Below are positions 1 through 36,305 of a stretch of DNA of 36,305 nucleotides, one piece after another (the stretch's first letter is position 1; every line of letters starts with the position of its first letter). Origin of the DNA: a virus; the IMG/VR virus record IMGVR_UViG_3300003319_000365, positions 1 through 36,305 of that record. One strand, 5' to 3'. The notes below the pieces were generated by a model. That model was not told the DNA's origin and searched no databases. It saw only the letters and a program-made list of their open reading frames with translations. A program made the translations under genes and the position numbers.

Positions 1-602
1 CGTCTGTACCACAATCCCCGATATTCTTTCTTGAGGGCTTCGATATATTCGGACGTGAGAGATGGGTTATCGGACATTTTGAAATTGAAAACTCGGAGAT
101 TAAGTTCTTCGGACCTGTCAATGAAGTCTTTTTTGAGCCAGTGGAATGGGCTATCTGGGTTGGTCGTGGCGATCAGATATGATCCTGGTCTTGAGAGTCG
201 GCTAAGTAGCATTTTGAAAAAGGATTCCGGGATGAGTGTTGCTTCGTCCACGTAAGCGCCAGAGAAAGTTGGTCCCCGGATTTTAGATTCAGATCGCTCA
301 TCGTTCGCTCCAATGCAGTAAATAATTCTTCCTTCCATGTGGAGCTCTCGTTTTCCGGGATAGTAATAGGCCTTAAGGGATGGAAAGTTAAGGAGTTCGT
401 CGATAATGTTCCTTTTAATAGTGTCATTGGTCCTCCCTACGAGTACAAGGTTGCCTGGAGGCGCTCTATGACACATGTCAATGAGCGCCCATAAAGAAAT
501 GTAAGATTTTCCTGATCGAACAGCCCCGCACCAGAGATTAATTCGAGCTGTCGATTCCTTGAGGCTCTTGACTTGATTCGGAGAGAATTTTACTTCCGTC
601 AT
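1..602 (-). CDS. terL: Terminase large subunit, N-terminal ATPase half (runs off the left edge)
   Basis: This is the packaging motor ATPase that pumps DNA into the prohead with the portal and the small terminase. Translating the minus strand from ATG at 602 gives an uninterrupted frame of 200 codons to base 1. It has a Walker A motif GAVRSGKSY at about residues 27-35, a Walker B-type AYVDEA at about 116-121, and a coupling-type ATTNPDSPFHW at about 145-155. The order and wording match PBSX-type phage terminases. The start overlaps the end of the small terminase gene by 65 bases, as is common for terS-terL pairs. The nuclease half is found at the other end of the window (35796-36305), so the gene is cut by the window ends rather than degraded. 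I am very sure of the family; only the exact start could differ slightly. Confidence 0.95.
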   Translation of the reverse strand, partial: MTEVKFSPNQVKSLKESTARINLWCGAVRSGKSYISLWALIDMCHRAPPGNLVLVGRTNDTIKRNIIDELLNFPSLKAYYYPGKRELHMEGRIIYCIGANDERSESKIRGPTFSGAYVDEATLIPESFFKMLLSRLSRPGSYLIATTNPDSPFHWLKKDFIDRSEELNLRVFNFKMSDNPSLTSEYIEALKKEYRGLWYR

Positions 603-1011
603 CTAGCCCCTTTGCTTGTGCTATAGACATTTTGAGTGCTTCTGTTAGTCCAGGAGGTTCTGATTTCTCAGCCTCTATATAACCGCGTTTTTTTCCCTGA
701 GTTTTAAGAAGCCAAATGATAGCACCCAGGTCTTTTTCTTCTGTGAGTTCAGAAAGATTGTACTCAGCAACATCGAGACGTCTTTCAAAAAGTCTATCCC
801 TTATTTCCTGAAGTCTAGGAGATGCTTTGATCATTTGACAGACGCGAGCATCAGTGACATCGAGGGCTTCTGCGGCTAAATATTGCAATCCTTTAAACTC
901 AATTAAAGCTTTTTCAACATCTTCTTCAGTTAATGGTCTTTTTTTTGGATTAAGTTTTTTAAAATCCAACAATCTTGAAGCGATATTATTTCTAGTTACT
1001 GCTTTTGCCAT
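538..1011 (-). CDS. terS: Terminase small subunit
   Basis: This is the probable DNA-recognition subunit of the packaging terminase. It has 157 residues. A helix-turn-helix-like stretch lies near residues 40-65 (LAAEALDVTDARVCQMIK), then a charged helical oligomerisation region, then the sequence AIIWLLKTQGKKRGYIE near residues 97-113, which resembles the conserved stretch of phage small terminases. It lies directly upstream of the large subunit on the same strand and overlaps it by 65 bases. That position supports the assignment as strongly as the sequence does. The acidic, serine-rich C-terminus is unremarkable. Confidence 0.8.
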   Translation of the reverse strand: MAKAVTRNNIASRLLDFKKLNPKKRPLTEEDVEKALIEFKGLQYLAAEALDVTDARVCQMIKASPRLQEIRDRLFERRLDVAEYNLSELTEEKDLGAIIWLLKTQGKKRGYIEAEKSEPPGLTEALKMSIAQAKGLDDGSKILSESSQEPQGIDSSN

Positions 1012-1063
1012 AAACCCATAATGGATAAAGTCTTTATTTTAAAGCTACAGCAAAGTGCGTTTG

Positions 1064-1094
1064 TGTTGCGTAAATGTAGCGTTTTATCTATGAT
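1064..1094 (+). promoter_or_regulatory. Promoter with 11-bp direct-repeat operator (site A)
   Basis: TTGCGT at 1066-1071 and TATGAT at 1089-1094 are 17 bp apart, facing the plus-strand genes at 1119 and 1445. The -35 box sits inside two direct copies of TGTNGCG (1064-1070 and 1075-1081) spaced exactly 11 bp apart. The same arrangement recurs at 4711-4728 and, inverted, at 14482-14499. This suggests one repressor binds all three; that part is inference. Confidence 0.6.
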
Positions 1095-1118
1095 AACGTA
1101 ATCACAAGGAGCCGTGAT

Positions 1119-1352
1119 ATGAACTTACCATCTGAACTTATGTATTCTCAATGGAGAGATCTTTTCTTTGAGAACATCGATCCATCATTTCTTAGCGACA
1201 GAGTCGTAGAGCAATGCAACGAAACATTCGGGGACTGGGTTGAGTCATATCTCAATGCAGATATGCGCCCAAGCTGCAGCGAGATCATCCAGTTTGCCTG
1301 GAAAATTAATGAGAAGCTTGCTGAAATGGAAGCGTTTGCATTGTCCCGGTAA
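1119..1352 (+). CDS. Small phage protein of unknown function
   Basis: The product is 77 residues, mostly helical and acidic, with several tryptophans. I do not recognise the family. The start is supported by AAGGAG about 8 bases upstream of the ATG and by the promoter at 1066-1094. It is the first gene of a short plus-strand unit that points against the surrounding minus-strand genes, and it is probably expressed early under the direct-repeat operator. The region 1353-1444 to the next gene has no gene I can support; it holds a possible weak hairpin (GCTGTG paired with CACAGC). Confidence 0.6.
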   Translation: MNLPSELMYSQWRDLFFENIDPSFLSDRVVEQCNETFGDWVESYLNADMRPSCSEIIQFAWKINEKLAEMEAFALSR

Positions 1353-1444
1353 ATGAATTTGCTGTGACCGGGAGCCCTTCCTAAGGTTTTTCCACACAGC
1401 AGAATGCGCCTCAGACCATATCCTGGGGCTTTTAAAGGAGCCAA

Positions 1445-1657
1445 ATGACTACTGACAACTTCAAAGACCCTATCCTTCGTAAACTTATGGAGATCCTTCT
1501 TCCAGCTTTGAGCGGAATGATTGAAGAGGCAGGCGAAGGAAGAATCTTATCGCAGGAATGGGATACCTACAAAATCACCATTGCTGGATGTATTGATGGA
1601 ATGGAGAAGCGCTTCAAGTCAAAAAAGGCTTCAAAGCCTCCAGCACCTCTTTTATGA
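1445..1657 (+). CDS. Small phage protein of unknown function
   Basis: The product is 70 residues, with a helical N-terminal half and a basic, proline-rich tail (KSKKASKPP near the end). AAAGGAG lies 6 bases before the ATG. It follows the 77-residue gene on the same strand and probably shares its promoter. Its last 44 bases overlap the end of the convergent minus-strand gene ending at 1614. I cannot suggest a function. Confidence 0.6.
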   Translation: MTTDNFKDPILRKLMEILLPALSGMIEEAGEGRILSQEWDTYKITIAGCIDGMEKRFKSKKASKPPAPLL

Positions 1658-1880
1658 ACTCTCTCTTCTTTTCTACTGAGAAGTCGAAATATGGCTCCCA
1701 TTTCTTTTTCTCATCATAGGAAGGAACTGAGTAGCAAGGAAAAGTCACCCTCAAATATCCCTGATGAGTCTTCATTAGCTTGAGCTTATGCAAAGTTAGC
1801 TGAACTTCCGGAATGTATACGCTAAAGACAGCGATGATCGATGAGTTGAATGGCTGTCGATCGTAGTTAAGGATTTGCAT
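1614..1880 (-). CDS. Small conserved phage protein, possibly SpoVG-like
   Basis: The product is 88 residues from the ATG at 1880, which overlaps the stop of the upstream gene as TAATG and so suggests translational coupling. The core IAVFSVYIPEVQLTLHKLKL followed by a second strand and FSVEKKREFIKEVLEALKPF has the beta-strand then C-terminal helix pattern of SpoVG-like single-domain proteins and of a family seen near phage replication genes. The resemblance is from memory of the pattern, so I treat it as tentative. It forms a minus-strand pair with the 147-residue gene. Confidence 0.6.
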   Translation of the reverse strand: MQILNYDRQPFNSSIIAVFSVYIPEVQLTLHKLKLMKTHQGYLRVTFPCYSVPSYDEKKKWEPYFDFSVEKKREFIKEVLEALKPFLT

Positions 1881-2323
1881 TATTGCGCTCCCAATCTCCA
1901 TTTGCCATCATCTAAACAGACAAAATTCCATTTCCAGGTTCCATCCATTTCGATTTGTTCTTTTGAAATCCCCATTTCCTTAATGCAAAATTTTTTATCA
2001 ATTTCAACATGATCCCACTGTGCTTCGCGCTCTTCTTTTTCTTCAGATTGAAGAGCAACTATATTATATAATTCTTCAATGAGATCATACATCTTATTTG
2101 TTTGCTGATAATAAATATCAAGATACTTTATTGCCTTTATTAAACAATCTTCTCTTACTTCACTATTTGTTATAACCGTATATGTATTTTCTTCCATATG
2201 CTGAGAGACTGGATATTCAATCACATTAAAAATGATTTTTTTAGAATCAGGAGCTTCTAAAGCTATGAAAGCTAGATTCTTATTGATTGGATAAATTTTA
2301 TTTTTCTCGACCATTCCGAGCAT
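1880..2323 (-). CDS. Hypothetical phage protein
   Basis: The product is 147 residues with a strong ribosome-binding site (GGAGG, 5 bases before the ATG at 2323). The N-terminal half looks beta-rich (NLAFIALEAPDSKKIIFNVI), the middle is a long helix with many Glu and Lys residues (about 80-105), and the C-terminus has two Trp-rich strands (GTWKWNFVCLDDGKWRLG). No known family is evident. The gene is more AT-rich than its neighbours, which may mean separate acquisition. It is coupled to the downstream 88-residue gene. Confidence 0.7.
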   Translation of the reverse strand: MLGMVEKNKIYPINKNLAFIALEAPDSKKIIFNVIEYPVSQHMEENTYTVITNSEVREDCLIKAIKYLDIYYQQTNKMYDLIEELYNIVALQSEEKEEREAQWDHVEIDKKFCIKEMGISKEQIEMDGTWKWNFVCLDDGKWRLGAQ

Positions 2324-2376
2324 GTTTCCTCCAAAAAATGGTCAATCATTCAATAATCTAGGGATAAATCCAATCC

Positions 2377-3135
2377 CTAAACTTTTCTTGGAGCCAGATT
2401 TCTTCGAAGCATATCAGCGAAGAATCCCTGGTAGCTATGAATGGTATTTCCATTCGAAGCATACCATTTCATGTCTCTAATGGAGTCCTCGATCTTTTTC
2501 TTCAATAGATAATCCATCTTTCTAATTTCCGAAGATGGTACCCAACCGGTACATCTATCAATCATTCCAGATAAGAGATTAGAGCTTGAGGGACATTTTT
2601 GATTTTCACCGAGGGACATTTTTTTGGAGCGTTGTTCACAACCATCATTTATCTCTTTGGATTTAGGTGACTTATAGTTCCAGACTTTGTTCATAAATGC
2701 CATATGATCGCATCCACATTCCTGCCATATTTTCTTGATCCATTCCCACCAAAATTTGTAGTTGTTTCCGGACTTCCAAAGGCCGAGCCGCCAAAATGCT
2801 TTCATGTACTGGTAAACGACCTTATTCATGCGATAGACATTGGAAGTCTGTTTCCCGTTCTTAAATCGCTTCCTGTGGAAAACCGCTGCTGAAAAATCTG
2901 AATTGAAGCGATCAACAGTTTTTTCGCTGCAACCAACCTCTTTAGAGATTCTGTGGATGGTTGGATATACCTCTTTCCAGATCCCATCCTCTCTTCGTTT
3001 CTGGTATTCAAAGTGCTGATGAAGCAAATCGTTGTAAGTTTTGGAGGCCGATTCCATCAAAAGAGCGATGTCATCGAAGGTTTTTATGTCCTCGGATTTG
3101 ATTTTTTTGAAGGTTTCGTTTTTGAATAGTTTCAC
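2377..3135 (-). CDS. Winged-helix DNA-binding protein, probable replication initiator
   Basis: The product is 252 residues starting at GTG 3135, chosen because AGGAG lies 6 bases upstream. Residues of about 46-105 (EVYPTIHRISKEVGCSEKTV, then a basic turn and NVYRMNKVV) look like a winged helix-turn-helix of the kind used by phage and plasmid replication initiators. The middle is Trp- and Lys-rich. The last 50 residues (from MDYLLKKKIEDSIRDMKWY) resemble the C-terminal segment often found in such initiators. No helicase or polymerase gene was recognised, so replication probably relies on host enzymes recruited by this protein. A transcriptional regulator is the alternative. Confidence 0.6.
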   Translation of the reverse strand: MKLFKNETFKKIKSEDIKTFDDIALLMESASKTYNDLLHQHFEYQKRREDGIWKEVYPTIHRISKEVGCSEKTVDRFNSDFSAAVFHRKRFKNGKQTSNVYRMNKVVYQYMKAFWRLGLWKSGNNYKFWWEWIKKIWQECGCDHMAFMNKVWNYKSPKSKEINDGCEQRSKKMSLGENQKCPSSSNLLSGMIDRCTGWVPSSEIRKMDYLLKKKIEDSIRDMKWYASNGNTIHSYQGFFADMLRRNLAPRKV

Positions 3136-3193
3136 GACTTTCTCCTATGTGGAGAAGCCCTTGATGAAACTCCTTGCAGACTTTAAAATATTT

Positions 3194-3229
3194 CCTTAGG
3201 ATTGACCTTGTCCTCCTAAGGTGTATAAT
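3194..3229 (+). promoter_or_regulatory. Strong sigma70-like promoter overlapped by an inverted repeat
   Basis: TTGACC (3202-3207) and a perfect TATAAT (3224-3229) are separated by 16 bp. The inverted repeat CCTTAGGA (3194-3201) / TCCTAAGG (3214-3221) brackets the -35 box, which is a plausible operator. The only thing downstream before a terminator is the small RNA at 3236-3309. Confidence 0.75.
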
Positions 3230-3235
3230 GTGACG

Positions 3236-3309
3236 CATTCTGTACTGCAAAGTGACAGAAATGTCACGAAAGTCTGCCCCTGAGTTTCGTTCAGGGGCTT
3301 CTTTTTTTT
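3236..3309 (+). ncRNA. Small non-coding RNA with GAAA-capped hairpin
   Basis: Transcription predicted from the TATAAT at 3224-3229 would start near 3236 and stop at the T-run near 3309, giving an RNA of about 75 nt. It contains a perfect 6-bp hairpin GTGACA-GAAA-TGTCAC (3252-3267) closed by a GNRA tetraloop, then an intrinsic terminator. No ribosome-binding site plus open frame fits between them. It lies between two minus-strand regulatory genes and could act on the leader of the initiator gene, in trans on late messages, or on host RNAs. The transcript is inferred from sequence only. Confidence 0.65.
3276..3309 (+). terminator. Rho-independent terminator of the small RNA
   Basis: A perfect 8-bp stem GCCCCTGA (3276-3283) / TCAGGGGC (3291-3298) with a 7-nt loop is followed by TTC and eight T residues. 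This is a textbook intrinsic terminator for the plus strand. It also insulates the minus-strand gene ending at 3339. Confidence 0.85.
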
Positions 3310-3338
3310 GTCCAGGCTACTTGAGTATCTCGTTAAGT

Positions 3339-3731
3339 TCAATTTTTGAAATTCTTAAGCCAATCCTTGAAAGCCAGAATGTCTTGAATGTGAATGACAT
3401 AAGCACTCCCTCTTTTTTTGAATGGAACCTTCCCCGTTCTCAGAAAGTGGTACATCCTCTGTACATTTATGCGAACTTCCTTCGCCGCTTCGCTCGCTGA
3501 GTACTCACCTTTCTTCTTATCAAACAGCAATTCCCCTTCGAATCTAGAGTGACTTCTGGAGTATTTGGTCTGCCAAAAATCAAAAAGATCTTCTTTTTGT
3601 ATCCACCATTGGCCGTTGTCTTTTTCGGCCCTAAGTCTTTTTTTCTTGATTAGCGCAGATATAGCGCTGACGGTACACTTGGACAGGATAGCTGCCTGTC
3701 TCATGCTAAGAGTATTCTTGTTTTTCTCCAT
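3339..3731 (-). CDS. Double helix-turn-helix (MerR/excisionase-like) DNA-binding protein
   Basis: The product is 130 residues from the ATG at 3731, which has AAGGAG 6 bases upstream. Two copies of the same fold are visible. The first is near residues 8-50 (MRQAAILSKCTVSAISALIK, then a wing ending in WWIQKEDLFDFW). The second is near 77-125 (YSASEAAKEVRINVQRMYHF, then VPFKKRGSAYVIHIQDILAF). Each is an Xis/MerR-type helix-turn-helix with a short wing. The protein probably regulates early transcription and could bind the inverted repeat at 3194-3221. The two domains are diverged copies, suggesting an old duplication. Confidence 0.7.
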   Translation of the reverse strand: MEKNKNTLSMRQAAILSKCTVSAISALIKKKRLRAEKDNGQWWIQKEDLFDFWQTKYSRSHSRFEGELLFDKKKGEYSASEAAKEVRINVQRMYHFLRTGKVPFKKRGSAYVIHIQDILAFKDWLKNFKN

Positions 3732-3771
3732 AAAGGCTCCTTGAAGGTCAACTAGGCTACTCAAAAAATAT

Positions 3772-3972
3772 GTGAAGAAAATAAAGATCGATCCAGAAAC
3801 TTACCACCTCTGTTGCATGTGCGGAAAAGACCATCCAGTGGCATATGTAGCAGATCGTTTCGGTGGCCTTCAAATGCTGATGTGGTGTAAAGAATGTAAT
3901 GGAGGATCGAGTGATCTGTCTTGTAATACCAGGAGTTCCCGTCGTTTGGCGCGCCCCTTACGTCGGAAGTAA
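3772..3972 (+). CDS. Small putative zinc-ribbon protein
   Basis: The product is 66 residues from a GTG at 3772 with no clear ribosome-binding site, so the start is uncertain. It has two CxxC pairs, CCMCGK and WCKEC, separated by about 23 residues, as in a treble-clef or zinc-ribbon fold. The last 20 residues are encoded in a region that also encodes the start of the RusA gene in another frame, and this tail looks non-functional. It opens the plus-strand recombination unit. Confidence 0.45.
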   Translation: MKKIKIDPETYHLCCMCGKDHPVAYVADRFGGLQMLMWCKECNGGSSDLSCNTRSSRRLARPLRRK

Positions 3973-4303
3973 GGGGGCATATAGCCCAAAGTATATCGAG
4001 AAACGCATTGTCCAAAATTTTCTTAAGGAAACGTACAAAGGAGAAATGGTAAAGCATCTCATCAGATGCGATATGATGTTCTTTTTGCCGATTCCGAAAA
4101 GCGCCTCCAAGAAAAAACAAGCACTCATGAGAAGCAAAGAAGCTCGTCCTACATCCGGAGGAGACCTAACAAACCTAAGAAAATTCTACGAAGATTGCTT
4201 ACAAGAGATTGTGATAGAAAACGATAGACAAATAGTTGAGGGCGAAACATCCAAATGGTACGATGACGACCCGAGAACAACCGTGCATATTTCTATCATC
4301 TAG
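3911..4303 (+). CDS. rusA: RusA-family Holliday junction resolvase
   Basis: This is a probable structure-specific endonuclease that resolves recombination junctions or trims branched DNA before packaging. I place the start at GTG 3911 because GGAGG lies 5 bases upstream; an ATG at 3899 is the alternative. The product is 130 residues. It has the RusA layout: an N-terminal strand LVIPGVPVVW, then MMFFLPIPKSASKKK near the middle, then GGDLTNLRKFYEDCL and VIENDRQI. The acidic residues in the last two segments correspond to the metal-binding aspartates of the family. It lies just before the Bet/Exo pair, which fits a recombination role. Confidence 0.85.
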   Translation: MICLVIPGVPVVWRAPYVGSKGAYSPKYIEKRIVQNFLKETYKGEMVKHLIRCDMMFFLPIPKSASKKKQALMRSKEARPTSGGDLTNLRKFYEDCLQEIVIENDRQIVEGETSKWYDDDPRTTVHISII

Positions 4304-4311
4304 GAAATTGT

Positions 4312-4461
4312 ATGCCTCTGAAGAAAGGTAAAAGTAAGAAAGTAATCGGGGAAAACATTAGAACCGAAATTGAACATGGAAAGCCTAGAAAGCAAGCTAT
4401 AGCCATTGCGTTGAATACCGCTCGACGCTCTGGTGCCAAGATCCCATCAAAAAAACCCTAG
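4312..4461 (+). CDS. Small basic phage protein (DUF6496-like)
   Basis: The product is 49 residues. The opening MPLKKGKSKKVIGENIRTEI and the later KQAIAIALNTARRSG match a tiny, widespread phage family usually annotated DUF6496. Its function is unknown. A ribosome-binding site (AGGA, 7 bases) and position 8 bases after rusA support expression. It is strongly basic, so nucleic-acid binding is plausible. Confidence 0.8.
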   Translation: MPLKKGKSKKVIGENIRTEIEHGKPRKQAIAIALNTARRSGAKIPSKKP

Positions 4462-4484
4462 GAAGGTGCTCTTCGGGGGTTTTT
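4452..4484 (+). terminator. Intrinsic terminator after the RusA unit
   Basis: The segment AAAACCC (4452-4458) pairs with GGGTTTT (ending about 4483), with an inner GAAG/CTTC stem, and ends in a T-run on the plus strand. The A-run on the other side may also make it work for the convergent repressor gene. Confidence 0.6.
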
Positions 4485-4710
4485 AACGCGTTGGAGCGGC
4501 TCCATTTTCTGACGCGTGTTTATCTAGAAGATCGTCTGAAGTAGAAACAACACCCTTCGTGATCTGTTTGATGCGATACATTTTCTTAGCTCTTGGAGAA
4601 AGAATCCCCTTCATCCAGCGATGAACGGAGCCTCTATGAACATTGATGAGCTGAGCAAATCCATCGATCGTGTGTCCATTCTCGTACAGCCAGTTCCTAA
4701 ATTTGCTCAT
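4483..4710 (-). CDS. Cro/CI-like helix-turn-helix repressor
   Basis: The product is 75 residues from the ATG at 4710. A helix-turn-helix is visible in TIDGFAQLINVHRGSVHRWM (about residues 14-33), followed by an SPRAKKMYRI helix. This is the single-domain Cro-type layout with no cleavage domain. The start codon lies one base from the direct-repeat operator (4711-4728), and there is no ribosome-binding site before it, so the message may be leaderless, as lambda cI is from its maintenance promoter. It is divergent from the recombination genes and is the obvious candidate to bind the TGTNGCG repeats. Confidence 0.75.
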   Translation of the reverse strand: MSKFRNWLYENGHTIDGFAQLINVHRGSVHRWMKGILSPRAKKMYRIKQITKGVVSTSDDLLDKHASENGAAPTR

Positions 4711-4752
4711 TGTCGCGATAATGTTGCGTTTTATCTCGCCACATGTTACACT
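4711..4752 (+). promoter_or_regulatory. Promoter and direct-repeat operator (site B) for bet-exo
   Basis: TGTCGCG (4711-4717) and TGTTGCG (4722-4728) are direct repeats with an 11-bp period. The second overlaps the -35 box TTGCGT (4724-4729), and TACACT (4747-4752) follows after 17 bp. A bound protein would block the plus-strand promoter and cover the start of the divergent repressor. Confidence 0.6.
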
Positions 4753-4787
4753 AAACGCATCATTTTTATCTAGAAAAGGAGAAAACA

Positions 4788-5573
4788 ATGACTAAAGAAT
4801 TGGCTACCACGTCTCATGGATCGATAGCGCCACACAAGATGTTCACTGAAGAGGATGTGAAGACAATCCGAGAAGCATACGGACAAGGGGCTTCTGAATC
4901 TGAATTCAAGATTTTCATGAATATTTGCGAGCAAACTCGTCTTAATCCCTTCACAAAACAGATTTATTTCATCAAGATCCAGGGAAGAATGACGACTATG
5001 ACTAGCATAGACGGACTTCGCTTAACTGCAGAGAGAACTGGCAAGTATGTTCCCGGTCGAGACACTAGCTATACTTACGACAAAGCCGGAAACCTCTATT
5101 CCGCCACCAGCTATGTAAAAAAGCTTGGTCCCGACAATTCTTGGCATGAAGTAGCAGCGACCGCCATTTATGCCGAATACAAGAAAAGTGGAGGGGTTTG
5201 GTCTACAATGCCGCATGTGATGCTTGCCAAGTGTGCAGAGTCCTTGGCGCTAAGGAAGGCATTTCCGGCCGATTTAAGCGGTCTTTATTCAGAAGAAGAG
5301 ATGCCTGCACCCCCCAAAGAACAAATCGAAACTGTGGCGGTTTCTGAGTCATTGGAAGTGATTTCTAAAGAAGAAGCAGAAGCTCTAGAGCTTAGCTTTG
5401 ACAAAGAAGATGCTGACTTCCGAGAAAAAGTACTTGCTTCCTGTTCCAAACAATACAACACTCCAATCACGAGCTTTTTTCATCTTCCAAAAAAGGGACT
5501 AGAACCTGTCTGGGATTCGATTAAGCGTCGTCAAGCTAAGAAAACCAAAGAATACGTTGACTCTGGAGAATAA
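4788..5573 (+). CDS. bet: Phage recombination protein Bet (RecT/Redbeta superfamily)
   Basis: This is a single-strand annealing protein that pairs complementary ends made by the neighbouring exonuclease. It has 261 residues, a normal length for the family. The Bet signature region spans about residues 20-165: FMNICEQTRLNPFTKQIYFI, TTMTSIDGLRLTAERTGKY, then VMLAKCAESLALRKAFP. The C-terminal third is acidic and variable, as usual. AAAGGAG lies 8 bases before the ATG. It is the first gene after the operator-controlled promoter at 4711-4752 and is co-transcribed with the exonuclease. Confidence 0.93.
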   Translation: MTKELATTSHGSIAPHKMFTEEDVKTIREAYGQGASESEFKIFMNICEQTRLNPFTKQIYFIKIQGRMTTMTSIDGLRLTAERTGKYVPGRDTSYTYDKAGNLYSATSYVKKLGPDNSWHEVAATAIYAEYKKSGGVWSTMPHVMLAKCAESLALRKAFPADLSGLYSEEEMPAPPKEQIETVAVSESLEVISKEEAEALELSFDKEDADFREKVLASCSKQYNTPITSFFHLPKKGLEPVWDSIKRRQAKKTKEYVDSGE

Positions 5574-5671
5574 TGAGAATTCATTACCTAATATGTGTCG
5601 CTGCTGCCGTCGCCTTAATCATGATACTTTCTCAGTTGCTGTGTGGTTTTTTTGAGTGGATATGTAAATGA
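5573..5671 (+). CDS. Membrane microprotein between bet and exo
   Basis: The product is 32 residues with one hydrophobic segment (LICVAAAVALIMILSQLL). Its start overlaps the bet stop as TAATG and its stop overlaps the exo start as ATGA, so it is translationally coupled on both sides. Such coupling argues it is a real gene. Function is unknown. Confidence 0.55.
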   Translation: MRIHYLICVAAAVALIMILSQLLCGFFEWICK

Positions 5672-6531
5672 AATTTAAAATAATTCCTTTACAACAGCAG
5701 TCTTCGGAATGGAAAGAGTTCCGTCGCGGTAAAATCGGTTCCAGCGATGCTCCATCAATCATGAATGAGTCCCCCTGGGAAACCCCTCTTCAATGCTGGG
5801 AAAGACATGTTTTCCGTCTAGAGAAAGAAACAACCTCGGCAATGACAAGAGGGATAGAATTAGAGCCAAAAGCCAGACAATGGGTCAACGATCTTCTTAG
5901 ATGCAACTATCAGCCAGTAGTCATCCAGAGCATAGAGCACCCAGATCTACTCGCGTCTCTTGATGGTTATTACTGCCAAGAAGGAAAGCACTACCTCTTA
6001 GAGATAAAATGTCCCAATCAAAAAGACCACGAGATAGCTCTTTCAAAAAAAGTTCCTGCTCATTATTGGCCACAGCTTCAACATCAGATGATGGTTGCAG
6101 GAGTCGATTCGATGCTATACGCCTCTTATGATGGAAACGACGGAATTGCATTCTCTGTTCCTAGAGACCGAGATTACTGCGAAAAGCTGCTTTCGTCAGA
6201 AATGGCCTTTTTAGCCAATCTAATAAACTTTGAGCCTCCAGCATATGTTGACAGAGACTGGATAGAGATAAGCGATTCTAAGTCTCTAGAAATGGCTTCT
6301 CGATTAAAGGAGATAAATGATGAAATAAAATCCCTTTCATGTGAGAAAGATCAGATCGAAGCTCAGCTCAAATGTTCCTTATCTAACTCAAGATGCAAAA
6401 TCGGGGAAGTCAAAGTTCAAAAAATAGATCGAGAAGGTCCTGTTGACTACAGCAAAATTGAGATCTTAAAGACTATAGATCTGGAACAATATAGAAAACC
6501 CATGACCACGTATTGGAGATTTATATTTTAA
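5668..6531 (+). CDS. exo: YqaJ/lambda-Exo-type recombination exonuclease
   Basis: This is a 5'-3' double-strand DNA exonuclease that feeds single strands to Bet. It has 287 residues. Motifs in order are RGKIGSSDAPSIMNESPW (about 20-37), TRGIELEPKARQWV (about 60-73), SLDGYY with the catalytic Asp (about 96-101), then LLEIKCP with the catalytic Glu and Lys (about 109-115), and HYWPQLQHQMMVAG (about 130-143). The C-terminal part is a coiled helix. The start overlaps the preceding microprotein by 4 bases. Its last 4 bases overlap the convergent fibre gene ending at 6528, with no terminator between. Confidence 0.93.
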   Translation: MKFKIIPLQQQSSEWKEFRRGKIGSSDAPSIMNESPWETPLQCWERHVFRLEKETTSAMTRGIELEPKARQWVNDLLRCNYQPVVIQSIEHPDLLASLDGYYCQEGKHYLLEIKCPNQKDHEIALSKKVPAHYWPQLQHQMMVAGVDSMLYASYDGNDGIAFSVPRDRDYCEKLLSSEMAFLANLINFEPPAYVDRDWIEISDSKSLEMASRLKEINDEIKSLSCEKDQIEAQLKCSLSNSRCKIGEVKVQKIDREGPVDYSKIEILKTIDLEQYRKPMTTYWRFIF

Positions 6532-7496
6532 ATAAATTCAGTTACTACTACAAGGCCTGCTGCGCCAGCCCCACCTGATTTAGCTGCGATTCCTCCTGAA
6601 ACACCAACGCCACCGCCTCCGGAACCATACCCAAGTCCTGCACTTCCATCTGCATTTGCTCCGGGAAGTCCTCCTGCTCCATAAAGTGTGTTAGCTCCTG
6701 TAGACGGCAATGCAGCCCCTAAATATTGGACAAATGCTGTAGCAGCTAGCGCTCCTGGAGATCTAAAACTTCCTCCAGCACCTCCAGTACCACCTAAGGG
6801 AGAAAAGAACGTTATCACAGAGGCTGTACTTGTTGTATTCCCACCAAGTCCTCCATTAGCCGATATTAGCGCTCCTACTGAAGTGTTTCCGGCATTTCCT
6901 CCAGTTCCTCCAGAAACAGGAGTTCCTCCTGCTCCAATAGTTACCGCCTGAGACGCTCCTATTGTTGCAGCAGAAAAAGTACCACGAGCATATTCACCAG
7001 CAGATCCTCCAGTACTGCAACCATAGTGTCCCCCATCTGTTGCAGCCGTTCCTCCTCCAGCACCTCCGCCACCTAAAGCCTCAATGATGCAATATTTCAT
7101 ACTTGCTGTTGGAGTGTACGTTCCATTAGATGTGAATACCTGAATAGCTATTGTTGTGAATCCAGATCCTGCTGATGCTGCTTGCCATGTAGGAAGTGTG
7201 GCCGCACCATTAGATGTAAGAACTTGGCCGGCAGTTCCAACTCCAGAAACGTTTTGAAGAGGATTTGTGCTTGTAGTCCCCCCGCAAATCACAGAGTAAG
7301 CAGTAAACGAAGTAGCTCCTGTTCCACCACCAGCCACAACTGCTGTTCCAAATATTGGCTGAGAAGCAGCTCCTTGCGATATCAATGGGACACCAGAAGT
7401 TCCGCTAGGAGCGACATTGTTAAGCGTGTTTGTGGCGCCGCCAGTCTGGACGTTGTATTGGGTTATTGTTTGATCTGATGGATTGAGTAGTGTCAT
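6528..7496 (-). CDS. Tail-fibre tip protein with C-terminal glycine-rich domain (copy 2)
   Basis: The product is 322 residues with AAAGGA 6 bases upstream. The N-terminal third carries the fibre repeat wording SQGAASQPIFGTAVVAGGGT also seen in the neighbouring fibre genes. From about residue 115 (FTSNGTYTPTASMKYCIIEA) it becomes a glycine-rich domain of the type at the ends of phage fibres and adhesins, with stretches such as LGGGGAGGG and YGSGGGGVGVSGG. Such domains form polyglycine sandwiches that bind receptors (known for other phages). It is a paralogue of the 343-residue protein at 8679-9710 and pairs with the 386-residue gene. Confidence 0.8.
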   Translation of the reverse strand: MTLLNPSDQTITQYNVQTGGATNTLNNVAPSGTSGVPLISQGAASQPIFGTAVVAGGGTGATSFTAYSVICGGTTSTNPLQNVSGVGTAGQVLTSNGAATLPTWQAASAGSGFTTIAIQVFTSNGTYTPTASMKYCIIEALGGGGAGGGTAATDGGHYGCSTGGSAGEYARGTFSAATIGASQAVTIGAGGTPVSGGTGGNAGNTSVGALISANGGLGGNTTSTASVITFFSPLGGTGGAGGSFRSPGALAATAFVQYLGAALPSTGANTLYGAGGLPGANADGSAGLGYGSGGGGVGVSGGIAAKSGGAGAAGLVVVTEFI

Positions 7497-7505
7497 ATAG
7501 TCCTT

Positions 7506-8666
7506 TTATACTACGCTCAAACTTCCTACAAAGTTCAGGGTTGTCCATAAAGTATTTGCAGTTCTGCAAACGATCTCAATAGAATCCCCTTGTGCGGTTG
7601 ATTGCACACTACCAGCTGCACCTAAAGTCGTGGTCAAAGAGCCAACTCTAATCTGCTGTCCCGCAGCTTGAGTGATTTGCCAAGAAGTCGATCCATCCAG
7701 AACTATTTTAATCGCATCACCAACACTAGAAGTCCCTGGCAAAGACAATGATAAAGCACCCCCAGGAGTAACACAAATATACCCTCGATTAACAGCAAGA
7801 GCTTGAGATGCGGATATAGTAGACCATGAAAAACCACCGCCAGTAACATTTATGGTTAAAGTACTTACCGCACCAGAAGTAGTTGCTCCTGTTCCGCCAA
7901 CTATATTCCAATTCCCAGCTGTTGGACTTAAGGCGCCTCCAGTATTCCCAGTTATGGTCTTTCCAAACGTTGCTCCGTTTACTTGCATATCTAGGGTATT
8001 AGCACCTGTTGCGAATACTATTGAACCATCACCACTTGTGATTGTCCCAAACGCAGGATCATTTCCAGTGGCTCCTATCACTACCTGGCCATTTGTCCCT
8101 ACAGGAATCGTTGCAGCAGCAACGTTAGAGCCATTGCCTACAAACAAAGCATGATCTGTGCCCTGAAGCTCAATCTTGATCGTATTTGCTACGTTTCCAT
8201 TTGTAAAAGTTGTTACTGAAGCATTGAGATTTATAACTCCAGCTCCAGTAGGAACGACTGGGCTGTTTAGGTTTGTAACATAGGATTGAGAAGGAACTCC
8301 TCCACCCACTAAAGAAGCAGTTAGAGTGTTAGTCCCAGGATTTCCTGCTATTGTTATGGTAGTTCCGTCTCCGACGACATTGATGTTGCCACTACCATTA
8401 GGACCAACAGCCCCACCGCTGTTCCCAGTCAGTGTGGATACAGTTCCTGCAGCACTAGGAACAAATGGAATCCAAACAGCTCCAGTAATCGTTGCAGAAA
8501 CGCATTTAAAAAAAGTTTTTGAAACCGTGTTTTGCCATTCAGTTCCTGGAACGTAAGTATTGTCTTGAGCAGTAGGGTTTCTAGCCGCGAATTGTATACC
8601 AACAGGCGATGAAATCTCATAGTTCAGAGGGTTATTAGGAAGGATTGGATTTATTGGATAGCTCAT
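7506..8666 (-). CDS. Tail-fibre shaft protein (copy 2)
   Basis: The product is 386 residues, rich in Gly, Thr, Asn, Val and Ala. It has motifs shared with the other fibre genes: TLTGNSGGAVGPNGSGNINV, NGQVVIGATGNDPAFG and TITGNTGGALSPTAGNWNIV. The final 100 residues (SQALAVNRGYICVTPGGALS onward, ending with IEVCRTANTLW-like wording) form a separate folded domain that closely matches the end of the 399-residue paralogue at 9720-10919. The repeats suggest a beta-helical or trimeric shaft. It lies directly upstream of the glycine-rich tip gene on the minus strand. Confidence 0.78.
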   Translation of the reverse strand: MSYPINPILPNNPLNYEISSPVGIQFAARNPTAQDNTYVPGTEWQNTVSKTFFKCVSATITGAVWIPFVPSAAGTVSTLTGNSGGAVGPNGSGNINVVGDGTTITIAGNPGTNTLTASLVGGGVPSQSYVTNLNSPVVPTGAGVINLNASVTTFTNGNVANTIKIELQGTDHALFVGNGSNVAAATIPVGTNGQVVIGATGNDPAFGTITSGDGSIVFATGANTLDMQVNGATFGKTITGNTGGALSPTAGNWNIVGGTGATTSGAVSTLTINVTGGGFSWSTISASQALAVNRGYICVTPGGALSLSLPGTSSVGDAIKIVLDGSTSWQITQAAGQQIRVGSLTTTLGAAGSVQSTAQGDSIEIVCRTANTLWTTLNFVGSLSVV

Positions 8667-8678
8667 TTATTTTCCATT

Positions 8679-9710
8679 TTAAGCTAATACATATTCCGTA
8701 ACGATAACTACACCAGCAGCGCCAGCTCCACCAGCTGCCGCAGAAGCATTTTGAAAAACACCCCCCCCACCTCCTCCACCGCCATATACTGTAGCTGCCC
8801 CTCCAGCATTGGCTCCAGTAGCAGCAAATGCAGACGCAACACCACCTCCACCATAAATACCATCTGCTCCTTGACCAGATAAAACATAACCTATAGTCGC
8901 AGCATGTAGAAATGCGGTTCCGTCTTGGGCTTGGCCGCCATTTGCATTAAGGTCCCCTGAAGACCCAACTCCTCCAGCACCACCAGCAGAAAAAGTCACA
9001 GCAGTAATTGCGTTGTTAGGTCCACCAGCCCCACCGACTCCTCCAGTTGCAGAAACAATGGATCCCACTGAAGTTGTTCCTCCGGTTCCACCCGCATTAT
9101 TTCCCGCAGAACCGGCCGCACCAGCAGCCCCTATTGTAACACTCTGAGAAGCGCCAATCGTAGCTGCAGAGACAATTTTTTTAGCATATCCTCCAGAACC
9201 ACCTCCAGCGCCTGCGGCTACTCCTGTAGCTCCTGAAGCTGCGCCTCCTCCTCCGCCTCCACCACCTAAAACTTCTATATCACAATATACCATTCCAGAA
9301 GTAGGAGTGTAAGTTCCCGTACTTGTAAATACCTGTCTAACAACAGTAAATGATTTTGCAGTAGGAGCGGCACTGGTATTTCCAACCAGAATTTTTTGAT
9401 TCGCTAAGGCAACTGCAGCCAAAGCTCCTGTACCAGTAGTATTAGAAATTACCGCTCCGTTCGTAGTAAACGAAGTAGCTCCTGTTCCACCACCAGCGAC
9501 CACAGCAGTACCAAAAGCTGGATTTGCGGCTGCTCCTTGGGAAATTACAGGAACCCCAGAAGTAGCTGAAGGCGCTACGTTAGCTAAAGTACTAGAAGTT
9601 GCGCCACCGACAATCACATTGTACTGCGTCACAGCAGTACCAGTAAAAGCAGTACCAGTATTCCCAACAATCCCAGTTGTAGCAGCATTTAGGCTATTGG
9701 CTTCTGTCAT
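8679..9710 (-). CDS. Tail-fibre tip protein with C-terminal glycine-rich domain (copy 1)
   Basis: The product is 343 residues with AGGGA 6 bases upstream. The N-terminal half has the fibre motifs GTAVVAGGGTGATSFTTNGA and LANQKILVGNTSAAPTAKSF. The C-terminal two thirds start at FTSTGTYTPTSGMVYCDIEV and are glycine-rich, with LGGGGGGGG and YGGGGGGGGVF. It matches the 322-residue protein along its whole length, with most differences in the glycine loops. That is what would be expected if the two tips bind different receptors. Confidence 0.8.
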   Translation of the reverse strand: MTEANSLNAATTGIVGNTGTAFTGTAVTQYNVIVGGATSSTLANVAPSATSGVPVISQGAAANPAFGTAVVAGGGTGATSFTTNGAVISNTTGTGALAAVALANQKILVGNTSAAPTAKSFTVVRQVFTSTGTYTPTSGMVYCDIEVLGGGGGGGGAASGATGVAAGAGGGSGGYAKKIVSAATIGASQSVTIGAAGAAGSAGNNAGGTGGTTSVGSIVSATGGVGGAGGPNNAITAVTFSAGGAGGVGSSGDLNANGGQAQDGTAFLHAATIGYVLSGQGADGIYGGGGVASAFAATGANAGGAATVYGGGGGGGGVFQNASAAAGGAGAAGVVIVTEYVLA

Positions 9711-9719
9711 ATTTTATCC

Positions 9720-10919
9720 CTATGCCGTAGTCCAAGTTCCGATAACTGATTGAGCAATCCAAACAGTTCCTGAGCTTCTAAAAACAAGCTCGAGAGCATC
9801 TCCTCTAGCATTATTAGTCGCTGTGCCTGCTACAGAAGAGGTTGCCGCTCCTATTCTGATCGTTTGCCCAGTATTTCCAGTTACCACAACCGATCCAGCA
9901 GTATCTACAATAAATTTTACAACAGATCCTTCTGCAGGTGACGATGGAAGGGTTGGAGTAGCTGCAGCACTTAGAAAATATCCAGTGTTAATAGAGGCTC
10001 CAAACGCTCCTGAAGTTGAACTAAACGCAACAGCACTTATTGTTACTGTTGATCCTGAAGCAGATGTGCTTACGCCATTCCCACCTAGGATATTGATATT
10101 ATTCGAGGATGGCGTAGCTGTTCCTGAGTTCGCTGTATAAAGTTGCGTTACCGTAGTGGCTTGCGTTACGAATCCGTTTGCATCAACTGAAAATCCCGAA
10201 GAGCTGAAATTGCATAGACCAATCTTTGTAGCATCAGTAGCAGCAATAGCTTGAGAGATTTGCACCTCAACTGCGAGTGTATTTGCTCCAGTTCCATCAG
10301 TGCGAACAGGGTTGGTTCCTGCAGCTACTGTAGCTCCATTAATAGCAATAAGTCCGGCTCCAGTTGGAACAACCGGACTAGTTCCTGTTTGAACAGCTAC
10401 AGAATCAATAGCTACTCCACCACCAGCTATATCAATGTTTAATGTGCCAGCTCCTGGAGTAATCGTTATCGTTCCACCTGTGCTAGTCAATGATCCAGCA
10501 ACTGGATCTACTCCTGTGGAACCAATAAGCAGTTGACCATTTGTAAGAGGGCCTATTTTTGTGATTGTTGCTGTACCAGCACCTACAAGAACTGCATGAT
10601 TTGTCAGTCCTGTAAGTTGCGCTGTAAGAGTGCTTGTTCCTGGAGTCCCAACAACCGTGATGCTTCCAGTGCCGATAACATTAATGTTGCTTGCTGTAGG
10701 ACCAACAGCACCCCCGCTATTTCCAGTTAAAGTTGCAATCGGAGCGGCAGGACCACTAAATGCAATAACTATTGTATTTCCAGCTCCAGAAGTAATTATA
10801 TCTGTTCCACCAAGAACGTTTAATGTATTAGCAGCTGGAGTAGCAGTTCCAGAATCAGTTACAAATTGAGTAGGGACCGATGGGCTTGAAGAGAGTCCTA
10901 ACATGCCTTCTTGTGACAC
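9720..10919 (-). CDS. Tail-fibre shaft protein (copy 1)
   Basis: The product is 399 residues from GTG 10919 (GAGG 4 bases upstream); an ATG five codons later is the alternative. Motifs include TLTGNSGGAVGPTASNINVI, NGQLLIGSTGVDPVAGSLTS and a C-terminal domain from about residue 295 ending IAQSVIGTWTTA. That domain is alignable with the end of the 386-residue protein. It is likely a trimeric fibre shaft carrying the tip encoded just downstream at 8679-9710. Confidence 0.78.
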   Translation of the reverse strand: MSQEGMLGLSSSPSVPTQFVTDSGTATPAANTLNVLGGTDIITSGAGNTIVIAFSGPAAPIATLTGNSGGAVGPTASNINVIGTGSITVVGTPGTSTLTAQLTGLTNHAVLVGAGTATITKIGPLTNGQLLIGSTGVDPVAGSLTSTGGTITITPGAGTLNIDIAGGGVAIDSVAVQTGTSPVVPTGAGLIAINGATVAAGTNPVRTDGTGANTLAVEVQISQAIAATDATKIGLCNFSSSGFSVDANGFVTQATTVTQLYTANSGTATPSSNNINILGGNGVSTSASGSTVTISAVAFSSTSGAFGASINTGYFLSAAATPTLPSSPAEGSVVKFIVDTAGSVVVTGNTGQTIRIGAATSSVAGTATNNARGDALELVFRSSGTVWIAQSVIGTWTTA

Positions 10920-10925
10920 AAAACC

Positions 10926-11408
10926 TCACTTTTGAAGTTGCTGGTTTTGCACCAACAGACAAGCTTGCTCTACCTTCTTTTTATTAAGCATTGTTAGCAT
11001 TTCTGCGTTATTTGCTTTCAAAACCGCATTCTTTGCATCAATGACTATTTCTTCTAGAGCTGATTCAAAACTAACTATTTTTGCATCATGTTCTGACACA
11101 AGACCAGAAATCAGACCATGCTTATTTTCTATGTTTTTAAGAAGTGATTGGGCTTCTGTAGTAAGATTACGAGAAAATTCTTCTCTAATCGTAGCCACTA
11201 GAGATTTCAATCTAGAATGATCATGCAGTGCTTCTTTGAGATCGGATTGATGATTGGATAATTTACCGCTGAGAGAACCAAGATCTTGCTTTAGAAGAGA
11301 GATCTCTTGATGAAGCCTCTGAATGAGTCCAAGGCCATTATCCCAATGACTTTTTAGCGTATGCAACTGCATCGCTAGATCAGCTAACTTGGACTCTAAA
11401 TCATTCAT
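10926..11408 (-). CDS. Coiled-coil virion protein
   Basis: The product is 160 residues and almost entirely alpha-helical. Heptad-like leucines run from about residue 5 to 130 (LIQRLHQEISLLKQDLGSLS is typical), and the C-terminus is Gln/Lys-rich. It overlaps the stop of the 111-residue gene by 4 bases and precedes the fibre shafts. It may be a fibre coiled-coil stalk or an assembly chaperone. Nothing in it identifies a specific family. Confidence 0.65.
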   Translation of the reverse strand: MNDLESKLADLAMQLHTLKSHWDNGLGLIQRLHQEISLLKQDLGSLSGKLSNHQSDLKEALHDHSRLKSLVATIREEFSRNLTTEAQSLLKNIENKHGLISGLVSEHDAKIVSFESALEEIVIDAKNAVLKANNAEMLTMLNKKKVEQACLLVQNQQLQK

Positions 11409-11740
11409 GGTGTTCCGTATAATACTTCAATATATACAGCTCCACTAGTAGGAGCAGTTGACTGCTTCACATACCACTGCATTCTTGCAGGCAATAGATA
11501 CATTCCGTTCGCATCGTCTCTGTTGGAGCAAATGTCAAACAATTTGAACGATCCAGCAGCAAGGAACAACTTATTATTAACACCGTCGTCGCTAAAAAAC
11601 ATGTCTCCATTTGTGGCATTCGTGATGCAGACAAGTCTCGTAGCATCTGTGGTAATAGATCCTACAGTGGCATAAGATCCGCTGATGCTTCCAAAAGCAA
11701 GAGTTCGAATGGTATCTATTACACAGATTGGTCCTGACAT
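11405..11740 (-). CDS. Small beta-rich virion protein
   Basis: The product is 111 residues with AGAGGA 4 bases before the ATG at 11740. The sequence is a beta-strand-rich single domain: LAFGSISGSYATVGSITTDA, NGDMFFSDDGVNNKLFLAAG, then YIEVLYGTP at the end. This style is common in phage head-decoration and tail-attachment proteins. It overlaps the 65-residue gene by 22 bases and the coiled-coil gene by 4. A structural role is inferred from position among fibre genes. Confidence 0.65.
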   Translation of the reverse strand: MSGPICVIDTIRTLAFGSISGSYATVGSITTDATRLVCITNATNGDMFFSDDGVNNKLFLAAGSFKLFDICSNRDDANGMYLLPARMQWYVKQSTAPTSGAVYIEVLYGTP

Positions 11741-11916
11741 TGTTCCTCTGACTTTTTCTCGTTATCGCATTGAGCATTTATCCGATCTACCACATACGCC
11801 TTCATTTGTGTGAGCGCGTCGTGTACTTCTCCAAGAGGAGAATTGCTATAGCACTCCATCGAATAAATCCTATCTTCTATTCTAACCTCTAAAGTCGTTT
11901 TGCTTTTTATTTCCAT
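11719..11916 (-). CDS. Small hypothetical protein
   Basis: The product is 65 residues with AAGGGA upstream of the ATG at 11916. The N-terminal half looks like a short beta hairpin and the C-terminal half a charged helix ending in Glu/Gln. It lies between the large fibre gene and the 111-residue gene and overlaps the latter by 22 bases. It could be a fibre assembly factor; there is no direct evidence. Confidence 0.6.
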   Translation of the reverse strand: MEIKSKTTLEVRIEDRIYSMECYSNSPLGEVHDALTQMKAYVVDRINAQCDNEKKSEEQCQDQSV

Positions 11917-11924
11917 TATTTCCC

Positions 11925-14387
11925 TTAGCTATATACCCAGAAAGTAATGAGGACATTGTCCCCTGCGCCAAGTGCTCCAGCACCGTTGTTTTTCGTGTTT
12001 ACTATGAAGGATCCTGCCGCTTGCGTTACACCAACAATTGACATTTGCGCGTTGTTTGTAGATGCATTCAGGTTAGCTACTGTCACTTGAATAGCAGAAG
12101 TCGTCAATACGGTGCTATTAGTAATCGTAAAGGCCTGGGTTCCGGCAGAAGCAGTTGTAAATCCTGTAAAGGTAGCCACTCCAAACCGGTTGTTCATTGT
12201 CACGCCAGCTGTTGGAGAAGCCGTGCTGGAAGTTGCTGGAGTTATAGCGATAGTTCCTGGAGTTGTGGCGCCAGATGCAAGAGAAATACCACCAGTTCCG
12301 GACTGAAGTGTTAGGGAAGCAGCTCCAGTCAAAGAACCGATCGTAATCACGTTAGCAACCGCAGAATCCGCGATGTGAACCGTTTTTACACCAGTACCGC
12401 CAGTTGCAAGGTTAACCGTTTGTGCGCCAGTTCCACCACCGACAGTGATCGTTCCTGTTTGAGCGCCAGTACCGCCGATAGCGATCGTACCTGTAGTCAT
12501 CGCTGCGCCAATCGCTATAGAACCGCCCGTTTGAGTGTTCGCAATTGCTATTGTGTTAGCACCAGTACCTCCAATATTGATACCGTTAGCCATTGCAGCT
12601 CCGGTTCCAATGTTGACAGTTCCAGCCTGACCAGTTTGCGTCAGAAGGTTTAGCACTTGCGTACCACCAGAAGGAACTCCCCCAAGTATGGTAACCGTCT
12701 GAGCATTCGCAGATGGGTTTCCGCTCATTACGTTAAGAGTATCGTTCTGAGCGCCGTTTCCACCTTGTATAGTTACAGTACGAGCTGCTGCAGGTGCTAC
12801 GTTAGCAATTCCTATAGTAGTCACTCTAGCATTGCTTCCAAGAGCAAGAACACCAGCTCCTGCACTACCAGCACCAGACAAGATATTCACCGTACTGTTT
12901 GCTGCAGAAGCACCGTTAGCAATGTTGATTGTTTGAGCTGTGCTGTTAACTCCGTTACCCATAGAAATTGTAAGAGCACCACCAATTCCGTTACCCAAGT
13001 TCAGGGCTTGCGTTCCACCAGTAGCCGTTCCACTGAGAATTTCAACAGTCTGCGTTCCAGCTGAAGGAGCGCCGTCCATGATGTTCAAGGTATCGTTTTG
13101 TGCCGAGTTACCTCCGCAAACTGTGACCGTTCTAGCTGCCGCAGGAGCAACGTTTCCAAGATCGATTGTGGCCACTCTGGCGTTATTAGCCATGGAAAGA
13201 GTTCCTGCCCCAGCAGAACCTGCTCCAGAGAGAATGCTTACCGTAGAGTTAGCTGCGGATGCACCGTTAGAGATAGAAACAGATTGAGCCGTGGTATTAA
13301 CACCGTTTCCAATCGTGATAGCGTTGCCATCCACACCGTTTCCGATACCGATTGTTTTAGCTCCGCCAAGGTTGGCGATTGCAATTGTCTGAGCAGCTGT
13401 TGATGCAGAAATCGTAATCGTTCCAGTCTGTGCGCCAGTGCCGCCAATCGAAATAGTTCCTGTAGTCATTGCAGCACCGACAGAAACCGAACCACCAGTC
13501 TGTGTGTTACCGATAGCGATTACGTTAGCTCCAGTACCACCGATGTTGATTCCGTTGACGACAGCAGCACCTGTACCTATGTTCGTGTTACGAGTAATCG
13601 CTCCTGTTCCTGTGTTTAGGTTCAGGGTAGAAGTTCCAGCTGTAGCAATGCCTGATAGTACACTTACTGTAGAGTTAGCTCCAGAAGCTCCTGTTGCAAT
13701 AGTGACTGTCTGGGCTCCAACGTTGATTCCATCAGCGATGCTGATCGTGTTTCCAGCTGTAGAGTTTCCGACAGTAATCGTTCCTGTTTGAGCTGTATTT
13801 CCAAGAGCTACAGTCGTTCCAGCTCCAGCCGTTCCAAAGCTTGAGTTTCCAGAAGAAGTAAGAGTTGTGAATGCGCCTGTATTTGGAACCGTAGATCCTA
13901 TTGGAGGAGGAGATGCGAAGTCTGCTGTCAGAGTAGTGGATAGATCTAGAGTATTAGCTCCAACAGCAAAAGTTACTGTGCCATCGGCACTCGTAAGTGT
14001 AGCAAAAGCAGGGTTTCCACCAGTTGCACCAATAAGAACTTGTCCGTCAGTACCTGCTGCCGTTATCGCTACTGCAGAAGCTGCCTGTCCAACCAGAACT
14101 CCATGATTTGTCAGGGTTGTTCTTCCTGTACCACCATTTGGAACCGTCAGAGGAGTCGTGATAGCTGCTGTGCTAGCGGACCATGTTGCTACACCACCGA
14201 TTACGCTTTGCAAAAGCCAAAGAGTAGCTGAAGATGTGGAGTACCACAGTTGTCCCACCGCATAAACATCAGAAGTAGTAGGGTCTCGCGGAAACACAAG
14301 CTCTACTGGAACCGAAGTAGATCCAGCCTGGACAGCTCCAGCCTCTGCGAAGTTATAAGTTACAAGTGGGTTAAACGTGGTTGACAT
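11925..14387 (-). CDS. Giant repetitive tail-fibre or adhesin protein
   Basis: The product is 820 residues with GAGGGAG just before the ATG. The N-terminal 70 residues (LVTYNFAEAGAVQAGSTSVP onward) resemble a virion-attachment domain. A short NGQVLIGATGGNPAF motif follows near residue 120. Residues of about 180-690 are an array of Gly/Thr/Ile/Ala repeats with wording such as NGINIGGTGANVIAIGNTQT, TGTISIGGTGAQTGTI and ARTVTVCGGNSAQNDTLNIM. Several blocks occur twice, indicating internal duplication of hundreds of bases. The last 110 residues form a non-repetitive domain ending DNVLITFWVYS. This pattern predicts a beta-helical fibre. It is the first gene of the fibre block reading leftward. Confidence 0.8.
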   Translation of the reverse strand: MSTTFNPLVTYNFAEAGAVQAGSTSVPVELVFPRDPTTSDVYAVGQLWYSTSSATLWLLQSVIGGVATWSASTAAITTPLTVPNGGTGRTTLTNHGVLVGQAASAVAITAAGTDGQVLIGATGGNPAFATLTSADGTVTFAVGANTLDLSTTLTADFASPPPIGSTVPNTGAFTTLTSSGNSSFGTAGAGTTVALGNTAQTGTITVGNSTAGNTISIADGINVGAQTVTIATGASGANSTVSVLSGIATAGTSTLNLNTGTGAITRNTNIGTGAAVVNGINIGGTGANVIAIGNTQTGGSVSVGAAMTTGTISIGGTGAQTGTITISASTAAQTIAIANLGGAKTIGIGNGVDGNAITIGNGVNTTAQSVSISNGASAANSTVSILSGAGSAGAGTLSMANNARVATIDLGNVAPAAARTVTVCGGNSAQNDTLNIMDGAPSAGTQTVEILSGTATGGTQALNLGNGIGGALTISMGNGVNSTAQTINIANGASAANSTVNILSGAGSAGAGVLALGSNARVTTIGIANVAPAAARTVTIQGGNGAQNDTLNVMSGNPSANAQTVTILGGVPSGGTQVLNLLTQTGQAGTVNIGTGAAMANGINIGGTGANTIAIANTQTGGSIAIGAAMTTGTIAIGGTGAQTGTITVGGGTGAQTVNLATGGTGVKTVHIADSAVANVITIGSLTGAASLTLQSGTGGISLASGATTPGTIAITPATSSTASPTAGVTMNNRFGVATFTGFTTASAGTQAFTITNSTVLTTSAIQVTVANLNASTNNAQMSIVGVTQAAGSFIVNTKNNGAGALGAGDNVLITFWVYS

Positions 14388-14481
14388 AGCTCCCTCGGTA
14401 AAAGGTGGTTTCTTTTCAATGTATCAAGTGATTTTTTTAGTGGAAAGAGGAATTAGAAAAAAGATTAGGACTTGTTGGAAA

Positions 14482-14499
14482 TGCGACAATAACGCAACA
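14482..14499 (-). promoter_or_regulatory. Direct-repeat operator (site C) upstream of the HicA gene
   Basis: Read on the minus strand this is TGTTGCG-N4-TGTCGCA, with the same 11-bp period as sites A and B but opposite orientation. It lies 9 bases before the HicA start. A weak plus-strand promoter (TTGTTG near 14473, CAACAT near 14495) would overlap it. Confidence 0.5.
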
Positions 14500-14507
14500 T
14501 TTCTGGC

Positions 14508-14681
14508 ATGAAAAAAAGAGAACTAGAAAAACGCCTTAAAGAATTAGGGTATAGTTTTCTTAGACACGGTGGGAGTCATGATATATGGACAAACGGAAAG
14601 CAACAAACACAAATTCCGCGCCATGCAGAAGTCAACGAACGATTAGCAAAAGCGATTTTGAAGAAAATCCAAGATCAATAA
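14508..14681 (+). CDS. hicA: HicA-type mRNA interferase toxin
   Basis: The product is 57 residues, the usual length of HicA. The sequence opens MKKRELEKRLKELGYSFLRH, a double-stranded RNA-binding-type fold, and carries the catalytic-His context GGSHDIW, then TQIPRHAEVNERLAKAILKK. In the family this histidine is required for ribosome-independent mRNA cleavage. It opens a plus-strand accessory unit between two minus-strand late genes and lies just downstream of an operator repeat (14482-14499). The partner antitoxin begins at its stop codon. It may act in superinfection exclusion or abortive defence, as proposed for other phage-borne toxin-antitoxin pairs. Confidence 0.85.
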   Translation: MKKRELEKRLKELGYSFLRHGGSHDIWTNGKQQTQIPRHAEVNERLAKAILKKIQDQ

Positions 14682-14812
14682 TAGCCTGGAAAGACGGTAA
14701 GTATTGGGTGATTTACGATCAATCGACCGATTCTATGACTCAAGGAAAATCTTATCAGGATGCTATTTTTATGTTGTCTGATTTGCTAAAGGAAAAGGGA
14801 GTTGGATCATGA
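14678..14812 (+). CDS. hicB: Short HicB-like antitoxin with no conventional start codon
   Basis: The frame directly after HicA encodes about 44 residues with the HicB-type partial RNase H wording GKYWVIYDQSTDSMTQGKSY then a helix DAIFMLSDLLKEKG. There is no ATG, GTG or TTG at the expected place. The first candidate is ATA at 14678, overlapping the HicA stop codon TAA. The only ATG in frame is at 14585, deep inside hicA, which would add an implausible 31 residues. Either an unusual start, a frameshift from HicA, or loss of the start is implied. Its stop overlaps the next gene as ATGA, so coupling downstream is intact. Confidence 0.6.
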   Translation: MIAWKDGKYWVIYDQSTDSMTQGKSYQDAIFMLSDLLKEKGVGS

Positions 14813-15240
14813 CAACATTTTATGAAAAAGATTTTTACGGATGGTGTAATGATCAAGCTGAGGCGTTGGTTGCTGGACGTATTGAACAATGTGATTTAGA
14901 AAATTTAGTTGAGGAGATTAGAGGATTGGGAGACGTCAAGAGATGTGAATTAATTAATAATCTAGCTATTCTATTGGCGCATCTACTCAAATATACATTT
15001 CAGCCTGATAAACAGGGCCATAGCTGGGTATACACTATTATAGAGCACCAAGACAGAGTAAATGATATCTTGAAAAAAAACCCCAGTCTTAATTCACAAC
15101 TTAGCGAGTGTGTAGAAAAGGCTTATAGGTATGCAAGGCTTAGAGCTGCAAAAGAAACAGATTTGAAAATAAAGATTTTCCCAGAAGAAATGCCTTTCAC
15201 TATTGATTGGGCGCTAAAAGTAGAGCTGCAAAAGGAATAA
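14809..15240 (+). CDS. DUF29-family protein (copy 1)
   Basis: The product is 143 residues. It shows the DUF29 pattern in order: FYEKDFYGWCNDQAEALVAG (near residues 4-23), DLENLVEEIRGLGDVKR (about 29-45), LAHLLKYTFQP (about 56-66), then SWVYTIIEHQDRVND and KNPSLNSQL. It is a helical protein of unknown function, common in cyanobacteria and mobile elements. It overlaps the HicB-like gene by 4 bases and is followed 3 bases later by a second DUF29 gene, so all four are likely one operon. Confidence 0.85.
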   Translation: MTTFYEKDFYGWCNDQAEALVAGRIEQCDLENLVEEIRGLGDVKRCELINNLAILLAHLLKYTFQPDKQGHSWVYTIIEHQDRVNDILKKNPSLNSQLSECVEKAYRYARLRAAKETDLKIKIFPEEMPFTIDWALKVELQKE

Positions 15241-15243
15241 ATA

Positions 15244-15702
15244 ATGAAAAACAAAATTCCCTATGAATCTGCGAAAAAAACGCCGTATGAAACAGATTTT
15301 TACAGATGGTGCTTTTCTCAAGCCAACGCTTTGAGCAACCGGAGTTATGAGGAATTGGATATGGAAAATTTGATCGAGGAATTGGAGTCAATGGGAAGAT
15401 GTCAGCGACAAATGTTTACAAGTTTTTTAAAAAATGTATTTTTACATCTTTTAAAATATATGTATCAACCAGGGTGTCGAACTCCTAGCTGGCAAATCAG
15501 TATAGATATCCACAGAGAACACGCAGAAACAGTTTTGTATGACAACCCAAGTTTAAAGTCATCTATTCCTCAATGCATTAAAAGAGCATATTCTTTGTCC
15601 ATAAAAGAAGCTGCTAAAGAAACAGGACTAGATATTAAAACATTTCCTAAAGAAATGCCTTTTACCTATGAAAACGCTATGAAAGAAGGGTGGAGGCCAT
15701 GA
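15244..15702 (+). CDS. DUF29-family protein (copy 2)
   Basis: The product is 152 residues and a diverged tandem copy of the preceding gene. Matching landmarks are YETDFYRWCFSQANALSNRS, DMENLIEELESMGRCQRQ, HLLKYMYQPG and DNPSLKSSIPQCIKRAYSLS. It ends KEMPFTYENAMKEGWRP, close to the end of copy 1. Identity appears moderate, so the duplication is old or the two were acquired separately. It could form a heterodimer with copy 1. Function is unknown. Confidence 0.83.
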   Translation: MKNKIPYESAKKTPYETDFYRWCFSQANALSNRSYEELDMENLIEELESMGRCQRQMFTSFLKNVFLHLLKYMYQPGCRTPSWQISIDIHREHAETVLYDNPSLKSSIPQCIKRAYSLSIKEAAKETGLDIKTFPKEMPFTYENAMKEGWRP

Positions 15703-15746
15703 TTCATACAATTATTTCTATAGCATTAATATGCGGTCTTATTTAA
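15699..15746 (+). CDS. Possible 15-residue hydrophobic peptide
   Basis: A tiny frame (MIHTIISIALICGLI) starts within the DUF29 stop as ATGA, with GGAGG two bases upstream, and ends as TAATG at the next small gene. Coupling on both sides is suggestive, but the length makes it weak. Confidence 0.3.
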   Translation: MIHTIISIALICGLI

Positions 15747-15847
15747 TGATAATGCTTATATTAAAAATTTGCGCAATAGCGTCGCTTATTCTGTGGTGTA
15801 TTGGACGTGGCTCAAGTAGTGAAAATCCCTATGATTCACTTAGGTAG
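15746..15847 (+). CDS. Membrane microprotein
   Basis: The product is 33 residues with one N-terminal hydrophobic segment (MIMLILKICAIASLILWCIG) and a polar serine-rich tail. It is coupled by TAATG to the preceding peptide. It is probably inserted in the inner membrane; it could be a holin-like or exclusion peptide. No family is recognised. Confidence 0.4.
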   Translation: MIMLILKICAIASLILWCIGRGSSSENPYDSLR

Positions 15848-15867
15848 CAATTTAAATTAAAAAATAT

Positions 15868-16131
15868 ATGATTATATTTTTGTTTATATTCTTTTTGGTT
15901 GTTATTCCTTTCTTCATTGATTCAGATGAACCTAAAACTGAACTAGAAAGAAACGAAGAATTCGCACGTCAAGTAGATTTTGAAAGATTTGAACTCGAAG
16001 ATCAGATAGCTGCTTCTAAATCTTCGAATTCTTCTGGCATCTCTTCGCGGACTCTATTTTTTAGAGTCTGTATAACGGTCTGCGCTGCTTTTGGGCTGTT
16101 ATTTTTGATAGCCTGGAGTAATTTCCCATGA
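15868..16131 (+). CDS. Small two-segment membrane protein overlapping a convergent gene
   Basis: The product is 87 residues with an N-terminal hydrophobic segment (MIIFLFIFFLVVIPFFI), a charged middle (about 20-50) and a C-terminal hydrophobic stretch (VCITVCAAFGLLFLIAW). The last 130 bases lie antisense to the end of the ejection-type gene at 16002-17294, so the second segment may be a by-product of that gene. There is no clear ribosome-binding site. A two-segment membrane protein would be a holin candidate, but the overlap weakens this. Confidence 0.35.
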   Translation: MIIFLFIFFLVVIPFFIDSDEPKTELERNEEFARQVDFERFELEDQIAASKSSNSSGISSRTLFFRVCITVCAAFGLLFLIAWSNFP

Positions 16132-17294
16132 AGATTCATCCATTTAGGGTCTGTTAAAAGCTTAGATGCCACTTTGGCCAGCGCTTGTTTCCCTGCCAAC
16201 GATAGAGCCACTTTTCCTGCGTAATCTACATTTCCCGTAACAAGTGCCCCAGCAATTCCAGCGGCAGCAGAATAATTGATAAAATCCTTAAATTTCTTAT
16301 GACCTAAAGAATTAATGACCCCGGCTGATTTTTCCCATAATTTATTTGCTGTTTTAAAATCTTTAGCTAACGAAGGATCTGTTTTTTGAAGGGCTTCTTC
16401 TACAAAATTTTTGGCTTTAGCCATTTGCCTTTTGCCACCATGCAAAGAACGCCAATTTATCGTTTTATTTATGTCCTGATAAAAATTAATCAGTTCTTCT
16501 CCTGTAGCTCCAGAGACGGCCAATTTGTCTTCAGCCTTTTGTAGAAAATTGATAATCGCTTGCCTTTCTGGAGAGGCGCTGAGGGTTTTCTCTAAAGACG
16601 ATCTAAAATCCTGTAATCTGGTCTCTAAAGTGTCGGCAACGTTGCTAGGGATTGAACGCGTTCCTTTAGATTTAATCGTATCGTAAACGCTTCCTAGAGC
16701 ATTTTGAGTAAGTTCTAGCTGTTTAGCCGCATCTTTGCCTTGGCCAGCGATTTTTCCTAAAATACCTTGCGTAATTTTCCCATGAAATAGAGGAGCGAGC
16801 TGTTTTTCAGTCAATCCAAGGCGCTTTCCTGCTTGATATAAACCTTGAAGCTTCTTGCGATCTAATGCTTTTGCCTTTCCTCCTGGAACAGGAGTCACTA
16901 GCGAAGTCAAAAGTGATAAATTTTCTTCCCAATCCTTTTCTTCTTGAGTAATCGGAGCCAACGAAGGCGCGATTTTTTCAATGCCACTTTTGATAGATTC
17001 TGATGTAAATGGACTTTTTGTTAGAGGAGCGAGTTCTTCTTCAGTTTTTGGCTTTCCTCCAGGAACAACTCCGGCAAGCCAATTTATGCCTTTCCCTACT
17101 TGAGCCGCTATGTCCCCAGGAATCCCTAGAACAGTAGATCCAACGACCTTTCCTGCCATTCCTAGCTCTCTTTTCATAGCTGGAATTTTTGATTCTCTTT
17201 TCACTTCTTCAAATTGCGACCAGTCAAATGCTGGAGTAATATCTTTGCCTTCAGAAATGGCTTCAAATTGATTCCAATCGAATTTAGCGCTCAT
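16002..17294 (-). CDS. Probable DNA-ejection (internal virion) protein, large
   Basis: The product is 430 residues and helical. It opens with two copies of an FDWxQFE motif (FDWNQFEAISEGK and FDWSQFEEVKRES). A Gly/Ala-rich segment at about 45-75 (LGMAGKVVGSTVLGIPGDIA) and another at about 340-380 (SAAAGIAGALVTGNVDYAGK) could interact with membrane. No enzyme motif is seen. It is the last of three genes overlapping by 4 bases, the arrangement and character of P22 gp7-gp20-gp16-like ejection sets, which form a channel across the cell envelope. The assignment rests on position, composition and gene trio rather than clear homology. Confidence 0.6.
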   Translation of the reverse strand: MSAKFDWNQFEAISEGKDITPAFDWSQFEEVKRESKIPAMKRELGMAGKVVGSTVLGIPGDIAAQVGKGINWLAGVVPGGKPKTEEELAPLTKSPFTSESIKSGIEKIAPSLAPITQEEKDWEENLSLLTSLVTPVPGGKAKALDRKKLQGLYQAGKRLGLTEKQLAPLFHGKITQGILGKIAGQGKDAAKQLELTQNALGSVYDTIKSKGTRSIPSNVADTLETRLQDFRSSLEKTLSASPERQAIINFLQKAEDKLAVSGATGEELINFYQDINKTINWRSLHGGKRQMAKAKNFVEEALQKTDPSLAKDFKTANKLWEKSAGVINSLGHKKFKDFINYSAAAGIAGALVTGNVDYAGKVALSLAGKQALAKVASKLLTDPKWMNLHGKLLQAIKNNSPKAAQTVIQTLKNRVREEMPEEFEDLEAAI

Positions 17295-18097
17295 TTTACC
17301 AACTTTCCGCCAGCTCTTTGTGCTTCGATGGCTTTATTTCTTGGAATTTTTCTAATATTTCCTTCAGGATCTTGCATCATTACAAATCCTTCTTCTTTTT
17401 CAGGCGAGACTTCTTTTTTTACTTTTCCTTCCAAAACAGATGGATCAAGATCGAGTTCGCGCGCCAATCCTTTGAGCTTTCCTCGGATTGTCGCCTCACG
17501 ATCATTTGGTTTTGGGAGAAGAGTTTCTGTGATATATTTAAAACGAGCATTAGATAACGTTCCTCGGCTAACTCTATCTACAAGCATAGCTTCTAGCGCT
17601 CCAGACAGGGACTCAAATTCACCAACTGCTTCTGCTGTTTTCCCGCCAAAAACTTGACCTTTAACTTTCGATCCTAGTCCAAGTTCCTTTGATTTTAAGA
17701 GCTCTGCCATTCTATCGAACGAATCTTGCCCAGCTTTTTGTTCTTGTGCTAATTTTTGTTTTTGGGCGCGTTCTTTTTCTTGCCCAGAATAAATAGTAGC
17801 CAACGTGCTCGCCATCTGATGTTCTCCTGCTGCTTCTAGAGCTAATATTTTTTCAGGAGTGATTTCAAATCCTTTAGGTTGCGATGGTTTTTGTTCGAGA
17901 CTAAGCATTTCATCAAACGAAGCCTGTGGTTGACTAGTACCAAAAATGCTTTCCAATAATTTGGCCTGCTGTTTTTGCTTTTGCCTACCTAGGATCATCT
18001 CAGCAATTGTCGGCATCGCCTGCTGAAGTCCTAAACCAGCACCACGGACTAATCCGCTTAACGCTCCGCCTTGTTCTTGAAGAATAGGCAAACTCAT
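17291..18097 (-). CDS. Probable DNA-ejection (internal virion) protein, middle
   Basis: The product is 268 residues. The start is Gly/Ala-rich (GGALSGLVRGAGLGLQQAMP), then Gln/Lys-rich helices around 35-60 and 110-130 (QEKERAQKQKLAQEQKAGQD). The C-terminus carries FVMMQDPEGNIRKIPRNKAI, a motif I associate with the ends of phage structural proteins. It overlaps both neighbours by 4 bases, so it is translated with them. A role in the ejection complex is inferred. Confidence 0.58.
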   Translation of the reverse strand: MSLPILQEQGGALSGLVRGAGLGLQQAMPTIAEMILGRQKQKQQAKLLESIFGTSQPQASFDEMLSLEQKPSQPKGFEITPEKILALEAAGEHQMASTLATIYSGQEKERAQKQKLAQEQKAGQDSFDRMAELLKSKELGLGSKVKGQVFGGKTAEAVGEFESLSGALEAMLVDRVSRGTLSNARFKYITETLLPKPNDREATIRGKLKGLARELDLDPSVLEGKVKKEVSPEKEEGFVMMQDPEGNIRKIPRNKAIEAQRAGGKLVK

Positions 18098-18615
18098 AGT
18101 AACCCCGCTAGTTTAGACCCACCATAAATGCCCCCTATTTGAGATGCGCCTGAACCAAGCAGTTGCATGATGTCGCGCAATAAATTTTCTTTTTGATAAA
18201 GACCTATTTGATTCGTCTGCGTTCCAAGCAACCTATCTCCAAGCCCTAACACGTTCTGCATTGAGCGTTCCATAATACCCATACGCTGTGACTGAAGATT
18301 CTCTGCTAGATTTGCTCCCGCTCCAGCTATGGCATTTTGCATTCCTGAACTTCCAGAAATCCCTGATCCTGAATACCTTGCGGCAATTTCAGGAGCGATT
18401 ACTTGCTGAAATTGCCTTAGAGCGGGAACTTCCAATTGTTCGAATAAATCAGATTTACCACCAGCTAAACCAAAAAGTTTTTGATAAACCTCTGGACCAC
18501 CTGACTGAAACTGGCCTTTTAGTAAATCGTAAATTTGTTTTTGATCAGTCCCCATAGCTGGCAAAGAATAGAGACCAAAACCTTTAGGAATTTTTGCACC
18601 TGGGATTGAAGGCAT
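18094..18615 (-). CDS. Probable DNA-ejection (internal virion) protein, small
   Basis: The product is 173 residues. It is rich in Gly, Ser and Gln: an early FGLYSLPAMGTDQKQIYDLL, a middle PEIAARYSGSGISGSSGMQN, then helix AGANLAENLQSQRMGIMERS and a Gly-rich tail GSGASQIGGIYGGSKLAGLL. This layout (amphipathic helices and flexible Gly/Ser) resembles the small P22 gp7/T7 gp14-type ejection proteins. It is first in the three-gene set. The upstream boundary is the GGYNN array cassette on the opposite strand. Confidence 0.6.
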   Translation of the reverse strand: MPSIPGAKIPKGFGLYSLPAMGTDQKQIYDLLKGQFQSGGPEVYQKLFGLAGGKSDLFEQLEVPALRQFQQVIAPEIAARYSGSGISGSSGMQNAIAGAGANLAENLQSQRMGIMERSMQNVLGLGDRLLGTQTNQIGLYQKENLLRDIMQLLGSGASQIGGIYGGSKLAGLL

Positions 18616-18691
18616 ATCAAGTCCTTTTTTTAACCCATCCTACATCAAATCAAATAAAGTTTGCATCTGCAACGAAAAGATCGTTCTCTTC

Positions 18692-18697
18692 TATAAT
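18692..18697 (+). promoter_or_regulatory. -10 box (TATAAT) of the GGYNN RNA
   Basis: A perfect TATAAT lies 15 bases before the first GGYNN unit, which puts the predicted start near 18704. A -35 box is less clear: the best candidates are CTGCAA (18667-18672) or the more distant TTGCAT (18661-18666). An activator may be needed. Confidence 0.55.
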
Positions 18698-18711
18698 TTT
18701 CCATGCCATAC

Positions 18712-18926
18712 GGTCCGCTTAGGTATGGTCCGGTAAGCTGGGCTTTGGCTGGGTATGGTTAGCCAAGGTTTGGTCCGGCACGGCATGCTGGGGCGGGATC
18801 AGGTTCGGCGCGGTTCGACACGGCTAGGTTCGCCATGGTCTGGCAAGGATTAATGTTGCGAGGTGAGCCGCGGCACGGTGGGGCTAGCTCAGGCGAGGCT
18901 TGGACGGGCGAGGCAAGGATGGCCCC
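18712..18926 (+). repeat. 43-unit degenerate pentanucleotide (GGYNN) array
   Basis: Split into 5-base units from 18712, every unit stays in register to 18926 with no insertion or deletion. By hand count, position 1 is G in 41 of 43 units, position 2 is G in 31 of 43 (mostly C otherwise), and position 3 is C or T in 40 of 43. Positions 4 and 5 vary freely. Units 28-30 (ggatt, aatgt, tgcga; 18847-18861) are the worst matches but keep the phase. GC content is far above the flanks. Normal tandem repeats drift in sequence and length together; here the phase is kept while two positions vary. Confidence 0.9.
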
Positions 18927-18947
18927 AAGAACAATCTTGTAGAGGTC

Positions 18948-18975
18948 TGCCCATGGGTAACTATGGGCATTTTTT
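18948..18975 (+). terminator. Intrinsic terminator after the GGYNN array
   Basis: A perfect 7-bp stem TGCCCAT (18948-18954) / ATGGGCA (18963-18969) with an 8-nt loop is followed by six T residues. It separates the array RNA from the protein gene, whose start codon follows 14 bases later. Partial read-through could link the two. Confidence 0.8.
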
Positions 18976-18989
18976 GCACAAGGAGAGCA

Positions 18990-19598
18990 ATGAAAAAGAG
19001 AATAGGTGGTGAAGCTCCTACAGCTTCGGCTAATGACACAATTGGAATATCAGAACCCTACTCTGTAGAAGTAGAGCTCACGGGATCAGCAAACATGATG
19101 TTCCATCGATGGATGTGCGAGTATGTCGCAGAGAAAGCTAAAGCCGCGAAAGGATCAAAAGCCAAAAAATCAGATGATATCGAGACTTTTGTCTATAGAG
19201 ATGAACAAAATAATATTTGTTTGCCTGGAGAGTATTTGCGGCAATCTATCATTGGAGCTTCAAAATTTCGCCAAGATCCTAGATCTCCTAGGAAGTCGGC
19301 AATGGATCTTTTTAAAGCAGCGATCATTGTTGAAACAGAATTAGCGTCTCTTGGCATCAAGAAATGGGATTATGAAGATCATAGACGCGTGGTAATACAA
19401 AGAAATGCCATCACAAGAATCCGTCCTGCTATCTCTAAAGGATGGAAAGCTGTTTTTAAAATTTTAGTTTTACTTCCAGAATATATTTCTGCGGATGATT
19501 TACATGATGTAATTAGTAATGCTGGTAGATTAATAGGAGTTGGTGATTTTAGGCCAACTTATGGCAGGTTTTTCATCTCAAAATTCGAAAAATTGTAA
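18990..19598 (+). CDS. Array-associated protein, RAMP/Cas7-like candidate
   Basis: The product is 202 residues from the ATG at 18990, chosen because AAGGAG lies 4 bases upstream; an in-frame start at 18900 would lie inside the array and is unlikely. I do not recognise a named family. Visible features are an N-terminal strand YSVEVELTGSANMMFHRW (about 24-41), a Lys/Ala-rich linker (about 48-62), ICLPGEYLRQSIIGASKF (about 76-93), RRVVIQRNAITRIRPA (about 132-147), and a Gly-rich end AGRLIGVGDFRPTYGRFFIS (about 179-198). The LPGEYLRxS segment plus a late glycine-rich loop ending in GRF loosely recall RAMP/Cas7 proteins (ferredoxin-like RNA binders). This is inference. It forms a plus-strand cassette with the array, inserted between minus-strand structural genes. 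Confidence 0.6.
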   Translation: MKKRIGGEAPTASANDTIGISEPYSVEVELTGSANMMFHRWMCEYVAEKAKAAKGSKAKKSDDIETFVYRDEQNNICLPGEYLRQSIIGASKFRQDPRSPRKSAMDLFKAAIIVETELASLGIKKWDYEDHRRVVIQRNAITRIRPAISKGWKAVFKILVLLPEYISADDLHDVISNAGRLIGVGDFRPTYGRFFISKFEKL

Positions 19599-19713
19599 AG
19601 AGAAAATCGGAAGTGCACATCGAAAAAGGGCAGAAACGTCCAAATTACCAATTTTTTAAGCGAAAACAACTTCAAAGCATTCATGTCCAAGGATTTGATT
19701 GAGTGGGGCGAGC

Positions 19714-20199
19714 CTATAAAAATTCAAAAACTACTATTCCGGAATTAATACTAGGAGCTGTTGCACCTTTTGTAACAATAATCTGTGTCGAGCTGACGCT
19801 TAATTTGATCTGACTGGTTATTAATGCAACATCAATATACGGAAGTGTTTGCCATAGTGTCCCATCGAAAAAACTTCCATATAGACGAGTTTGTTGATTG
19901 ATTAATTGAATGTTGTGGTTGACAGACAAAACTCCATTAGGTGGATCAGCGACCTGTACGACGAGCCTAAACCCATCTCTGAGTCTTTGTGGAGTTGTGC
20001 TCTGAGCAGCAGTAGGAAACCATCGCTCTCCGTTAGGGAGCATTTGGCTGTCGCCATCTACGTGAAGCTGAAAAGTGGAAACTGTTCTGTTGTTAATGGC
20101 AGTCCCAAACTGAACGGACTGATTGACGAGCTGCTTTTCCAGGTTATGCGCATCTCCTGCCGGAAATTGTCTGTAGATTGGGACAAATGGAGTGCTCAT
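19714..20199 (-). CDS. Tail-associated structural protein
   Basis: The product is 161 residues and beta-rich, opening PFVPIYRQFPAGDAHNLEKQ and with segments NNRTVSTFQLHVDGDSQMLP and RLRDGFRLVVQVADPPNGVL, ending INSGIVVFEFL. It overlaps the start of the upstream 842-residue gene by 4 bases (ATGA). The likely role is a tail-tip or fibre-attachment protein, inferred from position. The 115 bases between its end and the partner protein (19599-19713) contain no gene or clear terminator. Confidence 0.6.
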   Translation of the reverse strand: MSTPFVPIYRQFPAGDAHNLEKQLVNQSVQFGTAINNRTVSTFQLHVDGDSQMLPNGERWFPTAAQSTTPQRLRDGFRLVVQVADPPNGVLSVNHNIQLINQQTRLYGSFFDGTLWQTLPYIDVALITSQIKLSVSSTQIIVTKGATAPSINSGIVVFEFL

Positions 20200-22724
20200 G
20201 AAAGGATCCTAGATGGATACGTATCAATCGTGACAACGTGCATTACCCACGGAGATTGACTAATATTTACATCTAGCATCTGCGCATTACTCATGATGAA
20301 TTGGAGCTGAACGCTATCCCCAATTGCTGAAGTTGCTAATCGATGCCAAAGTTGTTCAGAAGAAGATGCAGCATCATTAAGTCCAAGAGAATCGTCAGGT
20401 CTTGTTCTTACAATATTACTCCCAATCAATCCTGATAGATTGGGATTGGTTGGATTGTTTTGTCCGTAATTCTGCTGCGAAGAAAAAAGATTCACCGTAA
20501 ATTCCCCGAAATTCGTTGTATCTAAAAAGTATCTCTGCGTACCGAATCGGATCTTTGCAGCATTCGGCCAAAAAGAAGCAAATTGTTTTGTCTGAACATT
20601 TATGTTGTCTATCAGACACATTTCATAAGTACCAGCAGCAACTCCTGAAAGAGCCGAAGACGGAGAAACTGTGAATGTATTCACGTCGACAACCGTGACT
20701 TGACCTATTTTCCCAGAAGCTGGTCCAGATCCATTCAAAGCCACAAATCCTACGAACATCCCAGTTTCTAGATTATGATTTGTTGATGTGATGGTATTTC
20801 CAGAAATTGCTTGAATAAACATCGAAGGATCGTTGCTAGCCTCCTCAGTAAATTTTTTCATAACATATCCCTGAGGGGTTCCACCAGCAACCCAAGGATA
20901 TGTATTAGAAAGTTTTCCAGAAAGCCAAGGCGTGTTCCATCGATTCCAGACTATATTTGTCAGCGCATTCCATGGTGTGTAGTTTACTTCTTTGAAAATG
21001 CCATAAGTAGTGTAACTTTCGTTCCATACTGCGAAAGAAGGCTCTCGATAGTTAAACACAACTGTTTGATTTGGAAATGCTTGAGTTGGCGTTTGATTGC
21101 TTGCCAACATAGGATGTTCGATGTCTACATACGAAAAATAAATGACCTCATTTGGGAAATCTCTAGCTCCACTAATACGATCAAATCCGTTTTGATTCCC
21201 ATTTATCTGGAAAATCTGGTCTATGATAGGAAGATCAAATCTTTGCGAATCGAAACTAGATGTTGTCAAAAATCCATATTCTCCAGCTGATAGTATTCCC
21301 TTGTCCATAGGGACAATTGCATAGGTTCCTGCAGTTCCGTAGTCAGGATTAATCACTTGCAGAGAAAATGGATCGGTTTCAATGCCAGTATTGCTCATCC
21401 TTCTCTGTTCTGATTCGAGACCAAGAATTAATGAACCTTGAGTAACGGCAGCACTTAGAATTCGTTCGGTTGTATCCAGATCAATAAATCCGCCAAACCC
21501 TTGGATATTAGATACCCACGCCTTAGGCTCAAAAGATGCAGTTGGAATTCCTTGCGGAACAGGTGTTGCATAAAATGGAGTAGAACTTACTTCACAATAA
21601 CGAATGCGGTTCCCAAAGTATGTAGGAGATGGATCTGCGCTTTTTTGCTCGAATGTACCGATAGCTAATAAACGATTTCCAAAGGGAAGAATCATCCTAC
21701 AACCGACTAAATATGCAGGAGTTGCCGTATTGTCTAATGGAGGGGAAAAATTGACAAATCCCAATGTATGAGGAGCATTAAATCCATCATACCAACGAAT
21801 GCCATCACCAGTTGAAGTAGGGCTGCTTTGGGTCATGTATTGAACAATGCCAACATTGTTTATTCCACCAGCAGTACTCGCTGGAACAGTGAACTTATTA
21901 GCCGCTGTTACCGTTACAGAGAATGACTTTAAATTTAAATTACCGCTATCTGTTCCTGTAGTCTCATTTATAAAAACTATATCACCTGTAGATAAGTTAT
22001 GATTTACAGACGTGGTTATTTCAGATGTTGCTGCAACAGTTATTGCGCTAATCGTGACAAACTGCATTCCTGGGTTATTGTTTGTAACCCACATAGCACG
22101 ATAATAATTTGAAGAGAAAAACTGCTGAAAATTTCCTCCTGACCAAGTAATTGGATGGCCACTTGTTTTATAAAAAGAGACATCAAAAAAATTAGGATTT
22201 AGGTACTCATAGGCATATGTTTGATCAAAATAAACGGTCTCAGGAAAATCTATAGGGGATGTTGAGCTGTTGTTAGAAACAAACTCTTCGATTCCCATGA
22301 CAGGAAGACCAGGATAGTAAAAAATATCTGTGGTTGCATTGGTCCCTACAAGAGTTAAAATCGTAGTCGTTCGATCTAAAGATCCAGTTCCTGGTCCGTT
22401 TGTTTGTAGAGCAACTGGGCTAGCTCCTCCTGGATCTGTAAAAACAGCGCTACCCACAATAAATTGAGAAACGCCAGTTTTGATAGTCTGAGGTACTGTA
22501 CTAGTGTCGATTGTAATGACAGCGTTTCCGGCGCCATCTGTCGTCCCTATTTTTCTCCTTAATCTTCCTATTTTCAGAGCGCCAGGCTTTTTAATGATTC
22601 GCCTACGCCAAATGAGAGAGTTTTCAAGGACAGGAAATGCGTCATTGGTTAAAAGGAAAGGTTTTTCGTAGGTCTCTAGACCCGTTTTGAAGGCCGATAG
22701 AACGATTCTTATTGGCTGAGTCAT
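20196..22724 (-). CDS. Large tail-tube/nozzle-like structural protein
   Basis: The product is 842 residues. The start (YEKPFLLTNDAFPVLENSLI, then WRRRIIKKPGALKIGRLRR) matches the opening of podovirus tail-nozzle and P22 gp10-like DNA-stabilisation proteins, which usually begin with a 'Pf...na...' segment followed by a 'G...lg.l' motif. Two inserted beta modules are seen at about 222-297 (ITAAxxxEITTSVNHNLSTG style) and around 630-690 (ISGNTITSTNHNLETGMFVG). These are E1-FCCH-like modules shared with other virion proteins here. The rest is predicted beta-rich. It likely seals the portal and forms the tail tube. The exact family is less sure than the virion role. Confidence 0.65.
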   Translation of the reverse strand: MTQPIRIVLSAFKTGLETYEKPFLLTNDAFPVLENSLIWRRRIIKKPGALKIGRLRRKIGTTDGAGNAVITIDTSTVPQTIKTGVSQFIVGSAVFTDPGGASPVALQTNGPGTGSLDRTTTILTLVGTNATTDIFYYPGLPVMGIEEFVSNNSSTSPIDFPETVYFDQTYAYEYLNPNFFDVSFYKTSGHPITWSGGNFQQFFSSNYYRAMWVTNNNPGMQFVTISAITVAATSEITTSVNHNLSTGDIVFINETTGTDSGNLNLKSFSVTVTAANKFTVPASTAGGINNVGIVQYMTQSSPTSTGDGIRWYDGFNAPHTLGFVNFSPPLDNTATPAYLVGCRMILPFGNRLLAIGTFEQKSADPSPTYFGNRIRYCEVSSTPFYATPVPQGIPTASFEPKAWVSNIQGFGGFIDLDTTERILSAAVTQGSLILGLESEQRRMSNTGIETDPFSLQVINPDYGTAGTYAIVPMDKGILSAGEYGFLTTSSFDSQRFDLPIIDQIFQINGNQNGFDRISGARDFPNEVIYFSYVDIEHPMLASNQTPTQAFPNQTVVFNYREPSFAVWNESYTTYGIFKEVNYTPWNALTNIVWNRWNTPWLSGKLSNTYPWVAGGTPQGYVMKKFTEEASNDPSMFIQAISGNTITSTNHNLETGMFVGFVALNGSGPASGKIGQVTVVDVNTFTVSPSSALSGVAAGTYEMCLIDNINVQTKQFASFWPNAAKIRFGTQRYFLDTTNFGEFTVNLFSSQQNYGQNNPTNPNLSGLIGSNIVRTRPDDSLGLNDAASSSEQLWHRLATSAIGDSVQLQFIMSNAQMLDVNISQSPWVMHVVTIDTYPSRILS

Positions 22725-22732
22725 CCAAAACC

Positions 22733-23332
22733 CTAGATTTGTATTACTACAAAGGAAAACGACACTGGGTCTGCTACTGTCAATCCTTGTCTAAAAGTCC
22801 TAATCACAAATTGCGTTGCAGTTGGTGTGAAAATATCAGTTGCTAGAGTGCCTAAACATGAGTCTGAGGTAGGAGCTGTATTGCAGTTTGAGGTCGTGAT
22901 AAGAACCGAATAATTTGCTGTTGTTAATACGTTTGCAGGCATAACGATTGTGTATTGACCTTGGGAATTTCTCGTAACGCTTGTCACATTAAATGACTGG
23001 GAAGCTGTAATCCCTCCGGCAGCAGGACAAAACGCCCATGCCTTGATTGCGCTTAAGAAAAATGCTGCATTTTGGTTTTTATACCATAGGTTCACTACAG
23101 AAGAAGCTGTTCCAGCGACGCTATAGATAACCGATGCAGGATCTGTTTGCGCACCTTGAGCTATAGCAGAAGATATATGCACCTGTTTGTGGAACCCGTC
23201 ATTCGTCACACTTGCTAAAGGATTGTGATCAACTGAAAATGACGTCTGAATCTGGTCGTTATTTTGCTGCATGTTTAAAACATCGTCAGCAGGTGCGTGT
23301 GTAGGCTCAGGTACTGATGGAGTCCAGGGCAT
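22733..23332 (-). CDS. Beta-rich virion protein
   Basis: The product is 199 residues with GAGG 5 bases before the ATG. The N-terminal region (PSVPEPTHAPADDVLNMQQN) is probably a capsid/neck-binding arm. The body is beta-rich: FHKQVHISSAIAQGAQTDPA, then FNVTSVTRNSQGQYTIVMPA and FVIRTFRQGLTVADPVSFSF. The last part resembles a jelly-roll-like attachment domain common at the end of fibre-bearing proteins. It sits between the adaptor and the tail-tube genes. Its function is inferred from this position. Confidence 0.6.
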   Translation of the reverse strand: MPWTPSVPEPTHAPADDVLNMQQNNDQIQTSFSVDHNPLASVTNDGFHKQVHISSAIAQGAQTDPASVIYSVAGTASSVVNLWYKNQNAAFFLSAIKAWAFCPAAGGITASQSFNVTSVTRNSQGQYTIVMPANVLTTANYSVLITTSNCNTAPTSDSCLGTLATDIFTPTATQFVIRTFRQGLTVADPVSFSFVVIQI

Positions 23333-23338
23333 ATTTCC

Positions 23339-24628
23339 TCAAATTGCGTTATAGCTTCCAGGATTGTAGCTAGTCTGTCCTTGATAGATAGTAGCCACTC
23401 TCGTATTGCTGATTTGTCTGTAGCTTTTCCTCAGAACAAACTGCTCTTGTTCTCTAAAAAAAGGCTCATATAAGGCCATCTGCTCAACATCACCATAGTC
23501 CTGCAAGATTTTCCTAGCCGTTCCTCTGGCAAAGTATTCAGTCATGTATCGGAAAGGAACAGCATTTGTAGAGTTTAGAAATGCAGCTGGATTGTAGTAT
23601 GCGTCTATCTGAAAGAGATATGGCTTATCTGGGATTGGCCTGAATGAAAATGTGTTGTCAAAGAAAAGCAATGCTTGAGGTCTTCCTGGGCTATACGGAA
23701 TGACCTGATAGTTGATCGCGCTTGTTGTAGGAATTGGATTGAGGAACGTAACTGTAATAGATCCAGTAAGGTAATTCACCGTTCCTACCGTCTGAGCAAT
23801 GTTCGAAGCATTATATTGGATCAGAGAGCCTGTAGTAGCTGAAAGAGGCATATCCTGAGCTACGTTCAGATTCCCATTAACATCGATCGCTGTCACGTAA
23901 ACACTTGATGTCAGTAACCCACCAGCAATGAGTGTAATAGAGGCAGTTCCTCCTACTGTATAGGCTCCAAAGGCCGTACTATTCACATTTATCGTGAACT
24001 GCGTACCCGTAGAATTGACTACAGAGTACGTATTGCCGTTCAGCTGCGTCATTCCACCAACACCAGAGAATGTAACCAATTGTCCAACCGCAAAAGAATT
24101 TACAGCCGTTACAACAGCTTGCGTAGCTTGCGTGACATTTGTGATAGCAGCCGACTGAATAGAAGCTGGCTGAACGTTTTGATCTACATGCCCTTGAATA
24201 ACTGGAACCGAAGAAGTTGTAAAGGAATAGGGTCCGGCTATCCCTGTTCCATTTTGTTGAAATTGATTCAAATACCTATTTGGAAACAACTTCATCCATT
24301 GATCATGCGACTGCTGCATGACGATTTGATAGCCATCTACGTACGCAGGTGTGATGAAAGTTTGATACGTAGGAACGATTGCACCACCTGGAAGAATCGT
24401 CACTGGAGCATTATATTGGTCGACGTTAGGAGTAAGATCTACGCTATACTGCGTCTTGAAATCCCAAAGTTGAACCCTAGCTGGCACATCGTAAACGATG
24501 AATCGATTCAAATAATCCGCAAGCGTTGCATCGGAAATATCTTGCGAGTTAGGCTGCTTCAAAATGCGTCTGGTATACAAGAAAATCTCGGACACCATCG
24601 GCTGAGTAGGGTTCGTCGAAAAAGTCAT
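23339..24628 (-). CDS. Neck/head-tail adaptor-like protein with FCCH-like insert
   Basis: The product is 429 residues. The helical N-terminal 60 residues (MVSEIFLYTRRILKQPNSQD, then DATLADYLNRFIVYDVPARV) and the helical end (YMTEYFARGTARKILQDYGD, FREQEQFVLRKSYRQISN) look like a podovirus adaptor such as T7 gp11 or P22 gp4, which joins portal and tail. A beta module is inserted at about 160-230 with the wording FSGVGGMTQLNGNTYSVVNS then FGAYTVGGTASI, which matches the E1 FCCH-like module of phage proteins. Its start overlaps the upstream stop as TAATG. The adaptor role is inferred from helices and gene order. Confidence 0.65.
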   Translation of the reverse strand: MTFSTNPTQPMVSEIFLYTRRILKQPNSQDISDATLADYLNRFIVYDVPARVQLWDFKTQYSVDLTPNVDQYNAPVTILPGGAIVPTYQTFITPAYVDGYQIVMQQSHDQWMKLFPNRYLNQFQQNGTGIAGPYSFTTSSVPVIQGHVDQNVQPASIQSAAITNVTQATQAVVTAVNSFAVGQLVTFSGVGGMTQLNGNTYSVVNSTGTQFTINVNSTAFGAYTVGGTASITLIAGGLLTSSVYVTAIDVNGNLNVAQDMPLSATTGSLIQYNASNIAQTVGTVNYLTGSITVTFLNPIPTTSAINYQVIPYSPGRPQALLFFDNTFSFRPIPDKPYLFQIDAYYNPAAFLNSTNAVPFRYMTEYFARGTARKILQDYGDVEQMALYEPFFREQEQFVLRKSYRQISNTRVATIYQGQTSYNPGSYNAI

Positions 24629-25143
24629 TAGTACGCATTAATTGGGTGGAAATGTCCACGTTTTTTAAATTCAAACTTACCAAATGGCTCCATCATTTCT
24701 TCTTCGTAGTAATCCTTTGGCTGATTTTCGCGTCCCAAAGGCTTCATTTCTTTCCAGCCAAGATTCTTTGACAGATGTTGGGCTACGAATCTAGGAACTC
24801 CGATAGCTTTATTCACAGGAATTACCCATTTGCAATAGTCATCTCCAGGAAGACCTGTCAAGAAAAACTCAAGCTTTCCAACGATCATCTGGCTCTCAAA
24901 GACTCCTACTACATATTCATGAAGATAGTCGCGCTGCTTTTCCCATTCAGGATGTTTGGTCCCAGAAGTTGGAATCCTTACTGCGGGCTCTATATAAGTA
25001 GCATCTGGGAATTTCTTCTTGAACTCTGAAACTTTTGATTGTTTCTCCTGTTCTTTTTCAGGAGTTTTTTGCATAGCTGCGGTCATTCCTCCCACAGCTT
25101 GTTCGATATCGGCCATATTTCTTACGGCTTTCTCTTTATTCAT
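24628..25143 (-). CDS. Hypothetical virion-region protein
   Basis: The product is 171 residues from the ATG at 25143 (AGAGG 5 bases upstream; a GTG two codons earlier is the alternative). The first 50 residues are a charged helix (MQKTPEKEQEKQSKVSEFKK). The rest is a folded domain: PDATYIEPAVRIPTSGTKHP, LHEYVVGVFESQMIVGKLEF, DDYCKWVIPVNKAIGVPRFV. A similar protein occurs between capsid and tail genes of other podoviruses (general recollection). The stop overlaps the adaptor start. I cannot assign a specific function. Confidence 0.65.
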   Translation of the reverse strand: MNKEKAVRNMADIEQAVGGMTAAMQKTPEKEQEKQSKVSEFKKKFPDATYIEPAVRIPTSGTKHPEWEKQRDYLHEYVVGVFESQMIVGKLEFFLTGLPGDDYCKWVIPVNKAIGVPRFVAQHLSKNLGWKEMKPLGRENQPKDYYEEEMMEPFGKFEFKKRGHFHPINAY

Positions 25144-25250
25144 AGACACCTCTGTTAAAACTTTACTTTACATCTTGCCCAAAATCTTTCCAAGAACGAA
25201 GGGAAAACATCATTTTCTGCTATAAAATGTAGGAACAGGAAGGTGTTTTT

Positions 25251-25325
25251 ATGCTAATGAATCTATTAGAAAAAACGATTCTTATTTCTTTAGGAATGCT
25301 CATTGGAAAATTCTTATGGAAATAA
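25251..25325 (+). CDS. 24-residue membrane peptide
   Basis: The frame MLMNLLEKTILISLGMLIGK FLWK (24 residues) has AGGAAGG 7 bases upstream and a TATAAA box near 25221, with no open gene on the minus strand here. It lies alone between the tail block and the capsid-operon terminator. A single hydrophobic helix would insert in the membrane. It is a plausible toxin or holin-type microprotein, but the call rests on the start signals only. Confidence 0.4.
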   Translation: MLMNLLEKTILISLGMLIGKFLWK

Positions 25326-25351
25326 AAAAGAGGGGTGAGCGCTCACCCCTC
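25324..25351 (-). terminator. Terminator of the capsid operon
   Basis: A perfect 11-bp palindrome, GAGGGGTGAGC (25330-25340) and GCTCACCCCTC (25341-25351), is followed on the minus strand by six T residues. It lies 5 bases after the stop of the gene at 25357-26361. The stem with almost no loop must open at the centre. It separates capsid from neck/tail transcription. Confidence 0.8.
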
Positions 25352-25356
25352 AATGG

Positions 25357-26361
25357 TTAAGAAGTCAACGAAGTATAAACTCTCGCTGACCTCTGAGCTC
25401 TCCAAACAACCAGAGCGCTGTTGGCGCTTAGAATTGCAGAGCCGGCAGTGGCACTGTTCCCAATGATCATGCCTTTATAGTTACCATCTGTAGCAGAAGC
25501 ATCAAAAGCTGATGCTTGATCTCCGAATGGTATAACTTGTGGCCAAGTGACTCCTGCACCAGCTTGAGCAGTCGTTGGGAATGCGAATGCTGATGCTGAA
25601 CTAGAATCTATATTGACTACAAACGTCCATGCGTTCGTTACAGACGCAACAACCCCTTGCTGACCACTAATTTGAGTAGTTCCCCAAGGAGAAGGTATGA
25701 TTAAACGAACACTTTCACCAGCTACTAGGCCATGTGGCGCAGAAGTGGTTACAGTAGTAGTTGCTCCTGTTGTAATACCAATAATGTAAGAAACGTAAGG
25801 AGTGAATACAGTTGGAAAAAGCAACTGACGCGCTACAACATTTGTTGCTGCTGCAGCAAATGCAGATGCGTCAAAAGCATTATTCAAAGTGTATGTATTA
25901 GCACCCGTTACGGTTACTGACCATGGAATACCCGAGAACTGTAATGCTCCTGTTGTAGACTCTAAAAGAACAACATCTCCTGTTTGATAGACGTTGGCGT
26001 TCGTTAGCGTCATTACCGCTGGGTTAGCATTAGTAATACCAGTACCTGCTTGTGCTGGACCATAAAGGTTTGCAGCAGAAGTTACAGGAGTAAATCCACC
26101 AGTAGCCAAAAAGTCCGACGTATCGGTAGCCGCACCGTTCGTATTACGAGTAGTGAGGGCTGTTCCGCTAGCCATTCCGCTTTGCCACATGGCATATTTT
26201 ACAGGGCCTGGGTTAGCAGTAGATTCCCATACGTCTCCGGATGAGTTACCACGTACCCATAATTCAATGAGATCAGGAACGAAAGGAAGTCTCAGTACCT
26301 GATTTGCGTTACCACTAGCAGGAGTGGTAAATGAGCCTGATAATTCGACATCAGCAAACAT
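25357..26361 (-). CDS. Structural protein downstream of the capsid gene, with two beta modules
   Basis: The product is 334 residues with AAGGAG 7 bases upstream. It begins with a strand pair (MFADVELSGSFTTPASGNAN) and contains two E1-FCCH-like modules: TNANPAVMTLTNANVYQTGD (about 110-170) and TGATTTVTTSAPHGLVAGES (about 195-255). The C-terminus ends with LSANSALVVWRAQRSARVYT. Position right after the capsid gene and before a terminator suggests a head decoration or neck protein made in large amounts. The family is not recognised by name. Confidence 0.62.
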   Translation of the reverse strand: MFADVELSGSFTTPASGNANQVLRLPFVPDLIELWVRGNSSGDVWESTANPGPVKYAMWQSGMASGTALTTRNTNGAATDTSDFLATGGFTPVTSAANLYGPAQAGTGITNANPAVMTLTNANVYQTGDVVLLESTTGALQFSGIPWSVTVTGANTYTLNNAFDASAFAAAATNVVARQLLFPTVFTPYVSYIIGITTGATTTVTTSAPHGLVAGESVRLIIPSPWGTTQISGQQGVVASVTNAWTFVVNIDSSSASAFAFPTTAQAGAGVTWPQVIPFGDQASAFDASATDGNYKGMIIGNSATAGSAILSANSALVVWRAQRSARVYTSLTS

Positions 26362-26371
26362 AATACTCTCC

Positions 26372-28088
26372 TTAGAGTGCTAGCGTAGCGCGCATGTTTT
26401 GGATCCAGGTATCTTGAGTGATCACCTGTGCTTGGGCGAATTTAACGCCAAGTGTACCGTTCAAAGCCAATGGTCCTGAGAATATTGGCGGACGATAGAT
26501 AAGCTGGCTGGAATAGCCGTCTTGTTCGATGTGTGCATAAGCCTCACGAGCAACGACCATGTTGTTGTATACATCACGTCCGTTGATCGATGCAGCAAGT
26601 TGCACCTCTGCGTTTGAGCTAGTCAGGATTCTGAAGTTCGTTACAGAACCGAATTCTGAATAGAGTACATCGTTTTGGTTTGGATAGTTCCAGGCATTGA
26701 TAAAGCCGTTCAACGTATCCAGAGTAGCTTCCTCAAGCGTATGAGCCAACACGAAGTAAGCCGCACGAATTGGAGCTGTTCCAAAGCGATCCTCACCTTG
26801 TTTACCTGTCAAGAATTTGAACGCATTCGCAGTGTCTAGAGCAGCGTTTACGTTAGCAAAGTCTCTCAGCGTAAGCTCAGTTGGGCTGTCGCCGTTTACT
26901 CCTCTCTGGCAGTTATATTGAGAAGCTGCTGAAAGAAGATAGTTGCCGAGGATTGTGTCTTCGGCTTGCTTCATAGCTACGCCAAGACGCTCACTTACCC
27001 AAGATAATACTGGATCTTGCGATCACTGTTACTTCTACCGCTTGGACGGCGGAGGGTCTTGTTATTCCCCTCTCTTCTCATCTCTGAGAAGGCCCGACTA
27101 TCGCATCCTCTTTCGAGGTTATCTCGTTTAGTCTGTCAGCCTGGACTTAAATGTTCCAATGTAGTACTATATGGTAGTCTTGAAAAGCAGATACCATGAC
27201 TACAAGGAAACCTTACGTTTTTAAAGAATTTGCTCCCCTTCATCTTGCTTACCTTGCTGGTATCATTGATGGAGAGGGTTGTTTTCACATTAGCATTCTT
27301 ACTGGGAAAGCCTATGATGGCTACCTGAACGACCATTTCCGTGGAGTTTTGAAGGTTTCTAACACCGACAAAAGTCTCATTGATTGGTTGCTCGACAATT
27401 TCAGTGGCACTGAATCCGCTGCAACTAGATCTACCTCTTCCAAAAAATTTGAAAGAGAGATCTTTGATTGGATCGTCACTGGATTTCGCCTTCACGATCT
27501 TTGCGAACAGGTGCTTCCTTATCTTGTCATAAAGAAATGCCATTGTGAAAACATGATAAGATTTCGAACGACCTACCCAAGAATCCCAGTTGGAAGAGGA
27601 AACAAAACCCTTTCGGAAGAAGTCCTTTGTCTTCGTAAAGAATGTTGGGAAGTTGCTCGTCATCTTAACTCGCGCTTTCATCTTAAAAAACTCTCATAAG
27701 TCCTTGGCCCTTGTTGTCCGTCTGCTTACGCAGCGAGGAGTTCCAAGTCAATTAGAGATAATTTAGACAGGACCATGTTTATAAAATCCTGTATAATCAC
27801 TTGTTCGTTCAGAATTACAGATGTACCGTAAAAGCTGATCGTAGCGTCAATGATGTTTCTCGTAGCCACTTGGCTCGTAGGCTCTATCCCAGTATTGCCC
27901 AATGGAGTAGTTGGAGGAACGAGAGGATTTGGTCGCAAAAACCGCATCGTCGTACCACCGTTTCTTGGCATCGCATACTTATCCGCAGGGATTATGTAGT
28001 TGAAGTTGGGCGTTGGGACTGAAAGCATACCAGCCGCTAGACTCTGGCGTATTGGCGCCGGAAGATCTGTGGTAGTGGTTATTGACAT
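26372..28088 (-). CDS. Major capsid protein, N4-gp56 family, interrupted by a group I intron
   Basis: The gene is split: exon 1 is 28088-27786 and exon 2 is 27019-26372, giving 316 residues after splicing. Exon 1 has the family pattern TTMRFLRPNPLVPPTTPLGN and FYGTSVILNEQVIIQD; exon 2 resumes QDPVLSWVSERLGVAMKQAE and continues through YLLSAASQYNC to GVKFAQAQVITQDTW near the end. In N4-gp56 proteins a DPVL-type segment normally follows the strand seen at the end of exon 1 after the same number of residues, so the join restores the expected alignment. The intervening 766 bases break the frame. Without splicing, exon 1 would run on into intron codons and stop after 20 extra residues. Confidence 0.85.
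27020..27785 (-). ncRNA. Group I self-splicing intron in the capsid gene
   Basis: On the minus strand the 3' third shows a group I core: the P7 strands GACTA (27129-27133) and TAGTC (27096-27100), a P8 hairpin CCTC-GAAA-GAGG (27107-27118) between them, and a 7-bp P9-like hairpin (27074-27091). The end of exon 1, ACAGGAT, pairs with GTCCTGT (27767-27773) to form P1 with the T opposite G, as required at a group I 5' splice site. The intron ends in G (27020). The endonuclease gene lies in the middle on the opposite strand. Confidence 0.85.
27196..27699 (+). CDS. LAGLIDADG homing endonuclease, antisense to its host intron
   Basis: The product is 167 residues. The signature YLAGIIDGEGCF at about residues 18-29 is a LAGLIDADG motif with its catalytic Asp/Glu. 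Only one clear copy is seen, so it should act as a homodimer. The remaining wording (VSNTDKSLIDWLLDNF, FDWIVTGFRLHDLCEQVLPY, LVIKKCHCENMIRFR) fits the family fold. Unusually it is coded on the plus strand, opposite to the intron and capsid gene, so it needs its own promoter; none is obvious just before 27196. It would spread the intron by cutting intron-less capsid genes. Confidence 0.88.
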   Translation: MTTRKPYVFKEFAPLHLAYLAGIIDGEGCFHISILTGKAYDGYLNDHFRGVLKVSNTDKSLIDWLLDNFSGTESAATRSTSSKKFEREIFDWIVTGFRLHDLCEQVLPYLVIKKCHCENMIRFRTTYPRIPVGRGNKTLSEEVLCLRKECWEVARHLNSRFHLKKLS

Positions 28089-28125
28089 TTTAGTCTCAAG
28101 TTAAGTTGTTAGCCTAACTTCAGGT

Positions 28126-28833
28126 CTAAAAAGCCCTTTTCTGTGCCGCTTTCAGCTTCTGATAAGCCTGAGATTTTGCTTGAGGATTGCGTACGTCGAA
28201 TTCAAAAGCATATGGGTTATTCATCGGTCCTTGGCCAGATGGAGAGAAATAATTCCCCGCAATCTTGCGATTTTCATCGACAACATCTTGCGCTTTGACC
28301 TTTGGTTTTTCCTCTAAAGAGGCAAGCTTTTTCATCTTCTTGTACGCCATTTCTCGACGCTTAAACTCATCCTTTACTTCTGCCAAGAGCGACATGAATT
28401 CAGGGTCTTTTTCCTGAAGTTTTTCCGCATTTGCTGAATTCACCACCTCGTCATAGTCGGGATAAGCAAACTTCAGCTTTTGTGCGAAGTTTTCATTGTC
28501 TAATTGTGCGTAAGTCTGCCGAGCCACCGCTTCTGCTTCCTTTCGGAAGTTTTCGCGGTCCTTCTCTCGAATCCTCTGCAACCTTGCCTTATCGATGAGC
28601 TCGTCGTTAGGCAAAGCGTCAAATTCATCTAGAGTTGGCTGAAGCTTTGCTTGCATTTGCTCGAGCATGGCCTGTTGTTTTTGGAACAACTGCTCTTTCT
28701 CCTGCAATTGAGCCTCTAAAGCCTCGGTTTTCTTACGCAGCGCTGCAAAGTTGACCTCACGATCATCTTGCTTTGCTTGAGCTTGATTAGCGCCCTGGCT
28801 GACGACTCCTGAGCTATTTACGTCTGTTGCCAT
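28126..28833 (-). CDS. Probable capsid scaffolding protein
   Basis: The product is 235 residues with GGAG 5 bases upstream. It is highly charged and helical, with a coiled coil at about 28-75 (LRKKTEALEAQLQEKEQLFQ) and a C-terminus of basic repeats (SQAYQKLKAAQKRAF). Scaffolds typically end in such a helix that binds the capsid protein. It lies directly upstream of the capsid gene. The role is inferred from position and composition; this family is poorly conserved. Confidence 0.75.
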   Translation of the reverse strand: MATDVNSSGVVSQGANQAQAKQDDREVNFAALRKKTEALEAQLQEKEQLFQKQQAMLEQMQAKLQPTLDEFDALPNDELIDKARLQRIREKDRENFRKEAEAVARQTYAQLDNENFAQKLKFAYPDYDEVVNSANAEKLQEKDPEFMSLLAEVKDEFKRREMAYKKMKKLASLEEKPKVKAQDVVDENRKIAGNYFSPSGQGPMNNPYAFEFDVRNPQAKSQAYQKLKAAQKRAF

Positions 28834-28871
28834 TCAATCTCCAAATGTCCTGGCGAAGGACGGTTACGCCG

Positions 28872-28986
28872 AACTATTAGATATTTTCTAATAGTTGAGC
28901 TGTCCGGAATTTCCGGACAACTGGCCTGGTTAACGCACCAAGCAGCGAATACCCTTATCTTTAACTGAAAGTTTTATTAGTATCAA
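28872..28986 (-). promoter_or_regulatory. Putative promoter and two-hairpin leader of the scaffold-capsid operon
   Basis: On the minus strand TTGATA (28986-28981) and TAAAGA (28963-28958) are 17 bp apart. The leader then contains two perfect hairpins: TGTCCGGAA / TTCCGGACA (28901-28919) and AACTATTAG / CTAATAGTT (28872-28896, 7-base loop). They lie 40-85 bases before the scaffold start (28833) and could regulate or stabilise the abundant capsid message. Confidence 0.45.
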
Positions 28987-29040
28987 CAAATCTGTAGATG
29001 TGTGGATCACATAAGTTCACAAAGAGAGGATTTTGAATAC

Positions 29041-29439
29041 ATGGAGCTGTTAACAAGACTTGAAGACTTGCAAACCCAACTAGACGAAAGCTGGCCTAGA
29101 ACTTTGGAGAAAACTTTGGCTGAATTTCCCCATGGAGAAAATGATTTTTATATCTTCACTTTCACCAAATGGGACTACCATCAAGTCCCTCCTAAATTCA
29201 ATATAAACCATTGCCCTATCAAATTCTTTCCCAGCTCTTGGGCCCTTCCAGGAACGACAATGAGAAAAATCTCTCCAAAAGGAGGTTGGGTAAAAATTAT
29301 TTGGACTTTGCCAGAAGAACATGCTTTTGAAATGTTTGAAAAAGGAAAAATCTTTGCCGACCCCATCGTTCATGAGAGCATAAGAAAATACAAAGCTGGT
29401 ACGCTAGGACAAGAAGAAGAGAAGTTTGAGAAAGTTTGA
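29041..29439 (+). CDS. Accessory protein of unknown function
   Basis: The product is 132 residues from the ATG at 29041 (AGAGAGGA upstream; a GTG 13 codons earlier is possible but less likely). It begins with a short helix (MELLTRLEDLQTQLDESWPR), then a folded domain: ENDFYIFTFTKWDYHQVPPK and PKGGWVKIIWTLPEEHAFEM. It is acidic at the end. It is on the plus strand between minus-strand virion genes, as a moron-type insert. I do not recognise the family. The spacer 29440-29546 to the next gene contains no gene. Confidence 0.65.
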   Translation: MELLTRLEDLQTQLDESWPRTLEKTLAEFPHGENDFYIFTFTKWDYHQVPPKFNINHCPIKFFPSSWALPGTTMRKISPKGGWVKIIWTLPEEHAFEMFEKGKIFADPIVHESIRKYKAGTLGQEEEKFEKV

Positions 29440-29546
29440 GTGGGCAAGTGATTGGGTGCATTGTGCGCTAGCGCGTGGTAATCCCCGATCGACTCGAAGG
29501 AGTTTTACGCATTAATCCTGAAGGCCGACCCAGCCAAATGCGTCTT

Positions 29547-30230
29547 TTAAGTCTGACTCGTATTGCAAGCACCAGGAGCCTGTAAACCAGGTCTCTGGAA
29601 TAACGGAACATTCAAGAGACTATTCGGATTCACCGGATTGACTTGAGTGAAGTCTAGAAGTTCCCCATTAACATATTGACTGATTGGCAGTACCTGAACA
29701 GATTCTGTATTTACCAGCATTCCACCGCCAGTATATGCACCAAAACCACTCGAATCTACGAAAAGAGTCACTGTGTTTCCGGAGACGCCTATAACCTCGT
29801 AAAATGTACCGTTGATTTGAGTCATTCCAGAAACTCCAGTAATACTCACATTTTGTCTCAAAGCGAAATTTTGCGTTGAAACAGTCACCACTGCGCTTGT
29901 AGCTTGAGTGATATTGGTGATCGCTGAGTTCCCTGGAGTGAATGAATTAAAATTTAATGTGTTAATAGCGATACTGAAGGTTGTAGGAGAAAGAATTTGG
30001 AGAATGGTTGTTTGCTGCCCATCAATTTCAGGCATCCCATACAACTCGAGATCATCCGCAAATGGGAAAAAGATCCGTATATTAAATCCAGCCTGATATC
30101 CATGATTTGTCGCTGTTGTCACTACAGCTGGATTCGCTTGAGTAATGGAAATAATCGTGTTGGCCTGAGGAAGCCATGGAAAGTTCGGATTGGAAGGAAA
30201 TGTCCATGGATTTACTGGTGAGTAGACCAT
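29547..30230 (-). CDS. Virion protein with two E1-FCCH-like modules
   Basis: The product is 227 residues from the ATG at 30230, just two bases after the stop of the upstream microprotein (TGA-G-ATG). It contains two modules: ISITQANPAVVTTATNHGYQ, about 30-95, and TNITQATSAVVTVSTQNFAL then SGMTQINGTFYEVIGVSGNT, about 105-175. Between them is a strand-rich linker. A QVLPISQYVNGELLDFTQVN segment and a short tail follow. A minor head or neck protein is likely, since it follows the microprotein cluster and precedes the scaffold. Confidence 0.6.
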   Translation of the reverse strand: MVYSPVNPWTFPSNPNFPWLPQANTIISITQANPAVVTTATNHGYQAGFNIRIFFPFADDLELYGMPEIDGQQTTILQILSPTTFSIAINTLNFNSFTPGNSAITNITQATSAVVTVSTQNFALRQNVSITGVSGMTQINGTFYEVIGVSGNTVTLFVDSSGFGAYTGGGMLVNTESVQVLPISQYVNGELLDFTQVNPVNPNSLLNVPLFQRPGLQAPGACNTSQT

Positions 30231-30231
30231 C

Positions 30232-30357
30232 TCATTTCTTCTTCTTAGCCATTTTTTCAGCATGTTCGCATTTCTTGTCTCTTTTGACATCCATGCGAAC
30301 AAGCTTATCCATTGACTTATCCATTTTCTTTTTTGCACTTTTGATTGCTTTGTCCAT
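30232..30357 (-). CDS. Basic microprotein
   Basis: The product is 41 residues and strongly basic, with many Lys and Met (MDKAIKSAKKKMDKSMDKLV, then a Lys-rich end). AAGGA lies 6 bases before the ATG. Its stop is followed directly by the start of the 227-residue virion gene. It is the last of the microprotein series between portal and capsid. It may bind DNA or the acidic interior of the capsid. Confidence 0.6.
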   Translation of the reverse strand: MDKAIKSAKKKMDKSMDKLVRMDVKRDKKCEHAEKMAKKKK

Positions 30358-30579
30358 TCAAATTCCTTCTTTTTTATGCACGAAATGAAGGAGAGGAGAA
30401 CAAACGCTATGCGCTATCTGTGCTTCAGCAGAGAGATTTCCAGCCGAAGCCTCATCTCGATATAACTGCTCTAAATTTGGCTGCATGAATGCGTTTTGAG
30501 AAGTAGGACGAAAAGGAGTTCTTTCCGCCCGTACTTCATGACGAATCGCATCCCTTTCTGACTTTGGGAGCTTTGCCAT
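30358..30579 (-). CDS. Small hypothetical protein
   Basis: The product is 73 residues with GAGG 7 bases upstream; it starts at the upstream stop as TAATG. N-terminal wording MAKLPKSERDAIRHEVRAER is basic and helical. The end is polar, with HFVHKKEGI. It belongs to the tightly overlapping set below the portal gene. No family is recognised. Confidence 0.6.
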   Translation of the reverse strand: MAKLPKSERDAIRHEVRAERTPFRPTSQNAFMQPNLEQLYRDEASAGNLSAEAQIAHSVCSPLLHFVHKKEGI

Positions 30580-30758
30580 TATTTGCCTCTTCTGATTGCA
30601 TGTGCTTGTGCCATTTCTTCTCTAAATCCAAGAGGATTGTGGTCATAGCCATTATCGCATCTTTCAGATGCGTACATAGGAGATGGATCATAAGATGCAT
30701 GTAGCGGGACTCCTTCATGTTCCCAGCCTGCTGAAGATCCTTTTTTGCTTTTTTCCAT
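30579..30758 (-). CDS. Small hypothetical protein
   Basis: The product is 59 residues from the ATG at 30758 (AAAGGGA upstream). It reads MEKSKKGSSAGWEHEGVPLH, then NPLGFREEMAQAHAIRRGK at the end, with many His and aromatic residues. Its stop overlaps the next start as TAATG. A competing longer frame in this stretch (30536-30718) lacks these signals and is treated as a shadow. Confidence 0.6.
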   Translation of the reverse strand: MEKSKKGSSAGWEHEGVPLHASYDPSPMYASERCDNGYDHNPLGFREEMAQAHAIRRGK

Positions 30759-30760
30759 AG

Positions 30761-30943
30761 TTAATCCCTTTCGCTAAGTTTTGATCTTTTATTTGCCACA
30801 ATTAATTTTTGCGTTCTGTATGGCTCAAGTTGTGGTTCTTGACCATATCCAGCGAGCATTTGTACTCCATATCCATCAACAGGATTCTGTCTAGGAAAAT
30901 CAGTAGGAGGCGTCTCGCCTTGAGGTTTAAACATTTCTGACAT
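30761..30943 (-). CDS. Small hypothetical protein
   Basis: The product is 60 residues, proline- and glutamine-rich (FKPQGETPPTDFPRQNPVDG), with a basic end. GGAG lies about 10 bases upstream, and the start overlaps the previous stop as TAATG. It is probably a minor virion or assembly factor; this is unproven. Confidence 0.6.
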   Translation of the reverse strand: MSEMFKPQGETPPTDFPRQNPVDGYGVQMLAGYGQEPQLEPYRTQKLIVANKRSKLSERD

Positions 30944-31050
30944 TATTTCTTTCTCCCAGGAACTTTGCGTTCCTTTGGTTTAGACGCCGGTTCAGCCACT
31001 GCCATCTTTTCGTGGCTTTTCTTTTGGTGCGCTTTTTTCTTGTGTGCCAT
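30943..31050 (-). CDS. Lysine-rich 35-residue protein
   Basis: The product is 35 residues and very basic (MAHKKKAHQKKSHEKMAVAE onward). AAGGGGG lies 8 bases upstream. Most of its length overlaps the 50-residue membrane protein gene (30992-31144) in another frame, sharing the Lys-rich codons. It is coupled by TAATG to the next gene. The high charge suggests binding to packaged DNA or RNA. Confidence 0.5.
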   Translation of the reverse strand: MAHKKKAHQKKSHEKMAVAEPASKPKERKVPGRKK

Positions 31051-31144
31051 TTTTTTCCCCCTTCATTAACCAGTTAAACAGAAAAAACAATCCTGTAACC
31101 ATTCCTGCTAATATAAATATTAGCCCTACGTAAAGAAGTCCCAT
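30992..31144 (-). CDS. Small membrane protein with basic tail
   Basis: The product is 50 residues with AAGGA upstream. One hydrophobic segment (LYVGLIFILAGMVTGLFFLF, about 4-23) is followed by a Lys/Glu-rich tail. The last 59 bases overlap the 35-residue gene in another frame. Such a single-pass protein could be a holin, spanin-like factor or virion component. Confidence 0.5.
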   Translation of the reverse strand: MGLLYVGLIFILAGMVTGLFFLFNWLMKGEKNGTQEKSAPKEKPRKDGSG

Positions 31145-31146
31145 TT

Positions 31147-31281
31147 CTAACTTTTCCTTTTTTCTACCTTCGTCTCTACATAGATCGATGGCTGTTTGTG
31201 TTTTGAAATGGGCTTTTGCCTAAGATCCCTTTTCTTGGCCTTCTTTTTAAATTCAGGCATCTTATTCGGATCTACAAGCAT
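31147..31281 (-). CDS. Basic microprotein
   Basis: The product is 44 residues if started at the ATG at 31281 that overlaps the upstream stop as TAATG; a later ATG at 31260 gives 37. It is rich in Lys and Arg (MPEFKKKAKKRDLRQKPISK). Coupled translation and position support it. No family is recognised. Confidence 0.5.
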   Translation of the reverse strand: MLVDPNKMPEFKKKAKKRDLRQKPISKHKQPSIYVETKVEKRKS

Positions 31282-31556
31282 TACTTCCGTCTCTTTGGAG
31301 CCTTAGCAGAAAAAACCCCTTCTTCATTGGCATATTTGATACTTTTCTTTGTTTTTTCTGAACCAAAAGTCTTAGGATTTCCATTTGCCTTTACTCCTAT
31401 GACCTTTGCCTTCGAATTCTTATATGCTCCAGAATATCCAGGAATCATCTTAGAGCCGCCATATCCTTCATCTGGATGCATGTCTACTTGCGTGCCTTTT
31501 CGGTATTTAGCCGGATGCATTTTCCCATACTGAAGGTTCCAAGAGTCTTGTCCCAT
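31281..31556 (-). CDS. Basic Gly/Lys/Tyr-rich small protein
   Basis: The product is 91 residues: MGQDSWNLQYGKMHPAKYRK, then DEGYGGSKMIPGYSGAYKNS and a basic Lys-rich C-terminus. The many Tyr, Gly and Lys residues suggest a flexible or DNA-binding virion component. A weak ribosome-binding site (TGGA) is upstream. It follows the 80-residue gene after 41 bases. Confidence 0.6.
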   Translation of the reverse strand: MGQDSWNLQYGKMHPAKYRKGTQVDMHPDEGYGGSKMIPGYSGAYKNSKAKVIGVKANGNPKTFGSEKTKKSIKYANEEGVFSAKAPKRRK

Positions 31557-31597
31557 ATAAATCCATACATAAGGCGAGCTTGTAACCCGCCCTAGTG

Positions 31598-31840
31598 TTA
31601 TTTCCTATGCATGCCAGATGCACGAGCATCGTCAGAAATGCGGACATTCCCTTCTTGCTCTTTATAAATGGCATCAGCAGTATCAGGATATCTGTATCTG
31701 CCAATTTCTCCAGGTGGATGCATAGCAACATCTCTCACATTTGGTGGGAAAAATTCACCCAAAAGAGAACCTCCCTTGGCTCCTTTCCCTTTCAGCCTGC
31801 CGAAATGATCCGCAGCCTGTTTTCCGTCATAGTCTCTCAT
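31598..31840 (-). CDS. Small hypothetical protein downstream of the portal
   Basis: The product is 80 residues, beginning 2 bases after the portal stop. It reads MRDYDGKQAADHFGRLKGKG, then EIGRYRYPDTADAIYKEQEG, ending with DDARASGMHRK. It is rich in Gly and basic and acidic residues. It is expected to be co-translated with the portal and may be a portal-associated or cement protein. No family is recognised. Confidence 0.6.
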   Translation of the reverse strand: MRDYDGKQAADHFGRLKGKGAKGGSLLGEFFPPNVRDVAMHPPGEIGRYRYPDTADAIYKEQEGNVRISDDARASGMHRK

Positions 31841-31842
31841 TT

Positions 31843-33897
31843 TTACCTCTGTGTTACGGCTTCTACTTTAGCAGCCTGTTTTTCGACTTTTTCGGAAACT
31901 TCATCGTTGCGCTCGATATCGGATACTTGTTCCGCACCGTGCATTGTCTCCACTTCCCCGTAAAGTCTGACGGTATCTAAAAATTCCTTTATAGCAGAAA
32001 CCTTGTCTTTTGTAGCCTTCGCTCGATTCTGCGTCAATTCCGACATCCGCTCTTCGAAAAGACCTATGTTAGATTTTGTACGACCTACCCGTTCGCGCGC
32101 CATGGCGAGTTTTTCCGCCGTGTTTGCTTGGAGATTTTGGAGTTGACCTTCGAGGACTGCGAGATCAAGGGCAGCCTTCTCTTGTGCGACAGCTGCCTGT
32201 TGTTGTTCTTCTCGTTGTATGGATTCAACGAGCTCATCTTTTCCTTGGAGAGTACTGTTTTTGAGTAAGAAGACGGTCGGGACTGGGATGCCCATTTCTC
32301 TAAGTTGGAGGAGTTGGACGAATTGTTGCTGCTTTTGTGTCGTTGTGTTGAGACTTTCTTCGGGGACGACGTCATATTGGCTAAAGTTTTTGTCATAAAA
32401 TTCTTGCGTTGGCTCTTCTTTGATGATGCGACTTATCTTAAAAGGAGTCCATCTAGACTGCACGATTTTTAGATATAGCATTCCTAGAAGCTTTAAGCTG
32501 CGATCCCATTGATCAAAGTATTTTTGCAGAGTAACAAGACCAGCACCTTGTCTTAGCATTTCTGTGATTCCAGCAAGTCCTTTTTCCGTTCCGGCTCCCA
32601 TAAGTTCAGGAGTAATGAGAGCCAGAGGAGGAACCAGTTGCTGCATTTGATCCGCAAGAGACATATCAGAAGGAGGAACAGCATTTGGTACGATCTTTTG
32701 GATGATTTGCTCTAGCGGCTTATCGGCATTCGCATCATCTTTTACAATGATGTGCTTTCCCTGCCCCGCATACATGATGTTTTCTTCGTTGACGATCGAA
32801 TTTTCTCGATACATCCAGCCAGAATTAATAGAGGACTCAGAAATATCATGGTTAAGAATAATACGACGATTAAACAGGAACTGAGCGTCGCGCAGATACC
32901 TAACCAAAGAACGCACCCTAAGGTTGTACTGCGCCTGCCATGGCTCATAGTCCCAAAATACCGGTATAAAAGGACATTCATCAAAACCCAGAGGATTCTC
33001 GCCGATATACAGAACGGACTTATTAAGAATGACCGCAACATTCCACGTAGGTACTTCAACCTCAATCTCCTCCAGTTGCGGGAACACTTTCAAATATTCT
33101 TTAATGGCTTCCGGAGAATCCTTCCAGTCTGTAATCTCTCCTGTCTCTTTATTGTATAACCGCTTCTGGAGCCGATGTGAGCGATACCAATAATAAGAAA
33201 GAACTAAGAGATCATTTCGCGCGATATTATAATTCTCTGGTAAAAAATAAAACTGCCCGTCGCGATTTGAGTATCCCCCCATTGACCCAATTAGTTCTGC
33301 GTGCTCAGGAAACTGGGCAATCGCTTCTTTCTTTGATAGAAACTTCTCAAGCCAAATCCAGTTCGCGTCGGACATATCCGGCTCGCGAAAGTAAGGATCT
33401 ACCATGAAAGAATTGTATTCCCAGATCTTTAGATCTAGGACACCATTGACAGGATCATCTTTGAAATCTAGATATGGCTGTAAAAGCACCATTCCAGAAG
33501 TGATTGACTGCTCAATGGAATCTGAGAACTTTTCGAGAATGTGCCTTTTTGAAAAGGAGAACTGAAGGAGCTTGTTGAACTGATCCGCTGTATGCTGCGA
33601 AGCCATTTCCATCGGAACAACTGAGATGGACTTCCGATGCTGGCGTTGATATCCAGTGATCATGCAGATCGGCTGACGAATGATGTTAAAGTAGAAGTTT
33701 TTAAAGTTGTAGTTTGGAGCGAAAGTGAAGTACTGGTATATGTAGTCCTGGTCACCTGCCCAGAAACGTACATCTATATTGCTCTCGTTCCATCTCACTT
33801 CTTCCACGCTCTGGAAGCGTGTGTAGATGTTTTGGAGGATGTTGATGATGTTGTTTGCGTTTGGCTCCTCTGGAAATAAAAACTGTGAAGATGGCAT
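31843..33897 (-). CDS. Portal protein (P22-type)
   Basis: The portal ring forms the unique vertex through which DNA enters and leaves. The product is 684 residues, a normal length for P22-like portals. Typical wording: a start FLFPEEPNANNIINILQNIY, then WAGDQDYIYQYFTFAPNYNF, RQPICMITGYQRQHRKSISV, WEYNSFMVDPYFREPDMSDA, and FDECPFIPVFWDYEPW near the middle. The last 150 residues are a long Gln- and Glu-rich coiled coil (the barrel region). AAGG lies 5 bases before the ATG. It heads the structural genes on the minus strand. Confidence 0.9.
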   Translation of the reverse strand: MPSSQFLFPEEPNANNIINILQNIYTRFQSVEEVRWNESNIDVRFWAGDQDYIYQYFTFAPNYNFKNFYFNIIRQPICMITGYQRQHRKSISVVPMEMASQHTADQFNKLLQFSFSKRHILEKFSDSIEQSITSGMVLLQPYLDFKDDPVNGVLDLKIWEYNSFMVDPYFREPDMSDANWIWLEKFLSKKEAIAQFPEHAELIGSMGGYSNRDGQFYFLPENYNIARNDLLVLSYYWYRSHRLQKRLYNKETGEITDWKDSPEAIKEYLKVFPQLEEIEVEVPTWNVAVILNKSVLYIGENPLGFDECPFIPVFWDYEPWQAQYNLRVRSLVRYLRDAQFLFNRRIILNHDISESSINSGWMYRENSIVNEENIMYAGQGKHIIVKDDANADKPLEQIIQKIVPNAVPPSDMSLADQMQQLVPPLALITPELMGAGTEKGLAGITEMLRQGAGLVTLQKYFDQWDRSLKLLGMLYLKIVQSRWTPFKISRIIKEEPTQEFYDKNFSQYDVVPEESLNTTTQKQQQFVQLLQLREMGIPVPTVFLLKNSTLQGKDELVESIQREEQQQAAVAQEKAALDLAVLEGQLQNLQANTAEKLAMARERVGRTKSNIGLFEERMSELTQNRAKATKDKVSAIKEFLDTVRLYGEVETMHGAEQVSDIERNDEVSEKVEKQAAKVEAVTQR

Positions 33898-33958
33898 GAT
33901 ACCTTCAACGTATGAAAATCTAACTTTACCAACTGATTAAAATAAGTTCTATGTATCT

Positions 33959-34525
33959 ATGAGACCATGTGAATTGTGTCATCAGAAAAACGATAGGCCA
34001 CGAGCTACCACCTGTAAGAAATGTCAAAAAAAATGGCTTCTTACCTATCAAAGAGACTATCGAACGAAGAATAAGGAATTGGTGCGCGAAAGGATCAAAA
34101 ATTCGCATGCTAAAAAACCAGAATATTATAAGCAATTGCATTTCAAACATTACGTGAAAAGACACGGATTTCCCGTTGATCATATAGCCAAAAAAAAGGC
34201 TAAACCAGGAGAAGGAAACATCAATTGCCAAGGATATAGGAGGATTTCGAAAAAAAATCATCCAAATGCACAGGCCTCCGGAATAATTTTAGAGCATATT
34301 TATGTGATGTCTGAATATCTTGGACGCCCTCTATTTAATGGAGAAACTGTGCATCACAAAAATGGAAATCGTTTAGATAATCGTCTAGACAATTTAGAGC
34401 TATGGAGCAAATCCCATCCTCCTGGCCAACGAGTTGAAGACAAAATCAAGTGGTGCATCGCCTTTTTGAAACAATATGGATACACTATTAGCGACGGAGC
34501 CGCATGTTCAAAAACCTTAAGATAA
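33959..34525 (+). CDS. HNH endonuclease with N-terminal zinc finger
   Basis: The product is 188 residues. N-terminal CELCHQK and CKKCQKK pairs bind zinc (about 4-24), followed by a basic helical region. The HNH_3-type core is at about 108-165: LEHIYVMSEYLGRPLFNGET, then VHHKNGNRLDNRLDNLELWS and HPPGQRVED. The catalytic histidines are in the VHHKNGN segment. Free-standing HNH enzymes of this kind are typical selfish genes in phages. It starts a plus-strand island between the portal and terL with no intron around it. The start has a weak ribosome-binding site. Confidence 0.88.
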   Translation: MRPCELCHQKNDRPRATTCKKCQKKWLLTYQRDYRTKNKELVRERIKNSHAKKPEYYKQLHFKHYVKRHGFPVDHIAKKKAKPGEGNINCQGYRRISKKNHPNAQASGIILEHIYVMSEYLGRPLFNGETVHHKNGNRLDNRLDNLELWSKSHPPGQRVEDKIKWCIAFLKQYGYTISDGAACSKTLR

Positions 34526-34683
34526 GGGAAATTTTTGGAACTTCCAAGCAGTTAAAGGAACTTACTGACTCAGAGATCGAGAATATCATTTGCAACAACG
34601 AAAAAGAGTCGGCTGGTGTCTTATCTTGCGTATGTGCTGAATATCTAAAACGACTAATCGAAAAACAAAAGAAAAGTGAATGA
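34504..34683 (+). CDS. Small hypothetical protein
   Basis: The product is 59 residues with ACGGAG 5 bases upstream. It is helical (MFKNLKIREIFGTSKQLKEL, then CVCAEYLKRLIEKQKKS). The start lies within the end of the HNH gene (22-base overlap). No family is recognised. Confidence 0.55.
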   Translation: MFKNLKIREIFGTSKQLKELTDSEIENIICNNEKESAGVLSCVCAEYLKRLIEKQKKSE

Positions 34684-34726
34684 TTGGATACTTAATGTTA
34701 ACCTTTCTGAGGAGAGAAGAGAAGCT

Positions 34727-34792
34727 ATGCACGTATACTTTGTTCTTACTCCTAATGTGATCCTGAAGGTGAGGGAGTGGTTTAAAAAATGA
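34727..34792 (+). CDS. Possible 21-residue peptide
   Basis: A tiny frame beginning at 34727 (MHVYFVLTPNVILKVREWFK) follows a purine-rich GAGGAGAGAAGAGAAG stretch and ends in a 4-base overlap with the next gene. It could be a leader peptide for that gene. Support is limited to these signals. Confidence 0.3.
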   Translation: MHVYFVLTPNVILKVREWFKK

Positions 34793-34962
34793 ACACCCCA
34801 ATTTCTACCCCCCTCATCTTCCTTTTGCTTGTAGTGTTGGCTTTTGTCATTATCAAAACAGGAACACATCGCTTCTTTTGGTTCGAGAATAAATATGAAC
34901 GAATGTACGATTCACGGTTGCCGACATCTTCAGACTCATTCACGTTTGTTTTCTTTTTCTGA
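34789..34962 (+). CDS. Small membrane protein
   Basis: The product is 57 residues with a hydrophobic N-terminal segment (LIFLLLVVLAFVIIK, about 9-23) and an aromatic, polar remainder. GGAG lies about 10 bases upstream. It overlaps the following gene by 68 bases in another frame. It is a single-pass membrane protein of unknown role and a possible holin or lysis-related candidate. Confidence 0.5.
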   Translation: MNTPISTPLIFLLLVVLAFVIIKTGTHRFFWFENKYERMYDSRLPTSSDSFTFVFFF

Positions 34963-35137
34963 AATGATAGACGGGTTGAAGGAAGGAAAAAAATTTAGAA
35001 GACCTCATTTTCGTCAAGATTCATTCATCATGCTTGGTATCAACAAACAAAGAATCAAATGGAATATGTCTGGAGACAATTTTCCTTTGGACATTTCTGA
35101 TGTCGAAGCAAACGATTGGATTGAGGTGAAAGAATGA
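34895..35137 (+). CDS. DUF2829/Tad2-like small protein
   Basis: The product is 80 residues if started at the ATG at 34895. The pattern FSFSEMIDGLKEGKKFRRPH near the start and LDISDVEANDWIEVKE at the end fits the DUF2829 family (an 'aLkxGkkvxR...' opening and 'D..AxDW' ending). Members include Tad2, which sequesters signalling nucleotides to block Thoeris defence. Spacing between the two motifs is shorter than in Tad2, so the ligand could differ. An upstream start would add 17 residues. The assignment is by pattern only. Confidence 0.45.
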   Translation: MNECTIHGCRHLQTHSRLFSFSEMIDGLKEGKKFRRPHFRQDSFIMLGINKQRIKWNMSGDNFPLDISDVEANDWIEVKE

Positions 35138-35349
35138 AGTGGCTTAGATGTGGAAATGGAGAGTGGATCAATCTAGATCATATCCATGCACTCTGTATAG
35201 AGCAACCTTTAGTCGGATACTGCACTGGACCAAGTCGTGAGTGGAAGGTTTTTGCAGAGTCCAAAGATATAATCAGATTTGAGATTGAGACATTCTCGTC
35301 TGAAACTGATGCGCAGAAATTTTTAGACGATCTGATGAATCAATGTTAA
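35134..35349 (+). CDS. Small hypothetical protein
   Basis: The product is 71 residues, starting in the previous stop as ATGA. It reads MKWLRCGNGEWINLDHIHAL, then a strand region and a C-terminal helix SSETDAQKFLDDLMNQC. The layout (short beta strands plus helix) is compact. It ends the plus-strand island. The 153-base gap to the next gene (35350-35502) shows only a 9-bp inverted repeat AATAGGTAT (35395-35403) / ATACCTATT (35475-35483). Confidence 0.6.
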   Translation: MKWLRCGNGEWINLDHIHALCIEQPLVGYCTGPSREWKVFAESKDIIRFEIETFSSETDAQKFLDDLMNQC

Positions 35350-35502
35350 GACGAATTCACAAAAAAACGTCGAAGCATCCAGTTTTGTAAAGAAAATAGG
35401 TATGAAATTTTTGAAAACGAATCAGTCACTTAACTTATATTTTGAGAGAAGATTTTCCGATTTAACGTCTGATAATACCTATTATGTTAACTCAAAAAGT
35501 TA

Positions 35503-35721
35503 TTACGATAACTTCTTTGAAATTTCTTTATGAAGAAGTATTAATCTATCCGTAACCTCTTCTTTAAATGACAATAAATTTTTTTCTAATGTTAGCATCG
35601 CTTTCCACAGATCTTCTTTCTCAGACTCGCAACTTGCATGAATGTTGGCCATGTTTTTTTCGAGCTCGCTAATCCCTTTCCAAACTTCGTCTATCGCTGT
35701 CTCTTTATCAAACGGATTCAC
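35503..35721 (-). CDS. Coiled-coil small protein
   Basis: The product is 72 residues from a GTG at 35721, one base after the stop of the upstream 52-residue gene. It is a continuous acidic helix (VWKGISELEKNMANIHASCE, then WKAMLTLEKNLLSFKEEVTD). It is expected to dimerise. Together with the 52-residue gene it follows terL. Function is unknown. Confidence 0.55.
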   Translation of the reverse strand: MNPFDKETAIDEVWKGISELEKNMANIHASCESEKEDLWKAMLTLEKNLLSFKEEVTDRLILLHKEISKKLS

Positions 35722-35880
35722 TCAATCACCCCAAACCATGTCATAAAGATGGTCTAGCGATTCTTCTAGTTTACGCACTTTTTCTTCAAGCACCTTTACC
35801 TCGGCCTCAAGATTGTCATAGGCTTCCCTTGCGGCTTTGGAGGCAACCAAGGACTGTTTCTTTGGGTTTCCTTCTTCCAT
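35722..35880 (-). CDS. Coiled-coil small protein overlapping the end of terL
   Basis: The product is 52 residues, starting at 35880 inside the last 85 bases of terL in another frame, with AAAGG about 10 bases upstream. It reads MEEGNPKKQSLVASKAAREA, then a heptad-like NLEAEVKVLEEKVRKLEESL. It forms a coupled pair with the 72-residue gene. Both may be partners in a small coiled-coil complex. The overlap explains why it is short and easily missed. Confidence 0.55.
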   Translation of the reverse strand: MEEGNPKKQSLVASKAAREAYDNLEAEVKVLEEKVRKLEESLDHLYDMVWGD

Positions 35881-36305
35881 TGCTCAAATGCCCTTTGCTC
35901 CTGAGTGAGCTCTGTTAGATCTTTCTTGTGTCCCCAATGAGTAAAAACCGCATATCTCGTTGCATCTAGAACGTGATCGAAAGCTTTTACTGGTTCATCC
36001 ACACCTCTTTCTGCCTTTTTCGTATCCCACACGTATGATTGAAACTCTTGGATCAAATTCTTACAGCACCTACAGACCTTAAAGTCTCCTGTCGCTAAAC
36101 GCAACGAAATAGTTCTGATGCCATCGAGCACATCGTTCTTGGCGTCCTTGATTGCAAGCGTAGGGCTTCGTCTTCTAAGTTCAAGCTTGAAGGAAGCAGC
36201 GGATGGATCAATGTACAACGCCTTGAGTGGATAGTCTGAGAGGAACTCAAAGAAATCATCGGCATATTCGGCATCCGTTTTCTGCCTCCCTTCCTTTTTC
36301 GAATC
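35796..36305 (-). CDS. terL: Terminase large subunit, C-terminal nuclease half (runs off the right edge)
   Basis: The frame is open from the right edge (36305, codon GAT) to a stop at 35796, 169 residues. Conserved nuclease-domain wording is KALYIDPSAASFKLELRRR, then AKNDVLDGIRTISLRL, QEFQSYVWDTKKAERGVDEP and VKAFDHVLDATRYAVF. The acidic residues in IDPSA, KNDVLDG and FDHVLDA correspond to the metal-binding positions of the RNase H-like domain. It is the second half of the ATPase gene at 1-602. Together they give 369 residues, somewhat short of the usual length, so part of the middle is missing at the window ends. Confidence 0.93.
   Translation of the reverse strand, partial: DSKKEGRQKTDAEYADDFFEFLSDYPLKALYIDPSAASFKLELRRRSPTLAIKDAKNDVLDGIRTISLRLATGDFKVCRCCKNLIQEFQSYVWDTKKAERGVDEPVKAFDHVLDATRYAVFTHWGHKKDLTELTQEQRAFEQWKKETQRNSPWLPPKPQGKPMTILRPR

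What the first reader, a model, noticed from the sequence alone, without database searches (positions are those of the whole stretch)
18704..18975. Self-contained non-coding RNA built from 43 in-phase GGYNN units
The array at 18712-18926 keeps a strict 5-base register over 215 bases: by hand count position 1 is G in 41 of 43 units and position 3 is C or T in 40 of 43, while positions 4-5 vary freely. A TATAAT box (18692-18697) lies just before it and a perfect intrinsic terminator (18948-18975) just after it, so it looks like a dedicated RNA and not degraded coding DNA. A constant GGY scaffold with a free dinucleotide per unit would fit an RNA bound by repeated protein subunits, with the NN positions carrying variable information, or a G-rich structural or decoy RNA. 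I know of no named class that fits this description.
Basis: partly seen in the sequence, partly recalled or inferred. Interest (0 to 1): 0.95.

Follow-up and report, generated by a model that had tools for sequence, protein, structure and literature searches.

The report
VIPR guide-RNA array in a phage
The odd five-base repeat is the guide RNA of a recently described phage weapon called VIPR: a Cas7-like protein encoded next to it very probably uses the two free letters of each repeat to find and switch off genes of rival phages.

Summary
The array is real: 43 units, G at position 1 in 41/43, pyrimidine at position 3 in 40/43, about 16 SD above shuffles. It is not an unnamed class. The gene 64 nt downstream (18990-19598, +) is a homolog of SUSP1 Vipr (PDB 36pp; profile E 2.5e-53) with a Cas7/Csm3-type RAMP fold. 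The array matches the vrRNA of VIPR systems (GGY/NN repeats read with a 1-nt skip; preprint PMC13142463). In 77 of 80 IMG/VR relatives such arrays lie near vipr. An all-against-all test in this clade independently recovers the 1-nt-skip code: 151 matches of at least 22/24 bases, none in three shuffled sets or with skip 0 or 2. Targets are conserved motifs of rivals' genes, mostly with the skipped base at the codon wobble position. Matches cover 10-15 units even inside long arrays, and the carrier's own homolog is mismatched. In the window, units 17-28 match a tail-region gene of a related VIPR-carrying phage 22/24. Units 2-15 match, imperfectly (23/28) and in frame, the window's own neighbouring structural gene, as expected if its homologs in rivals are the target. 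A new member of a known kind, probably three tandem guides in one unbroken array.

The parts
18692..18697 (+). TATAAT, possible -10 box; no -35 found
   Evidence: sequence; one search found no promoter-like pair
18712..18926 (+). vrRNA array, 43 in-phase G[G/C]YNN units (numbered 0-42 in the report)
   Evidence: shuffle test; same detector recovers the four published SUSP1 vrRNAs
18722..18791 (+). probable guide A (units 2-15); decodes with the 1-nt skip to codons I P K G F . . Y . L P . M G
   Evidence: 23/28 bases against the window's own gene at 18550-18591 (-), in codon frame; 1/3000 shuffles as good
18797..18856 (+). probable guide B (units 17-28)
   Evidence: 22/24 against L135:1561-1596; the pattern occurs in one contig of the viral collection, that same phage
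18852..18861 (+). irregular units 28-29 (AATGT TGCGA), likely boundary between guides
   Evidence: preceded by GGCAAGGAT, which also precedes the array end (18912-18920)
18862..18926 (+). probable guide C (units 30-42), target not found
   Evidence: inferred from 10-15-unit guide length and the boundary; no target within 3 mismatches in 48 records
18921..18947 (+). 3' tail hairpin: GGCC/GGTC outer pairs, CAAGA/TCTTG inner stem
   Evidence: same fold in L004 with CAATC/GATTG (two compensatory pair changes)
18948..18975 (+). intrinsic terminator (stem 18948-18969, T run 18970-18975), end of vrRNA tail
   Evidence: conserved in L004
18980..18985 (+). AAGGAG ribosome-binding site of vipr
   Evidence: sequence
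18990..19598 (+). vipr: 202-aa RAMP (Cas7-like) protein, phrog_4652
   Evidence: PDB 36pp SUSP1 Vipr; AlphaFold2 pLDDT 88; Foldseek: Csm3/Cas7 subunits
18550..18591 (-). imperfect self match of guide A, codons 9-22 of the neighbouring structural gene 18094-18615 (-)
   Evidence: per-unit table; shuffle test; homologous site in L004's phage scores 19/28

Best explanation
18692-19598 is a VIPR locus carried by a phage on the strand opposite to its structural operon. The array is transcribed as one or more vrRNAs ending in a hairpin plus terminator tail. Vipr subunits coat the RNA, one per 5-nt unit, holding GGY and presenting NN. The RNA-protein filament scans double-stranded DNA, pairing NN to target dinucleotides and skipping one target base per unit, and blocks transcription of genes of rival phages. 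The 43 units most likely hold three consecutive guides of about 12-16 units. Guide A is aimed at homologs of the neighbouring structural gene in rivals, and guide B at a tail-region gene of a related VIPR-carrying phage. The carrier's own copies escape through mismatches. Shown here: array, Vipr homology and fold, linkage, skip code in this clade, guide length, mismatched own copies. Taken from the published system: RNP formation and transcriptional repression. Inferred: one subunit per unit, three guides, their processing, and targets A and B.
For: Array statistics. Next gene matches PDB 36pp SUSP1 Vipr: E 5.4e-7 single sequence, 2.5e-53 profile. Predicted structure matches Csm3/Cas7 subunits at probability 1.00. 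The detector recovers SUSP1's four known vrRNAs. Arrays lie near vipr in 77/80 relatives; in 49 loci chosen by another gene the only array is in L135, whose phage also has a Vipr. Skip-1 decoding gives 151 matches >=22/24 in 13 arrays; three shuffled sets, skip 0 and skip 2 give none. Targets lie at conserved motifs, mostly on the coding strand with the skip at codon position 3. Own homologs score 15-19/24 where relatives score 21-23. Window: guide A self match 23/28, 1/3000 shuffles; guide B 22/24 in L135, and a 19-base version of its pattern occurs in one viral contig, the same phage. Tail conserved with compensatory changes. Mechanism: PMC13142463.
Against: Nothing shows the window's array is transcribed or bound. 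43 units exceed the 9-16 given for vrRNAs in the preprint's main text. Guide A has only an imperfect match, in the carrier itself; exact patterns found nothing convincing. Guide B's match has the skip at codon position 1, unlike most others. Guide C has no target. No vap gene lies next to vipr. No -35 box was found.
Confidence: 0.93

Rival explanations
1. The array is one very long guide (28 or 43 units) that coats a single stretch of 84-129 bp, not several guides in a row.
For: No tail or terminator interrupts the array. Units 22, 25 and 26 also match the own gene on the same diagonal as guide A. Arrays of 40-176 unbroken units exist in the clade.
Against: Wherever a target is known, the match covers 10-15 units and stops, also inside arrays of 24-35 units. 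In L016 two segments of one array have different targets. In the window, units 17-28 match a different gene of another phage. Units 16-27 match the own gene in only 9/24 bases.
Confidence: 0.17
2. Guide A acts on the phage's own neighbouring gene (18094-18615, -), regulating its structural operon, rather than on rivals.
For: The best match found for units 2-15 is the own gene at its 5' end, in frame.
Against: Five of 28 bases mismatch. In eight other arrays the carrier's own homolog is the worse match while relatives match better.
Confidence: 0.12
3. The array is a decoy or structural G-rich RNA, unrelated to the protein downstream.
For: It folds somewhat better than shuffles (z -2.0).
Against: Linkage to vipr in 77/80 relatives, the decoding result and the published system.
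Confidence: 0.02
4. A degenerate tandem repeat or degraded coding DNA.
For: Tandem repeats can arise by slippage.
Against: Tandem Repeats Finder reports nothing here, NN varies freely while phase is kept, the register is kept in relatives with unrelated NN, and no long open frame covers it.
Confidence: 0.01

Closest known systems
VIPR system of Escherichia phage SUSP1 (type II), vrRNA plus Vipr; PMC13142463, PDB 36pp
   Same: Phage-borne; ~200-aa RAMP protein; GGY/NN units of 5 nt beside vipr; structured 3' tail; 1-nt-skip decoding works in this clade; targets in rival mobile elements
   Different: Vipr 28-33% identical; 43 unbroken units with one tail (SUSP1: 13-16 units per array); position 2 is G or C; no vap neighbour; other VIPR type possible but not assignable from the main text
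Phage DSL-LC04 (OR003939) VIPR-like locus
   Same: Vipr 54-58% identical; arrays directly upstream of vipr (21, 12 and 13 units)
   Different: Has a small gene overlapping vipr's end; several arrays; vipr is annotated there as a helix-turn-helix regulator
CRISPR type III Csm3 / Cas7 backbone subunits
   Same: Fold of the predicted Vipr model; subunits repeat along a guide RNA
   Different: Single small RRM-type protein, 5-nt not 6-nt period, no CRISPR repeats, no cas genes, non-contiguous pairing

Membership tests
VIPR | Vipr protein: RAMP homolog related to SUSP1 Vipr | tested here: met
   (36pp)
VIPR | vrRNA of tandem 5-nt units, GGY constant and NN variable, next to vipr | tested here: met
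   position 2 is C in 9 of 43 units
VIPR | 9-16 units per vrRNA | tested here: inconclusive
   43 unbroken units; segments matching targets are 12-14 units
VIPR | conserved structured 3' tail after the units | tested here: met
   same two hairpins in L004, two compensatory changes; only two sequences
VIPR | targets recognised by NN with 1-nt skip | tested here: met
   clade-wide; window guide B 22/24, guide A 23/28 in own gene
VIPR | vap accessory gene next to vipr (typical, not universal, in PMC13142463) | tested here: inconclusive
   the gene after vipr in the window is on the other strand, so no adjacent vap; the paper says loci 'typically' include one, so it is not a strict requirement; a vap elsewhere in the window was not excluded. 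RusA follows vipr in 28 relatives
VIPR | Vipr-vrRNA RNP binds DNA and represses transcription | not testable with these tools
   shown for SUSP1 in PMC13142463
CRISPR-Cas class 1 | CRISPR repeats with spacers, and other cas genes | tested here: not met
   no such repeats or genes found

The most novel reading that the evidence does not exclude
In this Vipr clade, unbroken arrays of 20 to 176 units encode several guides back to back without a tail between them. The guides are picked against conserved protein motifs of related phages at codon resolution, while the carrier's own copy has changed residues in those motifs, giving codon-level self/non-self discrimination. The preprint's main text mentions overlapping 'staggered' arrays but not these points; its supplement could not be read.
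Probability: 0.5. Interest if true: 0.72.

Novelty: new member of a known kind. Interest (0 to 1): 0.6.

Why it matters
VIPR was reported only in April 2026 and is proposed to be older than CRISPR. This is an independent finding of it from raw sequence, and the clade-wide test confirms its non-contiguous code in phages far from the ones tested (genomes with relatives include Phycisphaerae, Thermomonas and a cyanobacterium). The data also suggest how guides are organised in long arrays and how a phage avoids hitting itself, both directly testable.

Tried and rejected
The search for related loci with the Vipr sequence alone found nothing; a two-sequence alignment was needed. Exact target patterns: units 9-18, 0 hits; units 2-9, 13 hits, none extending convincingly beyond the seed, so chance; own-gene-shared positions, 0 hits; guides A and C with up to 3 mismatches in 48 related phage records, 0 hits. 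L135's own array has no convincing target in the window. No Rfam family covers the array, and no Pfam, PADLOC or NCBIfam family covers the protein. Folding of the middle of the array shows no special structure around units 25-33. VIPR type could not be assigned because type criteria are in the supplement, which could not be read.

Full report
Observation. The 215 bases at 18712-18926 form 43 in-phase 5-base units, with G at position 1 in 41, C or T at position 3 in 40, and positions 4-5 free. The score is about 16 SD above dinucleotide shuffles and nothing else in the window comes near it. Position 2 is G in 31 and C in 9, so G[G/C]YNN is a better consensus.

What it is. The next gene on the same strand (18990-19598, good ribosome-binding site) matches one protein in the PDB, 'SUSP1 Vipr protein' 36pp. 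With a 46-row family profile (which includes SUSP1's own Vipr as one row) the match is E 2.5e-53. AlphaFold2 gives pLDDT 88, and Foldseek's best solved structures are Csm3/Cas7 backbone subunits of type III and VII CRISPR complexes. The preprint PMC13142463 describes VIPR: a phage RAMP protein, Vipr, with vrRNAs of 9-16 YNNGG units plus a structured tail, which bind double-stranded DNA through NN while skipping one target base per unit, and repress transcription. The array is such an RNA.

Relatives. Eighty IMG/VR loci encode Vipr relatives at 53-77% identity. Arrays lie within 1.5 kb of vipr in 77. As a positive control the same detector finds SUSP1's four vrRNAs at 14, 16, 15 and 13 units, one upstream and three downstream, as published. 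As a negative control, 49 loci picked by the neighbouring structural gene hold one array, in L135, whose phage also encodes a divergent Vipr. In this clade unbroken arrays are often long: of 304 arrays 157 exceed 16 units, 19 reach 40, and one has 176. GTDB genomes with relatives include many Phycisphaerae, Thermomonas flagellata and Stenomitos. The window's host is unknown. The closest relative, L004 (77%), carries a 20-unit array with other NN but the same tail: two hairpins, the first with two compensatory pair changes.

The code, tested here. Every 12-unit stretch of 268 arrays was compared with 2.9 Mb (both strands) of fetched loci. With a 1-nt skip there are 151 matches of 22-23/24 from 13 arrays (related target loci count separately). 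Three shuffles of NN order, skip 0 and skip 2 give none. This reproduces the preprint's rule in another clade. Matches lie mostly on the coding strand with the skipped base at codon position 3, at conserved motifs such as VYGTPGIGKSTFG, VIPTGGGKTPVIA and NVLTTGFDAP. Many apparent antisense assignments are probably overlapping open frames in GC-rich DNA. L016's array matches other phages' vipr (coordinates inside the vipr match). Matched stretches span 10-15 units, also inside arrays of 24-35 units, and often stop about two units before the array's end. In eight arrays with a recognisable own homolog of the target, that homolog scores 15-19/24 against 21-23 in relatives: carriers differ from their own guides.

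The window's guides. Units 2-15 match the 5' end of the window's own neighbouring gene 18094-18615 (-), codons 9-22, in 23/28 bases, in frame with the skip at wobble. One of 3000 shuffles does as well anywhere in the window. L004's homolog has its best hit at the same site, 19/28. By analogy with the other arrays, the intended target is a homolog in a rival not yet found. Units 17-28 match a structural gene of L135's phage in 22/24; the window's homologous site matches only 13/24. A 19-base version of that pattern, chosen after seeing L135, occurs in one contig of the viral collection, the same phage. That phage is one of 51 loci found by the structural gene next to the array and, of 42 such records, one of two with a Vipr. 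A caveat is that the skip falls on codon position 1 there. Units 30-42 have no known target. The irregular units 28-29, and the repeated GGCAAGGAT before both late boundaries, fit three guides.

Anatomy and setting. The window is a 36.3 kb IMG/VR phage record with a P22-like portal, RecT, YqaJ/RecE-type exonuclease and RusA. In L084 the homologs of the genes flanking the VIPR locus are adjacent to each other, so the locus looks like an inserted cassette on the opposite strand. No vap gene follows vipr.

Verdict. New member of a known kind, with an array organisation that may be a variant. Not shown: transcription, binding and activity of this locus.

Noticed in passing
26372-28088: The major head protein gene (-) is split: N-terminal part 27726-28088 and C-terminal part 26372-26974 (both phrog_1357), with a LAGLIDADG-type endonuclease ORF on the opposite strand between them (27196-27699, +). 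Probably an intron or similar insertion; Rfam shows no group I intron at its cut-off.
   Followed up: partly
33959-34525 and 35796-36218: An HNH endonuclease (+) lies between the portal gene and the terminase region; only the C-terminal part of a large terminase is seen at 35796-36218 (-).
   Followed up: no
L063:4910-5789: An unbroken vrRNA-like array of 176 units (880 nt), plus arrays of 38, 15 and 61 units nearby; far longer than any vrRNA in the preprint's main text.
   Followed up: partly
L059:5493-5542: Arrays separated by long near-perfect hairpins (23-bp arms, 4-nt loop) of similar sequence, possibly processing signals.
   Followed up: no
L070:943-1009, L070:1645-1713, L063:1564-1630: Type II hammerhead ribozymes some 2-3 kb upstream of vipr in two relatives.
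   Followed up: no
L188:5001-5409: In a Chlamydiia MAG the Vipr match stops at residue 109 and a 21-unit array begins two bases later; vipr may be broken or the contig rearranged.
   Followed up: no
L016:4605-4759: First 11 units of a 31-unit array match the vipr gene of other phages (VIPR against VIPR).
   Followed up: partly
L001:2929-3546 (OR003939): Vipr of phage DSL-LC04 is annotated as a helix-turn-helix transcriptional regulator, probably a misannotation.
   Followed up: partly
14809-15702: Two adjacent similar genes (+); the first is a DUF29 protein.
   Followed up: no
L022, L026, L052 and other loci (28 in all), downstream of vipr: A RusA-like gene (by eye, from its sequence) follows vipr and its arrays in 28 relatives; the window's RusA lies far away at 3899-4303.
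   Followed up: no
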